Shown here: in pieces, positions 1-64,000 of the stretch
Layout of the letters: each line of letters begins with the position of its first letter
Numbering within the stretch: position 1 is the first letter of the stretch
Source of the DNA: an uncultured Flavobacteriales bacterium
GTDB lineage: Bacteria; Bacteroidota; Bacteroidia; Flavobacteriales_G; Salibacteraceae
DNA: 64,000 nt
Assembly: GCA_943788775.1 (NCBI GenBank)
Contig: CALSRO010000006.1
Location: 1-64,000 of the forward strand
Direction of reading: 5' to 3'
Notes under the pieces: model-generated
What the model was told of the DNA's origin: nothing
What the model saw: only the letters and a program-made list of their open reading frames with translations
Database searches by the model: none
Program-made: the position numbers and the translations under genes

Positions 1-562
1 TTTCTCCTTTTGGCGATTTCGATCGTTTCGATCATTTCTGTCGTTTCGATCATTTCTGTCATTGCGTTCCTTGCGATCGCCATTGTCATTCTTATCACCG
101 CCTTCTTCTTTAGCCGGAGCATCGCCATCTTTCGCGTTTGAGTCGCCTGTAGGCTTGTTTCTACGATTGTTGTCTCTTTGGCGAGGATTGTTCTCACGCT
201 TTGGAGCTTCTCCTTTACCTTCTTCTTTAACTGGAGCATCGCCATCCTCTTTTTTATCTGCTGGTTTCCTTGAAGGTTTGTCAGCAGGTTTTGCATCAGA
301 TGGAGCATCTGTCTTTGCTTCACTAGGTTTTGCCTCTTGCGGCCTTGGTTTGCGCTCGCGAGTTGGTTTTTTTTTCTTCTGAAGAGTTTTCAGTTTTGGC
401 AGGTTTTGCTTCAGCGGGCGCTGGTTGCATTGCCTGAATGTCGAGGATCTGATAGATCAACTCTTGTTTTTTAAGCTTCTCAGCTTTTGGAACGTTTAGC
501 TTGTCAGCTATTTCTTTTAGTTCTGAAACTAATTTTTCGTTCAGTTCTGTAATGTCGTACAT
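1..562 (-). CDS. rho: Transcription termination factor Rho, N-terminal part (cut by window edge; frameshift at A9 tract)
   Basis: Rho is the hexameric RNA-dependent helicase that ends transcription at Rho-dependent sites. The ATG at 562 opens a typical Rho N-terminal SAP-like domain (MYDITELNEKL, then KKQELIYQILD), followed by the low-complexity insertion usual in Bacteroidota. The frame that starts at 562 meets TAG at 323-325. If one A is dropped from the nine-A run (plus-strand T9 at 367-375), the frame continues to the window edge through a Lys/Pro/Asp-rich stretch and an Arg-Asn-Asp repeat, as expected for this insertion. The helicase core lies outside the window. Either the base count is wrong or expression needs slippage or frameshifting at A9. 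Identity is secure from the N-terminus and from the adjacent DUF4293 gene, a common neighbour of rho in this phylum. Confidence 0.85.
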
Positions 563-757
563 AGAATAATAAAAATGTCTTTCTGGAAAATATAAGCCGG
601 ACGGCTTGTTTCAATAAAGTGAGATCTGTAGTTTGTTTGAAATGCGATGAAAAACGCTAGAAGAGATCGTATTGCGTTCAGTCGCTGATGCAATAATAAG
701 AACACTTTTGTGATTCTTACCATAAGATTTCAATTTTTGCAGGGTTAAAACAAATCT

Positions 758-1213
758 ATGATTCAAAGAATTCAGTCCATTTACCTATTGGTAGCCATCG
801 CACTTCAATCATTGTCGCTCATTTTGAACTGGTCAACCTACCTGCTGCCCGAGTATTATTATGCGCTTACTGGATCATCTAGCTCCTTCGGGTCTATTAG
901 TGCAATGCCGTTGATGTTGGGAGTTATTGTGAGTATCATTCTGTTGCTGGTTGTGCTGCTCCAATTCAAAGACAGAAAGAAGCAAATGCAGTTTGCTAAC
1001 ATCGCCATGATTCAATTGGTTTTAGTGATTGGACTATTTTCATGGTTGCATTACAATCTAATCAACGCCATAAAAGCTTCAAATCCTGAGTTAGAGATAG
1101 GATATGGAATTGCCGTCATTTTTCCAGTGTTGAGTGCCATACTGGTGTGGTTGGCAAAAAAGGCCATTAAGAAGGATGATGATTTGGTGAGGTCAGCTGA
1201 TCGACTTCGATGA
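758..1213 (+). CDS. DUF4293 family integral membrane protein
   Basis: This 151-residue protein has four hydrophobic segments, at about residues 8-25, 50-70, 81-100 and 115-134, and a charged C-terminal tail (KKAIKKDDD). It begins MIQRIQSIYLL, the typical start of the DUF4293 family, which is found in Bacteroidota and often lies beside rho. No catalytic motif is visible and the function is unknown. It is divergent from rho, with about 195 bases between them in which no further gene is seen. Its last 21 bases overlap the end of the convergent phosphoesterase gene. Confidence 0.85.
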   Translation: MIQRIQSIYLLVAIALQSLSLILNWSTYLLPEYYYALTGSSSSFGSISAMPLMLGVIVSIILLLVVLLQFKDRKKQMQFANIAMIQLVLVIGLFSWLHYNLINAIKASNPELEIGYGIAVIFPVLSAILVWLAKKAIKKDDDLVRSADRLR

Positions 1214-1726
1214 TCTTGGACCAAGCTCTATGGCTTGTAGGTTATGTAATTTTCCGTCTAATATTTCCATTTTGAGTAGGGTTCGGATCTTCTGAAACCC
1301 ATGCCTGCCTGCCGCACCTGGATTGATGTGAAGTAGGTTGAATTTTCTATCGGGCATTACTTTCAAAATGTGCGAATGGCCGCATATCAAAGTGTCAGGT
1401 TGATGACTTCGAATCAAATCTCTCGTCATTTCATTATAGCGCCCCATTGCGCCAGCAATGTGAATCAGCAAGATCTTATGACCAACTAAGTCTAATAATT
1501 CCCATTCTGAACATCTGGCTCTGATGGCATTGCCATCAATGTTTCCAAAAACGCATTTGGTGGGAGCTACTTGCTCCAATTGATCCAGGACTCCGTTATC
1601 GCCCACATCGCCTGCATGAATGATTACATCAGAACCTTCCAAGTAGTGAATGATTCGATCATCCATGTAACCATGCGTATCACTGAGTATGCTGACTTTC
1701 ACAGGGGCAAAGGAATGAATAATCAT
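1193..1726 (-). CDS. YfcE/MJ0936-type calcineurin-like metallophosphoesterase
   Basis: A 177-residue dimetal phosphoesterase of the small YfcE/MJ0936 group, probably acting on phosphodiesters in the cytoplasm. Visible metal-binding motifs, in order: SDTHG (Asp16, His18), HAGDVGD (Asp40), GNID (Asn62), LIHIAG (His89) and CGHSH (His117, His119). The set is complete. ATG at 1726 was chosen because the core begins at VKVSILSD; a farther upstream ATG would add unconserved residues, and a GTG at 1702 is also possible. It is divergent from ftsE, and its stop overlaps the DUF4293 gene end. Confidence 0.9.
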   Translation of the reverse strand: MIIHSFAPVKVSILSDTHGYMDDRIIHYLEGSDVIIHAGDVGDNGVLDQLEQVAPTKCVFGNIDGNAIRARCSEWELLDLVGHKILLIHIAGAMGRYNEMTRDLIRSHQPDTLICGHSHILKVMPDRKFNLLHINPGAAGRHGFQKIRTLLKMEILDGKLHNLQAIELGPRSSKSIS

Positions 1727-1814
1727 GATCCATCTTTTCCACATTGCTATTGTCCACAACTCCAACAATACATGGGCGCGACAAGCATTATCACCGCTAC
1801 ATTTGTTTTATACT

Positions 1815-2624
1815 ATGGAATCAATCGCATCAATTCGTGACTGCAACATTTACATCGACAAGCACTTGGTGTTGAAGGATGTGAATTTTGACATCAATAA
1901 AGGAGAATTCATTTATCTGATCGGAAAAACCGGTACGGGTAAGAGTAGCTTGCTCAAAACGCTTTATGGCGAATTGGAAATGACTGAGGGTACTGGCCAC
2001 GTGGGTGAATTTGATCTGCGCAAGCTCAAACGCAAGCAGATACCGTTTTTACGAAGGAAGCTGGGTATCGTATTTCAAGACTTTCAGTTGCTCACAGATC
2101 GTTCGGTGGCGGAGAATCTCATTTTTGTCATGAAAGCCACTGGTTGGAAAGACAAAAACAAAATGAAGGCCCGCATCCAAGAAGTGTTGGAAAAGGTAGA
2201 ATTGGGGACAAAGGGATTTAAGATGCCGCACGAATTAAGCGGTGGCGAGCAGCAGCGCTTGGCCATTGCGCGCGCTTTGATCAACGATCCTGTCTTGATT
2301 TTGGCCGATGAGCCAACGGGAAACTTAGATCCGGAAACCTCGGATAACATTCTCAAACTATTATTTGACATTAGCCAAAGCGGTCGATCTGTTTTAATGG
2401 CTACCCACGATTATGTTCACATGAGTAAGTACGGAAACCGAACGCTGAGGTGCGATGGAGGTGTCATTATTGACTCTCAGGTAGATATGTCTGCTCCATT
2501 GGCGAGACCTCAAGCGCAGGAGAAGCCTGAAGAAACAAAGATCACCAAGCCGACATCTGAACCGACTTTGGGTTCGTTGGATGAAACGGCAGGTGAAGAA
2601 AAAGGAGAGAAGCCGGCTAAATAG
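1815..2624 (+). CDS. ftsE: Cell-division ABC transporter ATP-binding protein FtsE
   Basis: FtsE is the ATPase that pairs with FtsX at the division septum to control peptidoglycan hydrolases. The 269-residue protein shows Walker A (GKTGTGKS, 37-44), the Q-loop (Gln88), the signature LSGGEQQR (141-148), Walker B (LILADEPTG, 161-169) and the switch His198. The start at 1815 puts the nucleotide-binding fold at the normal position; the open frame runs farther upstream only as non-homologous sequence overlapping the divergent gene. The last 45 or so residues form a Pro/Glu/Lys-rich tail beyond the usual FtsE length. ftsX is not adjacent. The stop is 2 bases before the glycosyltransferase, so the two are probably co-transcribed. 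Confidence 0.9.
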   Translation: MESIASIRDCNIYIDKHLVLKDVNFDINKGEFIYLIGKTGTGKSSLLKTLYGELEMTEGTGHVGEFDLRKLKRKQIPFLRRKLGIVFQDFQLLTDRSVAENLIFVMKATGWKDKNKMKARIQEVLEKVELGTKGFKMPHELSGGEQQRLAIARALINDPVLILADEPTGNLDPETSDNILKLLFDISQSGRSVLMATHDYVHMSKYGNRTLRCDGGVIIDSQVDMSAPLARPQAQEKPEETKITKPTSEPTLGSLDETAGEEKGEKPAK

Positions 2625-2626
2625 CT

Positions 2627-3517
2627 ATGCTCAGCATCCTCATACCCATTTTCAATTACGATGTACGTGCATTTGTCAAATGTTTGTCCGACCAATCGGT
2701 TGCGTTTGAGCATGAGGTGGAAATTATTTGCATGGACGATGCCAGCGAAGCAGAGTTTCGATCCCTAAACGCAGAAATTGTTCACTATCCGAATGCGCGA
2801 TGTATTCAAAGTGATCAAAACTTGGGACGCAGTGCGGTTAGAAACGCTTTGGTTGAATTAGCCAAGTTTGAACATTTACTGCTTTTGGATTGTGATGGAA
2901 TGTGTGTCAATCCCAATTATCTAGACCATTATGCGAAGCAATGGGATAAGTATGACGTGGTGTATGGAGGTCGCGTGTATAACGAAGAAGCTCCAGATGA
3001 CCATGACTTATATTTCCATTGGTATGTGGGTAGCATCCGAGAAGCCATCCTAGTAGAACAGCGTAGGTTAAATCCTTACAAAAGTTTCATGACGAATAAC
3101 TTTCTTATTCGGAAGTCGGTCTATAGTCAGATCAAGATGGACGAATCAGTTCAAGGTTATGGACACGAAGACACGCTTTTCGCGCAGGAGTTAAAGCGGG
3201 CTGGATTTACCATTTCACACATTGACAATCCCATCGAGCACTTGGGGATAGAAACCAAAGAGGTGTTTCTTCAAAAGAGCCTGAACGGAGTCAAGAACCT
3301 CGCTCAACTGATTAAAGCCAAGCAGGTGGATGACAGCATACGGTTGGTGAAGTTTTATCACAAGTTGAACCAATGGAAATTGATTGGAATCATCTCATTC
3401 CTAGTAAAAAGTCTTGACACTCAAATTCAAAAGAATCTGGAAGGACCAGCTCCTAACTTGCTCTGGTTCGACTTCTGGAAGCTAAGTATGCTTCACAGAT
3501 TTATGCGAGTCAATTAA
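2627..3517 (+). CDS. Family 2 glycosyltransferase
   Basis: A 296-residue GT-A fold enzyme expected to transfer a sugar from a nucleotide-sugar donor to an envelope acceptor. The start MLSILIPIFNY, the MDDAS motif (about 36-40) and the metal-binding DCD (88-90) are typical of GT2. Further on, GYGHEDTLF carries the ED acceptor/catalytic motif. No membrane helix is evident apart from a weakly hydrophobic stretch near 250. It follows ftsE by 2 bases. Its stop overlaps the stop of the convergent T9SS protein. Donor and acceptor cannot be read from the sequence. Confidence 0.88.
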   Translation: MLSILIPIFNYDVRAFVKCLSDQSVAFEHEVEIICMDDASEAEFRSLNAEIVHYPNARCIQSDQNLGRSAVRNALVELAKFEHLLLLDCDGMCVNPNYLDHYAKQWDKYDVVYGGRVYNEEAPDDHDLYFHWYVGSIREAILVEQRRLNPYKSFMTNNFLIRKSVYSQIKMDESVQGYGHEDTLFAQELKRAGFTISHIDNPIEHLGIETKEVFLQKSLNGVKNLAQLIKAKQVDDSIRLVKFYHKLNQWKLIGIISFLVKSLDTQIQKNLEGPAPNLLWFDFWKLSMLHRFMRVN

Positions 3518-5766
3518 CGTTTTACCATCGTTCGTTCTTCCGAAACATTGTCTCCAATCATTCGCACAGTATAGGTTCCACTGGCCAATGCACTTAAGTC
3601 GATCTGTGTTGAAGTATTGTTTAAATTCTTGGTGTAAACGACTCGCCCTTGTATGTCTATAATCTCAATTCTATCGGAACCGCTCAGTTCTTTCAATTGA
3701 ATCTCGATGATGCCATCGGTGGGGTTGGGGTAAATGGAGAATGAGCTCGCCCCAGCTTCGGATATGGAAAGTGGATAAACTACAATGCTTTGTTCTGTTG
3801 AGCCGATGCAACCATTGCTATCGGTTTGCACCACTTTAATTGTTCCAGCCATGGTATCGGCCCAAAGAACCTTAACGCGATGACCATTTTCCTGAGTGAT
3901 GGTACCACCAACCACAGTCCAATCAAATGAACTGCTCGGATTTTCCACTACTTCATAAGAATGATAGTCTCCACCAGTCACTTCGTAGTTTCCTGAAATC
4001 TGGCCAGGATTCGCAGTGATGGTGCGGTTGTCAACTATTTCAATGGTATTGTAATCCATATACAAATTAGAGTCGATTACCGTAACCGAGTAAATGCCAG
4101 ATGTTAAGCTGTCGTTGGATGCCCCTTCTAAATTGGGATTCCAAAGGAAATTATAAGGTTCAGTGCCTCCCGTAACTTGAGTGCTAATCGATCCAATATC
4201 GCTATTGACGCATAAGTTGTTCTGTGCGATTAGGTCAAGCTTTGGATGCGTGATACCTTGGTCGATGGTGTTGATGGTGCTATTTGTTCGGATGGGTGCG
4301 TTGTAGTCAAAATAGATATCCACGTAATTCCTGATTTCAGTACCCAATGCCAAGTTTTCCTTTGCCTTAACTGAGAAAACAAACCAACCCTTTGATCCTT
4401 CTTGACTGGCTCCGCTGTCTGGGAGTTGTATGTTTTTGAAGTCAAACCGAAGAACTCGATCATTGTAGTAAGCTACCGTCATGGGGTGTTTACTGTCTAA
4501 GATTTCAATGCTCTCCAGATCGAGATGCTCACTGAGCGTATCAATGACAAATACATTGATCGCAGTATCATTTCCCGTGTTCTGAAAGTTGACCGTGTAA
4601 GTAAATTCCGTTTCGGGCGCCACTTTTCCAGAGGGGCCGTTACCCTGTGGAGTCACTAATTTGTTGTTCGGGTCGTATGGGCCACCAATTTCAAGATCCC
4701 AAATGTGGTTGTTGTTTGTTAAATCCACTTCTGTCGGATCTGAAAAAACAAACACTTTGAAATTTACTCTGTCGCCAATAGCAGCGCTAGTGTCAGTGAT
4801 GAAATTGAATCTTGAAAAAAGCACTCGTTGGCCGATTCCTAGCACCCCTGCCTCGTCAAATTGAAGATTCCAATAAAAACGATTTCCATTGGAGCTATCG
4901 GGTTCTGGGCCCTCAATCATGCCCGTCCAGTGCAATTCATCATCCAATTCCAAAATGACATGGGCAGTATTTGAGGTGCATGTGTTTGCATTTACTCTGA
5001 ACGTAGCAAAACCAGATTCGCCAGGATTTCCAACAATCGAGGTGCCATGTACGGAAGCAACATCAAATACTGTGTTACATTTTAAGGGAATATTTAAGTT
5101 AGTATCATTTAAGGTGGAAAAGCTTAGTTCAGTTGAGTTGCAGGATATATAGTTTGAACCACCACTTCTTTTTACTCTACATTGTTCCATTCCCGAGGTT
5201 ACGTAAGCTCTATAAAAGCCGGTCGAATCGGTAAACCCAGCACCAATAATGGTTTCATTTGAATCGTAAAAAACAAGGTTTTGTCTCGTTACTCCATTTT
5301 CACTTGTATCTAAACTGCAATCGTTGTTAACATCGTTAAAGCCAACTCCCTTTATTTTAACACAATCTGGTGAAATTCGAAAATTGGGAGATTGATTTTC
5401 ATTGTCAGCTTCCACAGGATACAAGAATGTTGCTCTAGCTTGGTATTCACCTGGTGTTTCATAAATGTGCGGTACAATTTCATTAAAATAGCAATTGTTG
5501 CCTGAGAAGTGCACAATGGCAGTATCGTATTTACCGTCTTGCCATTCGAATAATACAACACCTGAATCAGGACAAGGGTTGCTACCTACCAATAAGAATC
5601 CAAATATTTTCGCATTTACCTGAGCGGGCATTGGACAGAAACTACTGGCATTACCTAAGTGAAATGACCAATAGTAATAACTCTGTGCAGAGCTAGATGT
5701 TACGACCACGCATAAAAAAATGCAGACTGAAATACTTGCTTGGGCTATAAAGCTGGAATTTTTCAT
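3514..5766 (-). CDS. Secreted DUF11-like/T9SS type A sorting-domain protein (copy A)
   Basis: A 750-residue exported protein. It has an N-terminal signal peptide, a Cys-containing N-terminal region, a conserved-repeat (DUF11-like) domain around GGPYDPNNKLVTPQG and YTVNFQNTGND, a SprB-like segment, and a C-terminal T9SS type A sorting domain (YPNPTDGIIEIQL to RTMVKR). The sorting tail directs transport across the outer membrane and surface attachment. ATG at 5766 is preferred to TTG at 5778. The gene lies 13 bases downstream of its paralogue in one transcription unit. The terminal 200 or so bases are strikingly similar to those of the paralogue. The ligand or adhesive role is unknown. Confidence 0.85.
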   Translation of the reverse strand: MKNSSFIAQASISVCIFLCVVVTSSSAQSYYYWSFHLGNASSFCPMPAQVNAKIFGFLLVGSNPCPDSGVVLFEWQDGKYDTAIVHFSGNNCYFNEIVPHIYETPGEYQARATFLYPVEADNENQSPNFRISPDCVKIKGVGFNDVNNDCSLDTSENGVTRQNLVFYDSNETIIGAGFTDSTGFYRAYVTSGMEQCRVKRSGGSNYISCNSTELSFSTLNDTNLNIPLKCNTVFDVASVHGTSIVGNPGESGFATFRVNANTCTSNTAHVILELDDELHWTGMIEGPEPDSSNGNRFYWNLQFDEAGVLGIGQRVLFSRFNFITDTSAAIGDRVNFKVFVFSDPTEVDLTNNNHIWDLEIGGPYDPNNKLVTPQGNGPSGKVAPETEFTYTVNFQNTGNDTAINVFVIDTLSEHLDLESIEILDSKHPMTVAYYNDRVLRFDFKNIQLPDSGASQEGSKGWFVFSVKAKENLALGTEIRNYVDIYFDYNAPIRTNSTINTIDQGITHPKLDLIAQNNLCVNSDIGSISTQVTGGTEPYNFLWNPNLEGASNDSLTSGIYSVTVIDSNLYMDYNTIEIVDNRTITANPGQISGNYEVTGGDYHSYEVVENPSSSFDWTVVGGTITQENGHRVKVLWADTMAGTIKVVQTDSNGCIGSTEQSIVVYPLSISEAGASSFSIYPNPTDGIIEIQLKELSGSDRIEIIDIQGRVVYTKNLNNTSTQIDLSALASGTYTVRMIGDNVSEERTMVKR

Positions 5767-5779
5767 TTGCTTTTTCAAA

Positions 5780-8059
5780 TTAACGTTTTACCATCGTTCG
5801 TTCTTCCGAAACATTATTTCCAATCATTCGCACGGTGTAGGTTCCACTGGCCAATGTGCTTAAGTCGATCTGAGTTGAAGCGCTGTTTAGATTCTTGGTG
5901 TAAACGACTCGCCCTTGTATGTCTAGAATCTCCATTCTATCTGAACCGCTGAGTTCTTTGAGTTGAATCTCGATGATGCCATGGGTGGGGTTGGGGAATA
6001 AGATGAATGCAACTTCTTCAGGAGTGTCAATTCCTACAAACAGGATTGGAACGATTTGGCTAGTATCTATATCGCAGCCTTTGTCGCTGGTTTTGGTGAC
6101 GGTGATTGTACCTTCTGGTCCGGCATTCCATTGTATTTCAGCGCTATTCGCGATGGATTGAAGCACTTCACCACCATCGGCTGACCATAGGTAGGAGGCC
6201 TGCGCATTGGCTTCCACCGAATAGGTGTACGACTTCCAGGATTGAACGCTGAGCGGTCCACTGATAGGTCCAATGAGTGGATCTTCATAGATCCTGTTTT
6301 CACTGACCACCACACTATCAACTGCTATCTGTCCGAACGTGTCAGAAATCGTAACGTAGTATTTTCCTGGGCTCAGGTTCTTCAGGGTCTTGGCATTGGA
6401 TCCGTTGCTCCAAAGGATAGAGTAGGGAAGCTCGCTGGTATTGATTTTTACTGTCGCTGAACCATTGTCGTTGTTGATACAGGTAACATCTTCATGTTGT
6501 GTAGATATATCAAGGACAATAGGTATGTACGGTGGTTCGTATAGTGTATTCAATGCGGTATTGGTGCGAATAGGGGCATTGTAATCAAAGTAAATATCTA
6601 CGTTGTTTCTGATTTGAGTGCCAAGTGGCAAACTGTCTTTCATCTTAATGGAAAACGTAAACCAACCAATCGAACCGGAAGGATCGCTGGCGCTATCTGG
6701 AAGATTGATGTCATCGAAATCAACACGAAGTACTCCATTAGAAAAATAGGAAGGTCTCATCGGGTCACTGCTCTCCAAAAATTGTATAGTGCTGTGATCG
6801 AGTAAATCGCTTAGGCTATCTATGATGAAGACATTTTTGGCCGGTGCATTTCCTGTGTTTTGAAAATTCACAGTGTAAATCAATGTGTTTTGATCCACGG
6901 TGATTTTACCATCGTCATCTAAGCCCTGTGGGGTGACTAATTTGTTGTTTGGGTCGTATGGGCCGCCTATTTTAACATGCCAGCGGTCTTTGTTGTTGCT
7001 TGTGTTTGATTCTGACTCTGAATTCACGACTTCTACCAGAAATATGGTTGATGAGTCCATTTGAGCCGTTGTTTTGGTAAGAGTTTTAAATTTTGCGTAG
7101 AGCAGTCTGCGTCTGCCTTGTGTCGCATAATCCACTGGATAATCAATGGTCCAAAACGCAGAGTTACCTATAATGCTATCAGGTGCGGGACCGATCAATT
7201 GGTTTGATAGATTTAATTGCTCGTCAATAGTCAGTTTAACTTGAGCTTGCCCATCATCGTAACCGACTGCCCAGACTTGAAATGACACTACACCTGTGTC
7301 GCCAGGAGGGCCCGAACCAGTTCTTGCGTGCTGAGTATAGATATCATTGACTCCAAAATATTCGAGACCAAAATCTAAAACGGTATCAGCGTTTGAGTTA
7401 AAGATATGACCAGTAGATGGACATTTCATAACTCCGACACTAGATGAAACACTGCTAAAAACTGACTCAAATCCTAACCCAATACTGGCAGAATATTGGC
7501 CGAGTTGATTCGAGAAACCAACGCCTACAAGAGTGCTATTTTGATCGTGGAAATTAAGCGTGGTATATTTTGCAAGAGGATCTAAGGAGTCTTGGATACA
7601 GTTGTCGATTGAGTCAATAAATACTTTTCCAGAGACTTTTGAGCAGCTCGGGGATAGCGAAAATGCTGGAGTATACTTGATATTATTGTTACCAAGAGTG
7701 TCCAAGAACGTACCACGAATTTTAAATTTCCCAGGAATTATGTATTCATGAGTGTCGACAATACTGAAAGGACAATAGTAAAACGAACCGGTAAAATGAA
7801 CAGTTACCGTATCAGAAGTTCCGTCCCCCCATTCATAAAGAATTCGACTAGAATCAGGACATGCGTTGTAATACCCAACGTTTAGGTGTCCACTGAATTC
7901 AGCTGCTATGTTCGATGGTAAAGGACAGTTGCTATTACTGGCAAGTAAGTATCCATTATAGTTGTAAGATTGGGCATAAAAAGTATTAGGTCCAATGAGG
8001 TAAATGGATAAAACAAAACTCAAAATCAGAGTTTTGTTAATCGTTGATAAAGCTTTCAT
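5780..8059 (-). CDS. Secreted DUF11-like/T9SS type A sorting-domain protein (copy B)
   Basis: A 759-residue paralogue of the following gene with the same order of parts: signal peptide (MKALSTINKTLILSFVLS), N-terminal region with CPLPSN and CPDS motifs, conserved GGPYDPNNKLVTPQG and NFQNTGNAP block, a repeat resembling SprB units, and a C-terminal sorting domain (FPNPTHGIIEIQL). ATG at 8059 gives a clean signal peptide, whereas the longer open frame adds an untypical leader. As the upstream member of the pair it probably carries the promoter. Probably a surface or adhesion protein exported by T9SS; exact role unknown. Confidence 0.85.
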   Translation of the reverse strand: MKALSTINKTLILSFVLSIYLIGPNTFYAQSYNYNGYLLASNSNCPLPSNIAAEFSGHLNVGYYNACPDSSRILYEWGDGTSDTVTVHFTGSFYYCPFSIVDTHEYIIPGKFKIRGTFLDTLGNNNIKYTPAFSLSPSCSKVSGKVFIDSIDNCIQDSLDPLAKYTTLNFHDQNSTLVGVGFSNQLGQYSASIGLGFESVFSSVSSSVGVMKCPSTGHIFNSNADTVLDFGLEYFGVNDIYTQHARTGSGPPGDTGVVSFQVWAVGYDDGQAQVKLTIDEQLNLSNQLIGPAPDSIIGNSAFWTIDYPVDYATQGRRRLLYAKFKTLTKTTAQMDSSTIFLVEVVNSESESNTSNNKDRWHVKIGGPYDPNNKLVTPQGLDDDGKITVDQNTLIYTVNFQNTGNAPAKNVFIIDSLSDLLDHSTIQFLESSDPMRPSYFSNGVLRVDFDDINLPDSASDPSGSIGWFTFSIKMKDSLPLGTQIRNNVDIYFDYNAPIRTNTALNTLYEPPYIPIVLDISTQHEDVTCINNDNGSATVKINTSELPYSILWSNGSNAKTLKNLSPGKYYVTISDTFGQIAVDSVVVSENRIYEDPLIGPISGPLSVQSWKSYTYSVEANAQASYLWSADGGEVLQSIANSAEIQWNAGPEGTITVTKTSDKGCDIDTSQIVPILFVGIDTPEEVAFILFPNPTHGIIEIQLKELSGSDRMEILDIQGRVVYTKNLNSASTQIDLSTLASGTYTVRMIGNNVSEERTMVKR

Positions 8060-8155
8060 GGGATAGTAGAATTGGGGCGTATAGGCTGTTTTAGTTTTTA
8101 TTCCTCTAAAAAATAGCAGAATAGATCGGAATAGCCGCAAACTTATGGAGAGAAT

Positions 8156-8899
8156 CTACCAGCTGCCACCGGCACCACCGCCTCCAAAGCCGCCCCCACC
8201 AAAACCTCCGAAGCCACCGCCTCCGCCACCACCAAAGCCGCCTGATGAACCACCACCAAAGCCACCAATCCATGGGGTGCCGTAGTATCCGCGTCCTCGG
8301 CTAGAATAGCCTGTGTGTCTTCTTTTCCACGAAATGAAAATGAAGATGGCCAGAATGATGATAAATGGAAGGTAGTTGGTAGGACCCCGCGTTTTTTGCG
8401 GAGTTCCTTTGTATTCGCCTGCCAAGGCTTCAATCATAGCGTTAGTCGCCAAATCAATGCCCGTGTAGTAATCGTTCGCGCGAAAGGCGGGTTTGATTTC
8501 ATTCTCGATGATGCGCTTTGCAATCGCATCTGGAATCGCGCCCTCGGTGCCATAGCCGGTGTGAATCCGTATTGCACGGTCTTCGATCGAAATGAGCAAT
8601 AGCACCCCGTTATCATTCTGCGCTCCACCAATGCCCCATGTTTCTGCCAATCGCTGGCTGAAATCGAAAGGATCATCTCCTTCTAATGATGGAAGTATGA
8701 CTACTGCAATCTGAGTGGAAGTTGTGTCGTTGTAATTGCGAAGCTTCTGTTCCAATCGATTTGCATTGGAACTGCCCAACACACCGGCATAGTCGTTCAC
8801 TAAACGATTGGGAGTAGGAGGAACTTCGAGGGCAAGAGCACCAAAAGCTACCAATACAGCAAGGGTGAGCGCGCTGAAGGACTTAATTATTCTTTCCAT
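8156..8899 (-). CDS. TPM-domain (YgcG-like) exported membrane protein with Gly-rich tail
   Basis: A 247-residue protein with a signal peptide (residues 1-23), a TPM domain (about 29-150, with LVNDYAGVL, STQIAVVILPS and NDNGVLLLIS), one membrane helix (about 180-195, LPFIIILAIFIFISW) and a long C-terminal Gly/Phe/Ser-rich tail. TPM domains are small alpha/beta folds found in periplasmic or thylakoid proteins; Psb32 is one example. The Gly-rich tail resembles other YgcG/TPM proteins. Its start overlaps the end of the next upstream TPM gene by 17 bases, in an operon with lemA. Function is not established. Confidence 0.87.
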   Translation of the reverse strand: MERIIKSFSALTLAVLVAFGALALEVPPTPNRLVNDYAGVLGSSNANRLEQKLRNYNDTTSTQIAVVILPSLEGDDPFDFSQRLAETWGIGGAQNDNGVLLLISIEDRAIRIHTGYGTEGAIPDAIAKRIIENEIKPAFRANDYYTGIDLATNAMIEALAGEYKGTPQKTRGPTNYLPFIIILAIFIFISWKRRHTGYSSRGRGYYGTPWIGGFGGGSSGGFGGGGGGGFGGFGGGGFGGGGAGGSW

Positions 8900-9326
8900 A
8901 GCTGATGTCGTCTTTCAGTTCGTTTATGTCGTCCTTTTGATAGGGAAAGAATTGCTTCAACTGTGCGCCAGCGTCCAAGACGCCTTCCACAATACCATCG
9001 GCTATCCTGCCCTCTTTAAAATGGCCCAGCATCAATTCTTTGGTTTCGTCCCAAAACCCTTGCGGTACCTTTTCGTTGATTCCGATATCACCCACGATCG
9101 CAAATTTGTGATCATCGATGGCTACAAATACGAGCACGCCATTGCGCAACTCAGTTTTGTGCATACCCAATTTATTGAAGGCTTTTACGGCCTCAGCATA
9201 TGGGTCGTTTTTACACCGCTTGTCCACATGAACGCGAATTTCGCCCGAGGTGTCGCGCTCAGCCTCTTTAATGGCCGCTAAAATTTTTGCTTCTTCTTCC
9301 TTGTTGAATGGGGGTTTTTCAAACAT
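8883..9326 (-). CDS. TPM-domain protein, soluble form
   Basis: A 147-residue TPM-domain protein (residues 10-130: SGEIRVHVDKRC, KTELRNGVLVFVAIDDHKFAIVGD) with neither signal peptide nor membrane helix, unlike the next gene in the operon. Its start shares one base with the lemA stop (TAATG), and its end overlaps the next TPM gene by 17 bases, so the three are translationally coupled. LemA with one soluble and one membrane TPM protein is a recurrent arrangement in Bacteroidota. Envelope-stress or quality-control roles have been suggested for such loci but are not shown here. Confidence 0.87.
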   Translation of the reverse strand: MFEKPPFNKEEEAKILAAIKEAERDTSGEIRVHVDKRCKNDPYAEAVKAFNKLGMHKTELRNGVLVFVAIDDHKFAIVGDIGINEKVPQGFWDETKELMLGHFKEGRIADGIVEGVLDAGAQLKQFFPYQKDDINELKDDISYGKNN

Positions 9327-9904
9327 TAGAATTCTACGTTTGGTGCGTTCTCTGTTCCGGCATCGGCCTCGAAGTATCCTTTTTTCTGAAAATCGAACCA
9401 GCCTGCATAGATTACTCTTGGGAAGCCGCGTATGTAAGAGTTGTAGTCTTGTACGCTTCCGTTGAATTTTTGTCTCGCCACAGAAATCCTGTTTTCTGTT
9501 CCTTCCAGCTGCGCTTGAAGTTCTAGGAAGTTTTGATTTGCCTTCAAATCAGGGTAGCGCTCTACCGTCACTAATAATCGTGATAGCGCTCCGCTTAAGT
9601 TAGATTGTGCCGATTGGAATTTAGCGATGTTCTCCGGAGTTAATTCATCCACGTTGATGTTCATGCTAGTAGCTTGAGAACGCGCTTCGATGACCGCAGT
9701 CAATGTAGATTGCTCAAATTCTGCGTAGCCTTTTACTGTGCTTACTAGGTTTGGAATAAGGTCTGATCTGCGTTGGTATTGAGTCTGCACGTCCGCCCAT
9801 GTTTGCGCTACGGTTTCGTCTTTCTCCACCATGTTGTTGTATCCACAAGATGAAAGCAAAACTGCCAAAATGGATACGTAGAATGGGATTTTTAAAGTTT
9901 TCAT
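9326..9904 (-). CDS. lemA: LemA family protein (putative lipoprotein)
   Basis: A 192-residue LemA-family protein. It has an N-terminal hydrophobic segment ending in a lipobox-like LLSSCGYNN, then a long alpha-helical domain with the family pattern (DETVAQTWADVQTQYQRRSDLIPNLV, abbreviated to its ends here as DETVAQ and RRSDLIPNLV; SRLLVTVERYPDLKANQNF; ENRISVARQKFN). ATG at 9904 was chosen because it gives the signal segment MKTLKIPFYVSILAVLLSSC. It is the first gene of the lemA-TPM-TPM unit. The cellular role of LemA proteins is unsettled. Confidence 0.9.
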   Translation of the reverse strand: MKTLKIPFYVSILAVLLSSCGYNNMVEKDETVAQTWADVQTQYQRRSDLIPNLVSTVKGYAEFEQSTLTAVIEARSQATSMNINVDELTPENIAKFQSAQSNLSGALSRLLVTVERYPDLKANQNFLELQAQLEGTENRISVARQKFNGSVQDYNSYIRGFPRVIYAGWFDFQKKGYFEADAGTENAPNVEF

Positions 9905-10054
9905 GTATGATTTACTTGATATTGATTGTGGCAAGGTATATCATGAAAATCATTCCAAAGCCACGAAATGGACAATATGTCAGAGACTTGGGTTGTTGGT
10001 GATATTCTTGGTCAAACGGTTTGATAATCTAAAACGGCTCAGAATATTGGCAAT

Positions 10055-10087
10055 AAAAAAACCGCCTCGTTGTGTTCGAGGCGGTTT
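10055..10087 (-). terminator. Rho-independent terminator after the M1 peptidase gene
   Basis: The inverted repeat ACCGCCTCG / CGAGGCGGT has a 7-base loop, and a run of T follows it when read on the minus strand. It lies 30-60 bases past the peptidase stop at 10118. The structure is strong and well placed. Confidence 0.88.
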
Positions 10088-10117
10088 CAAATATTGATGG
10101 AGTAGGTTTATCTACAA

Positions 10118-12412
10118 CTATTTCTTTTTAGCCTTCTGCATGTCGTTCAGCTTTTCTTTGTCGCCATAACGACCGCGGTTTTTATATAATTCAAACCGAT
10201 TCTGCTGAATGCGTTGAGGCCAATAGTTGTTTTCACGATCGATGTCCGCGGTTTCTAAATTTGGATCAACGGTAACGGATGCTATCATTTTCTTGGAGTA
10301 GAATACTTTGCTCACCTGAAGCTGATCGTTTTTCCAAATCTCAGCAGGAATGTAATGCCTTTCCATGGATCCATCTTCGTACGTAAAACGCAAAATGATC
10401 GGCATGGGAAGACCGCCCAAATTGGAGAATTTCATTTGATAGTAGTTCCAATTTCCATTCAAAATCTCTTTTTCTTCCTCGGTCAATTTCTCTAAGTATT
10501 CGTTATACTTTTTCTTGTCGTAGGCAGTTGCTTCGTATTCATTTCTATTATTGTAAAAGTCTTGTAATTCAGGTTTTTGATCTATTACAGGTGAAGTAAT
10601 GATGTCAATGTTTAGTATGTCACCCAAGTACACTTCTTCTGCATTGTCAGCGGCTTCTTTTGCGGCCATTTCAACTTCCGGATTCTTGGTGTTGATGTTG
10701 AATAATCGAACCTCGTCAATGGAAATATCTACTGGGTCAGTTGAGTAGAACCAACCGCGCCAAAACCAATCCAGGTCTACTCCAGATGCGTCCTCCATCG
10801 TTCGGAAAAAATCGGCAGGCGTAGGATGTTTATAGGCCCATCTTTTAGCATAAGTGGAGAAGGCAAAATCGAACAGTTCGCGACCAAGTATCGTCTCTCT
10901 AAGGATATTCAGAGCAGTAGCTGGTTTACCATAGGCGTTGTTTCCAAACTGGAAGATGTTCTCGCTGTTTGTCATGATTGGAGAAATGCGGTTTTGATCA
11001 CCTTTCATGTAGTCTACAATATTCATAGACGGACCTCTTCGCGAAGGATAGTCAACGTCCCATTCCTTTTCGCACAGGTATTGTACAAACGTGTTGAGGC
11101 CTTCATCCATCCACGTCCATTGACGCTCGTCAGAGTTGATGATCATAGGGAAGAAGTTGTGTCCCACCTCATGAATGATGACTGAAATCATCCCATACTT
11201 GGTTCCTTCGGAGTAGGTACCATCTTCTTCTGGTCGTCCGCCATTGAAGCAAATCATTGGGTATTCCATTCCAATTCTGTTGGTATGCACCGAGATGGCT
11301 ACTGGATACTGATAGGGAATGGTAAACTTGCTGTAGGTGCGAATTGTGTGAGCTACAACCTCAGTGCTATACATTTCCCATAAGGGGTTTCCCTCTTTAG
11401 GATAGTAACTCATGGCCATAATGGTCTTTCCTTCGATATCCACACCCATAGCATCCCAAATGAATTTACGCGATGATGCAAATGCAAAGTCTCTTACATT
11501 TTCTGCTTTAAATGTCCAAGTTTTGACACCTTTTGGTTTTCCTTTTTCTGCTTTTTCAGCCTCTTTTTGATTGACAATCATCACTGGACTTTTGGCGGTT
11601 TTTGCCTCCTCGAAACGATCTAATTGTTCTTGAGTCAGAATGTCTTTTGAGTTTTCAAGTGTTCCTGTAGATCCAACCACATGATCATCTGGAACAGTGA
11701 TGTTTACATTGTAGTCACCAAAGGGAAGAGTGAACTCGCCTCGACCTAAAAATTGTTTATTCTGCCAACCCTCAACTTCGTTGTAAACACACATCCTTGG
11801 GAAGAACTGCGCGATAGTGTATAGGTAGTTGTCTTCTTCTTCAAAATACTCATATCCGGAACGACCGCCAATCTCCATTCGATCGTTGATGTTATACCAA
11901 TAATCCAAGGATAATTCAGTCGATTCACCTGATTTGAGTGGCTGATCTAGATCTACACGCATCATGGTTTTAACTACGGTGTATTTCGCATCATTGCCAT
12001 TCGCGCCTTTCACGCTTTCTATTTTAAACCCACCATCAAAATCGTTGTGCAATCTTTTTATTTCACCAAAAGATGAACCGTTGTCTAAGCTCATCGTACT
12101 GATCGCCTTCGTTTCAGAGTCTTTGGCGCGCATGTTTTGATCCAATTGCAACCACAAATAGTCCAGTTGATCTGGGGAGTTATTGGTGTAGGTAATTTTA
12201 ATTTTTCCGGAAATCGTTTGATTCTTATCATCCAAAGTGATGTCCATGTCATAATCAGCTTTCTGCTGATAGTATTCATGTCCGGGCGCCCCTGAAGCGG
12301 TTCTATAGCTGTTTGGAGTTGGTAGAGTGGTGCCGAGTTGTTCGAACTTTACTTGAGAATAAGCAGGCGAAAGGAGCGCGCCTGCGATAACGCTGAGTAT
12401 CAGTTTCTTCAT
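10118..12412 (-). CDS. Secreted M1-family zinc metallopeptidase
   Basis: A 764-residue exported peptidase with a signal peptide (MKKLILSVIAGALLSPAYSQ). It has an N-terminal M1 beta domain, an IGMEYPMICFNGG segment in the position of the GxMEN substrate motif, and the zinc site HEVGH (414-418), with the third ligand Glu437 in WMDEG exactly 18 residues on. This signature defines gluzincin M1 enzymes, which remove N-terminal residues from peptides in the periplasm or at the surface. ATG at 12412 was chosen for the signal peptide; the upstream extension is not homologous. A strong terminator follows, so it is probably monocistronic. Confidence 0.92.
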   Translation of the reverse strand: MKKLILSVIAGALLSPAYSQVKFEQLGTTLPTPNSYRTASGAPGHEYYQQKADYDMDITLDDKNQTISGKIKITYTNNSPDQLDYLWLQLDQNMRAKDSETKAISTMSLDNGSSFGEIKRLHNDFDGGFKIESVKGANGNDAKYTVVKTMMRVDLDQPLKSGESTELSLDYWYNINDRMEIGGRSGYEYFEEEDNYLYTIAQFFPRMCVYNEVEGWQNKQFLGRGEFTLPFGDYNVNITVPDDHVVGSTGTLENSKDILTQEQLDRFEEAKTAKSPVMIVNQKEAEKAEKGKPKGVKTWTFKAENVRDFAFASSRKFIWDAMGVDIEGKTIMAMSYYPKEGNPLWEMYSTEVVAHTIRTYSKFTIPYQYPVAISVHTNRIGMEYPMICFNGGRPEEDGTYSEGTKYGMISVIIHEVGHNFFPMIINSDERQWTWMDEGLNTFVQYLCEKEWDVDYPSRRGPSMNIVDYMKGDQNRISPIMTNSENIFQFGNNAYGKPATALNILRETILGRELFDFAFSTYAKRWAYKHPTPADFFRTMEDASGVDLDWFWRGWFYSTDPVDISIDEVRLFNINTKNPEVEMAAKEAADNAEEVYLGDILNIDIITSPVIDQKPELQDFYNNRNEYEATAYDKKKYNEYLEKLTEEEKEILNGNWNYYQMKFSNLGGLPMPIILRFTYEDGSMERHYIPAEIWKNDQLQVSKVFYSKKMIASVTVDPNLETADIDRENNYWPQRIQQNRFELYKNRGRYGDKEKLNDMQKAKKK

Positions 12413-12527
12413 AATTGGAAAATGGTTGGCAAATGTAGAAACCAACACAAGCCCCTGATGTTTAAATGTATGAGCGGTTGAAATTGGGATGAATTGGTAA
12501 AATCAAGCTAAATTGGAGGTGAGTGAA

Positions 12528-13031
12528 CTAAAACTTAATTCTGCTTTGTTCCTCTATCATCTTTTCATGTGCTGCCTTCGTGCTCAAGAGGTAGGTCTCA
12601 TTATTTATGAAAACACCACTATTCGTATCGAAAGTGATCAACTTGCTTGGATAATCAAACACTTCTTCCACATCATCGAATTTTCTATAATCCACTGCAC
12701 GTTCTAACATTATCTTAAACCGATAACTATTCTTTTCAACTGAAATATCCTCTTCTAACAAGGATTTGATCACTGAAACTCGTTTGGTTACAAAGCCATT
12801 TAATTCGACTTCGATGGTGTAAATGGCGTCCTCGATTAGTTCGAATTCCACCACCGAACCTGTCTTTTCAATTTCTTGGACGATGGTGTTCTTTTCATAC
12901 AATCGAACCGTCATTCCTTTCATGACATTGTTACCTTCATCTACAATCCGAAACTTGAGTTTTATAGGCTCAGTCTGCCCTGTAAACGATAAAAATATAA
13001 TTGCTACAAGTGTGAGTGTAATCCGCTTCAT
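12528..13031 (-). CDS. Small secreted protein with carboxypeptidase-regulatory-like domain
   Basis: A 167-residue protein with a signal peptide (MKRITLTLVAIIFLSFTGQT) and a beta-rich central section (KFRIVDEGNNVMKGMTVRLYE, YTIEVELNGFVTKRVSV) resembling the CarboxypepD_reg-like Ig-type folds common in Bacteroidota surface proteins. The C-terminal third is charged and unrecognised. ATG at 13031 was selected because the 12 residues before it would precede the signal peptide. It is probably periplasmic or surface-exposed; no catalytic motif is visible. Confidence 0.7.
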   Translation of the reverse strand: MKRITLTLVAIIFLSFTGQTEPIKLKFRIVDEGNNVMKGMTVRLYEKNTIVQEIEKTGSVVEFELIEDAIYTIEVELNGFVTKRVSVIKSLLEEDISVEKNSYRFKIMLERAVDYRKFDDVEEVFDYPSKLITFDTNSGVFINNETYLLSTKAAHEKMIEEQSRIKF

Positions 13032-13146
13032 AATTGGGCGCGAATGTAAATTTTGGGGTGTCTCCACATTGTTGATTTAAGTTAAAATCAGCATGAAGTT
13101 TTCAACCATTACTAGAACAATAACTTTGATGAAAATTTTTGAATAG

Positions 13147-13908
13147 ATGCGATTAGTTTCTTGGAATGTAAACGGCATTAGAGCCACGTTTAAAAAGGGT
13201 TTTACAGAACGATTAGAGGAAATGAATCCAGATGTAATCTGCCTTCAAGAAACAAAGGCTCAGGACGATCAAGTGCGGGAAACGCTTTTCGATATCGGAT
13301 ATCATATCTATTCGAACTCAGCAGTGAAAAAGGGCTATTCAGGGACGGCTATCCTGTCTAAGACTGAACCAATTTCAGTGAAACCCGATATGGGAATAGA
13401 AGAGCACGATTCCGAAGGACGCTTACTAGCAGCCGAGTTTGAGGAATATTTTGTGGTTACGGTTTATACTCCAAATTCAAAACAGGATTTGAGTCGGTTG
13501 GAGTATAGGAAAAAGTGGGATAACGATTTTTTGAATTATCTGCTTGAACTTGAAAAAACCAAGCCGGTCTTTGTTTGTGGCGATTTAAACGCTGCACACC
13601 AGGCTATTGATTTGAAGAATGACAAAGCCAATTACAACAAAAACGCAGGATATACACAGACGGAGATTGATGGGATAGACAACCTCGTAGAAAATGGTTT
13701 TGTTGACACTTTCCGTCATTTTTATCCAGACACTGAAAAATATAGCTGGTGGAGCTTTAGGGCAGGAGCGAGGGAACGAAACATAGGCTGGCGTATTGAC
13801 TATTTCTTAGCCAGTTCAGTGCTTATGGAAAAGGTGACGGATGCTTTCATTTTAAATGAAATTGAAGGCAGCGATCACTGTCCAGTTGGGATTGACATCG
13901 AGGTTTAG
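13147..13908 (+). CDS. xth: Exodeoxyribonuclease III
   Basis: A 253-residue exonuclease III/AP endonuclease that incises DNA at abasic sites during base-excision repair. The visible EEP-family motifs are WNVNGIR (6-12, with the metal-site Asn), LQETKA (metal ligand Glu35), GDLNAAH (Asp/Asn pair) and the terminal GSDHCPVG (Asp243, His244). Length and domain order match the bacterial ExoA/Xth group. It is convergent with selD, and the two stops overlap by 4 bases. Confidence 0.95.
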   Translation: MRLVSWNVNGIRATFKKGFTERLEEMNPDVICLQETKAQDDQVRETLFDIGYHIYSNSAVKKGYSGTAILSKTEPISVKPDMGIEEHDSEGRLLAAEFEEYFVVTVYTPNSKQDLSRLEYRKKWDNDFLNYLLELEKTKPVFVCGDLNAAHQAIDLKNDKANYNKNAGYTQTEIDGIDNLVENGFVDTFRHFYPDTEKYSWWSFRAGARERNIGWRIDYFLASSVLMEKVTDAFILNEIEGSDHCPVGIDIEV

Positions 13909-14951
13909 TTCACAAGCACGGTTGGAGCACCTTCTTGGATTAACTCGATTCGGCCAATTAAATGAATTTCTTTTCCCGCTTGTTTCAAGGTCGTTTCCAC
14001 ATCTTTCTTAGCGGTTTCGGATACTGTGAATAACAAACCTCCATTCGTTTGAGGATCGCACAATAATTGAAGTTGTGCCGCACTCAATTCGCTGGCATAT
14101 TTGCTGTAAGCCTTGAAATTCCGCATGGTATTGTCCGGCATCACAAATTGATCTAGAAAGGTTTTTAGAATCTCCATGGGATAGGTAGGAACCATGTCCC
14201 ATTGTAGCTTGGCTTGCACCTTTGATGCTTGGCACACCTCTACCAAATGCCCCAATAGTCCGAAACCAGTAACGTCTGTCAAGGCGTTGACTCCATCAAT
14301 TTTGCTCAATTCCCTGCCGATTGTATTCAGTTTACACAGCTCATTTATAAGCAATTCATCCTGTTCAGGCTTCGAAATGCCTCTCTTCATGGCGGTGCTT
14401 AGAATACCTGTACCAATGGGTTTTGTCAAGTAGATCAAATCACCGACCTGTGCTGTATTGTTGGTTTTAAGATTACTTTTCTCCACCAATCCAGTGACAG
14501 ATAATCCAAAAAATGGTTCACGGCTATCAATACTGTGACCACCGGCTAGTGGAATGCCTGCATCTGCGCAAATGGATTGAGCGCCTGAGATGACCTCTGC
14601 TGCAATTTCTGCCCCTAATAGCTCTATTGGCCATCCAAGTATACCAACAGCCATTACGGGCGTTCCTCCCATCGCGTAAACGTCACTGATTGCATTTGCT
14701 GCGGCTATCTTTCCAAATGCGGTGGCGTCATCAACTATTGGGGTGAAGAAATCTGTGGTGCTAATGATGCATTGTCCATTATCTATTTCCAACACAGCCG
14801 CGTCATCGTTTCGACCATTGCCTACCAAAAGGTTTGGATAGACTCGATCCGATTTTGAAACTCCATTTAAAATCGCTTCTAAATCTGCTGGAGCTATTTT
14901 GCAACCACAGCCTGATCCATGGCTGAACTGGGTAAGTTTTGGTTTTTCCAT
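13905..14951 (-). CDS. selD: Selenide, water dikinase (selenophosphate synthetase)
   Basis: SelD makes selenophosphate from selenide and ATP. The N-terminus SHGSGCGCKIAP contains Cys15 and Lys18 in the places of the catalytic Cys17/Lys20 of the E. coli enzyme, so this is a Cys form, not a selenocysteine form. The AIRS-type ATP-binding body follows (NDDAAVLEIDNGQ, TTDFFTPIVDD, LAGGHSID). The start at 14951 is required for the conserved N-terminus, so the gene overlaps selU by 58 bases in a different frame. selU is the only selenium gene next to it, which suggests use for tRNA modification and not for selenoprotein synthesis. Confidence 0.95.
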   Translation of the reverse strand: MEKPKLTQFSHGSGCGCKIAPADLEAILNGVSKSDRVYPNLLVGNGRNDDAAVLEIDNGQCIISTTDFFTPIVDDATAFGKIAAANAISDVYAMGGTPVMAVGILGWPIELLGAEIAAEVISGAQSICADAGIPLAGGHSIDSREPFFGLSVTGLVEKSNLKTNNTAQVGDLIYLTKPIGTGILSTAMKRGISKPEQDELLINELCKLNTIGRELSKIDGVNALTDVTGFGLLGHLVEVCQASKVQAKLQWDMVPTYPMEILKTFLDQFVMPDNTMRNFKAYSKYASELSAAQLQLLCDPQTNGGLLFTVSETAKKDVETTLKQAGKEIHLIGRIELIQEGAPTVLVN

Positions 14952-15937
14952 TCGATGAGTTGTTGTGCTATTTCGGTAGGGCTTTGTTGATCATATACTT
15001 GAGTAAAGCTTGCATTGCGTCCACTTCTTACCAGGCTATGATTATATGATTTGTCGTAGTATTTGAGGGCTATGGCGCAGGCAGCAGCGATATTGCCATT
15101 TTCTAAGTGTTCAATTGCGGCTTTCACAAATTGTCCTCCAATGCGCTTTTCGATTTTTTTGAAATCTGCGATGAGCTCCGCTGTACTGACCTTGCCGTAA
15201 TCCTCGCATAAGGCTTCCACGCGTTGTTCGAAGGAACGTTCAATGATGATTAAGGGAGAAGCATTCATCTGGAGCTTCAGTTCGGCAGGTAAAAAGACCT
15301 TCCCAATATTTCGGCTTTCGTCTTCTACCCAAATAGGACTGCGCTTTTTAAGTTTAATGAGCAGCACTGCAATGGTGTTTTCGAACTGCTCCGTGCTGGG
15401 TTGAACACCTTGATTCCCAAAGGCTGACCCTTTGTGGTTCGCGATTCCCTCCAGGTCGATGACGGGTTCACCTAATCCTTCTAGTGCTTTGAGAATATCA
15501 GTTTTGCCGCCTCCAGTGTTGCCGCCAAGTGATATAAGCTCGATAGGTAGCTTGAACTGCTCCAACACAACATTGCGAAATGCTTTATAGCCGCCTTCAA
15601 TGGTTTTTGTTTGAAACCCCGAAGTATTCAAAAGCCAAGACATGGATTGACTTCTCATGCCTCCGCGCCAACAATGTATTGTGGCTTGTTTTGAAGGGCA
15701 GATTGCCTCAACGGACTCTACAAGCGAGGCCAGTTTTGGACCGACAAATGTCAGTCCCAATTTTACTGCAGCATCCTTTCCTACTTGTTTGTAGGTCAGT
15801 CCGACTTCGTGTCGTTCTTGGTTTGTGAATAGAGGGATGTTGTGCGCTCCTGGAATGTGAGCCTGCTCAAATTCGGCAGGTGTGCGAACGTCTATTATCG
15901 GCTGATCTGAATGGAGAATATCAATAATGGACGGCAT
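14894..15937 (-). CDS. selU: tRNA 2-selenouridine synthase (rhodanese-P-loop fusion)
   Basis: SelU (MnmH) replaces the sulfur of 2-thiouridine at the wobble position of certain tRNAs with selenium, using selenophosphate and a geranylated intermediate. The 347-residue protein has an N-terminal rhodanese domain (IIDVRTPAEF; active-site HCWRGG with Cys89) and a C-terminal P-loop domain (GGNTGGGKTD, 138-147), as in the E. coli protein. It lies directly upstream of selD, overlapping its start by 58 bases, so translation of the two is probably coupled. Confidence 0.95.
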   Translation of the reverse strand: MPSIIDILHSDQPIIDVRTPAEFEQAHIPGAHNIPLFTNQERHEVGLTYKQVGKDAAVKLGLTFVGPKLASLVESVEAICPSKQATIHCWRGGMRSQSMSWLLNTSGFQTKTIEGGYKAFRNVVLEQFKLPIELISLGGNTGGGKTDILKALEGLGEPVIDLEGIANHKGSAFGNQGVQPSTEQFENTIAVLLIKLKKRSPIWVEDESRNIGKVFLPAELKLQMNASPLIIIERSFEQRVEALCEDYGKVSTAELIADFKKIEKRIGGQFVKAAIEHLENGNIAAACAIALKYYDKSYNHSLVRSGRNASFTQVYDQQSPTEIAQQLIEWKNQNLPSSAMDQAVVAK

Positions 15938-15976
15938 GGTGCAAAGGTGCGCAATGCAAACTACAATGAATGTGGG

Positions 15977-16315
15977 CTATTTCTTACTGGATTTTGCGAA
16001 TGGATTGTATTTCACACAAAGCTCAACCCAATAGGCAAGGTCATTGTCCATGTCCGTTCCCTCTGGATTAACAAACACAAAACCCTTCATGGCCTTTCCA
16101 GTAAAGTTCATTTCGGATGCGCCTTCTTTCTTCAAGGCATCGTGATAGATGTCAGGATCAATGCGCGCCATGAGCTGCTCGCCAACCACACCAACACACA
16201 TTTTATCATCGACCATAAAACAAAGTCCTCCCATCATCTTCAATTCGTGAAAGTCCACTTTCTGTGCGTCTAGTTCGTCTCGCACGCGGTCTGCTAGTTG
16301 TTCGTTATAAGCCAT
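15977..16315 (-). CDS. TfoX/Sxy N-terminal-domain protein
   Basis: A 112-residue protein matching the N-terminal domain of TfoX/Sxy (VDFHELKMMGGLCFMVDDKMCVG, here limited to its core MMGGLCFMVDDKM; EGASEMNFTGKAMKGFVFV). It lacks the C-terminal helix-hairpin region of full TfoX, as do many stand-alone family members whose role is unknown. It should not be read as evidence of competence regulation. It lies 1 base downstream of the bestrophin gene, so the two are probably one unit. Confidence 0.82.
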   Translation of the reverse strand: MAYNEQLADRVRDELDAQKVDFHELKMMGGLCFMVDDKMCVGVVGEQLMARIDPDIYHDALKKEGASEMNFTGKAMKGFVFVNPEGTDMDNDLAYWVELCVKYNPFAKSSKK

Positions 16316-16316
16316 G

Positions 16317-17189
16317 TTACGGTTTGTTTCGAATTTCTGTGATGTTGTTTTTTATTGTGATCGCTAGATCATCTGTGGGTAAATCATCTGAATCCATTCC
16401 AAAGGGGTCCTCGATGGTTTCTGCAATGACTTCTAGACTTGCCAATGTATAGAATGTGAAAACCGTAACCAGAATCGTCCAATAATGGAAATCACTCACA
16501 AAGGCGATAGGCATAGAGACGATATACACGAAGATGAATTTTTTGATGAAGATGTTGTAGGTATATGGGATAGGCGTTTTCTTGATTCGTTCACATGCTC
16601 CACAGATGTCGGTAAATTTGTTGATGTCTTCCAACATCGAAAGGTATGCAGCTTGACTGATTTCATGCTTTTTATAAGCTGCTAAGGCATCCTTTTGCAT
16701 ATTGCTCGCTACTACATTCGGAATGTGATTTGAATCTAATGCCTTGTCCAAACCATTTGGAATCCGAGCTAATAATTCGGCTTTGGATACATCGCGCAGG
16801 TGTCCACGTAAAACGTCTGCATAACACGCATCCGCGTCCAGTAATCGATCAGCCAGTTCTTGATCCTCCTTAGGGATGAACGAAATGACTTTAAGTGCAA
16901 AGTTGCGACTCACATTGACCAATGCTCCCCATTGTTTGCGGCCTTCCCACCAGCGGTCATAGGCAGTGTTGGTGCGGAATACTAGCAAGAGCGAAATGAC
17001 AAAACCCAAAAGCGAGTGCATTACCGTTACGGACTTAGGTTCTATGTTCAATACTTCTAATTCGAAATAGACGACCGCAAAGGCATAGAGCGCAATGCTG
17101 AGCATAACCCAAAAAAGTTTTCGGAAGGTGTCAGACTTATGAAATTTGAAGATGAGACCAAACCAGTCTTTGGGATTGTATTGAACCAT
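16317..17189 (-). CDS. Bestrophin family (YneE-like) anion channel
   Basis: A 290-residue membrane protein of the bestrophin/UPF0187 family. Signature features are an N-terminal amphipathic part ending in two membrane helices (LFWVMLSIALYAFAVVYF; VMHSLLGFVISLLLVFRTN), the conserved RTNTAYDRWWEGRKQWG motif, and two later helices (about 228-268). Bacterial bestrophins form pentameric channels; some conduct cations and some anions. The start at 17189 fits the family N-terminus; the longer open frame adds untypical residues. It is followed 1 base later by the TfoX-like gene. Confidence 0.9.
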   Translation of the reverse strand: MVQYNPKDWFGLIFKFHKSDTFRKLFWVMLSIALYAFAVVYFELEVLNIEPKSVTVMHSLLGFVISLLLVFRTNTAYDRWWEGRKQWGALVNVSRNFALKVISFIPKEDQELADRLLDADACYADVLRGHLRDVSKAELLARIPNGLDKALDSNHIPNVVASNMQKDALAAYKKHEISQAAYLSMLEDINKFTDICGACERIKKTPIPYTYNIFIKKFIFVYIVSMPIAFVSDFHYWTILVTVFTFYTLASLEVIAETIEDPFGMDSDDLPTDDLAITIKNNITEIRNKP

Positions 17190-17325
17190 GGGCGATTGTT
17201 GTTTCACAATGATAGTGTGAATCGGTGCGAGTAACAAAAAGGTTTATGCTAAGAAATTCGATCAGCTTCATATCCTTGTTTCAATTGTGTTGGCTATCAT
17301 CGCGTCATTGAAATACCAATTCGTT

Positions 17326-18573
17326 ATGGAACATAAATTCACCGTCATCGATCGTTTTATTCGATATGCTAAAATCGACACGCAAAGCGATCCACACAGT
17401 ACTAACATTCCATCTACTGAAAAGCAAAAGGACTTAAGTCGCTTGCTGGTTCAGGAGTTGAAGGAAATTGGAGTGAGTGATGCAGAAATGGATGACTTCG
17501 GATATGTATATGCTACTGTTCCGAGTAATTCAGATAAGAGCATTCCAACGATTTGCTTTTGTTCTCATGTAGATACATCACCTGAATCGAGCGGTGCAAA
17601 TGTGAATCCAATCATTCATAAAAACTATGATGGATCGATTATCCAGCTGCCCAACAATCCAGATGTTCAAATTGATCCTTCAGAGCATCCTGAGTTAAGA
17701 ACCAAGGTAGGCAAGGACATTATTACTTCAGATGGTACTACGCTTTTGGGAGCCGACAACAAGGCAGGTGTCGCGGAAATCATGGATATGGCCACTTATT
17801 TCATGCAAAACCCAGAAGTGAAGCACGGACCGATTCGTATACTCTTTACTCCAGATGAGGAAATTGGTAGGGGAGCAGACAAAGTGGATATTGATAAATT
17901 AGGAGCGAAATACGGATATACCGTTGACGGGGAGGCACTCGGGTCATTCGAAGACGAAACGTTTTCAGCAGATATGGTGGTGGTGAAAATCCATGGGGTG
18001 AATACGCATCCAGGTTTTGCAAAAGATCAGTTGGAGAGCGCGTTAAAAGCAGCTTCTGCGTTTGTTGATCTGTTGCCAAAGGATACTTGGTCACCTGAAA
18101 CAACTTCGAATAGAGAGGGGTTTGTTCATCCATACGAAATGAAGGGTGGAGTAGAATCCATGGAATTGGTTTTCATCATTCGATCCTTTGTGGATGAGGA
18201 TCTTGCCAAATATGAAGCTCAATTGGAAGATATACTCAAGCAGGCGATGAAGAATTTCCCCAATTCGACCTATGAGTTCAAGGTTTCTCAGCAGTATCGA
18301 AACATGAAAAATGTGATCGATCAATGTCCTCAAGTATCAGACTTTGCGGTGGAAGCTATTGAAAGAACAGGTTTGAAAGTGCGCAGAGGAAGCATTCGTG
18401 GAGGTACAGATGGATCCAAATTGAGTTTTATGGGCTTGCCTTGTCCAAACATCTTTGCTGGCGAACATTCCTTTCACAGTAAAATGGAATGGGCTTGTGT
18501 GCAAGACATGCACCAGGCGGTGGAAACCCTGGTAAACCTGGTTCAGATTTGGGAGGAAAAAGGGGAAAGCTAG
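17326..18573 (+). CDS. pepT: Peptidase T (tripeptide aminopeptidase)
   Basis: A 415-residue M20-family dizinc aminopeptidase that releases the N-terminal residue of tripeptides in the cytoplasm. Metal and catalytic motifs present: FCSHVDTSP (His81, Asp83), LLGADNKAG (bridging Asp), TPDEEIGRG (catalytic and metal Glu pair), YTVDGEALG (Asp), and a late AGEHSFHS (His). The dimerisation lid lies between them. ATG at 17326 begins MEHKFTVIDRFIRY, the usual start of the family. It is convergent with the hydrolase, their stops 2 bases apart. Confidence 0.95.
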   Translation: MEHKFTVIDRFIRYAKIDTQSDPHSTNIPSTEKQKDLSRLLVQELKEIGVSDAEMDDFGYVYATVPSNSDKSIPTICFCSHVDTSPESSGANVNPIIHKNYDGSIIQLPNNPDVQIDPSEHPELRTKVGKDIITSDGTTLLGADNKAGVAEIMDMATYFMQNPEVKHGPIRILFTPDEEIGRGADKVDIDKLGAKYGYTVDGEALGSFEDETFSADMVVVKIHGVNTHPGFAKDQLESALKAASAFVDLLPKDTWSPETTSNREGFVHPYEMKGGVESMELVFIIRSFVDEDLAKYEAQLEDILKQAMKNFPNSTYEFKVSQQYRNMKNVIDQCPQVSDFAVEAIERTGLKVRRGSIRGGTDGSKLSFMGLPCPNIFAGEHSFHSKMEWACVQDMHQAVETLVNLVQIWEEKGES

Positions 18574-18575
18574 TT

Positions 18576-19607
18576 TTACTTATTCCTCTCTACAAACTCG
18601 ATAATCTCTTGGGCGAACAATTCGGGTTCGTTCACCATGGGTGAGTGTCCACTTTCTTGAAAAATAACCAGCTCTTTATCGATTGAGCTTACCTTGTTGA
18701 ATGCGTCAACACCCAGCTGTGGAGCGACCACAAAGTCATATTTCCCCCATAGAAACAAACTAGGAACGGTGATTTTGAAAAGACTGTCTGTCAGTGAGGT
18801 CGATTCAATTTCAGGGTCGAGAAGTCCTGCGGTTATGTTTCCCGTTATAGCGCTTGTAAGCATGTTGGTCGGACTTAAGAGAGGGGCGTAACTGTCGTCA
18901 CCATTGGCGAGAATTCCATCATTGAGTAGTAATTCTTCCGCTTCGTAGGCCTTTTCATTGATTTCCCCACCTTGTTCGTAGCTGATGTTTAGGGTGTCGA
19001 TTCCATTTGCCCAATTCAATATATCGGTCCACTTTGCAGTGCTATTTCCAAGGGCTAATTGTTCAGTGGCTACACTTTTGAAAAGCTTGATGCCTTGTAC
19101 GTTTAACCTAGGTATGTCATGTGCTCCATCGGCTTCTATCCATCCAGATGCCAGTGATTGATTAGATACATTAATCATGAATTTGCTTCCTAGAGTACCG
19201 CCCCAGCTGTGCCCCATGATAAAAATCTTGGCTTCATCTCCGTAGTGAGCTTTCATGGTTAATACGACAGCTCGCAAGTCCTTCGTCATTTGAGTAACGT
19301 TTAACTCATTTACCGAGTAGTGACCTTGTGCCATTCCTTGACCACGCTGATCCCAATAAGCAAAGGCCATTTCTTTTTCTAATATTTCCTGTGATTTACC
19401 TATGGCATACTCCAGTCCCCTTCCACCTGGCCCACCATGCACCAAGACAACGAAGCATTTACTCGCACCATTTCCGCGAACGTAAACGGGCATATCTGCG
19501 CCATTGTTTTTTACATAAATAGTTTCATTCAAATCTGCCAAATCAGCTTTTTGACAGCCGAATAACAATAATGCCCCAATCATCAATATAAGAGGATTTC
19601 TTATCAT
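18576..19607 (-). CDS. Alpha/beta-hydrolase lipoprotein (prolyl-iminopeptidase-like)
   Basis: A 343-residue alpha/beta hydrolase with an SPII lipobox (LLFGC, Cys18), so probably anchored to a membrane facing the periplasm. The oxyanion-hole motif HGGPGG (57-62), a DQRGQG motif and the nucleophile elbow GHSWGG (Ser134) resemble the proline iminopeptidase group (S33). An Asp in GKYDFVV and a His in ESGHSP can complete the triad. Its ATG overlaps the stop of the upstream outer-membrane-like gene by 4 bases (ATGA), indicating coupled translation. Substrate unknown. Confidence 0.88.
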   Translation of the reverse strand: MIRNPLILMIGALLLFGCQKADLADLNETIYVKNNGADMPVYVRGNGASKCFVVLVHGGPGGRGLEYAIGKSQEILEKEMAFAYWDQRGQGMAQGHYSVNELNVTQMTKDLRAVVLTMKAHYGDEAKIFIMGHSWGGTLGSKFMINVSNQSLASGWIEADGAHDIPRLNVQGIKLFKSVATEQLALGNSTAKWTDILNWANGIDTLNISYEQGGEINEKAYEAEELLLNDGILANGDDSYAPLLSPTNMLTSAITGNITAGLLDPEIESTSLTDSLFKITVPSLFLWGKYDFVVAPQLGVDAFNKVSSIDKELVIFQESGHSPMVNEPELFAQEIIEFVERNK

Positions 19608-20218
19608 TCTCCCAAGGGTTTTTTATGAAAGCCTAAGCGAATTTCAGCAGTCAGATACGGAACTAGAAACGCGTTGTAATCTAAAAGATATGTACCAGCA
19701 ATTCGAAGGTGCCACCATTGAAAGGTCCGTGGAAATGTTCTGTATCGCCCAAAGCCAATAAAGTGAGTAGGACCAAAGTATCCCGCACTTCCTAATGGTC
19801 TTGAATATACCTCTCCATCTTCATCTACTTCATAGGCATTTGGGAAGAATGAACGCATATACGCCCCACCCAACCCGAGCTGGTATTGCATGCGTCTCCG
19901 GCCAGTTTTTCGGTATTCAATGGTGTACGTATTTAAGAGAGAGGTACTTGTCTTAGGATGCCATAGTACACCGAGGTTTGCAGCAACTACCAGTTGATGA
20001 ATTTTGACCATGTTAACCGCGCCACGACCAGGCTTTACCTTTGACTTAAGTTTGATCCATTCGGTGAGTCCATATTCAACTCCAACATTCAATCCAGGCC
20101 TTACTGCATTGTTGCTCAAATAGCCAAAATGGTAACTGACTTCTCTTGTCCCAGGAGTTTGGGAAAAACTCAGGTAGGAAATGAGTATTAAAAATAGAGT
20201 AACCGGGTAGCGTGGCAT
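19604..20218 (-). CDS. Putative outer-membrane beta-barrel protein
   Basis: A 204-residue exported protein with a signal peptide (MPRYPVTLFLILISYLSFSQ) and alternating hydrophobic/aromatic strands (VSYHFGYLSNN, LNVGVEYGLTEWIKL, YQLGLGGAYMRSFF, FIGFGRYRTF, YLTAEIRLGF), consistent with a small barrel of eight or so strands. No family is recognised with certainty. It is translationally coupled (ATGA) to the downstream lipoprotein hydrolase, which suggests an envelope-located pair. Confidence 0.65.
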   Translation of the reverse strand: MPRYPVTLFLILISYLSFSQTPGTREVSYHFGYLSNNAVRPGLNVGVEYGLTEWIKLKSKVKPGRGAVNMVKIHQLVVAANLGVLWHPKTSTSLLNTYTIEYRKTGRRRMQYQLGLGGAYMRSFFPNAYEVDEDGEVYSRPLGSAGYFGPTHFIGFGRYRTFPRTFQWWHLRIAGTYLLDYNAFLVPYLTAEIRLGFHKKPLGE

Positions 20219-20232
20219 TGTGTCAAAAATAG

Positions 20233-20260
20233 AAATGGCCGCATCAGTATGCAGCCATTT
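20233..20260 (-). terminator. Likely terminator after the small lipoprotein gene
   Basis: The inverted repeat AAATGGC / GCCATTT extends inward with CGCAT / ATGC pairing. A T-rich stretch follows on the minus strand, about 20 bases after the gene ending at 20281. Confidence 0.6.
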
Positions 20261-20280
20261 CCTTAAAGTTTATACAAGAT

Positions 20281-20721
20281 TTAATCACACGCTTCTAAGG
20301 CCTTTGGTTTTTTGTTGGCTACGTTTAATCCAATGAGCACGCGCTTTTGATCTTTGTCAACTGCGCTTTGCATCTTACCGCCTTGTCCGTGATTAGCACC
20401 AGAGCTCATTTTATTGGGTTTGAACTTAACATAACCTGAGCAAATCTCCTTTTTACTTTGAGATTCCAGTCGATAGTCATGTTTACCATGCGGTAAATCC
20501 ACAATGTAACAATCTGAAAGAGCCATTTCATCACAGAATTTAGGTTCATCCTGGATGTTAGATAATTCGGTTTCAAACTTCTCATCTATAAAGAGTTTTG
20601 CCGTTTCGCCTTCTTTTAAATCTTGGGCGTAGATATAGGTGGTGATTGTTTGCTTCTCTTTGTCACAGGATAATAAAATTGCTCCGATACCAATTGCGAG
20701 AATAAAAGGTGCCTTTTTCAT
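20281..20721 (-). CDS. Small lipoprotein next to the FTR1 permease
   Basis: A 146-residue lipoprotein (signal MKKAPFILAIGIGAILLSC; lipobox Cys19) of unrecognised family. The mature part contains five Cys (FCDEMALSDCYIVD, KEICSGY and a C-terminal ACD), a Gly/Lys-rich loop (HGQGGK) and a beta-like pattern. It follows the cytochrome c-FTR1 gene on the same strand with about 57 bases between them, so a role linked to metal uptake is possible but is inferred only from position. Confidence 0.7.
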   Translation of the reverse strand: MKKAPFILAIGIGAILLSCDKEKQTITTYIYAQDLKEGETAKLFIDEKFETELSNIQDEPKFCDEMALSDCYIVDLPHGKHDYRLESQSKKEICSGYVKFKPNKMSSGANHGQGGKMQSAVDKDQKRVLIGLNVANKKPKALEACD

Positions 20722-20778
20722 TTTGATTGATTTTCAATAGAAACGCACTGATGTCAGGATTATTTCAGCACCCAAAAA

Positions 20779-22662
20779 CTATATGGGTTTGGCACTTTTT
20801 TTTCTAGAACTGACTTTCCATAAGACTATGATTACTCCAAGAATTCCGAATTGTGTCAGTAGTGATTCGTAGGTGGGGAAAAGTCCCAAAGCACTGAACC
20901 TAATGTTTAAAGGGAAGGAGTTAATACTTAGAAACCCACCTTCCTGAATTGCATGAATACCTTGCCCAGCTAAAACAAACGCCAATGCCAATACTACAAT
21001 GGAAGAGTAGAGGAAGACCTTGCTTATCGGTAATCGTTTAAACCATTTTAGAATTGCCCATGCAATAGCAAAAATGACAATGGCTGATAAAAGGAACCCT
21101 AGGAAAACTCCTAGCTTACTGCTTGTTTCACCATCTGCCGTTAAACTAGATAGGAATAACACGGATTCAAAAGCTTCTCTAAAAACAACGACAAACGAAA
21201 AGGCACCTAATCCAATCATATTGTTCTTGTTCAGCAGGGTCTTTATTCGAGTTTCCACGAACTCCTTCCATTTGGAGGCTTCGGTTTTTCCATGCATCCA
21301 AAAACCAAGGTAAAGCAATACCAGAACCGCAAAAAGGGCAATAAGGCCTTCCATCAATTCTCGACTAGCTGCGTTAAGGTTCATCAAAGAGTCCGCGAAA
21401 AACCATCCAATTATTCCGGCACCAACAGCTGATAACCAACCGCCATGCACCCAACGAATGGCATGTGGAGCATTGACCGATCGTAACATACCGAGAATCG
21501 CCAGGATTACAAAGAAGGCTTCCAATCCTTCCCTAATTAAGATACTTGCTGCGATAAAGGTGGTCATCCCAAGTCCGCGAGACTCTTGATGGACAATCTC
21601 GTTTGCTCGATCCAAAATGAGATTCGCTTCTGTGATAGTTGTAGTGAGTTCCTCGCTCGTTACCGATTCTTTGATTTGAGAGCGGATTTTCATCATAATG
21701 CTTTCCAACTCAACAAAAAGATTATTGTCGGATGCCATGATTTGTGGCTCAATGGGTTCGACTCCTTTTAAATATCCGTCCAGGGCATACTGAGTAGCGT
21801 CATTGATATTCCCATCAATATATGAGGATAGAGCTCTGGCTAAATAGTCCCGAGTGAGAGAAATTGGGTCGTTCGCGGAAGTCGTTTCGGTTTTAATTGG
21901 ATTGTGTCTCTGACTCGCCAGATCTAGGCCATCGTACTTTGCTTTTAGTTCTTGATCGCTTAAAGTGGATAACTCTTCTAAACTAATAGCGATCGTTGCC
22001 TTTGCAGAGCGGTTGTCAAAATGCTGAATAGTAGCTATATAGAACGCCAAATCCCATACTTGTTCATCACTTAGTTCAGGAAAAGCACGCATTCCAGTAC
22101 CCGGAATTCCAAGTCTAATCGTGTTGAAAGCTTGAAACGGAGCCACGCCACTCATGATTTCTTTATCCCTAAAATTGGTAGGACTTGGTGTCAAACCAAC
22201 TCCAGCAGGACCATCTCCACCACCAAAGTTTCCATGGCAAGTTGCGCATTGGGCTTTAAAAGTCTCTGCACCTTTATCCTTATTTGGCCAAACAGTTGGA
22301 TAGGAGGAGACCAAGTTTAAAGACAATAATTTCAATTTGATACTGCGGGCGAGACTAGAAACGGTTGTGTAATCATTGGTATCCTGAATCAATTGTTGAA
22401 GTTGAAGAACTTGATCGTGAATAGATGTATCGGAAGATTCTAATCTCGATGCGAAATCTGCCGCAGTGGCAGAGAATTCTCCCATTTCAGCAAATTCAAA
22501 TTCATTGATTACTTGTCCATCTTTCACCGCCATATTATAATCCTTGGCGATGTAGTCCATCAAGTTAATCAGCATTCGAGCATCTTCATTGGACTCAGTT
22601 GCCAATGAAAATGACATTGAACAGAAAAGGAATAAGCTGCTAGTCAGTAGATATCTTATCAT
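20779..22662 (-). CDS. Cytochrome c-FTR1 fusion, iron permease
   Basis: A 627-residue protein joining an N-terminal exported region with a c-type heme site (CATCH, 139-143, and a candidate axial Met191 in GTGMRAF) to a C-terminal FTR1 high-affinity iron permease domain with about seven membrane helices. The two iron-binding motifs are visible: REGLE (377-381) and REAFE (495-499). FTR1 proteins move iron coupled to its oxidation. A fused cytochrome could pass electrons from ferrous iron, replacing a separate oxidase; that step is inference. ATG at 22662 gives the signal peptide. The upstream intergenic region shows no clear Fur box. Confidence 0.9.
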   Translation of the reverse strand: MIRYLLTSSLFLFCSMSFSLATESNEDARMLINLMDYIAKDYNMAVKDGQVINEFEFAEMGEFSATAADFASRLESSDTSIHDQVLQLQQLIQDTNDYTTVSSLARSIKLKLLSLNLVSSYPTVWPNKDKGAETFKAQCATCHGNFGGGDGPAGVGLTPSPTNFRDKEIMSGVAPFQAFNTIRLGIPGTGMRAFPELSDEQVWDLAFYIATIQHFDNRSAKATIAISLEELSTLSDQELKAKYDGLDLASQRHNPIKTETTSANDPISLTRDYLARALSSYIDGNINDATQYALDGYLKGVEPIEPQIMASDNNLFVELESIMMKIRSQIKESVTSEELTTTITEANLILDRANEIVHQESRGLGMTTFIAASILIREGLEAFFVILAILGMLRSVNAPHAIRWVHGGWLSAVGAGIIGWFFADSLMNLNAASRELMEGLIALFAVLVLLYLGFWMHGKTEASKWKEFVETRIKTLLNKNNMIGLGAFSFVVVFREAFESVLFLSSLTADGETSSKLGVFLGFLLSAIVIFAIAWAILKWFKRLPISKVFLYSSIVVLALAFVLAGQGIHAIQEGGFLSINSFPLNIRFSALGLFPTYESLLTQFGILGVIIVLWKVSSRKKSAKPI

Positions 22663-22839
22663 GCAAATTAATTCAGGACTATAAAAACACATGCCTTAGG
22701 GAATGGTTTTAAAAGTGTGGCAAAAAAACGTTCTATTAAGTGGGTGGACAATACCTATAAAGAGGTAAAATGAAGAAGTGTAATCTCATTTGTTGAAGTT
22801 TGAAACTCGGCTTACATTCGTGCCTTAATACACAATCAC

Positions 22840-23550
22840 ATGGGAAGAGCATTTGAATATCGGAGAGCAGCTAAAGAAAAGCGTTGGGACAAAATGTCGC
22901 GCATTTTTCCCCGACTGGCTAAAGCCATTACAATGGCTGCCAAAGAGGGGGGGATTGATCCTGATATGAATGCCTCGCTTCGGTCCGCAATTCAAAATGC
23001 AAAGGCTCAGAATATGCCGAAAGACAATATTGAATCGGCAATTAAGCGAGCGACAGGAAAGGACGGTGAGAATTACATTGAGGTCAATTATGAGGGAAAA
23101 GGTCCTCATGGCGTGTTGGTGTTTGTAGAATGCGCTACAGATAACTCGACTCGAACTGTTGCAAACGTGAAGCACTACTTCACAAAAGCAGGTGGTTCAT
23201 TGGTGCCAACTGGATCTCTTGAATTTATGTTCAGCCGAAAGGCGGTGTTTGAATTTGAATTAACAGAAGGAATGGACATCGAAGAATTGGAATTGGAGTT
23301 GATCGATGCTGGTTTGGAGGAAATTGAGGAAAATGAAGGCACTGTATACGCATATGCTGATTATACAGAGTTTGGCACACTATCTTCTGCCCTTGAAGGG
23401 ATGGGGATAGAAGTTACTAAGGCCAGTTTACAGCGTATTCCGACCTCTCCTGTTGATTTTACCGAGGAGCAATTGGTGGATATTGAAAAGATGATTGACA
23501 GAATTGAGGAGGACGAAGATGTGCAGGCTGTTTTCAACAACATTGCCTAG
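22840..23550 (+). CDS. YebC/PmpR family (TACO1) protein
   Basis: A 236-residue cytoplasmic protein of the YebC/PmpR/TACO1 family. It starts [20 protein letters not shown] and continues through the family motifs [31 protein letters not shown] and [16 protein letters not shown]. Members have been described as transcription regulators and, more recently, as translation factors for polyproline stretches. The neighbours do not decide between these. Confidence 0.93.
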
Positions 23551-23563
23551 GTTATAAATCTAA

Positions 23564-23974
23564 TTATGATCCTAAAAAGCGGATCTTTTCATCCAGCATA
23601 CGCCTGAAAAAAACCCTTTTGGAGTGAATACCACTTTTAAATCGGATAAAGTCGCCATCTGAATGTATGGTGTAGTGGATCGATTGAAATATGACCAATC
23701 GATAAAATGGAATGCACCAGCTAAAATGTTTGTTTTCACTGTGAATATGTATTTCAATTCCGGCTTTTCTGATTTCAATGATTGCATGCCATAGGGTTTC
23801 ATGCTCTGAGTTGAAGGCGTATTTACCAATCTTCATTTCATGCACAATCAAGTTGCCAGAGCGGACAGGTGGAATTTGTAGGAGTTCCCATACATCATAG
23901 GTAGAACCCACCAATTCCAACTTCAAACTTTGATCGTTTCTGGTTAAGTTTTGTTCATCAAAAAAGCCTCTCAT
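23564..23974 (-). CDS. Conserved-looking hypothetical protein, 136 aa
   Basis: The protein has 136 residues, no signal peptide and no membrane helix. It is rich in His and aromatic residues (HEMKIGKYAF, HIHSENKHFSW, HYTIHSDGDFIRF) and shows a beta-strand-like rhythm. I do not recognise the family. The frame has ordinary codon use for the window. It is convergent with yebC, the stops 13 bases apart. It could be a small binding or stress protein, but nothing visible supports a function. Confidence 0.6.
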   Translation of the reverse strand: MRGFFDEQNLTRNDQSLKLELVGSTYDVWELLQIPPVRSGNLIVHEMKIGKYAFNSEHETLWHAIIEIRKAGIEIHIHSENKHFSWCIPFYRLVIFQSIHYTIHSDGDFIRFKSGIHSKRVFFRRMLDEKIRFLGS

Positions 23975-24038
23975 GATGTGATAACATTTGAAAGGCTTTG
24001 AAGTTTTTAGAAGGAGAAATTTCTTACAATGTATGGAC

Positions 24039-24446
24039 CTACTTAGAAAGTTTTTTGATTTCCTTATCTATTTTGCTTTTTGAATCCATATCGTTGATGC
24101 CAAAATAGATGCCGCTCAGCATTTTTAGTACCTCCAAGTTTTGATTGTCAATTTTGTATGCTGCAAGAGCAGGGGGTAGAGCTAAATTGAAGTTTTTAGC
24201 CAATTCCGAATCTATGCCTTCAACTCCTGCTAAAGCTCCTGAGGCTTGTCCCTGCAGCAATTCTACTGATAGGTTGTAATAGTATGCAGCCAAGTTGTAA
24301 TTAGCCTTAAGATCAGCTGGGTTTTCAGTTTGCAGTTGAATCAAACGAGTTTCTTCTTGATTGGATGTTGCAGTGCTCGATGATGATTGCGCAAAGGTGA
24401 TAACCGTTGCGAAGACTGCTATAAACGTAAGTAACGATGATTTCAT
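24039..24446 (-). CDS. Small secreted TPR-like protein
   Basis: A 135-residue exported protein with a signal peptide (MKSSLLTFIAVFATVITFAQ). The mature part has two helix-turn-helix units of TPR character (LQTENPADLKANYNLAAYYYN and ALAAYKIDNQNLEVLKMLSGIYF, given here as partial motifs PADLKANYNLAAYYYN and NLEVLKMLSGIYF). It is probably a periplasmic protein-interaction module. No obvious operon partner. Confidence 0.68.
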   Translation of the reverse strand: MKSSLLTFIAVFATVITFAQSSSSTATSNQEETRLIQLQTENPADLKANYNLAAYYYNLSVELLQGQASGALAGVEGIDSELAKNFNLALPPALAAYKIDNQNLEVLKMLSGIYFGINDMDSKSKIDKEIKKLSK

Positions 24447-24645
24447 ATCGATTTTTATTTGGGTGAAAGATAGTACATACGGCTAGACGCAGAAAGTGTT
24501 GTATAGTAGCCTGTACTATGTGATTCTAATGATTTCCATTTAGGGATTTAAAAATTGTTGTTTCTAAGATAAGCCAGCAATGAAATAAAGCTTGATTTAC
24601 ATTGTCAACAGTCGAATACAGTAGATAGAAATACGCTCGTATCTG

Positions 24646-25088
24646 TTAACGGTTGATCTCGATCCTTCTGTTCAAAGCTCTTCCTTCCTCTGTGGTGTTA
24701 GGAGCCATTGGTTCTGTTTCACCCTTTACTTGTTTGGTGATTCTAGAACTTTCAATTCCATGCATTTCAAGATGGTACATTAGATTGGAAACTCGTAGTC
24801 CTGAAATTCGCTGATTGATAGGTGATGTTCCAGTACTATCAGCATGTCCTTCTATTATAATAGACATTTCAGGGTTTTCCAGGAATAAAGGAGTCAACAC
24901 TTCGAGAACAAATTCCATTTGATATTGGCTTAGTAAGAATCCATTTATATCAAAATGGAAATTCCATCCTTTTTCGGTTTCTATAATTTCAGCAAAAGAT
25001 CCATCCTCCAATTTGAAATTTTCATATCCCGATCAGTTTTTTCATGAACATAGGCAACTTCTAATGTATTGAAATCAAAACAACTAGC
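24646..25088 (-). pseudogene. OmpA C-terminal-domain lipoprotein remnant
   Basis: The last 120 codons encode a good OmpA-like peptidoglycan-binding domain (IIIEGHADSTGTSPINQRIS; GRALNRRIEINR). The frame opens only at a TTG (25011). Upstream, coding-like sequence resumes in another frame (CFDFNTLEVAYVHEKTDRD), and joining it to YENFKLEDGSF would need one extra T near 25020-25030. Farther up, in-frame TAG and TGA codons prevent a full start and no convincing signal peptide is found. I therefore read this as a decayed or mis-sequenced OmpA-family lipoprotein. Compare the intact OmpA protein at 42.5-45.0 kb. Confidence 0.6.
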
Positions 25089-25193
25089 CTAACGTAATTT
25101 TCACAAACAAATCAATGATTTTCGATTATAGGCCATCGACAGTTTCATTTTTTTATAACCTATCTAGTCCGATCAAAAGGATTGATGCCGGGT

Positions 25194-26531
25194 CTATTGT
25201 TTGAAATAGCAGTCCGGTTCTTTCCTTCTTTTTTTTGGATTCTTCTTTTTGGGAAAACTATAATACGTATCGCAAAAGGCGAAATAATGATCTTCTCTGT
25301 TCGCAGGCATTATCCATCCGTTTTGAGTGAGAACGTATTGTTTGTCCTCGATGATCAATTGATTGGATCGTAATAATTGATCAATATTTTCTAAGTCCCA
25401 ATCTTTGGTGTGGAGGCTCCCGCCAGTCTTCCACGCTAGATTGATGTACTGTGGGTTAATCCCATTTCTAGTATTGCACAATAGAATGTGCAAAGGCTTG
25501 TTAAGACATTGTTGCAATACAAAATCCCTCACGCAGCTTCCGTTATCTGCAATTAAAATGATATCTTCTTCATTTTTAGCTTGAATCATTGCTGTGCATA
25601 TGGCTTCCAAGTCATTTTCTGGACTATCTCCACCATTACCCTTATGCGCCACTCGTTTCATCAATTTAGTGACTTGCAAGAGCGGGTCAGACTCTTGATA
25701 ATAAATGCCGCCTGTAAATCCAATGACTTTTTTTCGATCCTTTAACTTGTCACCATCGTTAAAGAATGCAACATGTTTAATGCTGCTTTTTTCGCTGTTG
25801 AGGGCATGCCATAGCATAGCTTCAGCTCCCGGACCATACATGCTGCCTGTCCAATCCATAACCAAAAGGCTGTTTTTCCAATTTGTATTTCGATCGAGAG
25901 CCAGAAACACTGTTGAGTCCATGCTGTATTTTTTCAAATACATGAAATACGTTATTCTATTTATGACTTGCAGGTTTTGCTCTTTAGAGGCAACATTTTT
26001 ACCGGAGTCCAGCAGATCCTCACCTCTTGTGTCGATTGTTTGTGATAGTTCATAGGTGATTTCAATACCATGAAATAGCTGCATGGTTTCGAATTCGTTA
26101 TTACAATCTGTTTGTAATAGTATAGAGTAGTCGATTTGGGTTGAGTTCAAATTGCTATCCAAATCAAACAGGGCATTGAGCCTTTTTGCTAAAAGCCATT
26201 TGTAGTCAGTAAGCCAAAATGCACTGTCCTTAGGATATTTAGTGAATATTACACGAACACTCTTTGGAATTACATTATCATGTTGATTCGGAGGCCAACT
26301 GTCCGCGTTTTTGAATGTGTATTTGGCGTATCCATTTTCTAGTAAAACAGTTTTCTCAAGATTTTCATCATGAAAAACAGGTATCTCGGTAATGTCAAGT
26401 TTCCCTTCTATTTCGCTTTTATAATTATTTGGATTTCTAAGCGCTTCACCACTAAAAGCCTTTTGCGAACTGGCATTGTCGCAAAACAAAAGCAATAGGC
26501 TTGTTGTAATAAATAGAAATAAAAATTTCAT
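25194..26531 (-). CDS. Secreted von Willebrand A-like protein
   Basis: A 445-residue protein with a signal peptide (MKFLFLFITTSLLLLFC). The C-terminal half resembles a VWA domain: LLVMDWTGSMYG (226-230 = DWTGS, a MIDAS-like start), HVAFFNDGDKL, GGDSPENDLEA (300-307; the Asp/Glu in the T4-loop position) and DIILIADNGSC. The canonical DxSxS is altered to DWTGS, so metal binding is uncertain. The N-terminal half is unrecognised. A basic tail (KKKNPKKRRKE) ends the protein. It is divergent from the PIG-L gene, with 66 bases between the starts that must hold both promoters. Confidence 0.68.
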   Translation of the reverse strand: MKFLFLFITTSLLLLFCDNASSQKAFSGEALRNPNNYKSEIEGKLDITEIPVFHDENLEKTVLLENGYAKYTFKNADSWPPNQHDNVIPKSVRVIFTKYPKDSAFWLTDYKWLLAKRLNALFDLDSNLNSTQIDYSILLQTDCNNEFETMQLFHGIEITYELSQTIDTRGEDLLDSGKNVASKEQNLQVINRITYFMYLKKYSMDSTVFLALDRNTNWKNSLLVMDWTGSMYGPGAEAMLWHALNSEKSSIKHVAFFNDGDKLKDRKKVIGFTGGIYYQESDPLLQVTKLMKRVAHKGNGGDSPENDLEAICTAMIQAKNEEDIILIADNGSCVRDFVLQQCLNKPLHILLCNTRNGINPQYINLAWKTGGSLHTKDWDLENIDQLLRSNQLIIEDKQYVLTQNGWIMPANREDHYFAFCDTYYSFPKKKNPKKRRKEPDCYFKQ

Positions 26532-26597
26532 CCTGCTGCAAACAAACGATTCACAAGGCTCATTTCGTTTCTTTGAACTCAATTTTCCGCAAGATTT

Positions 26598-29057
26598 ATG
26601 AGAAAACATCTTTTTTTAGGCTTCGCAGCATTATTTTTTAGTTTGACACTCGTTGGTCAGGAGTATGAATTACAAAGTTCAACAGAGACTTATAAAGACC
26701 TGCTAAAACTCCACAGGGGACTTCGCGTTTTATACGTTGCCGCACACCCAGATGATGAAAATACCAGGTTAATAGCTTGGTTAGAAAACGAGAAAAACAT
26801 TGAAACGGTTTATTTATCTCTAACCCGTGGACAGGGGGGGCAAAACCTCATTGGAGATGAAAAGGGAGATGCTTTAGGTGTCATTAGGACCTATGAGTTA
26901 TTGGAAGCAAGAAAAATTGATGGGGGAGAACAAATGTTTACTCGCGCTGTAGATTTCGGATATAGCAAATCTGCAGAAGAAAGCTTCTCGAAATGGGGGA
27001 AAGAAGAGGTCCTGGCTGATGTGGTTTATGCAATCCGAAAGTTTAGACCTCACATAATCATAACACGGTTTCCGCCAAATCGAAATGCTGGACATGGACA
27101 CCATGAAGCATCAGCGCTCTTGGCCGCGGAAGCTTTTGACTTGGCTAGTGAGAAAAGCGCCTTCCCTGATCAGTTTGATAGGGTAGAGCCTTGGACTCCT
27201 CAAGCCATGTATTTTAATAGCTCAAGTTGGTGGAGAAAGGAATTGGAGGATAAGACCGATTTAGAGCTGAAGGACGAGAACATAATTCGCGTGAACATCG
27301 GCACATTGGATCCAATAACGGGAATGGAGATGAATGAAATTGCCTCACTGGCTCGAAGCAAACATCGCTGCCAAGCTTTTGGAACTTCACGAGATAGAGG
27401 TGAACGATTTGAATATCTCGAATTGTTAAAGGGTGAATGGCGAGATGATTTATTCGACAGCTATGAGGGTGTTTGGTCGCGTTCGGAGGGTCACAAATCT
27501 TCCATTCAATCCATCATCGATCAATACAACTTTACTGATCCTATGTCAAACTATAAGTTGTTCATCAATGAGGTGGAACCAAAACTGGCGCAGCGGAGTA
27601 TGTGGGCAGATGGAAAAGATATTAATTACGTAAATCAACTTTCGGCTAAGATCAAGCGAAACATGCTTGGAGTTAGAGTTGAGGCTTATGCTGGTCAAGA
27701 TCCTATTGTAGTTGAATCCGAATTTGACTTAAACATTGAAGTTTATAACGGAGGCAGTGAAGCGCTTCAAATCAGATTTAATCAACCTGAAATAGATACT
27801 TCATTTGAAATTGGATCTGGGAAACAGATCTCTTTTATTAGGAAGCTAAACGCTCCCAAGGAGCCATCGACACCGTATTGGTTGCGTTTGCCACATGATG
27901 AGTTATATGAAATTGAAGATCCAAATTGGCAAGGCGAGCCCAGATTACGCGATAAAATGATTGAATATACCGTCAAATTTGATGTGCCCTTTAAGGGAGA
28001 AACTGAATTGCATCGCAAATGGACCGATCGTTCTGTGGGTGAAATACTGCAACCTATTCAATATGTGCCGCTAGTGAGTATTACGAATCAGTCAAACACT
28101 TTACTAATTAAAAATGATGGTGAGGTAATGCAGCATATCGAGGTACTCGCGTTTGGGTCTGTGAAGGATTTACGAGTTTCTCCGTCTGGCGTGGAGGTTG
28201 ATGCGACAGCTCGTACAGGAATAATGCTTGAAAAAGGCCAAAAGACTACCGTAAGTACTAAATGGCAATCAGGGTCAGAGCCAAACGAAAAACACAATAT
28301 TCGTTCCTCAGCATATTTAGGTGATTTAGCATTTCATCAGAGTGTTCAGGCGATTGAGTATGACCATATTCCAAATATTCTAATTGCAAAGGATTGCGAA
28401 ATGACCTTGGTAAAGCTTGATCTGAAAATGCAGGCCGCGAAGATCTTATACATTGAAGGTTCGGGTGATGAAGTGGATGAGGCGCTAGAAAACATAGGTT
28501 ATGAAATAGATCGCACTCCGTTGTCTGAAGTTGCTGATAAACTGAATGATTACAAGGCAATCGTGGTAGGTATTCGTGCTTACAACACAAACGATCAGTT
28601 AATTGCTTATCAGGATAAGTTGATGAATTACGTGGAAAACGGTGGGAATATGATAGTCCAATACAATACTTCCCGAGGATTAAAACTGGATGAATTTGGT
28701 CCTTACCCGTTTCAATTGGGTAGAGAAAGGGTTACTGAAGAGGATGCTGAGGCAATACTCCTGCAACCTAAACATCAAGTGTTCTCAAAGCCGAATAAAA
28801 TTGAATCCTCTGATTTTGACGGCTGGGTTCAAGAGCGTGGATTATACTTTGCTAGCGAATGGGGTGATGAGTACACTCCACTTATATCATGGAAGGATTC
28901 TGGAGAAGAAAAAATATCGGATGGCGGCCTTATTGTAAGCCAATATGGAAAAGGCTCATTTTTCTATTCAGGGATATCATTTTTCAGGCAATTGCCCGCA
29001 GGAGTTCCAGGAGCGTATCGATTACTGGTGAACATGATTGAATACCAGCCAAAATGA
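26598..29057 (+). CDS. Secreted PIG-L/LmbE-family deacetylase with C-terminal GATase/ThuA-like region
   Basis: An 819-residue exported protein with a signal peptide (residues 1-20). It has an N-terminal PIG-L/LmbE zinc deacetylase domain: AHPDDE (49-54, His/Asp/Asp ligands) and GHGHHEAS (His166, His168, His169). This family removes acetyl groups from N-acetyl-glucosaminyl substrates. A central beta-rich section (360-600) and a C-terminal region resembling ThuA/GATase-like folds (ILYIEGSGDEV, YKAIVVGIRAYN, VENGGNMIVQYN) follow. The stop overlaps the ATG of a 39-codon ORF, which itself overlaps the symporter, so the three form one coupled unit. A role in amino-sugar use is suggested by context. 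Confidence 0.88.
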   Translation: MRKHLFLGFAALFFSLTLVGQEYELQSSTETYKDLLKLHRGLRVLYVAAHPDDENTRLIAWLENEKNIETVYLSLTRGQGGQNLIGDEKGDALGVIRTYELLEARKIDGGEQMFTRAVDFGYSKSAEESFSKWGKEEVLADVVYAIRKFRPHIIITRFPPNRNAGHGHHEASALLAAEAFDLASEKSAFPDQFDRVEPWTPQAMYFNSSSWWRKELEDKTDLELKDENIIRVNIGTLDPITGMEMNEIASLARSKHRCQAFGTSRDRGERFEYLELLKGEWRDDLFDSYEGVWSRSEGHKSSIQSIIDQYNFTDPMSNYKLFINEVEPKLAQRSMWADGKDINYVNQLSAKIKRNMLGVRVEAYAGQDPIVVESEFDLNIEVYNGGSEALQIRFNQPEIDTSFEIGSGKQISFIRKLNAPKEPSTPYWLRLPHDELYEIEDPNWQGEPRLRDKMIEYTVKFDVPFKGETELHRKWTDRSVGEILQPIQYVPLVSITNQSNTLLIKNDGEVMQHIEVLAFGSVKDLRVSPSGVEVDATARTGIMLEKGQKTTVSTKWQSGSEPNEKHNIRSSAYLGDLAFHQSVQAIEYDHIPNILIAKDCEMTLVKLDLKMQAAKILYIEGSGDEVDEALENIGYEIDRTPLSEVADKLNDYKAIVVGIRAYNTNDQLIAYQDKLMNYVENGGNMIVQYNTSRGLKLDEFGPYPFQLGRERVTEEDAEAILLQPKHQVFSKPNKIESSDFDGWVQERGLYFASEWGDEYTPLISWKDSGEEKISDGGLIVSQYGKGSFFYSGISFFRQLPAGVPGAYRLLVNMIEYQPK

Positions 29058-29173
29058 AAATAAACGAGGAAATAGAGAAGCCAACAAATTGGAAGAGGAT
29101 TTACATGATTGTAATAGCGTTTCTAATTTTTCAAATAGTGTTGTATGCCATTCTGAGTAAAGTGCTGTCATGA
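29054..29173 (+). CDS. Small single-pass membrane protein (39 aa) coupled to the symporter
   Basis: A 39-codon frame overlaps the deacetylase stop (ATGA) and the symporter start (ATGA). It encodes a charged N-terminus (MKINEEIEKPTNWKR) followed by one hydrophobic helix (about 16-34, MIVIAFLIFQIVLYAIL) and a basic tip. Exact ATGA junctions on both sides and a clean one-helix topology argue that it is a real gene. It could be a small symporter subunit, comparable only by analogy to small partner proteins of other sodium symporters. I do not recognise a named family. Confidence 0.72.
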   Translation: MKINEEIEKPTNWKRIYMIVIAFLIFQIVLYAILSKVLS

Positions 29174-30852
29174 ATTTACTCGATTGGACTGTTTTAGTTT
29201 TCACACTGCTTGCGATAGTCGCCTACGGCACTTGGCGCACTCGAAAGCAGAAGGATCTCGAATCTTACCTAAGGGGCGGGAGAGAGTCTAATTGGTTCAC
29301 GGTTGGATTGAGTGTAATGGCTACACAAGCCTCAGCTATAACTTTCTTATCAACTCCGGGGCAAGCATTTGAATCGGGCATGGGCTTCATCCAATTCTAT
29401 TTTGGTTTGCCATTGGCTTTGATCATTGTTTCAATTGTTATTATTCCACTATTCTATAGGCTAAATGTTTACACGGCTTACGAGTTTCTAGAGAATCGAT
29501 TTGATCTAAATACGCGACTTCTAACCGCTTTTCTATTCTTAATTCAAAGAGGGTTGGCAGCGGGAATTACAATTTATGCTCCGGCAATTGTGTTGAGCAC
29601 TGTGCTAGGGTGGGATTTGACAAAACTGAACATTATCATTGGACTCCTTGTCATTGTTTACACCGTTAGCGGTGGAACAAAAGCGGTTAGTATTACTCAA
29701 AAATGGCAAATGGCCGTGATAATGGGTGGTATGTTCTTCGCGTTTTACATGGTCTTAGATTATTTAGCACCAAGATTTACATTCTTAGAAGCGCTTCAAT
29801 TCGCTGGCGTTAATGGTAAAATGGAGATTGTCAATTTCGACCTGAATATGGAGTCGAGATATACGATTTGGAGTGGACTCACGGGAGGTATGTTCTTAGC
29901 CTTGTCTTATTTTGGAACTGATCAGAGTCAAGTTCAGCGCTATATAAGCGCGAGCAGCATAAAGGAGAGTAGGATGGGGTTGATGTTTAATGCAATTCTG
30001 AAAATTCCGATGCAAGCATTTATTCTTCTGACTGGAGTGTTGCTTTTTGTATTCTACCAGATAAACGAACAACCTATAAGTTTCAATCAACAGGTGGTTG
30101 AAGTGGTCATGGAATCGGATCGAGCGGAGGAGGGGCAGTATCTACTCGATCAATTTGGCCGAGTACAAGAGGAGAAAAATGAAATCATACGTGAATCGAG
30201 AGACAATAATCAAGATGAGATTGCTCGATTGTTAACTGCGGAGAATGATTTAAAGTTGAAATTTAATGAGATATCATTACAGGTAAATAGTGATGTTCCA
30301 ACAAAGGATTCGGACTATGTATTTATCCGTTTTATTCTGGAATACTTACCTCATGGGGCGATTGGTCTGCTACTAGCCGTAATATTAAGTGCTGCCATGT
30401 CGTCAACAGCAGGGGAGCTAAATGCGCTTGCAACTACGACTATGAGCGATTTTGTTAAACGATTATCACAAATGAATGTCAGTTCAGATCGAGAAGTGCT
30501 TTGGAGTAAGCTAATCACAGTGTTTTGGGGACTACTCGCAATTTCATTCGCACTCATGGCGGATTTATTCGACAACCTCATAGAAGTAGTTAATATTCTG
30601 GGCTCATTATTCTATGGTACTATTCTGGGCATATTTATCTGCGCCATATTCATTAAAAGGGTGAAATCGAGAGAAGTAATCATTGCTGCCGCATTGGCAG
30701 AACTTTTGGTCTTAGGGCTGTTTACAGGAACCACATTTAATTGGTTGCCATTTGACATTGGTTTCTTGTGGTTCAATGTCATTGGATGCTTAGCGGTACT
30801 GGCAGTAGCCGTGTTACTGAGCAATGGTCAGAAAGAAAGCGAGTTGACTTAA
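29170..30852 (+). CDS. Sodium:solute symporter (SSS family)
   Basis: A 560-residue transporter with the SSS/SLC5 fold and about 13 membrane helices. It opens with DWTVLVFTLLAIVAYGTW and carries YLRGGRESNWFTVGLSVMAT and SYFGTDQSQVQRY, all family-typical. A soluble insert of about 80 residues (310-385, highly charged, EVVMESDRAEEGQ onward) interrupts the later helices. Substrate is probably a sugar or sialic-acid-like compound; given the coupled PIG-L deacetylase, an amino-sugar is plausible but inferred. The stop abuts the convergent SUI1 gene with no gap (TAATTA shared). Confidence 0.9.
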   Translation: MNLLDWTVLVFTLLAIVAYGTWRTRKQKDLESYLRGGRESNWFTVGLSVMATQASAITFLSTPGQAFESGMGFIQFYFGLPLALIIVSIVIIPLFYRLNVYTAYEFLENRFDLNTRLLTAFLFLIQRGLAAGITIYAPAIVLSTVLGWDLTKLNIIIGLLVIVYTVSGGTKAVSITQKWQMAVIMGGMFFAFYMVLDYLAPRFTFLEALQFAGVNGKMEIVNFDLNMESRYTIWSGLTGGMFLALSYFGTDQSQVQRYISASSIKESRMGLMFNAILKIPMQAFILLTGVLLFVFYQINEQPISFNQQVVEVVMESDRAEEGQYLLDQFGRVQEEKNEIIRESRDNNQDEIARLLTAENDLKLKFNEISLQVNSDVPTKDSDYVFIRFILEYLPHGAIGLLLAVILSAAMSSTAGELNALATTTMSDFVKRLSQMNVSSDREVLWSKLITVFWGLLAISFALMADLFDNLIEVVNILGSLFYGTILGIFICAIFIKRVKSREVIIAAALAELLVLGLFTGTTFNWLPFDIGFLWFNVIGCLAVLAVAVLLSNGQKESELT

Positions 30853-31191
30853 TTAGCCACCTACTAGTTTTGTCTTATATCCCTTGGTATTCAAGAATTC
30901 GTGGACTTTATTTCGCTGATCACCTTGGATAATTATTTCACCATCCTTCACGGAACCACCGGTTCCACAGTGGCCTTTTAACGACTTTCCAAGTTTTTCA
31001 AGATCATTCTCAGAGCCGATAAAACCTCGAACTATGACTACAGCTTTGCCACCTCTGCCTTTCGTTTCGCGATGCAATTTAAGCAGTTGATCACCTGGAG
31101 ATAATGTCTCTTGTTCTTCCCACTCCTCATCCGAAGGAGAGAATTGAGGGTTTGTGGAGTAAACCATTCCTCCTTTATTTTTTTTAGACAT
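30853..31191 (-). CDS. SUI1/YciH-family translation factor
   Basis: A 112-residue protein with a C-terminal SUI1 domain (AVVIVRGFIGSENDLEKLGK; LKGHCGTGGSVKDGEIIIQG; DQRNKVHEFL). YciH-type bacterial members influence start-site fidelity or stress translation. The N-terminal 35 residues are charged and disordered, as usual. ATG at 31191 begins MSKKNKGGMVYSTN, a common family start. Confidence 0.92.
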   Translation of the reverse strand: MSKKNKGGMVYSTNPQFSPSDEEWEEQETLSPGDQLLKLHRETKGRGGKAVVIVRGFIGSENDLEKLGKSLKGHCGTGGSVKDGEIIIQGDQRNKVHEFLNTKGYKTKLVGG

Positions 31192-31193
31192 AT

Positions 31194-32093
31194 CTATGGA
31201 GTTATTGTGATTAATGATTTTAGGTTAATACTTATTTCAATGCTTTTTGGGGTTCCTGCAGCTTCGCCATCAATTTGTAAATGGGCACCGTCCAAGTTCT
31301 CGATGATTATGGATTTTGCACTCTCAACACTTACGAATTTGGATTGATGAAAGGTTTTAGTGAAAAGGCGGGAGGCCAGGAATGGAAATTCGGCCCAAGT
31401 GGGGGATTTGATTTTGATCAACTCGAGTTGTCCGTCATCATCTAAGCCCGTTGGATTGATATACGCGTCATTTCCTAATTGGCTGACGTTAGCCACAACA
31501 ATTGAAAAATATGAATTCGTTGAGTTCACTATCCGAAACAGCTTGCTGTTTTAAGATTGAAATGCCTGCAATGTGAGTTTTATATAGTTTCCGAAACCGC
31601 GTCCAGAAATATTGTCGAATAAATGCGCCACATAGCCGTCAAAGCCAACCCCGCAAAAACCAATGGCGTACGTTCCGTTTATCGTGATTGTGTCTATAGA
31701 ATGAGGCTTGCCATTTAACACTTGCTGAATGGCCGTTGAGATATCCATGGAGATGTTTAAATGGCGGGCAATACCATTCCCAGACCCAGTAGGTATTATG
31801 CCAAGCGCTAAATCTCCGCCAATTAATTGACTCGCAATTCCATGGACGGTTCCATCTCCGCCAACGGCAACACAAACCTTGTAACCATTTTTTTTAGCCT
31901 CCCTAGCTAGCTTTAGCATATGCTCTTTGGAGGTGCTTTCTGCTAATTGGGCATTTTTTAATTCAAGAGAATCGAATATCGACTTAAACTTAAGGTAGCC
32001 ACCAACTCCTGAATTGGGATTGCCAATAAACAAAAAAGGACCCCCATTTGGGTAGTCCTTTTTTAATATTGTTTGTGAGTCGTTTTTTATCAC
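31194..32093 (-). pseudogene. Diacylglycerol kinase-like (YegS/DagK) lipid kinase, interrupted by in-frame TAA
   Basis: The gene encodes a YegS/DagK-family lipid kinase that phosphorylates diacylglycerol or related lipids at the membrane. Motifs are GNPNSG (24-29), VGGDGT (77-82, ATP-binding) and PTGSGNG (101-107), and the C-terminal fold (VVANVSQLGNDAYINP; LDDDGQLELI) continues in the same frame after one TAA codon (31551-31553, codon 181). No shift is needed to bridge it. GTG at 32093 was chosen as start because it overlaps the EGF-lipoprotein stop as GTGA. Either a recent nonsense change, a sequencing error or read-through; a stop at codon 181 would remove the lipid-binding half. Confidence 0.8.
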
Positions 32094-32743
32094 TGTGAGA
32101 TTAGAACTCCTGTAAGCTGACAATTGTAGGATTTATTGCCATTTTGAGTGGTGTAGTCAATTGTGATATTCGTTGTTGCACTGTCCACAATTGTGATAAA
32201 GCCACTGCCGCTGATTGATTTTTCACCACCGTCAGGCTTCTGATTGTTGATCGTGAATGATTCCGTACCCTGATCTGCCACAGCCTCTACTTTAGAAAAG
32301 AAGCCGTTAATAGGGAAATTGTCATAACTGAAAAGATTGCCGATATTCATTGTTCCGCCATCAAGAATGTTGCGTTCAATGGTGATATTATAATTCCAAG
32401 TAGTATCCAAATTGGCGCAACTTTCAATCACGTTATAAGTGCCAATGAATTTTTTTCGAGACTCGAAACTACAATCTTCGCCTTCAAATCCTGAGTCGCA
32501 AAAGCAATTGCCTGTTTCACAGAAACCACGCACACAGACTACGTCCAGTAATTCGCAAGAATCTACATCTTGGCAACTCGCACCAAAATATCCTTTTAAA
32601 CAATCGCAACTTCCATCGTTACATGTACCTCCATTGCTACAAGGGACTTTTTCTCCACCAAGTAGCCCGCGGCATTCATCGCATGAAGCCAGTGATAATA
32701 GGCTAAACAGAATAGTTATTGAAAACAAAACTCGCATTGACAT
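32090..32743 (-). CDS. EGF-like-repeat lipoprotein (paralogue 1)
   Basis: A 217-residue lipoprotein (LLSLASC lipobox) with Cys-rich EGF-like units (CDECRG; CSNGGTCNDGSCDCLKGYFG; CETGNCFCDSGFEGEDC) followed by a small beta domain that starts ESRKKFIGTYNVIESC and ends YNCQLTG. Probably attached to the outer membrane and exposed. Its stop overlaps the lipid-kinase start (GTGA). The same layout occurs in the genes at 33.6-34.2 and 34.3-35.0 kb. EGF-like modules usually mediate protein contacts. The start may be either of two ATGs (32743 or 32737). Confidence 0.82.
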   Translation of the reverse strand: MSMRVLFSITILFSLLSLASCDECRGLLGGEKVPCSNGGTCNDGSCDCLKGYFGASCQDVDSCELLDVVCVRGFCETGNCFCDSGFEGEDCSFESRKKFIGTYNVIESCANLDTTWNYNITIERNILDGGTMNIGNLFSYDNFPINGFFSKVEAVADQGTESFTINNQKPDGGEKSISGSGFITIVDSATTNITIDYTTQNGNKSYNCQLTGVLISQ

Positions 32744-32909
32744 ATCGATTGAAATTATGGCCGTAAATATATGAAAAAGGCAAACTCGCCTCTGTTCGTT
32801 AGTAAATGGACGTAATATTATATGAGTTAGGCTAAATCTAATGCTGCCCTAATTCTTTTATTCAGTAAATATGATTTAATTTGCACTCAAATTGAAAAAA
32901 TCCATCGAA

Positions 32910-33245
32910 ATGAAAAATGTATCAAAATTAGCTGCGTCTTTTGTACTTGCAGCCGTTGTACTTACCGCTTGTGGCGGAGGTGAAGAAGCTCCAAAAGAAG
33001 AGGAAGCTGTAGAAACTACAATTGAAGAGGCTCCTGCACAAGAAGCTCCTGTTGAGAAAGCTGGAGAAGCAGTAGAAGAAACTGCTACTGAAATGGCAAC
33101 TGAGGCTGAAGAAGCTGTAGAAGAAGTTGTTGAAGAAGTTAAGGAAACTGGCGGAAAATTATCTGATAAGGCTGATGAGAATTCAGGAAAACTTAAGGAT
33201 AAAGCTGAAGCTAAGTCAGGAAAACTTAAGGACAAGGCTAAATAG
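32910..33245 (+). CDS. Glu-rich repetitive lipoprotein
   Basis: A 111-residue SPII lipoprotein (MKNVSKLAASFVLAAVVLTAC). After Cys comes a strongly acidic Glu/Ala/Val-rich coil (EEAVEETATEMATEAEEAV, 19 residues) and then two or three short repeats of (S/N)GKLKDKA near the C-terminus. Such sequences are likely extended helices or disordered and may bind peptidoglycan or cations. ATG at 32910 was preferred to TTG at 32892 because it yields the lipoprotein signal directly. A strong terminator follows. Confidence 0.72.
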   Translation: MKNVSKLAASFVLAAVVLTACGGGEEAPKEEEAVETTIEEAPAQEAPVEKAGEAVEETATEMATEAEEAVEEVVEEVKETGGKLSDKADENSGKLKDKAEAKSGKLKDKAK

Positions 33246-33264
33246 GCCAATTCAATAAGAAATA

Positions 33265-33297
33265 AAAAAGGGCGACCAAAGGGTCGCCTTTTTTTTT
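33265..33297 (+). terminator. Rho-independent terminator after the Glu-rich lipoprotein
   Basis: The perfect 7-bp stem GGCGACC / GGTCGCC has loop AAAG and is flanked by an A-run upstream and a T9 run downstream. It lies 20 bases past the stop at 33245. Confidence 0.92.
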
Positions 33298-33550
33298 GCC
33301 TAAATGTTTGTAATGATTAAAATTCTGTGAGGAGAATTTGTATCAAAATGATGATGGGAATAAACGGATTGTCAGTATATTATGAAGATGCTAATCTAGG
33401 TACTAGCAATCATTGGAGAATAGAAAAATTAAGGGGCGTAAATGAAGGGCGAAGTCGCGATGTCCATCCAATAAATATGGTATGCACTCAGAGATGTTAT
33501 TGAGCTGTTAGTGCTTCAAACGTTCATTCAATGAGTGGAGAGAATTGGAC
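33298..33550. other. Gap between two terminators; possible 51-codon ORF at 33348-33503 (+)
   Basis: This stretch lies between the terminator at 33265-33297 and the convergent terminator at 33551-33585. Nothing is firmly identifiable. One plus-strand frame at 33348-33503 begins with three ATG codons and would make a 51-residue peptide with two Cys near the end (VCTQRCY). It has no signal peptide, no recognised family and no clear promoter, and could be chance or a gene remnant. Confidence 0.3.
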
Positions 33551-33585
33551 AAAAAAAAAGCCTGAGCAATGCCCAGGCTTCTTTA
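33551..33585 (-). terminator. Rho-independent terminator after EGF lipoprotein 2
   Basis: AAGCCTG / CAGGCTT arms, with a partly paired inner section, are followed on the minus strand by T9. It lies about 20-50 bases past the stop at 33601. Confidence 0.85.
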
Positions 33586-33600
33586 ATATTAGGATCTCTA

Positions 33601-34164
33601 TTACTTAAGAGTAGAATTAATTGTGTAGATACAAGTTTCTTCGAAATCAGGATCATACTCATTCAAAGTCCAAGAAACTACGTTTCCGCTAATTGAACCG
33701 TTACCTGTATAAGTATAAGTATCAATAGATTCTTCAACAATAGTGAAGTTTGTTCCATCAACTGTCGCAGATAATGTCAAGTCTTCCAGATCAACTAACA
33801 TTCTTTCAGTTGCAACTGAAGAAGTAGCAAAAGAAGTAGTTAAATCAGACAATGTACCTGAACCTGTAACATCACAAGCGATTGAAGCAGAGCTAGTGTA
33901 AGTTCCAAAGAATTGCTCTCTAGACTCAACAGTACATGCAGGACCTTCATATCCAGCGTCACATCCACAAGTTCCGTCAGCGTATGTTCCGTTAACACAC
34001 TCTACTTCACAAGCGTCTCCGTAGAAAGTATCAGTACACTCACAGTTTCCTTCAGCACAAGTTCCACCGTTATCACAATTAACATCTTTACACTCGTCAC
34101 AAGAAGTAAGAGTTAAAGTCAATGCTCCCACAAGAGCAATCATTAATAAATTGATTTTTTTCAT
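33601..34164 (-). CDS. EGF-like-repeat lipoprotein (paralogue 2)
   Basis: A 187-residue lipoprotein (MKKINLLMIALVGALTL..., lipobox TSC). Cys-rich EGF-like units follow (CDECKDVNC; CDNGGTCAEGNCECTDTFYG; CGCDAGYEGPAC), then an ESREQFFGTYTSS boundary and a Thr/Ser-rich beta domain ending CIYTINSTLK. The layout is the same as in its two neighbours. A good promoter match lies 24 bases upstream and a terminator follows, so it appears monocistronic. Confidence 0.82.
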   Translation of the reverse strand: MKKINLLMIALVGALTLTLTSCDECKDVNCDNGGTCAEGNCECTDTFYGDACEVECVNGTYADGTCGCDAGYEGPACTVESREQFFGTYTSSASIACDVTGSGTLSDLTTSFATSSVATERMLVDLEDLTLSATVDGTNFTIVEESIDTYTYTGNGSISGNVVSWTLNEYDPDFEETCIYTINSTLK

Positions 34165-34187
34165 AAGTAGTATTTTGATTAAGGCGC

Positions 34188-34195
34188 CAAAAATA
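34188..34195 (-). promoter_or_regulatory. Bacteroidota-type -7 promoter element for EGF lipoprotein 2
   Basis: The minus strand reads TATTTTTG, matching the Bacteroidota housekeeping -7 box TAnnTTTG, 24 bases ahead of the ATG at 34164. A TTCG about 20 bases farther upstream is a weak -33 candidate. This is pattern matching only. Confidence 0.45.
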
Positions 34196-34232
34196 GTGCA
34201 TTCTGAGTATTGCGAACATAATCTGATTGTAT

Positions 34233-34260
34233 AAAAAAAAAGCCCCAGAATCTGAGGCTT
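34233..34260 (-). terminator. Rho-independent terminator after EGF lipoprotein 3
   Basis: The stem GCCTCAG / CTGGGGC has a 3-base loop and is followed on the minus strand by T9. It lies just past the stop at 34284. Confidence 0.85.
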
Positions 34261-34283
34261 TAGAGTGCTGTTAATCAGGACTT

Positions 34284-34979
34284 TTAAAAAGACTGTCGAC
34301 TGAATTTGTAGGTGTCTGTTTCTTCCGTAGAACCCTCAATGGATGACTTGCGGGTAATGGAAATCGTAAAAGTTATTTCTTCACCATCATCTTCAAAGGT
34401 ACCTGCAGATGTAGTTTTAATCGCGTATTTGATGTTTCCTGATCCTGTTACTTCTTGATCTGGGAAACTGATTGATGAGCCACTTATTTCTGCGTAGCCA
34501 TCTGTATCGTTAAATGTCGAAATATTGGAGATCTCAACTTTCCAAACATCTCCATTTTCGTATTCACCCATGGATATCACACAGCTTTCAACACCGCTGT
34601 TTGCCTTATAGGTATAAACACCTAAGAATTTATCGCGAGAAAAGACATCGCACTCTGCACCTTCAATGCCTTGGTTGCAATCGCAATTTCCGTTTTCGTA
34701 TGTTCCATAAAGACATTGAATTTCACATGTTTCGCCATAGTAAGTTGGCTTGCAATCACACTCACCATTAATGCATTCTCCATCATTAAGGCATGTCACT
34801 TCTTGAGTAATGCATAAATCCTCGATTTGACAAGACGCTCCCGAAAACCCTTCTGGACATTCGCAGCTACCTTCAACACATGTTCCATCATTTTCGCATT
34901 CCACCTTTCGGCACTCATCACAACTGGTCATGAATATTACAGAAATGGCCAGCAGACTTAGGTAAAGTGATTTTCTCAT
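34284..34979 (-). CDS. EGF-like-repeat lipoprotein (paralogue 3, two repeat blocks)
   Basis: A 231-residue lipoprotein (lipobox TSC) with the same design as its two neighbours but an extra EGF-like block: CDECRKVEC; CENDGTCVEGSCECPEGFSG; CLNDGECINGECDCKPTYYG; CDCNQGIEGAEC. The C-terminal beta domain begins FSRDKFLGVYTYKANSG. Probably surface-exposed. It is flanked by its own terminator and upstream region, so it is transcribed separately. Confidence 0.82.
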   Translation of the reverse strand: MRKSLYLSLLAISVIFMTSCDECRKVECENDGTCVEGSCECPEGFSGASCQIEDLCITQEVTCLNDGECINGECDCKPTYYGETCEIQCLYGTYENGNCDCNQGIEGAECDVFSRDKFLGVYTYKANSGVESCVISMGEYENGDVWKVEISNISTFNDTDGYAEISGSSISFPDQEVTGSGNIKYAIKTTSAGTFEDDGEEITFTISITRKSSIEGSTEETDTYKFSRQSF

Positions 34980-35111
34980 TTAATTTCGGTTTTAATTAAA
35001 GCAGCAATGTATTAATTTCTCGAATTGTGAACACAGTTCATGTGTGTAAATCTTATCAATTGAATATCATTGGGTAGCTGCTACATTTGGCGGAAATCAT
35101 TGGTAACATTC

Positions 35112-37088
35112 ATGAATTTTAATCGAGGAAAAAGGTCGAATGAAGATTTGATCGAGATTTACAAATCCCTTGTGCTGCCGAGGCAGATAGAAGAGAAAAT
35201 GCTCATTTATTTACGGCAGGGTAAAATTTCTAAATGGTTTTCTGGCTATGGCCAAGAAGCAATAAGTGTGGGATGCACACTAGCCTTGGATTCAGATGAG
35301 TTTATAATGACAATGCACCGAAACTTAGGTGTGTTCACATCAAGAGATATTAAGCTACAGAGGCTTTTTAGTCAATTTCAAGGGAAAGCAAACGGATTTA
35401 CAAATGGTCGTGATAGATCATTTCATTTTGGCTCTAAAGAGCATCATATTGTTGGAATGATTTCCCACCTCGGGCCTCAACTGGGCATTGCAGATGGCAT
35501 CGCATTATCAGAAAAGATGCGCGGTTCAGGTAAGTTAGCCTTAGCATTTACAGGCGATGGAGGTGCAAGCGAAGGTGATTTTCATGAAGCATTAAATGTA
35601 GCCGCGGTTTGGGATCTACCTGTGATTTTTGTGGTGGAAAATAATCAGTGGGGATTAAGCACACCCAGTAATGAGCAATTTAGATGCAAGCAGTTTATTG
35701 ATAAGGGTATCGGTTATGGCATGGAAGCCATACAAGTGAACGGCAATAACATATTAGAAGTGATTGATTCCGTGACAAGTATCAAAGAGAATTTAAAAAG
35801 CGATCCTAGGCCTGTGTTGCTCGAATGCGTCACATTCAGAATCCGCGGTCATGAAGAGGCGAGTGGTACTAAGTATTATCCGAAAGGATTAGTCGAGCAA
35901 TGGACCGAACATGATCCAATACAGAATTTTGAGCAATACCTTTTAGATGAGAAGGTATTGGATGCTGATTCCTGCGAAACCATTAAGAAGGAACTAACTG
36001 TTCATATTAGCGATGAATTTAGTCATGCTCTATCTGAACCAAGTATTGAAGTTGATCCAGAAAAGGAGATAATGGATCTCTTTAAACCACATGAGTTTAT
36101 ACCATGTGTAATTGAAAAGGAAACTAAGGAGCTTCGATTGATTGATGCCATTGCCGAAGCTTTGGACCTGGCTCTGGCAAAACATCCTGATTTAGTATTC
36201 ATGGGGCAGGATATTGCGGATTATGGTGGAGTTTTTAAAGCGACAGATGGACTATCAACGAAATATGGTAAAGAAAGAGTCCGAAACACCCCTTTATGCG
36301 AGTCTGCCATTCTAGGCGCTGCGTTAGGATTAAGCATAAAGGGCCACAAGGCGATGGTTGAGATGCAATTTTCTGATTTTGTAACCTGTGGTTTTAATCA
36401 AATAGTCAATAACCTAGCGAAGATTCATTGGCGTTGGGGACAAAATGCTGACGTGGTCATTCGGATGCCAACGGGAGCTGGAGTTGCTGCAGGTCCATTC
36501 CATTCACAATCTACGGAAGCATGGTTTTTTCATACACCCGGACTGAAAATTGTCTATCCATCTACTCCTGAAGACGCAAAGGGGCTTTTACTAGCGTCAT
36601 TTGAGGATCCTAATCCGGTATTGTTCTTCGAACATAAGTTTTTGTACCGCAGTTTGTCTGCTTCCGTTCCAACTGGGTATTACACAACAGAAATTGGAAA
36701 AGCGCGACAAGTGTCCGTAGGTAATGATGTTTCTATAATCACCTATGGTTTAGGCGTGCAATGGGCTGAGAAAGCAGCAACAGCCTTTGATGGAGTCGAT
36801 TTCGATATTGTGGATTTAAGAACATTAATGCCTTTAGATTTTGAATCGATAACCGCATCTGTAAAACGCACTGGACGAGTGCTGATCTTGCATGAAGACA
36901 CTATGAATGGTGGGATTGGAGCCGAACTTTCTGCTAGAATTGCTCAAGATCTCTTTGAACGCTTGGATGCTCCAGTGGAACGTTGTGCCAGCCTTGATAC
37001 TCCAGTACCATTTGCAGCCGATCTCGAAAATGCGTTTTTAGCAAACAATAGGTTGATCGATTCTTTGAACCGATTGTTAGAGTATTAA
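35112..37088 (+). CDS. Branched-chain 2-oxoacid dehydrogenase E1, fused alpha-beta subunits
   Basis: A 658-residue thiamine-diphosphate enzyme combining E1 alpha (1-330) and E1 beta (340-658) in one chain, as is common in Bacteroidota. It decarboxylates branched-chain 2-oxoacids in the first step of the E1-E2-E3 complex. The TPP motif runs from GDGGASEGD (148 onward) to VVENN (ending near 178). Beta-subunit motifs LVFMGQDIADYGGVF, ESAILGAALGLS and GPFHSQSTEAWF are present. ATG at 35112 begins MNFNRGKRSNEDLIEIY. E2 and E3 are not in the window. Confidence 0.93.
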   Translation: MNFNRGKRSNEDLIEIYKSLVLPRQIEEKMLIYLRQGKISKWFSGYGQEAISVGCTLALDSDEFIMTMHRNLGVFTSRDIKLQRLFSQFQGKANGFTNGRDRSFHFGSKEHHIVGMISHLGPQLGIADGIALSEKMRGSGKLALAFTGDGGASEGDFHEALNVAAVWDLPVIFVVENNQWGLSTPSNEQFRCKQFIDKGIGYGMEAIQVNGNNILEVIDSVTSIKENLKSDPRPVLLECVTFRIRGHEEASGTKYYPKGLVEQWTEHDPIQNFEQYLLDEKVLDADSCETIKKELTVHISDEFSHALSEPSIEVDPEKEIMDLFKPHEFIPCVIEKETKELRLIDAIAEALDLALAKHPDLVFMGQDIADYGGVFKATDGLSTKYGKERVRNTPLCESAILGAALGLSIKGHKAMVEMQFSDFVTCGFNQIVNNLAKIHWRWGQNADVVIRMPTGAGVAAGPFHSQSTEAWFFHTPGLKIVYPSTPEDAKGLLLASFEDPNPVLFFEHKFLYRSLSASVPTGYYTTEIGKARQVSVGNDVSIITYGLGVQWAEKAATAFDGVDFDIVDLRTLMPLDFESITASVKRTGRVLILHEDTMNGGIGAELSARIAQDLFERLDAPVERCASLDTPVPFAADLENAFLANNRLIDSLNRLLEY

Positions 37089-37108
37089 TTTCGCGGAAAA
37101 TTTAACAC

Positions 37109-37645
37109 ATGAAATTCTATCACTTTTTATTGATTGCAATTCTATTTTCAGCTTGTTCTAACGCGAATACCAATGGCGCAAATGCAGATGATTCAGCGAC
37201 AGCCGACACTGTCATTTTGGTTGAAGAAATCAACATTGCCATGTATGGCGATGAAATTACTGAAGAAGGTGCTATTCCCGCTTCGGACGTATTAGCCCAA
37301 CTTGCAGGGGCAGATTCAGTAAAAACCAAATTAGTGGGTTCAATTCTTAAGGTCTGTCAGGCAAAAGGTTGTTGGATGTCAATGAAGGTGAATGAAGAGC
37401 AAAGTATGCACGTTTCATTTAAAGATTATGGCTTCTTTGTTCCGAAGGATATTGATGGAAAAGAAACGGTCATTGAAGGATATGCTTACATGGAAACAAT
37501 GAGTGTAGATGAGTTGAAGCATTATGCAGAAGATGAGGGTAAGTCCCAAGAGGAGATTGACGCCATTACAGAGCCTGAAACCAATCTTTCATTCGTAGCG
37601 AATGGAGTGATTGTGAAGGACTATGAAATCGCTACTGCAGAATAG
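37109..37645 (+). CDS. DUF4920 lipoprotein
   Basis: A 178-residue protein with an SPII signal (MKFYHFLLIAILFSAC; Cys16) and a DUF4920 domain, whose diagnostic KVCQAKGCWMSM (about residues 90-101, two Cys in a CxxxGCW context) is visible. DUF4920 proteins are small periplasmic or outer-membrane lipoproteins of Bacteroidota with no known function; the conserved Cys pair could bind metal or form a disulfide. It follows bkd E1 by 20 bases, so it may share its transcript. Confidence 0.85.
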   Translation: MKFYHFLLIAILFSACSNANTNGANADDSATADTVILVEEINIAMYGDEITEEGAIPASDVLAQLAGADSVKTKLVGSILKVCQAKGCWMSMKVNEEQSMHVSFKDYGFFVPKDIDGKETVIEGYAYMETMSVDELKHYAEDEGKSQEEIDAITEPETNLSFVANGVIVKDYEIATAE

Positions 37646-37664
37646 AAAATTTGACAAAACCTAA

Positions 37665-38954
37665 TTAAGCCTTGGCCTCTTGGTCAGGGCTTTTTTGTGA
37701 GATAACCAATCGTAAACTCTGACTGAAACTGATGTAGTACCACATCCAATATATGAAAATGAATAGTTTGTTTTTTACCCCCAAGATATTCATTAGGTGT
37801 ACGAATAGCCAGAAAATCCATGCCATGAAACCACTCAAGTGAACGCCTGGTAAATCTGCCACAGCCTTGCTTCGACCAATAGTGGCCATCGATCCTAAGT
37901 CTTTATATTCAAAGGGTCGTACAGGTAAATTTTTATCCATACGCTGAAAGTTTTTTGCCAACAGCGATGCTTGTTGCATGGCTACCTGTGCCACTTGAGG
38001 ATGTCCATTTGGAAATTTGTCAGTTTGCATGTAGGCAATATCACCTAAAGCATAGATGTTTTCAGTTTCTGTTAATCGATTACTGAGATCTACGAGATAT
38101 CGACTTCGAATTATTCCGCTTTCAGGTATGCCATTGATGATGTTTCCTTTGATTCCGGCAGACCAAATCATTGTTTTGGCATTGATAGGCTCCCTGTCTT
38201 TTATTTGCACCACAAGGCCATCATAGGAGAGTACTATTGAATTCGTTAAAATATTTACTCCTAAATCACTTAAAAACCGATGGCTAGCGATGGAAGATTT
38301 TTCGCTCATGGTACCCAATACCTTCGACCCGGCCTCAATGAGATATATGTGCATTTGATCAAAATTCAATTCTGGGTAATCCTTGGGTAACACATATCTT
38401 TTCATTTCTGAAAATGCCCCTGCCAATTCAACTCCAGTAGGACCGGCACCAACAATAACAATATTCATATTGGCTTGTCTATCCGCATCAGAATCCGAAA
38501 TGAGTGCCTGCTCCATACATTGTAAAACTCGATTTCGAATCAACAGAGATTCGGAGGTTGTTTTCATCGGAAAAGCATGGGTTTGAATGGACTTGTTGCC
38601 GAAGAAGTTGGTGTCAGCGCCCGTGGCAATCACTAAATGGTTGTAAGAAATTGATCCAATGCTTGTTTGAATTTCATTGGATTTGGAATCAATACTCTCC
38701 ACTTAGGCTACTCTGAAATGGACGTTTGGTGCATTATGAAATAATGTACGAATGGGGAAGGAGATGGCACTTGGCGCCAACCCAGCAGTAGCCACTTGAT
38801 AAAACAAAGGCTGAAACTGGTGAAAGTTCTGCCTATCCAGTAAAACAATTTGAAAAGGTGAATTAATCAACTTGCGTGTAAGCTTTAAACCAGCGAATCC
38901 GGCTCCAACAATAACGATCCTTTGCAGGTTTGATTGAGGTATTTGTGCAGACAT
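37665..38954 (-). pseudogene. ndh: Type II NADH dehydrogenase (NDH-2), interrupted by in-frame TAA
   Basis: A complete NDH-2 coding sequence is present, apart from one TAA codon at 38703-38705. NDH-2 oxidises NADH and reduces quinone at the membrane without pumping protons. The N-terminal FAD site IVIVGAGFAGLKLTR, the quinone-side QPLFYQVATAGL, the NAD site IVIVGAGPTGVELAGA, GDIAYM and the C-terminal hydrophobic membrane segments are all in one frame. The stop falls between HFRVA and VESID, where a Glu (GAA) would fit a homologue, so a single G-to-T change explains it. Read-through or error must be excluded before calling it dead. Confidence 0.82.
37667..37696 (+). terminator. Terminator after DUF4920 (overlaps the end of ndh)
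   Basis: The stem AAGCC(T)TGGCC / GGTCAGGGCTT, with two G-T pairs and loop TCTT, precedes T6. It sits 20 bases past the DUF4920 stop and overlaps the last codons of the convergent ndh gene. Confidence 0.78.
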
Positions 38955-39008
38955 TATTTGGTGTTAAACCATGCTAAAGTCCATCAATAGCTTCATATAA
39001 CCTAGAGA

Positions 39009-40946
39009 TTAACGCTCAATAATCAACACTTTAGACAAACGGCCCGTTTTCGTCTTTAATGTGATCGAGTAGCTTCCTGAATCAAGATTTGAAATATCGA
39101 CCAAGTTTTTACCAGAAACCGAAACTGATTTAACAATGCTGCCACTTAGATCATATATTTCTAACAGTCCATTCGATTTTGAATTGACCTGAATGGAAGA
39201 TGCTGCTGGATTCGGAAATATCTCAAATGATTCGTGTTCTACTTGTTCGATTGAAAGAATTTCATCTACGTTGTTGTTGACCAAATACAATCATTCATTG
39301 AAATCAGTAGTTGTAACCAAGTAAGGGCCAGGGCATAATTCATCAGCTTCATTTATCGTTATAGAGTTGTCATGTGGCCATTGATAATTGTAAGGAGGAG
39401 TTCCTCCAAACATTTCGATGGACATTGTTCCATCACAGAAACCTTCATTGGCGTGTGTGACTAGCACATTCGAATAGACGGAGTCTGGCTGATTAACAGA
39501 TATTTCTATTGAATCCACACATCCCTTGGCATCCTCGGCAGTGATCGTATAAATTCCAGCATATAAGTTGGATTGTTGCGCATTGCTTAACAATGTATCG
39601 TGGCTCCAAGAGTAGTTGAAGGGAGGTGTTCCCTCCGCCATTACGAGCGCTATTTTTCCGTTTTTTCCATTAAAACAAGAGGCATCCGCTCTTGTAGTAT
39701 TGAGCACATCTATTACTGCGAATATTTCCGTGATTTCCGTGCTGAATTGCTCAATGCATCCTATGTTATCAGTCACTGTGACGCTATAGGTTCCTGCGGA
39801 CAAACCTGTGGTTATCGAGCTCGTAGACCCGTTGCTCCAAGTATAGGTATATGGCGGATTGCCGGCAAACATGCTTATTGAGCTGGTCCCATTGGAATTA
39901 CCGCAATTTTCATTTTCTGATTGAAAAATTCCAGATAATCCTGAAGTACTTGTAATTATTTCCGCAGAATCAATAATTGTACATCCGTTACCGTCTGTAA
40001 CTGTGACGGTAAACCATCCAGTGCCCGATTGAAAAATAACGCTATCAGTAGTGTTGGCAGAGTCATTCCATTGGTAACTATAGCCGTTTCCTGAGCCGCC
40101 TTGGGCGATTACTGATATTTCTCCGTCACCAAAGGCACATGACGATGGAAATGTTGTGAATTGGAGATCAATCTCATTGGGCTGCTCAATTTGCACCTCG
40201 GCTATTTCTGAGTGGTTTTCATCATCTGTAATTGTCACCGTGTAGGTGCCAGCGCATTTTCCTATAATGGAGGAGGTTGTGTCCCCGCTAGACCATGCAT
40301 ATGTGTAAGGAGGTGTGCCACCTCCTGAGACCGTAACGCCTGCGGCTCCGTCACAAGCGCTGAAGCAACTGGCTGATGTAGAGTCTTTGCTAAACGAAAT
40401 GGGCGTGATTGGCAAAATGGTCGTAGTGGTTGTATACACATAGTCGTTTTGATTGCCATTGGCTCCGTTAGCAGCAAGACCGCCTGCGTAAAAAACTACG
40501 GTGTCAGCGAAACTTGGGGCGTTCCAAGTGAATGACCAAATTCCCGTTGTGTTCGTAGTTGAGTTATGCTGAACATAAGTCCTTCCGCTTGAAGTCCAAG
40601 TGCTTTGTCCTGAACCACTCGTTATAGTTCCTCCTGCTGAGTTGTTATCTCGTAGAGCCAAGGCTTGAAATCCGTACTTAGCCGGAGTGGGTGTAGATTG
40701 TTCAACGGTTACAGTTACTGTATAGGTTTCTCCCGGATAATAGGATGCAGGTGCATTGACGGTGACACTTCCCATTCCTGAATTGAGCCCAAAGGTGGTG
40801 TGGCACTGTCTACATGCATTTTGATTTGAATCAAAAGGTGATCCAGTGGCGTCTGTGTTGGTGGGTCCGCCAGTGTTACTGTAAAACATAAATGAACCCA
40901 GAATAAGCATTACAAATGCCGAAAATCGAAGTAGTCGTTTTTCCAT
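39009..40946 (-). pseudogene. T9SS choice-of-anchor V surface protein, interrupted by in-frame TGA
   Basis: A 646-codon frame with a single TGA at 39291-39293 (codon 552). The N-terminus has a signal-anchor and a CRQCH motif (45-49) with the reelin-like/choice-of-anchor V domain (YPGETYTVTVTV, YGFQALALRDN). SprB-like repeats follow (YTYAWSSGDTTSS; YTYTWSNGSTSS), and the C-terminal T9SS type A sorting domain (FEIFPNPAASSIQV) lies after the TGA in the same frame. The residue replaced was probably Cys, Trp or similar. With the stop, the sorting tail would be lost and the protein could not be exported normally. Confidence 0.82.
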
Positions 40947-40993
40947 AGTGAATTGTCTTGGCCTTAGGACGTGTATAACAGAGAATTGGTTGT

Positions 40994-42418
40994 TCAGTTC
41001 AGAGTCCGAATCTTATAGTTTAGGCTAACGATAAGCATGGTCATGAAAGGACTGATTATGCAGAAAAAACAATAAGGCCAGTACATTCCGGTTGCCACGC
41101 CTAGCACACTTGCTTGAGCCGCACCGCATGTATTCCATGGAATTAGAACCGAAGTCACGGTTCCAGCATCCTCCAATGTTCTACTGAGGTTGACGGGATG
41201 CAAATTGTAGTCTATATAAGCTTCTTGATACATTTTACCTGGAACGACAATCGCCAAATACTGATCGCTGGCGGTCAAATTCATGAATATGGAACTCAAT
41301 GCAGTAGTTCCAACAAGGCTGGTTTTGCCAACGGTCAGCTTTAACAACGACCTACTTATGGTGGCCAAACAACCACTTTTATCCATTACACCTCCAAAAA
41401 TCATCGCACAAATAATCAACCAAATGGTATCTAGCATCCCTTTCATACCTGAGCTAGAAAGCAAATCCGAGAGAAATGCATTGTCAGAATGGATAACTAA
41501 TCCTTCACCCAAAGTGGTGAGAACCAAGGAATAGATACCTCTGAGCGTAAACTCTTCTGCAAGAGATTCTATTAATGGCATTTGAAAAAGAAACGCAAAT
41601 ACCAATCCGAGCAAGGTTCCAATACCCAGAGCAGGCGCTGCTGGGATTCTCTTAACGATTAAAACTATGACCGCTATTGGAACAAGAAAGAGGGCCGGAT
41701 TAATGGAAAACAAGTTGAGTATTTCGTTATTAACGGCTTCAATTTCAATCAGGGAACCCGAACCATTGTGAAAGAATCCAATGAAGGTGAATATGATTAA
41801 TGTAATTACGATACTGGGCACGGTGGTAATTGTCATGTATTTGATATGACTGATCAAATCTGTTCCAGAAACAGCAGGAGCGAGGTTGGTGGTATCTGAT
41901 AGGGGGGACATTTTGTCTCCGAAATAAGCTCCAGATATTATAGCTCCTGCAACCAGTCCCTCACTAAAATCCATGGTCTTTCCAATGCCCAAAAGGGCGA
42001 TTCCTACGGTTGCAATGGTGCCCCAGCTGCTTCCCGTAGCAATAGAAACTAAGGCACAGATTATACAAGCAGAAACTAAAAACCAATCTGGACTTAGGAG
42101 TTTCAGGCCATAATAGATCATAGCGGGAACTATTCCACTTAATAGCCAACTGGCCGCCAACGAACCAATAAGTAGAAGAATGAGAAGGGCCGGAACGGCT
42201 TGTTTAATGTTCTCGTTTGCGCCATCCATCAGATCTGCGAAAGTGACCTTTTGCATCTTGCCAATAAGACCCGAAACACCAGCTGCAATAAGCAATACAA
42301 CTTGATTGGAGAAACTGAGTGAGTTGTCTCCAAAAACCGTGACGTTGAAAGCGAGTAGGGCGATCAGTACTCCCAATGGAAGCAGGGAGAAGAAGAGGTT
42401 TGGCTTGGCAACGTTCAT
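40994..42418 (-). CDS. nhaC: Na+/H+ antiporter, NhaC family
   Basis: A 474-residue inner-membrane transporter with 11-12 helices of the NhaC superfamily. Characteristic segments are ATGSSWGTIATVG, SGAYFGDKMSPLSDTTNLAP and a late MNLTASDQYLAIVVPG. It exchanges sodium for protons; NhaC relatives can also carry malate-lactate or arginine-type substrates, so the exact substrate is inferred. It starts about 35 bases downstream of the OmpA gene's terminator and is probably independent. Confidence 0.9.
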   Translation of the reverse strand: MNVAKPNLFFSLLPLGVLIALLAFNVTVFGDNSLSFSNQVVLLIAAGVSGLIGKMQKVTFADLMDGANENIKQAVPALLILLLIGSLAASWLLSGIVPAMIYYGLKLLSPDWFLVSACIICALVSIATGSSWGTIATVGIALLGIGKTMDFSEGLVAGAIISGAYFGDKMSPLSDTTNLAPAVSGTDLISHIKYMTITTVPSIVITLIIFTFIGFFHNGSGSLIEIEAVNNEILNLFSINPALFLVPIAVIVLIVKRIPAAPALGIGTLLGLVFAFLFQMPLIESLAEEFTLRGIYSLVLTTLGEGLVIHSDNAFLSDLLSSSGMKGMLDTIWLIICAMIFGGVMDKSGCLATISRSLLKLTVGKTSLVGTTALSSIFMNLTASDQYLAIVVPGKMYQEAYIDYNLHPVNLSRTLEDAGTVTSVLIPWNTCGAAQASVLGVATGMYWPYCFFCIISPFMTMLIVSLNYKIRTLN

Positions 42419-42452
42419 TTAGCGAATATGCGACTTTCACCTATGGGAATGA

Positions 42453-42485
42453 AAAAAGCCACCTGCATTTCTGCAGATGGCTTTT
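42453..42485 (-). terminator. Rho-independent terminator after the OmpA/TSP3 gene
   Basis: The long stem AAAAGCCA(T/C)CTGCA / TGCAGATGGCTTTT has loop TTTC, and A/T runs on both sides make it usable from both strands. It lies 22 bases past the OmpA stop at 42507. Confidence 0.88.
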
Positions 42486-42506
42486 ACTATTTAGGAATGA
42501 ATGTGA

Positions 42507-45011
42507 TTAATCAAATACCACTTCCATTTCAACTCGTCTATTTCTAGCTCGTCCTTCAGCCGTTCCGTTGTCGGCAATTGGCTTCGTTTCGCCAAACCAC
42601 TTCACAATCATTCTTTCTGTCGGTACACCTTTACTTTCAAGGTAGGCACCAACTGCCTTGGAGCGCTTTTCAGAAAGCTTCATGTTAGAAGCATCGTTTC
42701 CAACGGCATCTGTGTGACCGCTTATCTGAATCTTCCATTCTTCCTTCTTGATTAATAATTCAGCAAGGTTGTTTAGAGATTCATAAGATGACTGCTTGAT
42801 GATGTCTTTACCCGTCTCAAATTCGAGGTTGTTGAATGCTGTATTCAACACTTCTTGTTCCTCTTCTTGGATTTCTGGGCAACCAGCGTTCGTAGCAGGA
42901 CCAGGAGTCTGTGGACATCTATCGTCTTTGTCTAATACTCCATCGCCATCTAAGTCACTGTATGGGCAACCGTTGTTCTCAGCAGGACCTGGGGTGTCGA
43001 TACAAGAATCATCTTTATCCAATACTCCGTCACCATCAAGGTCAGCGTAAGGACAACCTTTGTTCTCAGCAGGACCAGGGATATCAATACACTTGTCATC
43101 CTTGTCAAGAACACCGTCACCGTCCTTGTCACCATAAGGGCAACCGTTATTGTCCACTGGACCTTTCTTCTCCGGACAGCTATCCTTGTGATCTGGAAGA
43201 CCATCGCCATCCGTGTCAGGACAACCTTCAAATTCAACTGGACCTGGTTTCAACGGACACTTGTCATCCAAATCTTTGATTCCATCACCATCCGTATCAG
43301 GACAGCCTTTGAATTCAACTAATCCAGAATCCGTAGGACATTCATCTTCCTTGTCCATGATGCCATCGTTATCAACGTCTGGACATCCTTTGAATTCGAT
43401 GATTCCAGGAGTGTCTGGACAATCATCTTCTGGGTCAATGATTCCATCTCCGTCACGATCTGGACAGCCATTGGTTTCTATTGGACCAGCAACAGTGACA
43501 CAACTGTCGTTCTTATCCATAATCTTATCACCGTCCGTATCAGGACAACCTTTAAATTCTGGTAATCCAGGAGTGTCTGGACAATCATCCTTGTTGTCTG
43601 GAATTCCATCCTTGTCTTTGTCATTGCTGCAACCAAAGGTTAAGTTGATACCGGCACGCATGTGTACGTTACGAGTATTCTGTAACATGAATGGTGCTAA
43701 GACATTGTCAAAGATCAAGTAACCCTGAATTGGGAATAAGTTCAGACTTAAACCTAGACCAACGTTTGCAAAGCTTCTGTTATATATGCTATAGTTTGCA
43801 GAGAACCCAATCCACTTACGAAGTCGATAGTTATAGGATAAGGTCATGGCCGCTCTTAGCTTGCGCTTCACCATGTGAGCGTTAACTAAAAGACCTAAAT
43901 TTTGCTTTTCATGGAATTGATAGTTCAATCCAAGATTATAACGAGCAGTTAACCAAGTTCTATACTTATCTGTATCAGTAGAGTCTGAAAAACCATCTGT
44001 AAGGCTTTCGACAATACCTTCTTGAATGCCAGTTGTGTCAGATCCACCGCCTAGTAACTCATCTTCTAAGCCTTCAACTCCTGCAAATGTGTCGGCACCG
44101 ACCAGGTAGTAGTTACGTGTGTTTGATTTCCAATTGATAAACCCGATGTCAGTGGCAGAAGCGCTCACCTGAAATTTTTCGGTAATATCATAGGTTGCTC
44201 CGAGATCCATTCCAAATCCCATATTCTTAAAGTAGATTCCTGGGTCAGAGTAGGTGGCAGGATCCGTAACTGTGGCAGTGTCAACATTGCTTGTGTTCAT
44301 CACAAAGTTCAGATCTCCAGTAAGTGTGTAATCGGTGGCATCAGTCGTTAAACCAATTTCAGATTCGCGTGTATGGATGTTGGCCGCACCTAATAAAAGC
44401 TTTGGTCTGAATCCAATGGACAACTTATCATCTTCCATCAACTTGCGAGCATATTGAACACCGATTTCTGACCAAACGGTCATATCGACTCCAAAGCCAT
44501 CCAGATTTGCTCGTTCTCCAAGCAGACCATAGTCGCTGTTTCCAATGAATGGATCAGCGGCCGCTTCGTCAGGTGTTAAACCATTTCCAACAAAAGCTAA
44601 TGTGAAGAAGTCTCTAGGATATGTCACCCTCAATTGCTCTCGCACACTAATGTTTAGGCTGATATAATTCTTCTCTTTTAGTCTGAATCCAAAATGAATA
44701 ATGTCTGTTCTGAGCTCTTGATCTAAATAGTTCAATTCCTTCATGCCATTCAGGGCATTCACTGGAGTCAGTCTTAGTGAATCATCCGATCCAAGTTCCA
44801 CTAGGTCTTTATAGACAAATCCGCTGTTTCCCACTCGGAATTGTCCGCCAGATAGGGCAGGGATACCAACATTTACTTTACATTCTGGGAAGAAAGCGGG
44901 GTTGGTAAAACTTGCTTGTTGCAAGTACCTCATATTGTATAAGGTGAGGTCTTGTTGGGAGTATGTTGCACCCGATACCAAGACTAATAGGGCTATGATT
45001 AACTTTTTCAT
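42507..45011 (-). CDS. OmpA-family outer-membrane protein with DUF5723-like barrel and TSP3 repeats
   Basis: An 834-residue protein with a signal peptide (MKKLIIALLVLVSGATYSQ). It has an N-terminal DUF5723-type outer-membrane barrel (about 20-455, starting LTLYNMRYLQQASFTNPAFF), then about ten thrombospondin type 3 (TSP3) calcium-binding repeats (about 462-715; D-x-D-x-D-G patterns such as DTDGDGIKDLDDKCP), then an OmpA C-terminal peptidoglycan-binding domain (ISGHTDAVGNDASNMKLS; GRARNRRVEMEV). The repeats probably form a rigid calcium-bound stalk linking barrel and wall. The lipoprotein gene just upstream may be co-transcribed. Confidence 0.9.
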   Translation of the reverse strand: MKKLIIALLVLVSGATYSQQDLTLYNMRYLQQASFTNPAFFPECKVNVGIPALSGGQFRVGNSGFVYKDLVELGSDDSLRLTPVNALNGMKELNYLDQELRTDIIHFGFRLKEKNYISLNISVREQLRVTYPRDFFTLAFVGNGLTPDEAAADPFIGNSDYGLLGERANLDGFGVDMTVWSEIGVQYARKLMEDDKLSIGFRPKLLLGAANIHTRESEIGLTTDATDYTLTGDLNFVMNTSNVDTATVTDPATYSDPGIYFKNMGFGMDLGATYDITEKFQVSASATDIGFINWKSNTRNYYLVGADTFAGVEGLEDELLGGGSDTTGIQEGIVESLTDGFSDSTDTDKYRTWLTARYNLGLNYQFHEKQNLGLLVNAHMVKRKLRAAMTLSYNYRLRKWIGFSANYSIYNRSFANVGLGLSLNLFPIQGYLIFDNVLAPFMLQNTRNVHMRAGINLTFGCSNDKDKDGIPDNKDDCPDTPGLPEFKGCPDTDGDKIMDKNDSCVTVAGPIETNGCPDRDGDGIIDPEDDCPDTPGIIEFKGCPDVDNDGIMDKEDECPTDSGLVEFKGCPDTDGDGIKDLDDKCPLKPGPVEFEGCPDTDGDGLPDHKDSCPEKKGPVDNNGCPYGDKDGDGVLDKDDKCIDIPGPAENKGCPYADLDGDGVLDKDDSCIDTPGPAENNGCPYSDLDGDGVLDKDDRCPQTPGPATNAGCPEIQEEEQEVLNTAFNNLEFETGKDIIKQSSYESLNNLAELLIKKEEWKIQISGHTDAVGNDASNMKLSEKRSKAVGAYLESKGVPTERMIVKWFGETKPIADNGTAEGRARNRRVEMEVVFD
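42868..43620. repeat. DNA-level tandem repeats encoding the TSP3 stalk
   Basis: The coding DNA here repeats with periods of about 72-81 bases, encoding C-P-D-x-D-G-D-G units with recurring GPVEFKGCP-like linkers. The last units (42.9-43.15 kb) are the most similar to each other, suggesting recent tandem duplication; this region is prone to length change. Confidence 0.8.
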
Positions 45012-45037
45012 AGGTTATGTTTCTTAATTAGGGTGAT

Positions 45038-46334
45038 TTAGTTTAGCTCGGCTCCGAGGTCAATATTGGCTTGCGCTCGAATGCCTATTTTAATGTTCAA
45101 GGATTGATCAGAGTAGAATTTGACCTCGGTATTTGGGTCGGCATTCGTTTTTGATGTTTTCAAGTTTACCTCAACCATCATCTTGTTTCCTCCGCTCATG
45201 GCTGCAATTTGAGAGATTGGAAGTCCCACTGGGGTACTTGTGCCATAAACAACAGGTTGTACCATGATGTCATTTGACAATATGATGTCACTCGTTTTTA
45301 TTGCTGGAGTATACACCCAATCATTGGTTGCAGATCCACCAGTAGCTCCTTCAATCAAAACACCTCTTGGATCAATGGTTCCATCAGTATTATACAAAGG
45401 AATATCCATCATTTTTACCCACGGAGTTTGCGTTGTATCAATAACCTCGGCAGAAAAAATTTCACCTGTTAAGGGTAAGCCATTGGTAATGTTAAATCGA
45501 AGCTCTGCAAAGTTTAATTCGGCACCTGCCGTATCTGTGTTCAAGAACTCATACTTGAATGTGTCTTTACGTGTGGAAAATCCGTAGCCACGAAGTGGAA
45601 GGAATACACTGGCAACGACTCCAACTTCACCTGTTAGGTCAGTTGATGAACTCGTTGTGGTTAGATCGATTCCGTAATACAAATATTTTGGAGTTGGTTC
45701 AACTACTGTCGTCATTGCCTTGAGACCCGGAGATTCGGGGTATACCAAGTTGTCGTTATCTAAACTAAACTCATAGAAGTCATTCGCGGGTATTGGATAA
45801 GGATGTGCAGCATCAGTTATTTCCAGGTACTTGGTTTGCGTACCATCCACCTTTTGAGTATAAAAGTCATTGTTTAAGCCATCCCTAAATTCCATTTCAT
45901 ACGAAACTCCAGTAGTGTTGTCCAATCTGAAATCAACCCTGGGGTTTGTTAGATTGAAACTTCCATCTTTTAATGTTCCAAAAATCCTAAGGTCAACACG
46001 CTCCACTGGAAGAGAATACTTAAGGCCAGGAATTACCGCAGCAGCGCCACCAATAATGGTGGGAAGTGTAAGTGGTTCAAGTGTGTCTGCGAATACAAGC
46101 GTCAAGAATTCACGTGTACCTGTGTCAGACGGTTCATCTGTGAGAATGATGTCACTTTCAAATGACTTTAATAATTCAGCCATGGTCACGTCAACTTGGG
46201 CAATTGGCACTGCCACAGTTGGTCGATAACTCCCGCCTGCCAAATTTTTCGGTATTAAAATAGTCTAGGTTACATGCCCCAAGACTTCCAAGAGCAATAC
46301 TTGCAATAATTGCTCCCCTCAATGGTCTTTGCAT
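45038..46334 (-). pseudogene. Envelope lipoprotein, frameshifted near its start
   Basis: The main frame (46243 down to 45038) lacks a signal, but the ATG at 46334 in another frame gives one: MQRPLRGAIIASIALGSLGAC, then NLDYFNTEK. Dropping one base of the A5T3 tract on the minus strand (plus-strand 46242-46249) joins it to LAGGSYRPTVAVPIAQVDVTM, the pattern with which many Bacteroidota lipoproteins of this type begin (xPTVAVPxxxS). The body is a beta-rich, TSP/OmpA-neighbour protein of about 400 residues with no recognised catalytic site. It precedes the OmpA/TSP3 gene by 26 bases and may be its partner. The lesion is either an error or real. Confidence 0.72.
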
Positions 46335-46419
46335 AGCGTTTAGTTTAGTTAATACGTAGATTGTAAAACAATGCTAAACAATCTTAACAAGAGAAACTAT
46401 CTAATTTGTAAACAAGATG

Positions 46420-46950
46420 CTACTCTGGGCTATAAATAAGCGTATCAGTTATGAGAGCGTTTTGGATTTGGACACCTGGCATTTCATTGATCCAAAGAAG
46501 GTTGTCGATGTACCAACGTTCGTTTAGATAAACCAAATCAAACTGCATCCAGTGCTCTTCTTTGTACTGTTTGCTAGTCATGTTTTGTTTTGAATATTGA
46601 GCAACAATGCAGTGAACCGAAGCAATTTCTAGATAGTACTCCATTTCTCTGCTAATCTCTACAAAATCAGGAGTAAACCTCCGGTAATACTGGCCTGTTT
46701 TTTCCAAATATGTTTGCCACGACCCTTCCCGAACTCGGTTTGTTCCATCATAATTCATGACAACAGAGGTGATGCTGCCATTTTCCGTGAAAAGGTTTTG
46801 AAATCCAGTTGCTCTAGCCAGCGAATCGGTCGTTTCTGCAGCGGTGAAATAAGCATCGAGGATACCACCAATGGATCGCAGATTGGTGTCCTGCGCAACC
46901 AATTGGCATGTTGATAGTAGAAACAATATGAGGAGCCAACTTCTATTCAC
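46420..46950 (-). CDS. NTF2/SnoaL-like secreted protein 1
   Basis: A 176-residue protein with a signal peptide (MNRSWLLILFLLSTCQLVAQ). Its mature domain (LDAYFTAAETTD, FTENGSITSVVMNYDG, RRFTPDFVEISREMEYYLEI, YLNERWYIDNLLWINE) has the cone-like pattern of SnoaL/NTF2 folds. No catalytic residues are assigned. It overlaps the end of the next upstream gene, a relative, by 8 bases, so the pair is coupled. Confidence 0.7.
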   Translation of the reverse strand: MNRSWLLILFLLSTCQLVAQDTNLRSIGGILDAYFTAAETTDSLARATGFQNLFTENGSITSVVMNYDGTNRVREGSWQTYLEKTGQYYRRFTPDFVEISREMEYYLEIASVHCIVAQYSKQNMTSKQYKEEHWMQFDLVYLNERWYIDNLLWINEMPGVQIQNALITDTLIYSPE

Positions 46951-47833
46951 GGATGTACATTACTAGTTTGCATTTCACGCTCGCAGCGTACTTTATCGCT
47001 GGATACCATATCATCATGCTACGCACAAATGATTCTGCGCGGCTTATTTGAAATCCACTCAAATCATGAACATATGTCAATTCGGCCTGTCCATCTTCGT
47101 TGATAGTGATTAAGAATGGGGTGTAACCAGGCGTTGGGGTGGTTACTACATCATAGGTCTCTAGTAAATCAGAATAAACAGCCATACTGTCGGGATAAAC
47201 AGGTGGATCATCCACTTCATTTACCTGATAAACAATGTTAGGGTCATATTCTGTGTTGAAATCTGGAATGGGACGAACTTCAAAGTCTGTATCATTCTTG
47301 TTCTCAGTTTCCTCAGCGATGTTTAATGCACCTTCCGGAAACATTTCCTCCGGTATAGGATAGGAGGGGTGCTCACTTTGAATGCTGAGGTGATTAATTT
47401 TCCATTGACCTTTTATCTTGACAAGCTGCACCGATTGAATGGTATTGTTTAAAAGAGTTTCTCTTGTATTTCGATCGATAAGCTTCACTGAAACTGTGCT
47501 GTATATGCGAGCTGCTGAACCGTAATTTCTATAAATCAAAACTTGTGGGGTTCGTTCGATCCAATAATTGCTGCTGATTTTCTCTAATTGATTTCCATAT
47601 TCGGTTGGGGTGAACGTCATCAATTGCGGAACGCCCAACGTGTCATAGATTACATTAGTGATTCTGCCTGTTTTCGTAAATAGGCTTTCTACATTTTGAT
47701 CGTCCTCTTCATAAAGGTTGTAGAAAAGATCATAGGCGATGATCGGGCTTGACTGTGCTTTTAGCTTTAAACTGACGCTGGCAAAATGAATGGCCAGAAG
47801 CATTATTATTCGATATGTGAGCTTTTGTGTCAA
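46943..47833 (-). CDS. NTF2-like secreted protein 2 with TonB C-like tail
   Basis: A 296-residue exported protein. The N-terminal region resembles NTF2-like folds (AYDLFYNLYEEDDQN, TEYGNQLEKISSNYW, VKIKGQWKINHLS). The C-terminal 60 residues (TPFLITINEDGQAELTYVHD to MMIWYPAIKY) fit the TonB-C pattern of a Gly-turn and W-x-P-A end. TTG at 47833 gives a basic signal peptide and is used; ATG at 47803 would leave no basic n-region. It sits 2 bases from ybaB and overlaps the next gene by 8 bases. Function not known. Confidence 0.65.
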   Translation of the reverse strand: MTQKLTYRIIMLLAIHFASVSLKLKAQSSPIIAYDLFYNLYEEDDQNVESLFTKTGRITNVIYDTLGVPQLMTFTPTEYGNQLEKISSNYWIERTPQVLIYRNYGSAARIYSTVSVKLIDRNTRETLLNNTIQSVQLVKIKGQWKINHLSIQSEHPSYPIPEEMFPEGALNIAEETENKNDTDFEVRPIPDFNTEYDPNIVYQVNEVDDPPVYPDSMAVYSDLLETYDVVTTPTPGYTPFLITINEDGQAELTYVHDLSGFQISRAESFVRSMMIWYPAIKYAASVKCKLVMYIRE

Positions 47834-47835
47834 GT

Positions 47836-48144
47836 CTATTTAAACATTCCTCCCAATCCGGGCATCATACTTCCTGCAGCGGCTTTCATTTCAGATTCAT
47901 TCACCTTTTCTGCTTCTTCTAAGGCACGATTTACGGCTTCCAATATCTGCGATTCTAAGTTGTGTCGATCTTCCAATTCCGCGTTAACTGCAATTTTTAT
48001 TCCTAAAATCTTTCGGTTGCCGTTTGCCTTAACCGAAATGCTACCATCATGGGAATTTCCAGTCACGGTAATGGTGTCCAATCGATCCTTAATTTCTTTC
48101 ATCTGTCGCTGCGCTTCCTGCAGCTTTTTCATCATATCAAACAT
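47836..48144 (-). CDS. ybaB: YbaB/EbfC nucleoid-associated protein
   Basis: A 102-residue DNA-binding protein of the YbaB/EbfC family that organises the nucleoid as a dimer. The start MFDMMKKLQEAQRQMKEIKD and the core VTGNSHDGSISVKANGNRKI are diagnostic. It is usually found near dnaX or recR, but here it leads an operon of secreted NTF2-like proteins, so its common partners lie elsewhere. Confidence 0.92.
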   Translation of the reverse strand: MFDMMKKLQEAQRQMKEIKDRLDTITVTGNSHDGSISVKANGNRKILGIKIAVNAELEDRHNLESQILEAVNRALEEAEKVNESEMKAAAGSMMPGLGGMFK

Positions 48145-48301
48145 CTCGAAGAATATTTAATGCAAAGCAAGGAATTCAAAGCAAACCGATCGGTTCAATT
48201 TCTGAATAGAATTTTTAATTGGAATTGACGTTTCCTTATAAGCACTTCTCCCTTGCTTCTAGATTGTTCGGTAATTCTATTTTCGCGCAACAATTCTACT
48301 C

Positions 48302-49552
48302 ATGAAAAAGTTTCTTCTTTACATTATAATCTGCCTGCCAATTTCGTTATTGGCTCAGAAAAATGCTCAGCAATCTGTAGCGATAAGTTATAATTTCCTT
48401 CTCCTCGAAGATCCTTCATTGGATAAGGTGAAATATGAGTATAAACCTGGGCAGAGTGCGGCATTCACGAAGCTGTATTATCCTGAGATGAAGAAATATA
48501 GTGAGACATTCATCAAGTATGTGGAGCAAATGCGAAGCGTGAAAAACTACATAGGTCCATTAGGAACAGGAACACCAACATCGCTGGGAGACTTGGATTT
48601 TAAAACAGCGATTGGAAAAACAAAGCGTGGGGAATTGGAGAAAATTGGCAACCTCTATTTTGATCCTGCCGTTTTTGAGGCAACTGCCACATTTAATGGA
48701 ACTCAAATCCAAGACAAAACGAACGATGTATTAATCAAGGACGGGGAGTTGATAACCGGACCTGATACTGTGTATCGAGAAAACATCAAAACAGGTCAAA
48801 TGGAGCGCGAAATCATCATGTACGAAGATGATATCTACAAAAAAATGTGCGGGGCCGGATTTATCGAAGAGTGGGACTTTGATAAAAACAAAGGTTCGCT
48901 TGAAAAGGACATTCGTTACTTGTCTGTATCAAAAGCTGTTTTTGATGAGATAAACGGGGAATACCGAGGATTGAAGCCACTTTTCGCCTTTAAAGCGGGC
49001 AAGTTTAACAGCCGAAATATTGGTGAGTTACGTTTGATACGAGAAGATATTGAGTACAATGTGTTGTTCAACCGCGATTTCAATTTCGCCTTAGAAGGTG
49101 GTGAAATGGACGGAATGGTTTTAACCTCTGATGCTGGAGGATATATTGAGCCATCGGCTCGTTACCAGTTTTTGATCAGCATCGTAGATGCGATAAATTC
49201 AGGGCAGTTGAAGGTGTATGACTACGATGGAATGAAATTCAAAGAATCGAAGGCTGAGCAACTGACCAGAAATGATTTTTTTAATCGCCTAAGTAGAAAA
49301 GACACGGTATATGCCGAGAACATTTATAGTGGAAAGATGGAGCAGATGGTGATTGAGATGGAGACCGAGTTAAGCGATATTATTGGACTGCGGTTTTTTG
49401 AAGATTGGTACATGGACTATGCCAATATGAGCATATACAAGAGAGTGAAGGGGATCGTGCTATTGACCGAAAAAAAGGATGAAATGACAGGTGTTATCAA
49501 AGGGGCGGGTCCTGTGAATAATACTTACATCAAATTAAATCCGATGTACTAG
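48302..49552 (+). CDS. GldN-like secreted protein with a duplicated domain
   Basis: A 416-residue exported protein (signal MKKFLLYIIICLPISLLAQ). Two similar units, at about residues 152-212 and 334-394, share the pattern DTVYxENIxxGxME, then F(I)EEWxFD or FEDWYMD, and an I-basic/SV-like ending. This resembles the repeated unit seen in GldN of the T9SS/gliding machinery, though the order and length differ and gldKLM are not adjacent. It may be a divergent GldN-type or peptidoglycan-associated protein; confidence in GldN homology is moderate. Confidence 0.6.
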   Translation: MKKFLLYIIICLPISLLAQKNAQQSVAISYNFLLLEDPSLDKVKYEYKPGQSAAFTKLYYPEMKKYSETFIKYVEQMRSVKNYIGPLGTGTPTSLGDLDFKTAIGKTKRGELEKIGNLYFDPAVFEATATFNGTQIQDKTNDVLIKDGELITGPDTVYRENIKTGQMEREIIMYEDDIYKKMCGAGFIEEWDFDKNKGSLEKDIRYLSVSKAVFDEINGEYRGLKPLFAFKAGKFNSRNIGELRLIREDIEYNVLFNRDFNFALEGGEMDGMVLTSDAGGYIEPSARYQFLISIVDAINSGQLKVYDYDGMKFKESKAEQLTRNDFFNRLSRKDTVYAENIYSGKMEQMVIEMETELSDIIGLRFFEDWYMDYANMSIYKRVKGIVLLTEKKDEMTGVIKGAGPVNNTYIKLNPMY

Positions 49553-49563
49553 GGCCCTTTCAA

Positions 49564-51699
49564 TTAGAATCTCACCCCAATCACACAAACATCATCGATC
49601 TGCTCTAGATCACCTCTCCATGTTTCAAATTCGTCTCGAAGTAAATCACTTTGATCTGTAATTGTTTGGTCCTGGATGCCGAGCAAAAATCGTTTGAAGT
49701 TTTTTGACTTGTACTTTTTGCCTCTCTCTCCACCAAATTGATCTGGATAGCCATCACTGAAAAGGTAGATGGTATCCATGGGGTTCAGTTCAATGTGATG
49801 GGTGTGATAAGCTTCTCTGTTGGGATACCTTCCAATGGGCTGCTTGTCCGCCTTTATCTCATACAGATGATATTCATTTTCAGAAAGAGAAGGCTCGCCT
49901 ATACTCTCTATTGTCTTTTTACTAATAACCCAAATTGGATTGTTAGCGCCCGTCCAACTAACTTTTTTGGTCGCCTTGTGAATCGCGCAAAGTGATATGT
50001 CCATGCCGTCCTTCACTTCTTGTTCGCTTTTCTCAAATGTTTCATCCACAATAATCGCGGTTTGATCAAGAATCTTCCCGGGTTCATGCAATCCAAACTC
50101 TCGCACTGATCTGTTTAAGGCATTGTGACAAACCACGCTGACCATGGCACCCGGAACTCCATGACCTGTGCAGTCGGCAGCAGCTAAAAACAAATAATCT
50201 TCCGTGTCCTCCATCCAATAAAAATCACCTGCTACAATGTCTTTGGGTTGGTAGTAGATAAAGGCATTGGGTAACAATTCCCGCACTTGGGTATCTGGAG
50301 GTAAAATTGCTTCTTGGATTCGCTTAGCATAGGTGATTGAGTCAATGATCTCCTTGTTTTTCTCCTCCAGTTCTTCACTCTTTTGCAGAATTTCAGCCGT
50401 TCTTTCTTTTACTTGTATTTCAAGAATCTCGTTTTGTTCTTGCGTAACCTTGTTGAGCATTTCAAGGTTTTCAAATGCCTGCTTTTTAGCTTCATCTTTT
50501 TCGCGTTGGATATCTCTGTATCTACTAACCATGGCCAGTGAGAGGAATATTACTTCGCCTGCGGAACCCATTTTAATGGCGTTATGACTTAGGAAATCAC
50601 TTTCCAGTAGGTTGAAGTTGGTCAGGATAAAGAGTATACCACCTGTCAATACGGCCAGAAAGCCTAAAGTGAAAAATGGACTCAGTTTCCTTTTGGATTT
50701 ATAAACCCAACCAATAGCCATAAATATGATAACCAAGGAGATCAATGAGAGTCCGTTGATAATTGGATACGTAATTTCATAAGCGAAACCGCTAGTGGCG
50801 CCTGTAATAATGCATATCAACACAAAGCCCATCAATGATTTATAGAATGTTTTAAACCACTTAGGCATTGCACTTAAAGTCAGAAATTCGGCTGCGTAAA
50901 GCATAAGTGTAAATACGGATGCACCTGAAAAGATGAGGATGCTGTGATTTGCCATCCATGGCCAGTTTGGCCATAGATATTCAAAGGCTAACCCATCTAA
51001 GGAGGCTTGCATAAAAAACAAAAAAGCTACATACAACACGTAGTAACTGTAGATTCTCTGTTTTACAACAAACGCAAAGAATAGAAACAAGCCTGTCACT
51101 AGCATTAAGAGACCGTAGTATATGCCTAGTGTCAGATTCTCACGTTGCACAAAACCATGAAAGTTTTCGGGATGCCACAGCTTTATTGGCATACTGACTA
51201 CCTCTCCATCACTGGTCACGCGGAAGATCAATTGTTTTGATTCTAGGGGTTTCAGTGTGATTGGAAAGATGAATTTTCGATATATCACTGGCCTTTTGTC
51301 AAAAGGCAATTCATCACCTGTTTTATACAGTTTTTTTATGGCTATTGGTGTCACTTCATACAGCTCTATGCTGTTGGTGAGTGCCCGTGCCGTTTCTATG
51401 TAGTAGCTTTTATCTAATTCAGTTCCGTTGGTGATCTGAAACGTAACCCAATAGGTAGAAGTCGTGAAATTTAGATTGGGTGTATTCTCTGTAATGTCCT
51501 TAAAAAGGCTGTCGATTTTTCCATAGGCCACATCTTCGGGAGTCCATTGATGATCCTTGTCCTCCAGGATTTTTGCCGAGGTGGCTATATGCGTGTATCT
51601 TGGCCCATGAGCCATGGCTGATGTTACATAGCAGCTGAGCAACACAAAAAGCAGTAGCTTTCTCGTGAAGTAATGATAGAATGATGGGTTAGTGTTCAT
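49564..51699 (-). CDS. 7TM-DISM sensor with SpoIIE-type Ser phosphatase domain
   Basis: A 711-residue sensor with a signal peptide, an extracytoplasmic 7TMR-DISM extracellular domain (about 30-170), seven membrane helices (about 185-390), a coiled coil (about 405-470, REKDEAKKQAFENL), and a PP2C/SpoIIE phosphatase domain (about 480-711, with DFYWMED, ADCTGHGVPGAMVS, DGMDISLCAI, DGYPDQFGG). Such proteins turn an external signal into dephosphorylation of an anti-sigma antagonist or similar partner. Catalytic Asp residues in the D-G motifs are present. No cognate anti-sigma antagonist is adjacent. Confidence 0.88.
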   Translation of the reverse strand: MNTNPSFYHYFTRKLLLFVLLSCYVTSAMAHGPRYTHIATSAKILEDKDHQWTPEDVAYGKIDSLFKDITENTPNLNFTTSTYWVTFQITNGTELDKSYYIETARALTNSIELYEVTPIAIKKLYKTGDELPFDKRPVIYRKFIFPITLKPLESKQLIFRVTSDGEVVSMPIKLWHPENFHGFVQRENLTLGIYYGLLMLVTGLFLFFAFVVKQRIYSYYVLYVAFLFFMQASLDGLAFEYLWPNWPWMANHSILIFSGASVFTLMLYAAEFLTLSAMPKWFKTFYKSLMGFVLICIITGATSGFAYEITYPIINGLSLISLVIIFMAIGWVYKSKRKLSPFFTLGFLAVLTGGILFILTNFNLLESDFLSHNAIKMGSAGEVIFLSLAMVSRYRDIQREKDEAKKQAFENLEMLNKVTQEQNEILEIQVKERTAEILQKSEELEEKNKEIIDSITYAKRIQEAILPPDTQVRELLPNAFIYYQPKDIVAGDFYWMEDTEDYLFLAAADCTGHGVPGAMVSVVCHNALNRSVREFGLHEPGKILDQTAIIVDETFEKSEQEVKDGMDISLCAIHKATKKVSWTGANNPIWVISKKTIESIGEPSLSENEYHLYEIKADKQPIGRYPNREAYHTHHIELNPMDTIYLFSDGYPDQFGGERGKKYKSKNFKRFLLGIQDQTITDQSDLLRDEFETWRGDLEQIDDVCVIGVRF

Positions 51700-51894
51700 A
51701 ATCCGTTTGGCACCGCCAATGTACGAATTGAACATGGCGTCTGTACTTCAAACATACTTTCTGTAGTAATGGTTCAATTCGATTTTATGTTGAAAAGTAT
51801 TTCCACCCAAATGCTTGTCTAAAAGCGTTTAGCTAAATATTTTAGCATCCGTTAATAATTGGTTTTTATCGATTATTTTAAAGCACTGAGGATA

Positions 51895-53118
51895 ATGCAG
51901 ATTTCAGAGAATAAAAACATACTTCATTTAGATCTCGATTCGTTTTTTGTGTCAGTAGAACGGCTCATTGATTCGCGGCTCAATGGGAAACCTGTGCTCA
52001 TTGGTGGCACTACTGATCGGGGAGTAGTGGCCTCTTGCAGCTACGAAGCGCGTGCTTTTGGAATTCACTCGGCCATGCCTATGAAAATGGCTCGGGAGCT
52101 TTGTCCTGAGGCTATTGTGATCAAAGGGAATAGTATGACTTACTCCAAGTACAGCGATATGGTTACCGAGATCATAAAAGAGGAAGTGCCGCTGTTTGAA
52201 AAGACTTCTATCGATGAGTTTTATGCGGACATGACAGGCATGGATCGTTTTTTTGGCTGCGCAAAACTGGCTGGCGAAGTGCGGCAAAAGATCATTCGAG
52301 AAACGGGTTTGCCCAATTCTTTTGGGTTGTCGATCAATAAAACGGTATCCAAAGTCGCCACTGGCGAGGCAAAGCCCAATAACCAACTAGAAATCAGGAA
52401 AGGAACCGAGAAGTGTTTCTTAGCTCCGTTGTCGGTTCGTAAAATCCCTATGGTAGGAGCAAAGACCTATCAAACACTACGCAACTTGGGCATCAAACAG
52501 ATCAAAACAGTGCAAGAGATGCCCATGGACATGATGGAAAACGTGTTGGGGCAAAACGGCCGCGCCATATGGAAAAAGGCAAACGGTATTGATAATAGTC
52601 CCGTGATTGCATTCAATGAGCGGAAAAGCATCAGTACTGAACGCACCTTCGATCGGGATACTACAGATGTCGTTAAGCTGAGAGGCATCATGCTGGCCAT
52701 GGCTGAAAATCTAGCTTATCAGCTAAGGAGAGGCAAGAAGCTGACTGCTTGTGTTACCGTAAAGATTCGGTTTTCTGATTTTCAAACACAGACGCTGCAG
52801 GCACGTATCGCCTATACCTCGGCAGATCACATTCTCATTGCAAAGGTCATGGAGTTGTTTGAGAAGGTTTACAACAGAAGGATGCTGGTTCGCTTGATTG
52901 GCGTTCGTTTTAGCCACTTGGTAGGTGGCGGTTATCAGATAAATTTGTTTGAAGACACGGAAGAGTTTATAAACCTATACCAAGCTATGGATAAAATCCG
53001 CGAGCGCTATGGTGATCGAGCTGTGCTGCGCGCTTCGGGTATGGGGGCTAGAACCATCAGTCGAAGCAATCCATTCAACGGTAAAGCTCCGTTGTTATTG
53101 GCGAACAGGAGAGCGTAA
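51895..53118 (+). CDS. Y-family DNA polymerase (DinB/UmuC-type, clamp-binding)
   Basis: A 407-residue translesion polymerase. Catalytic residues: Asp13 (LHLDLDSFFVSVE), then the DE pair of TSIDEFYADM (107-108). The motif YSKYSDMVTE is also typical. Near the C-terminus Gln348-Phe352 (QINLF) matches a beta-clamp-binding peptide. The SNPFNG C-terminus is family-like. Y-family polymerases copy past damaged bases. A second DnaE and a PA0069-type radical SAM protein lie 5-10 kb downstream on the same strand, a set often found adjacent in Bacteroidota. Confidence 0.93.
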   Translation: MQISENKNILHLDLDSFFVSVERLIDSRLNGKPVLIGGTTDRGVVASCSYEARAFGIHSAMPMKMARELCPEAIVIKGNSMTYSKYSDMVTEIIKEEVPLFEKTSIDEFYADMTGMDRFFGCAKLAGEVRQKIIRETGLPNSFGLSINKTVSKVATGEAKPNNQLEIRKGTEKCFLAPLSVRKIPMVGAKTYQTLRNLGIKQIKTVQEMPMDMMENVLGQNGRAIWKKANGIDNSPVIAFNERKSISTERTFDRDTTDVVKLRGIMLAMAENLAYQLRRGKKLTACVTVKIRFSDFQTQTLQARIAYTSADHILIAKVMELFEKVYNRRMLVRLIGVRFSHLVGGGYQINLFEDTEEFINLYQAMDKIRERYGDRAVLRASGMGARTISRSNPFNGKAPLLLANRRA

Positions 53119-53318
53119 TAGCAGCGAATCCATTTATAAATCGAATTTCATTTACAATTATTAAGTGTAATAAGGTTTAGTTTTTTCAACGGTGATCTTA
53201 TTTGCTCTATTGTTTTTGCATTTATCGCAACTTCTTCATAAAACCGTTGCGTTATTCCGTTTTTCGCCAGAATAGGAATGCTCTAGGTTTGGTGAAAATT
53301 TTAAAACAAAACCTAATC

Positions 53319-53996
53319 ATGAAAGCAATCAAACAATTACTCGTATGCTCAACTGTAAGTGTATTACTTCTAGCATGCCAAAAAGGCGAAGACGACCCTT
53401 TTTTAAGTCTGCGATCGAGAGACGCTAGGGTAACAGGGACATGGGAAATGACAGCGATGAAATCAATTGGTTCAGAGGAAATCACGCAAGTCTATGGCGA
53501 TAGCACAATCACGTTTCAAACTTCGGCTGAAACCAATTTTAAAGGCAACACAATAACTAGTGTTTATACGCAACTGGATTCCTATTTAGGTTTACCCGCT
53601 ACTCTGACCAGAGAGTCAGAATATAAGTCTGAATTGACCATAAATAAGGATGGTACATACACGTGGACCGAAGAGGTTACAGGAGTGTCCTCTACATTAA
53701 CCACATATGACTATGACTTTCAAACTGGGGATTTTGTTCAAGGCGAAGATTCAACGACCACTTCAACCCAAAAATCATTAGCATCAAATTCAGGTTATTG
53801 GTATTGGCAGGACAATTCCAATAGTAAGACCTTGTTGACATTAGACATGCTTGGTACAATGTATTTGTTAGAGCTTAGTAACGAGCAAATGGTTTGGGAG
53901 TCTGTTTCAGAAACTAAAAATTCTTCAAATGATGAATTTGTGGCAATTAGCTCTGATGTTATCAATGAGTTGTCTATGACTTGGGAAAAAAAGTAA
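53319..53996 (+). CDS. Bacteroidota lipocalin-like lipoprotein
   Basis: A 225-residue lipoprotein (MKAIKQLLVCSTVSVLLLAC, lipobox Cys20). KGEDDPFLSLRSRDARVTGTWEMT is a common opening in the phylum: an exposed N-terminal linker followed by an expected lipocalin-like barrel (GTWEMT, SELTINKDGTYTWTEE, NSGYWYWQDN). The ligand is unknown. ATG at 53319 was chosen for the lipoprotein signal. A bidirectional terminator separates it from the convergent gene. Confidence 0.75.
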   Translation: MKAIKQLLVCSTVSVLLLACQKGEDDPFLSLRSRDARVTGTWEMTAMKSIGSEEITQVYGDSTITFQTSAETNFKGNTITSVYTQLDSYLGLPATLTRESEYKSELTINKDGTYTWTEEVTGVSSTLTTYDYDFQTGDFVQGEDSTTTSTQKSLASNSGYWYWQDNSNSKTLLTLDMLGTMYLLELSNEQMVWESVSETKNSSNDEFVAISSDVINELSMTWEKK

Positions 53997-54033
53997 TAAC
54001 CTTTCGTTTTATTCTAACCACAAAAACAAAAAA

Positions 54034-54059
54034 AAGCTTTGCATTTGCAAGGCTTTTTT
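54034..54059. terminator. Bidirectional terminator between convergent genes
   Basis: Arms AAGCTTTGC / GCAAGGCTT (one G-T pair) have loop ATTT. A runs precede and T6 follows on the plus strand, and A/T runs flank both sides. It serves the lipoprotein gene and probably the gene ending at 54100. Confidence 0.82.
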
Positions 54060-54099
54060 GTTGGACAGAATCAATTGTTGTGAAGGAACTTGCAAACCA

Positions 54100-54732
54100 T
54101 TAGATTCCCACTCTAAACTGATCTAGGTCTTCACTGGCAAAAGAGCTGTTGCCAAAAGATTGCTGCATAGAAGCCAGATCGGGTGCTACAGCAGGCGGTG
54201 TAATTCCATTATTGCTCTCTAGATTCAATGCTAAATCTACATCCATTGCTGGACGATCCATGTATACAATCTCTCGCACTATGCGCTCAGTAGGTACAAC
54301 AATTTCAATCGGCACTTCTCTAATGACCTCAACAGTATCTAGAACGGTTTCATATACAATTTGAGGTGTTCTCAAACCATCGTTAGTTATTGTTTCTTGT
54401 CGCAACCAGAAAAACATGAAAAGAAGCACAGCGGCAATACCCACTTGGTACACGGGTAATCGGAAAGTAGCGATGAAAAACAGCAGTGCCGCCAACCCTA
54501 TTCTTTTCCTCTTTACCACATGTGCTTCTTTCAAACTAAACAACAGGTCGGGGTCGGGGCAGAGCAGAGCGCCTTCATCCTCGAACATTAGTTTACTATC
54601 AACCAATAACTTTCGTTGATTGCTATATTCTAGTTCTGTCATACAGCTCAAAACCATTTCAACCTGAGCCGGGCTCAAGGAGTCAAAATCCTGAGAGATA
54701 AGTACACTTTCAATATGCTTTTCTATATCCAT
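54100..54732 (-). CDS. Putative anti-sigma-like membrane protein following the sigma gene
   Basis: A 210-residue protein with one or two membrane helices (about 77-110, LAALLFFIATF and IAAVLLFMFFWL), an N-terminal soluble helical part (VEMVLSCMTELEY) and a long extracytoplasmic tail. No zinc-binding HxxxCxxC motif is visible. It begins 2 bases after the sigma-factor stop (ATG at 54732), so the pair is probably co-expressed and the protein may restrain that sigma. The anti-sigma role is inference from position and topology. Confidence 0.62.
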   Translation of the reverse strand: MDIEKHIESVLISQDFDSLSPAQVEMVLSCMTELEYSNQRKLLVDSKLMFEDEGALLCPDPDLLFSLKEAHVVKRKRIGLAALLFFIATFRLPVYQVGIAAVLLFMFFWLRQETITNDGLRTPQIVYETVLDTVEVIREVPIEIVVPTERIVREIVYMDRPAMDVDLALNLESNNGITPPAVAPDLASMQQSFGNSSFASEDLDQFRVGI

Positions 54733-54734
54733 AA

Positions 54735-55325
54735 TCAATCAGCATTAATGGGGTTGTATGCGGCCAGTTTGACCGACAAGTTCTTTAAACAATGGTGTGA
54801 ACGAGACTTTACTGTTCCTTCTGTACAGTCCATGATTTCACTCACTTCTCGCACGCTCAGACCTTCTTGAAAACGCAGTATAAAGGTGCATCGATGTTCA
54901 TAGCTCAATTGTTCCAATTCTTTTCTGAGTGCCCTTCTGAAGGTCTTTTGATCAAGGTCGATGATGTGAGATTCCATCGATTCTATCTCCAATTCCTCAT
55001 TTATATCAGTAGTAGATTGCCTTCGATAAGACTTATGGCATTCATTGGCAGCCACGGTGAAAATCCAAGATTTGACGTTTCGATTTGCATCAAACGATTC
55101 AGGTCGTTGCACCAAACGAGTAAAAACATCATGCAAAAGATCTTGAGCTAGCGCCTCATCATTATTCACCATTCGAAACATAAAGTGGAGCAGACGCTTG
55201 CTATATCTAAGATATATTTCATCAAAAGCACGCTGATTTCCCTCTTGGAAAAGCAGCATAAGTGCTTCATCGCTTTTGTTTTTATATCGATTAAAGAAGC
55301 TCAATCTTTTCCTAGTCCTTAACAA
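54735..55325 (-). CDS. ECF-type RNA polymerase sigma factor
   Basis: A 196-residue sigma-70 family factor. Region 2 (FDEIYLRYSKRLLHFMFRMV; LLHDVFTRLVQRP; NVKSWIFTVAANE) and region 4 (LSYEHRCTFILRFQEGLSV; VSEIMDCTEGTVKSRSHHCL) are clear, with the region 4 helix-turn-helix. It starts at TTG 55325 or a little inside (TTG at 55304), overlapping the end of the upstream SUMF1-type gene. It directs transcription of a small regulon, probably controlled by the following gene product. Confidence 0.92.
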   Translation of the reverse strand: MLRTRKRLSFFNRYKNKSDEALMLLFQEGNQRAFDEIYLRYSKRLLHFMFRMVNNDEALAQDLLHDVFTRLVQRPESFDANRNVKSWIFTVAANECHKSYRRQSTTDINEELEIESMESHIIDLDQKTFRRALRKELEQLSYEHRCTFILRFQEGLSVREVSEIMDCTEGTVKSRSHHCLKNLSVKLAAYNPINAD

Positions 55326-57249
55326 TCATGATAACTCGAAATCCAAGTTCAGGGCTAGGACCAAATATGGTTTCTTTGTTCTCAATGGTGGCAATTCCTG
55401 CTTTGGTGTTCCAGCTTCCTCCTTTGGCAATTCCCGGTTCTTTAACCATTTCAGATACATTGCCAGTCATGTTGTATAGTCCAAAGTCATTGGGGATATA
55501 AGACTTTACGCTGACAGGAAACAAACCCCCATCTTGGTCAGTTGGGTTGTTTGAATCACAGAAAAGGTCATTCTCGTTTGATGCTGGCTTTTTGTCAACG
55601 TCACTTACATCTAGATTAGCCAAGAAACATCCTTTGGCGTTTCTGACATAGGGGCCACCCCACGCATAGGCCGATTGTTCTTTGCCGCTTTTAGCGAGAT
55701 ACTCCCATTCCTTTTCTGTTGGCAGCCTAAATATTACCTTGTTGTGTGCTTTCTTTTTATGAGTTGATCCATTGTATGATTCGGTGAGCCATTCGCAATA
55801 TGTTTCAGCAGCCTCTTTACTCACATTCACTACGGGCATGTCTGGTGAATCGGGGTGACCGTTCGCAAAGAGATCATTTTCATCCAGTTTCTGTTGATCG
55901 TCTGATAGCATTGATATCCAATCTACTCCTGGATTTTTCACCTTGTTCAGAGTCTCAAAGTCCTTGTGCTTTAGCAATGCAGCCATGAAATACATATAGT
56001 CTTTGTTACTCACTTCTGATGATGAGGCGTACATGGTATCGTTAATCTTAATCATGTTTTTAGTGAGAATTCTGGGATCGATGTCGGAATCTAAGGCGAT
56101 GGACTTTTTATTTATAACCTGTTCTACCTGATCTTCCATATTGTTCTTTTCAGCAATGCGTTGAATCAATAGCCTTATTTCTTCCGCTTTGGTATCCTCA
56201 CTTTCTTCATAGTGGTTATAAAGCGTGAGCATAGAGATGAGGTAATTGGCATTGGCGTGATCAGCAACTCCCTGACTGATGTCGTTTTGAAACTCCACTT
56301 TAAGGTGGTCCGTCAAGAATTTCTTTTCATAGTTACGCTTAATGACTGCGATGTTGTCAAATTTCTCTGGACTCCACTTTAATGCCATTCCAACGTTATG
56401 TACTTCATCCTTAAAACCTTGGTATAGCCTTGGATGGGCAGATATTGCAAAGTATATAGGTCTGCTCGTATTGGTTTTGAAATGATTAATAATGGCTGCC
56501 TCAAACTCAGCCCAAGATTTGTAGTCGTTATAATCCTTATTCATAGGTGCCATTCCCAGTTCTTTCAACCAAAGATCCCTGTAGTCTTTGATGGCGATTA
56601 AGCTTGTGTTGATAACAGCCACATCTGTTCTGATTCCCTTCGCGTGCTGAAGTACAATGGCAGGGTAGGTGTCATTGTCTCCAACGGTGAATAGGATGGC
56701 ATCTTCCTCTGTGCTTTGCAGCATATTGTAGTTCCAGGCATACAAGTTAGGTGAGATGTCATTTGATGCGAGCCATCGTTTCGCCACCTTTTCGAGGTTA
56801 TCCTTATCTCGTTTTAATTCATAGTATGTCATGAAATCATCGTTCAATTCTGGTCTGTTGGGTTCTAGTTCAAAGGCTTTTTGCAGGTGTTCGATTAACT
56901 TGGGGTCGGTCCCGTTTCCACCGTTCCAGTATTTTACATAGTGGAATTCAAACGACTCGGGAATCGCTTGCTCCATCTTATCTACAAGTTCTATTAAGTC
57001 TTCGTGTGTTACTCCCTGGTTGTAGATTTTAAGCATTCGATTGGCTGTGTAATAATTCAGCCATGCTTCACCATCCGTTTGGTTCTCTTCCAGGTATTTA
57101 CCCCATAACCCCGCTTGTTCTTTATACCACTCTGTAGTTTGCCTTTGTTTAACCAGTGAATATACCGTTTGGCGTTTTGGTTCATCATCAGCCAGGCATG
57201 GGGCGGTTATGAGAATGGAAAGAGCGATTACTGTGAAAAAGCGTTTCAT
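55312..57249 (-). CDS. Exported TPR-SUMF1 (formylglycine-generating-enzyme-like) protein
   Basis: A 645-residue protein with a signal peptide (MKRFFTVIALSILITAPCLA), a TPR-like N-terminal part (about 30-380, with a central stretch on substrate-like helices such as VGDNDTYPAIVLQHAKG), and a C-terminal SUMF1/FGE-sulfatase domain (about 400-645: FRLPTEKEWEYLA, YAWGGPYVRN, MTGNVSEMV, KGGSWNTKAG, LGFRVIM). In FGE such domains make formylglycine; many bacterial relatives have lost the active Cys pair, which is not visible here. A structural or signalling role is more likely than catalysis. Its end overlaps the sigma gene. Confidence 0.78.
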   Translation of the reverse strand: MKRFFTVIALSILITAPCLADDEPKRQTVYSLVKQRQTTEWYKEQAGLWGKYLEENQTDGEAWLNYYTANRMLKIYNQGVTHEDLIELVDKMEQAIPESFEFHYVKYWNGGNGTDPKLIEHLQKAFELEPNRPELNDDFMTYYELKRDKDNLEKVAKRWLASNDISPNLYAWNYNMLQSTEEDAILFTVGDNDTYPAIVLQHAKGIRTDVAVINTSLIAIKDYRDLWLKELGMAPMNKDYNDYKSWAEFEAAIINHFKTNTSRPIYFAISAHPRLYQGFKDEVHNVGMALKWSPEKFDNIAVIKRNYEKKFLTDHLKVEFQNDISQGVADHANANYLISMLTLYNHYEESEDTKAEEIRLLIQRIAEKNNMEDQVEQVINKKSIALDSDIDPRILTKNMIKINDTMYASSSEVSNKDYMYFMAALLKHKDFETLNKVKNPGVDWISMLSDDQQKLDENDLFANGHPDSPDMPVVNVSKEAAETYCEWLTESYNGSTHKKKAHNKVIFRLPTEKEWEYLAKSGKEQSAYAWGGPYVRNAKGCFLANLDVSDVDKKPASNENDLFCDSNNPTDQDGGLFPVSVKSYIPNDFGLYNMTGNVSEMVKEPGIAKGGSWNTKAGIATIENKETIFGPSPELGFRVIMIVKD

Positions 57250-57297
57250 ACGTTTTGCATTTGCTAGGTTATAGCCATGAATTTGCCATTGGTTCAA

Positions 57298-57410
57298 ATA
57301 AAAGTTTAATCCTTCTAAAAAACTGTAAAATCAAAATATTAGAAAGCTAAAATATTTAGTAATAAGACTATGTTTGTTGTTAGCTATCGGTGAAAAGTTG
57401 TCAGCCTTTA
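57298..57410. other. AT-rich intergenic segment
   Basis: Short AT-rich stretch with no gene, promoter match or terminator that I can support. It precedes the repeat island. Confidence 0.4.
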
Positions 57411-57467
57411 GCTATCAGCTTTCAGGGATATACATAAAGTGAAAAGCTATCAGGGATATACATAAAG
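57411..57467. repeat. Two imperfect direct repeats ending CAGGGATATACATAAAG
   Basis: The 17-base unit CAGGGATATACATAAAG occurs at 57423-57439 and again at 57451-57467, period 28, each preceded by a GCTATCAG-type stretch. Similar GCTATCAGC/AGCTTTCAG words occur inside the dnaE gene (58.66-58.73 kb), suggesting a repeat family. Confidence 0.75.
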
Positions 57468-57506
57468 AATAATTGACTTCAATAAAAAAACTAAAACGAG
57501 TAGGAG

Positions 57507-57542
57507 ATGAAAAACTTTAAGCAATTGAAAGTGTGGAGTTAA
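57507..57542 (+). pseudogene. Start of a four-helix-bundle (S23/IVS-type) gene, cut short
   Basis: The ATG at 57507 encodes MKNFKQLKVWS and then stops (TAA). This resembles the well-known N-terminus of bacterial four-helix-bundle/IVS proteins (MKNFxxLKVWQ). Only the first 11 residues survive, and the DUF559-linked repeat begins 13 bases later at 57555, so an insertion probably removed the rest. The family match is to a short motif and is moderate. Confidence 0.5.
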
Positions 57543-57554
57543 ATCGAAGCCCGT

Positions 57555-57680
57555 CCCCTCTTGAGAGGGGTGCCCGTAGGGCGGGGTGTGTAATAAAGGG
57601 AAACGAACACACCCCAACATCTACTAACCTCCGACTACATCGGAGCTAAGTATCTGTATCCCCTCTCAAAGAGGGGATGA
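57555..57680. repeat. Hairpin-rich interspersed repeat, copy 1 (about 126 bp)
   Basis: Parts in order: palindrome CCCCTCTTGAGAGGGG; small hairpin GCCC-GTA-GGGC; inverted arms GGGGTGTGT / ACACACCCC (57583-57591 and 57607-57615); hairpin CTCCG / CGGAG (57629-57645); and the end palindrome CCCCTCTCAAAGAGGGG (57660-57676). The last 115 bases align without gaps to copy 2 (58181-58295) with two differences. Confidence 0.9.
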
Positions 57681-57724
57681 TGAAAGGAATGTAATGAGGT
57701 TGAAAAAAAGACAAACAACGACAT

Positions 57725-57763
57725 CCCCTCTTGAGAGGGGTGCCCGCAGGGCGGGGTGTGTAA
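57725..57763. repeat. Partial repeat copy just upstream of the DUF559 gene
   Basis: The first 39 bases of copy 1 recur here with one difference (57577 T versus 57747 C), ending 11 bases before the DUF559 ATG. The right half of the repeat is missing, so the gene occupies the position where the right half would start. Confidence 0.88.
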
Positions 57764-57774
57764 CTAAGTAACAA

Positions 57775-58161
57775 ATGAAAAAGCGAAAAATAATTCCATA
57801 CAATTCAGAACTAAATAAGCTCGCTCGTGAACTTCGAAATAACAGTACGCTAGGAGAGGTTTTGTTATGGAAAAAATTGCGCGCAAGGCAATTTGGTGGA
57901 TATGACTTCCATAGGCAAAAGCCATTATTGAATTTTATCGTGGACTTCTATTGTCCTGCGCTTGAGCTAATCATTGAAGTAGATGGTAATAGCCATAATC
58001 GTTTAGATGTTGCCGCAAGAGATGCTGATAAAGAAGCTGCTCTAAAAGAATATGACTTGACTGTTTTAAGGTTTACGGAAGTTCAAGTGCGTTTTGAAAT
58101 GGAGGATGTGCTAAGAAAGCTGGAGGCGTATGTTAAATGGTTTGATGAAGAGAATGGGTGA
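57775..58161 (+). CDS. DUF559 family PD-(D/E)XK-like nuclease, bracketed by repeats
   Basis: A 128-residue protein of the DUF559 family, which has the fold of Vsr-like/PD-(D/E)XK endonucleases. The core FHRQKPLLNFIVDFYCP contains the catalytic-site Asp57, and IIEVDG gives Glu68 and Asp70; an N-terminal Glu28 (LGEVLLWKKLR) is also conserved. A C-terminal helix follows VLRFTEVQV. The gene stands between a partial repeat (57725-57763) and a full copy (58165-58295). Small size, intact active site and repeats on both sides suggest the protein acts on, or moved with, these repeats; this is inference. Confidence 0.85.
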   Translation: MKKRKIIPYNSELNKLARELRNNSTLGEVLLWKKLRARQFGGYDFHRQKPLLNFIVDFYCPALELIIEVDGNSHNRLDVAARDADKEAALKEYDLTVLRFTEVQVRFEMEDVLRKLEAYVKWFDEENG

Positions 58162-58164
58162 ATT

Positions 58165-58295
58165 CCTCCCCTGAAAAAGGAGGGGTGCCCGTAGGGCGGG
58201 GTGTGTAATAAAGGGAAACGAACACACCCCAACACCTACTAACCTCTGACTACATCGGAGCTAAGTATCTGTATCCCCTCTCAAAGAGGGGATGA
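58165..58295. repeat. Hairpin-rich interspersed repeat, copy 2, abutting dnaE
   Basis: The left palindrome here is a variant (CCTCC ... GGAGGGG), but 58181-58295 matches copy 1 at all but two positions. Its end palindrome runs straight into an ATG (58292) in the dnaE frame, so the repeat forms the immediate 5' side of dnaE. It begins 3 bases after the DUF559 stop. Confidence 0.9.
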
Positions 58296-58303
58296 AAAAT
58301 AAA

Positions 58304-61300
58304 ATGTTAACCAACACTCACACATATTACTCCTATAAATTCGGGACATGGAAGCCTGAAGCGCTGCTGAAACAATCGGTGGAGTTGGGCTATGATAGCA
58401 TTTGTATTACCGATATCAATAGCACTTCAGCTGTGATTGAGTGCATTCGATTGGCCAAAAACGAGATACCTATTCGGGTTATTCCAGGCATTGATTTTAG
58501 GAATGGAGCGGATCAACGGTTTGTGGCAATTCCAAAAAACAACCGAGGATATCGAGCTGTCAATGAGTACTTGACCTATCACTTACATCACGAAGAACCA
58601 ATACCTGCGCTGGCGCCAGATTGGGACGATGTATGGGTTATCTATCCTTTTGATCGGCTGTCGGCCATCAGCCGTAAGCTTTCAGTGGGAGGACTGAAAG
58701 CTGAAAGCCAAAAGCTGGCGGCTAATTCGTTCATTGGCATTCGACCACAAGACATTCCGCAATTGCGGCTATCACCATTGCGCCATCAATTAGCTAAGCT
58801 GGTGATGCTGCCAACAGTGACATTCGAAAATCAACGCGACTTCAATACGCATCGCTTATTGCGTTCCATCGATAAGAACTTGCTGCTGAGTAAACTCCCG
58901 AAAACAGAAGAAGGAGATTCTCGTCACGTACTATTGCCAAAGAAGACGCTACTGGAGTTCTATGCCGAATTCCCAGAAATTGTGCGAAATACTGAAGCCA
59001 TGCTGGAGCCTTGTGAGATGGACTTTGAGTTTCAATCCAACAAAAACAAGCAGGTATTTTCTGGTTCTCGGCAAGACGATATTGAGCTACTGCGTGCGGA
59101 GGCAGAAAAGGGGTTGCGATACCGATTTGATAAACCGGATCGGAAGGTTTTGGATCGAGTAGAGCACGAGTTGAAGGTCATTCATCAGATGGGGTTCTGC
59201 TCTTATTTTCTCATCAATTGGGACATTGTAAACTATTCTAGATCCAAAGGATATTTTCATGTTGGTCGTGGAAGTGGTGCGAATAGTTTGATAGCTTACT
59301 TGTTGAAAATTACTGATGTTGACCCTATTGAGTTAGATTTATACTTTGAGCGTTTCATCAACCCGCATCGGACCTCGCCACCCGATTTTGACATTGACTT
59401 CAGTTGGACAGATCGCAACGATGTGACGAAGTATATGTTCGATAAACACGGTTGGGATCGAGTGGCCTTGCAGGCGACTTACAGCACATTCAAAGACAAG
59501 GCAGTTTCACGCGAATTAGGTAAAGTATTGGGAGTGCCAGCAGCAGAGATAGATATGCTCCAGAAACTTGCTCCAAGACACAACATTGGCAAGTATGGCG
59601 ATCTCATTCTCAAGTACGGGGCGTTGATTCAAGACTTTCCCAGTCATCTCAGCATTCATAGCAGCGGTATTCTTATTTCAGAAGAACCAATAAGTACTTA
59701 TAGCCCTACGTTCATGCCGCCTAAGGGGTTCCCTACCATTCAGTTTGATATGATTGTGGCGGAAGACTTGGGCTTGTACAAGTTTGATATTCTGAGCCAG
59801 CGCGGTTTAGGTAAAATCAAAGATTCGGTAGAAATCATTCGCCAAAACAGAGGTGTTGAGGTAGATGTGCATGACATCAAGCGTTTTAAACAAGATGATA
59901 AAATCAGAGTCTTACTGCGCGAGGCGCGTGCAATAGGCTGCTTTTATGTGGAGTCGCCCGCCATGCGGCTTCTACTGACAAAGCTGAGAGCCGAAGACTA
60001 CATTGGTTTGGTAGCCGCTAGTTCGGTTATCCGACCTGGTGTGGCGCGCTCGGGTATGATGCGCGAATACATCATGCGTTTTCGAGATAAGGCGCGCAGA
60101 GAGGCTGCCCGTGAAGCCATTCCGGAGTTGTATGACATCTTAGCGGAAACCTATGGAGTGATGGTCTATCAAGAAGATGTGATTCGTGTGGCACACTATT
60201 TTGCGGATCTCGACCTGGCTGATGCAGATATTCTGAGGCGTGGCATGAGTTGGAAATTCAAGCAACGCAACGAGTTTCATCGCGTGAAGCAGCGGTTTTG
60301 GGATAACTGCCGAAAGAAGGGCTATGGTGAAGAGTTGGTGAAAAAGGTGTGGTTTGAAGTAGAGAGCTTTGCCAACTTCGCTTTCGCAAAAGGGCATTCA
60401 GCGTCTTATGCTGTAGAGAGCTATCAAACCTTGTTCCTGAAAGCCTATTATCCGATAGAATACATGGTGGCCACAGTAAACAATGGCGGTGGCTTTTATC
60501 GACCTGAGCTGTATATACACGAAGCGCGGATGCACGGAGCAGAAGTAGAGGCGCCTTGTTTGATGCGCAGTGAAATGAAGACTATAGTTCAAGGCAAAAC
60601 CATCATTTTGGGTTTTCATGCCATTCGCGATTTGGATAGTAGAACCGTGGGTCTGTTGCTCAAGGCTAGGGAAGAAGCGCCTTTTGAATCCATTGCTGAC
60701 TTTGTTGATCGTGTGTCGGTGGGAGTAGAGCAGCTGGAGCTTTTGGTGAAATCAGGTGCTTTTCGATTTACTGGAAAAAACAAAAAGGAATTGACATGGC
60801 AGTCGCGCTTATTGCTAGGGAAAGCTCCAAAAAAAGACATGCAGCCGCGCCTGTTTACTCCACAGCCCAAACCTTACACTTTTCCGGATTTGTACACTGC
60901 TCCACTAGAGGATGCCTTTGATCAGATTGAATTGCTGGGCTACCCGTTATGTGATCCGTTTATGTTGGCAAAGCACAGCATGAAAGGCGGAATATTGGCG
61001 GCAGATGTGCCTGAGTATTTGGGCAAGACGGTGGTGGCTTATGGTTATTTGGTTACTGCTCGGAAAACCCACACAGCCAAGGGCGAAACCATGTTTTTTG
61101 GCAACTTTATCGACCGCAAAGGTTATTTCTTGGACACGGTGCACTTTCCGCCCGTGGCAAAAGCATATCCCTTCACTGGGCGTGGTATTTACCGTGTAGT
61201 GGGTAAGGTCACTGAAGAGTTTGGCTGCTTTCAAATTGAAGCGGCTGAAATGCATCGCGTGGCCTATGTGGAGGATCCTCGATATGCAGAAGAGCCTGTA

Positions 61301-61396
61301 CAGAAAAGAGCGAAACAGCTACAGCCATTGGATGAACCAGCCATTGCTACAGTGAACGATAATAACAATGTGAAGTATTTTAGGAAGAAGAAATGA
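58304..61396 (+). CDS. Second DNA polymerase III alpha subunit (DnaE2/error-prone type)
   Basis: A 1030-residue C-family replicative-type polymerase, shorter than the main DnaE and lacking its long C-terminal tail, as in damage-inducible DnaE2/ImuC-like enzymes. An N-terminal PHP domain (THTYYSYKFG, SICITDINS) and the catalytic Asp triad in PDFDIDF (Asp361, 363, 365) are visible. GRGSGANSLIAYLL and FAKGHSASYAVESYQ are polymerase motifs. Residues 118-142 correspond to DNA with an inverted repeat that resembles the intergenic repeats. ATG at 58304 is preferred; an in-frame ATG at 58292 is created by the repeat end. Its stop overlaps the radical SAM start (ATGA). Confidence 0.92.
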   Translation: MLTNTHTYYSYKFGTWKPEALLKQSVELGYDSICITDINSTSAVIECIRLAKNEIPIRVIPGIDFRNGADQRFVAIPKNNRGYRAVNEYLTYHLHHEEPIPALAPDWDDVWVIYPFDRLSAISRKLSVGGLKAESQKLAANSFIGIRPQDIPQLRLSPLRHQLAKLVMLPTVTFENQRDFNTHRLLRSIDKNLLLSKLPKTEEGDSRHVLLPKKTLLEFYAEFPEIVRNTEAMLEPCEMDFEFQSNKNKQVFSGSRQDDIELLRAEAEKGLRYRFDKPDRKVLDRVEHELKVIHQMGFCSYFLINWDIVNYSRSKGYFHVGRGSGANSLIAYLLKITDVDPIELDLYFERFINPHRTSPPDFDIDFSWTDRNDVTKYMFDKHGWDRVALQATYSTFKDKAVSRELGKVLGVPAAEIDMLQKLAPRHNIGKYGDLILKYGALIQDFPSHLSIHSSGILISEEPISTYSPTFMPPKGFPTIQFDMIVAEDLGLYKFDILSQRGLGKIKDSVEIIRQNRGVEVDVHDIKRFKQDDKIRVLLREARAIGCFYVESPAMRLLLTKLRAEDYIGLVAASSVIRPGVARSGMMREYIMRFRDKARREAAREAIPELYDILAETYGVMVYQEDVIRVAHYFADLDLADADILRRGMSWKFKQRNEFHRVKQRFWDNCRKKGYGEELVKKVWFEVESFANFAFAKGHSASYAVESYQTLFLKAYYPIEYMVATVNNGGGFYRPELYIHEARMHGAEVEAPCLMRSEMKTIVQGKTIILGFHAIRDLDSRTVGLLLKAREEAPFESIADFVDRVSVGVEQLELLVKSGAFRFTGKNKKELTWQSRLLLGKAPKKDMQPRLFTPQPKPYTFPDLYTAPLEDAFDQIELLGYPLCDPFMLAKHSMKGGILAADVPEYLGKTVVAYGYLVTARKTHTAKGETMFFGNFIDRKGYFLDTVHFPPVAKAYPFTGRGIYRVVGKVTEEFGCFQIEAAEMHRVAYVEDPRYAEEPVQKRAKQLQPLDEPAIATVNDNNNVKYFRKKK
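58655..58735. repeat. Inverted repeat inside the dnaE PHP-region coding sequence
   Basis: AGCTTTCAG (58677-58685) is followed by an 8-base loop and the exact complement CTGAAAGCT (58694-58702), within a stretch rich in GCCATCAGC/AAGCTTTCAG words. The encoded residues (RLSAISRKLSVGGLKAES, 118 onward) are a low-complexity insertion relative to the flanking conserved sequence. It resembles the repeats at 57.39-57.47 kb. Confidence 0.7.
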
Positions 61397-62457
61397 AAAC
61401 GATCAAAGGCCAAGGAGCGCAGATTAATCCTAAGAACCGATTCGTTGTGAATGAGTTGGAGCGCGAGCCAGAGTATTTAGAATACTTAGCAGCAGAGGAA
61501 GAAGAGGAGGTGGCGCAAACGGAGATCATCGAAACCTTCCCCAAGACCATCGTAAACAAAGTGCCGAGTCCTGACGTGCCCATGGACTGGTCTGTCAATC
61601 CCTATCAAGGTTGTGAACATGGCTGTGCGTATTGCTATGCAAGATCAACCCATGAGTATTGGGGATACAGTGCTGGAGTGGATTTTGAGCGCAAAATTTT
61701 GGTCAAAAAGAATGCAGCCGCGTTGCTAGAAGCAAAATTGAAATCGAGAGCATGGATTGTTTCTCCGATCATGTTTAGCGGAAACACCGATTGCTATCAA
61801 CCCATTGAACGGAAGTTGGAGATAACCCGCCAGTGTTTGGAAGTGCTGTTGAAATACAAGCACCCGGTTGGCATCATTACTAAAAACGCCCTGATTCAAA
61901 GAGATTTAGACCTGCTGACTCAGTTGGCTGATGAAAACCTTGTTCATGTTGTGATGAGTATTACCACTCTAGATGAAGATCTCAGAAGGTCCATGGAGCC
62001 TAGAACCGCCAGCGCAAAGCGAAGGTTGGAGACCATTGAAAAACTTACAAAGGCTGGAATTCCAGTATCGGTAAATATGGCTCCAATCATTCCAGGATTG
62101 AACAGTCATGAGATATTTAATCTGCTCAAGGCGGTAAAGGATGCAGGAGCAAGAGACGCAAATTACATCATGGTAAGACTGAATGGTCCCGTAGCGGATG
62201 TGTTTGCCCATTGGGTGAAAAGCGCATATCCAGATCGTGCAGACAAGGTGTTAAACCACATTTTAGGAGCGTACGATGAAAGTTTGGGCAGCAACGAATT
62301 TGGTGCTAGAATGAGAGGCTCAGGCAAAATGGCCGAGCAAATTCGAGATACATTCAAACTGGCTCGAAAACAGATTTTTGGTGAAGTCGAAAAAGTAGAA
62401 TTGAACTGCAATTCATTCCTGCGACCAAGTTCGAACGGACAACTTAATCTGTTTTAG
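61393..62457 (+). CDS. PA0069-family radical SAM protein
   Basis: A 354-residue radical SAM enzyme of the PA0069/SplB-like group. The [4Fe-4S] motif is CxxxCxxC in QGCEHGCAYCYARS (Cys74, 78, 81), followed by family segments SPIMFSGNTDCYQPIERK and VNMAPIIPGLNSHEIF. It begins with the charged MKTIKGQGAQINPKNRF and a Glu-rich stretch typical of the group. Coupled to dnaE by an ATGA overlap. Neighbours are repair polymerases, so a DNA- or nucleotide-repair role is suggested but not shown. Confidence 0.9.
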   Translation: MKTIKGQGAQINPKNRFVVNELEREPEYLEYLAAEEEEEVAQTEIIETFPKTIVNKVPSPDVPMDWSVNPYQGCEHGCAYCYARSTHEYWGYSAGVDFERKILVKKNAAALLEAKLKSRAWIVSPIMFSGNTDCYQPIERKLEITRQCLEVLLKYKHPVGIITKNALIQRDLDLLTQLADENLVHVVMSITTLDEDLRRSMEPRTASAKRRLETIEKLTKAGIPVSVNMAPIIPGLNSHEIFNLLKAVKDAGARDANYIMVRLNGPVADVFAHWVKSAYPDRADKVLNHILGAYDESLGSNEFGARMRGSGKMAEQIRDTFKLARKQIFGEVEKVELNCNSFLRPSSNGQLNLF

Positions 62458-62525
62458 TCGTTAGATAACAATTTGTCAATTGAATGTGAATCATTAAATT
62501 TCGAAAAAAATTAAACTTTATTACG

Positions 62526-62960
62526 ATGAAACATTCAATTTTTCTTCTAATTGCTATTGCTTTTGGAATATCAGCAAACTCCCAAACTCTATCAGTAACT
62601 AATACTACAACCTGCGACCTCGAGGTTGTGGTATACTATGACCCCGGAGGTGGATGTACTAGTAAATGAGCGGTTACTACTTGTATTTTTGCAAACACAA
62701 CAACCCCAACCCCGGTGTACACTCTTGGGACAGGAGAAACTTATCACCATGTTGAAGTATATTCATACGGAGCATGTGCAACCAATAGAACATGCATTGA
62801 TAGCGGAGTAATTGGTTTTCAAGCTGGAATTTGGGCTTGCACACTTGTTTATCCTGCCGCTACTACGTTTCAAGATAATTGCGTTCATTGCGGGGGCGGG
62901 GTCATCAATCTCGGGATGGCGCAAATTGCATCCAACTATCAATTAGACATTACACCATAG
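62526..62960 (+). pseudogene. Small secreted Cys-rich protein, interrupted by in-frame TGA
   Basis: A frame of 144 codons from ATG 62526 (MKHSIFLLIAIAFGISANSQ, a good signal peptide) to TAG 62958-62960 has one TGA at 62667-62669 (codon 48), after DPGGGCTSK and before AVTTCIFANTT. The region past the stop (TGETYHHVEVYSYGACATN; WACTLVYP; CVHCGGG) looks coding and Cys-rich, with disulfide-type spacing. No family is recognised. Trp (TGG) or Cys (TGC/TGT) would each restore it with one base. Confidence 0.65.
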
Positions 62961-63018
62961 AAAATTTTATACGACCAATAAAAATTTATTGTGCCTACTC
63001 ATTCGGTAATTTTGAGTA

Positions 63019-64000
63019 ATGAGACTTGCACTAGCACTCATCTTAATTAGCTCTATTTTATTCAGTTTTGGGCAAGGAACCACTAGCCACTGGTGCTTTG
63101 GAGATAGCGCCTCAATCCAGTTCCAGAATTTTAGTCCAAATAGCCTTGGAAATAGTATAATGAAATCTGAAAAGGGTACTGCCACAATAAGCAGTGCCAC
63201 TGGGGTTCTTGAGTACTATTCTAGACCTGATACGGTATATAGCAGCCAGCATAATGTAGTTGTAAATGGTTCTGGTATTCGGGGTGATGAAATGGCCACT
63301 CAAGCAGCGCTAATCATGCCCCATCCGGTAAATCCAGATTGGCATTTTTTGGTGACGAACAAGGTTTTTGACAGTAACCCTGATTCAAATGGCCTTTACC
63401 TAAGTCAAATTAGGAAAACCATCGATAGTCCAACTGGGAAGTTTATCGAATCGATGAAGAATGTACTCCTATTTAATAATGTAAGTGAAAGCTTTACTTC
63501 AACGCATCATGCCAATGGTAAGGATGTGTGGATTACAACAAGAATACCATATTCAGATACATTAGTGTCAATATTGATTGGTGAATTTGGAGCTGTTGGA
63601 TCTCCAGTATATTCTGTGACGAGTGTTCCGTGTCAATATGCTTCTTCTGGTCAATTGAAGTCGTCACCTTCAGGCGAGTACCTATCGGAGGTGTTTTGGG
63701 TTTCTAGTGTGTTTGATCCAGTAGCCGCGATTCATAAATTCGATAGGACGACTGGACTAGTTTCAGAATCTGTTGGTATCGCACCTTATCCATCTTCATG
63801 GACATACACAACCTATGGGACTGAATTTTCTCAGGACTCAAAGCGGGTCTATTTTTCCTATTTCTCACAACTACCGTTTTCAACAATCCAACAATACTCC
63901 ATTCAGGTATTTGATTCAACCACGATCTCTGACTCTAGGGTTCAAATTGGAGATTCTATATATGGAGTGTTTTCAATGCAAATAGGTATAGATTCTAGGA
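63019..64000 (+). CDS. Secreted beta-propeller-like surface protein (partial, runs off the window)
   Basis: An open frame from ATG 63019 continues without a stop to the window end (327 codons). Signal peptide MRLALALILISSILFSFGQ. The start of the mature part, HWCFGDSASIQF then EKGTATISSATGVLEYYS, and the NVVVNGSGIRGDEMATQAALIMPHP pattern, match the N-terminal propeller region of Bacteroidota surface proteins that read WYFGxxAGIxF and often carry a T9SS tail; that tail would lie beyond the window. Confidence 0.78.
   Translation, partial: MRLALALILISSILFSFGQGTTSHWCFGDSASIQFQNFSPNSLGNSIMKSEKGTATISSATGVLEYYSRPDTVYSSQHNVVVNGSGIRGDEMATQAALIMPHPVNPDWHFLVTNKVFDSNPDSNGLYLSQIRKTIDSPTGKFIESMKNVLLFNNVSESFTSTHHANGKDVWITTRIPYSDTLVSILIGEFGAVGSPVYSVTSVPCQYASSGQLKSSPSGEYLSEVFWVSSVFDPVAAIHKFDRTTGLVSESVGIAPYPSSWTYTTYGTEFSQDSKRVYFSYFSQLPFSTIQQYSIQVFDSTTISDSRVQIGDSIYGVFSMQIGIDSR

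Follow-up and report, generated by a model that had tools for sequence, protein, structure and literature searches.

The question raised by this locus is whether a small nuclease gene and the structured repeats on both sides of it form one system or lie together by chance. A sequence-only reading of the window, the whole 64-kb stretch of DNA that was analysed, had described two full copies of a hairpin-rich repeat, one partial copy and a DUF559 gene. The coordinates below agree with that description, and the 128-aa open reading frame scores 95.9 bits against the PF04480/DUF559 profile, for which the cut-off is 20.6. Positions are those of the window.

57507 to 57542, forward strand: 12-codon remnant (MKNFKQLKVWS*) of a four-helix-bundle gene that is whole in relatives at the same site (comparison)
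57554 to 57680, forward strand: full copy 1, an L motif, a 15-nt spacer and an inverted R motif, a REPIN-like pair (triplex scan, single-stranded DNA fold)
57555 to 57589, forward strand: L triplex motif of copy 1 (triplex scan)
57609 to 57677, reverse strand: R triplex motif of copy 1, its third strand towards the L motif (triplex scan, fold)
57724 to 57763, forward strand: single L motif (40 nt) immediately 5' of the gene, the motif proper at 57725-57759 (triplex scan)
57775 to 58161, forward strand: DUF559 (PF04480, YcjD/Vsr-like, PD-(D/E)XK) predicted nuclease, 128 aa (profile, alignment, model)
58165 to 58295, forward strand: full copy 2, a degenerate L motif (about 58165-58207), a spacer and an inverted R motif (comparison, single-stranded DNA fold)
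58224 to 58292, reverse strand: R triplex motif of copy 2 (triplex scan)

The two full copies are nearly identical and gap-free, as first described (95% identity over 128 nt between 57565-57692 and 58180-58307, and 98% over 116 nt in a second comparison). The single L motif, with 98% identity over 40 nt, stops 11 nt short of the ATG at 57775, also as described, and copy 2 ends about 10 nt upstream of the probable dnaE2 start codon (58304). The repeats are indeed structured, since folding as single-stranded DNA gave z = -7.6 for copy 1 and z = -5.0 for copy 2 with equally good shuffles in 0/200, but they are not a new type of hairpin. In the L motif of copy 1 the pyrimidine (Y) arm CCCCTCT is followed by TG, the purine (R) arm AGAGGGG, the linker hairpin TGCCCGTAGGGC and a third strand GGGGTGT, which mirrors the purine arm with T allowed opposite A, giving G.G and T.A triads. 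The R motif of the same copy has a 42-nt linker that is itself a hairpin, with the core TCCGA/TCGGA (TTCGA/TCGAA in the relative G005). A full repeat is thus two opposed motifs and the partial copy is one complete L motif, not a truncated remnant; the first description was right about the copies, and this reading refines it.

Scanning all 64 kb for triplex motifs returned matches at 57555-57589, 57609-57677, 57725-57759 and 58224-58292 only, all four with the Y, R and third-strand order and 0 mismatched triads. On their sequence, these repeats fit the BoxC/PIT/TM class, the bacterial intrastrand-triplex repeats that follow an antiparallel purine-motif rule (Holder et al. 2015, PMC4666352), with the window linkers (12 and 42 nt, both hairpins) longer than the 1-6 nt loops that the published finder allows; many motifs in relatives have 3-nt linkers. 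The third strands of the L motif at 57724-57763 and the R motif at 58224-58292 face inward and so bracket the DUF559 gene. The spacers of copies 1 and 2 are identical, so one copy derives recently from the other, and local duplication may explain the high likeness of the two.

The nuclease keeps the catalytic Asp57, Glu68 and Asp70 that had been read from the sequence, and E28, D57, E68, D70 and H74 are invariant in an alignment of 53 sequences. A structure model of the protein (pLDDT 87) has its best PDB matches in NGO0050 (3hrl, the top match, TM-score 0.89 on the target), the homing endonuclease I-Bth0305I (3r3p; Foldseek probability 1.00, E 2.5e-3; hmmsearch E 1e-3), PvuRts1I and Vsr (1cw0). 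The predicted fold matches the Vsr-like one shared with I-Bth0305I, and YcjD had earlier been placed in the PD-(D/E)XK superfamily with Vsr as a relative (PMC1189080). The PADLOC defence-system and PHROGs phage libraries gave nothing beyond weak matches, and phage records held 2 matches.

The pairing of gene and repeat is not particular to this locus. When the triplex rule was applied to the 80 DUF559 genes of GTDB genomes that are most similar to this one, a motif was found at most 300 bp away in 72/80 loci and on both sides in 44/80; the remaining 36/80 genes do not have motifs on both sides. Motif density is 7.4 per kb at 0-150 bp from DUF559 and 0.10 per kb at 2-5 kb. For comparison, shuffled flanks carried a motif in 0/1600 cases, control genes of the same contigs in 33/319, and non-ORF DNA far from DUF559 held 0.62 motifs per kb. 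A second, independent set, taken from a profile search and plasmids, had the motif at 26/30 DUF559 loci, and seven remote members of the DUF559 clan had it at 0/7. An inverted repeat spanning the gene, our measure of terminal inverted repeats, exceeded the 99th percentile of controls in 46/79 loci. Among the hosts are Bacteroidota, Pseudomonadota, Ignavibacteriota, Kiritimatiellota, Thermodesulfobacteriota, Nitrospirota, Cyanobacteriota and Deinococcota. The sequence-only reading had proposed the pairing as a system while allowing that it could be accidental; its recurrence across these phyla supports the proposal and speaks against the accident, and DUF559 genes of relatives mostly standing without repeats, a pattern named in advance as contrary to the idea, is not what was found.

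Finding this pairing depended on the detector. A fixed core pattern (GGGGTGCCCGNAGGGCGGGG) recovered it in few relatives because the linker hairpin varies, and this was resolved by inspecting flanks by eye and then by the triplex rule. Generic stem-loop strength was of no use, as the terminators of control genes score higher, and flanks defined by ORF ends hid repeats since the reading frame of many DUF559 genes runs on across the right arm.

The third strand covaries with its hairpin. Among hairpins near DUF559 (3-nt linker, third strand not required), the sequence that follows fully matches the hairpin's own purine strand in 34%, as against 5% with swapped partners. Far from DUF559 the values are 26% and 4%, as would be expected of gene-free copies of the same repeats. 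The third-strand base is G opposite G in 696/712 positions and T or A opposite A in 340/348, in counts that come from near-matching arms. Along the nuclease tree the motif class changes 12 times against a shuffled mean of 37, a figure inflated by near-copies. We also observed that the linker hairpin can differ within one genome with the pairing kept (in G053 and G094: GTCAAAGC/GCTTTGAC, GTCAAAAC/GTTTTGAC and CCAACGC/GCGTTGG), so the linker hairpin may be selected or may act as a family tag.

At the level of genomes, a CCCCTC-type motif is present in 40 of 149 Bacteroidia genomes, strong DUF559 in 73 and both in 35 (OR 13, p = 5e-9; p = 4e-4 when DUF559 is permuted within families). No DUF559 was detected in 5/40 motif-positive genomes, and a backward-read control pattern is nearly absent from the 149. 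The genome of the window has a single DUF559 gene, and its repeat occurs nowhere except beside that gene. The clustering of repeats at DUF559 that had been suggested as a check is seen in this genome, and over the 149 the motif tracks the gene; repeats spread genome-wide without a link to DUF559 were found in neither.

The empty site that had likewise been suggested as a check exists in the nearest relative by dnaE2 (G010, 84%), which keeps both neighbours and has neither the gene nor the repeats. G010 also lacks the four-helix-bundle remnant and most of that remnant's repeats, so the difference exceeds the DUF559 unit. In another relative, G004, the DUF559 gene occupies the site that it has in the window. 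In G005 the site before dnaE2 is a pair-gene-pair arrangement with diverged arms and kept stems (TCCGA/TCGGA here vs TTCGA/TCGAA there; GCCC/GGGC vs GCC/GGC and GTCCG/CGGAC), and G001, of the same genus, has three repeats without DUF559. As the four-helix-bundle gene is whole in relatives and a remnant here, this position is a hot spot for insertions. A side observation concerns this gene itself: its remnant at 57397-57542 (23S rRNA intervening-sequence-like) comes with ATCAGC-type tandem repeats, and relatives (loci L141, L142, L146 and L150) keep the whole gene and such repeats before dnaE2, which suggests another gene-plus-repeat unit.

Insertion of the DUF559 unit extends to coding genes. 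By eye count, about 40 of the roughly 155 DUF559 matches listed for the 149 Bacteroidia genomes lie in frames of at least 700 aa, and 16 host frames were typed by NCBIfam. They are leuS (six loci, two sites), ileS, metH (two sites), recJ (two loci), acsA, hsdR, a ligase-associated DEXH helicase, a SiaA-like phosphatase/sensor and a CaiB-type CoA-transferase. The host protein is split around the in-frame nuclease and its arms, which translate to peptides such as SPSPLGEGRGE. The embedded nuclease has a dN/dS of 0.03-0.07, a rough value since dS is high. In Sphingomonas a DUF559 unit lies between sufB and sufC. Within one genus the insert in recJ is present in G055, G129 and G183 and absent from G096 and G157, and the insert in metH is present in G133 and G060, absent from G162 and represented in G101 by an insert-like remnant without the nuclease. 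Apart from the metH of G101, the recJ and metH genes without the insert have no motif at the site, so the whole unit looks to have arrived, or left, together. These with and without pairs add to the empty site of G010, and presence and absence at orthologous sites demonstrate mobility in the evolutionary sense, as judged from sequence comparison. No target-site duplication was readable at the recJ, metH and window sites, where host loops vary too much. Since the same gene-repeat pair is seen across many phyla, even inside essential genes, DUF559 probably supplies the partner enzyme that this widespread family of bacterial repeats has long lacked.

Two further observations were made on the host genes. 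Of the two recurrent DUF559 insertion sites in the leuS of Bacteroidota (loci L164, L165, L167, L175, L181 and L193), one precedes the EVFTTRPDTIF strand and the other lies between ARAKNW and TTMPGWAG. In the metH of G183 (locus L244) a different repeat (CGTCATTGCGAGGGAGGAACGACCGAAGCAATCTC...) sits in the loop that carries DUF559 elements in G133 and G060, and this loop is a shared insertion hot spot.

We think it probable that the locus represents a single-gene element of very wide distribution, in which the DUF559 nuclease acts on inward-facing triplex ends and repair copies the unit. The arms would fold in single-stranded DNA, as in replication or repair; the nuclease would recognise and then cut or nick the folded arms or similar sites; and repair would copy the unit to new places, much as happens with homing endonucleases and in REP-RAYT systems. 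Those BoxC/PIT/TM repeats that have no gene nearby would then be nuclease-free derivatives or leftovers, comparable to MITEs beside transposons. Several observations weigh against this view: motifs in genomes with no detected DUF559 (5/40 motif-positive genomes, and G001), TM copies in E. coli strains that lack ycjD, insertion sites at which no target-site duplication was readable, window linkers longer than the published loops, and the 36/80 genes that do not have motifs on both sides. Nuclease-driven mobility is something that we infer, as would be the 'repeat maintenance' of the sequence-only reading. The wider claim is more tentative, and we would put it a little short of an even chance: that this is a new class of mobile element in many phyla, with a Vsr-like DUF559 nuclease as its sole protein, triplex ends and in-frame, non-stopping entry into essential genes, from which the BoxC/PIT/TM repeats, of unexplained origin since the 1990s, are nuclease-free derivatives.

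The explanation that survives best beside this one is a stricter variant of it, in which the L-R pair is the empty target and the gene enters only the spacer of an existing pair, by cutting and gene conversion. The homing-endonuclease fold would suit this, as would the pair-gene-pair arrangement of G005 and the L-R pair of the window that adjoins an L-gene-R arrangement. However, the motif-free recJ and metH sites (G101 metH excepted) point to arrival or loss of whole units, and between the window gene and copy 2 there is no R motif belonging to the gene itself, and we regard strict homing as unlikely though worth keeping in mind.

Another explanation keeps the nuclease at home. A host DUF559 enzyme would remove or repair triplex obstacles, and its gene would be kept near the repeats for expression control or self-protection. 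The Vsr-like repair fold (PMC1189080), the connection of triplex motifs with genome rearrangement (PMC4666352) and the strong purifying selection on the nuclease are all consistent with such a role. A housekeeping gene, though, would hardly be so patchy within genera or lie in frame within leuS, ileS, metH and recJ, and several genomes have many motifs together with several embedded copies, which makes repeat maintenance improbable.

It is also conceivable that the triplex repeats owe their movement to some enzyme other than DUF559, be it a REP-associated Y1 transposase or an IS, and that DUF559 is a passenger between them. Y1 transposases are common (96/149 genomes) and have a weak association with the motif (OR 2.3, uncorrected), and a passenger gene too could insert in frame. 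However, with DUF559 held fixed there is no association between Y1 and the motif over the 149 genomes (p 0.68), whereas that of DUF559 persists with or without Y1. The genome of the window has the motifs and no match to the Y1 transposase profile (PF01797), and the same cargo gene over many phyla would be unlikely for a passenger, so that we find the passenger role quite improbable.

GC-rich stems on both sides of a small monocistronic gene could be ordinary transcription terminators or UTR hairpins, but we consider this very improbable given that the third strand covaries, that control genes seldom have motifs, that motifs also lie within open reading frames and that the earlier tests cited by PMC4666352 saw such elements act neither as promoters nor as terminators. 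An accident, or a local tandem duplication of a hairpin round an unrelated gene, would account for the identical spacer of copies 1 and 2 but is hardly credible for a pairing repeated at 72/80 and 26/30 loci across phyla, with the same architecture and diverged arms in G005; as a full explanation it is refuted.

The element that we prefer as an explanation resembles several known systems. With BoxC/PIT/TM it shares the build of the motif, in which a third strand mirrors the purine arm that pairs with a pyrimidine arm, as well as the G.G, T.A and A.A triads and the opposed pairs. The published repeats were described as intergenic and without an associated mobility gene (PMC4666352), whereas those studied here flank a nuclease and occur also in coding genes, and in the window their linkers are longer hairpins. 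Small structured repeats in opposed pairs, a partner enzyme gene between them and gene-free copies are shared with REP/REPIN-RAYT systems. There, however, the partner is a Y1 HUH transposase (TnpA-REP), and here it is a PD-(D/E)XK Vsr-like protein with no HUH/Y1 domain; the DNA structure here is a triplex motif, and the GTAG-type tag is not conserved, the sole GTAG lying in the loop of the linker hairpin where the base varies (CCCG[A/C/T]AGGG). The nearest mobile-element protein by fold (3r3p) and profile (E 0.001) is the Vsr-like EDxHD enzyme I-Bth0305I, which is housed in a group I intron; around the present gene and within the embedded frames no intron or intein was noticed, and the ends are triplex motifs. 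Rickettsia palindromic elements lodge palindromic DNA in frame within protein-coding genes and are not known to carry a gene; the elements here share the in-frame lodging but bring a nuclease domain into the host protein. YcjD of E. coli and NGO0050 (PDB 3hrl) are of the same DUF559 family and are known only as predicted nucleases, with no proposed repeat partner in the literature searched. The kind resembles enzyme-linked repeats and homing elements; what is new is that this enzyme, these end structures and insertion in frame into essential genes occur in combination. That a DUF559 nuclease in this role is undescribed, as the sequence-only reading had believed, agrees with our search of open-access full text (subscription papers and preprints being outside its scope), which returned no paper linking DUF559, ycjD, COG2852 or PF04480 to intrastrand-triplex repeats.

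A partner nuclease makes the open question on these repeats directly testable, as E. coli K-12 has both the repeats and a DUF559 member, ycjD. The published TM_ECO no. 9 sequence was located in the ycjD-fabI gap of an MG1655 record; a mismatch in one of its stem pairs had kept our strict triplex scorer from detecting it. The triplex paper states that mobility activity was not found in the neighbourhood of TM sites, and neither ycjD nor DUF559 is mentioned there (PMC4666352). In about 3300 of 5426 genomes ycjD is at the sapF-fabI place, with an efflux operon there in others (PMC12817139), and E. coli strains without ycjD still carry TM copies. If our explanation is true, a large nuclease family that is still uncharacterised would gain a role, nature would offer an enzyme with possible recognition of triplex DNA, and the extra domains found in frame in bacterial LeuS, IleS, MetH and RecJ would be accounted for.

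Some minor observations are added here. Two E. coli loci (L173 and L174) have ycjD and the eefRABCD efflux operon alternating in the sapF-fabI gap between lineages. At loci L009 and L010 the L motifs 5' of DUF559 are tandemly duplicated along with about 60 nt of flank. Finally, at locus L048 another repeat (GTTGTACTGAGTAAGTCGAAGTAGGGG) apparently lies within the loops of the triplex motifs beside DUF559, which suggests repeats nested in repeats.
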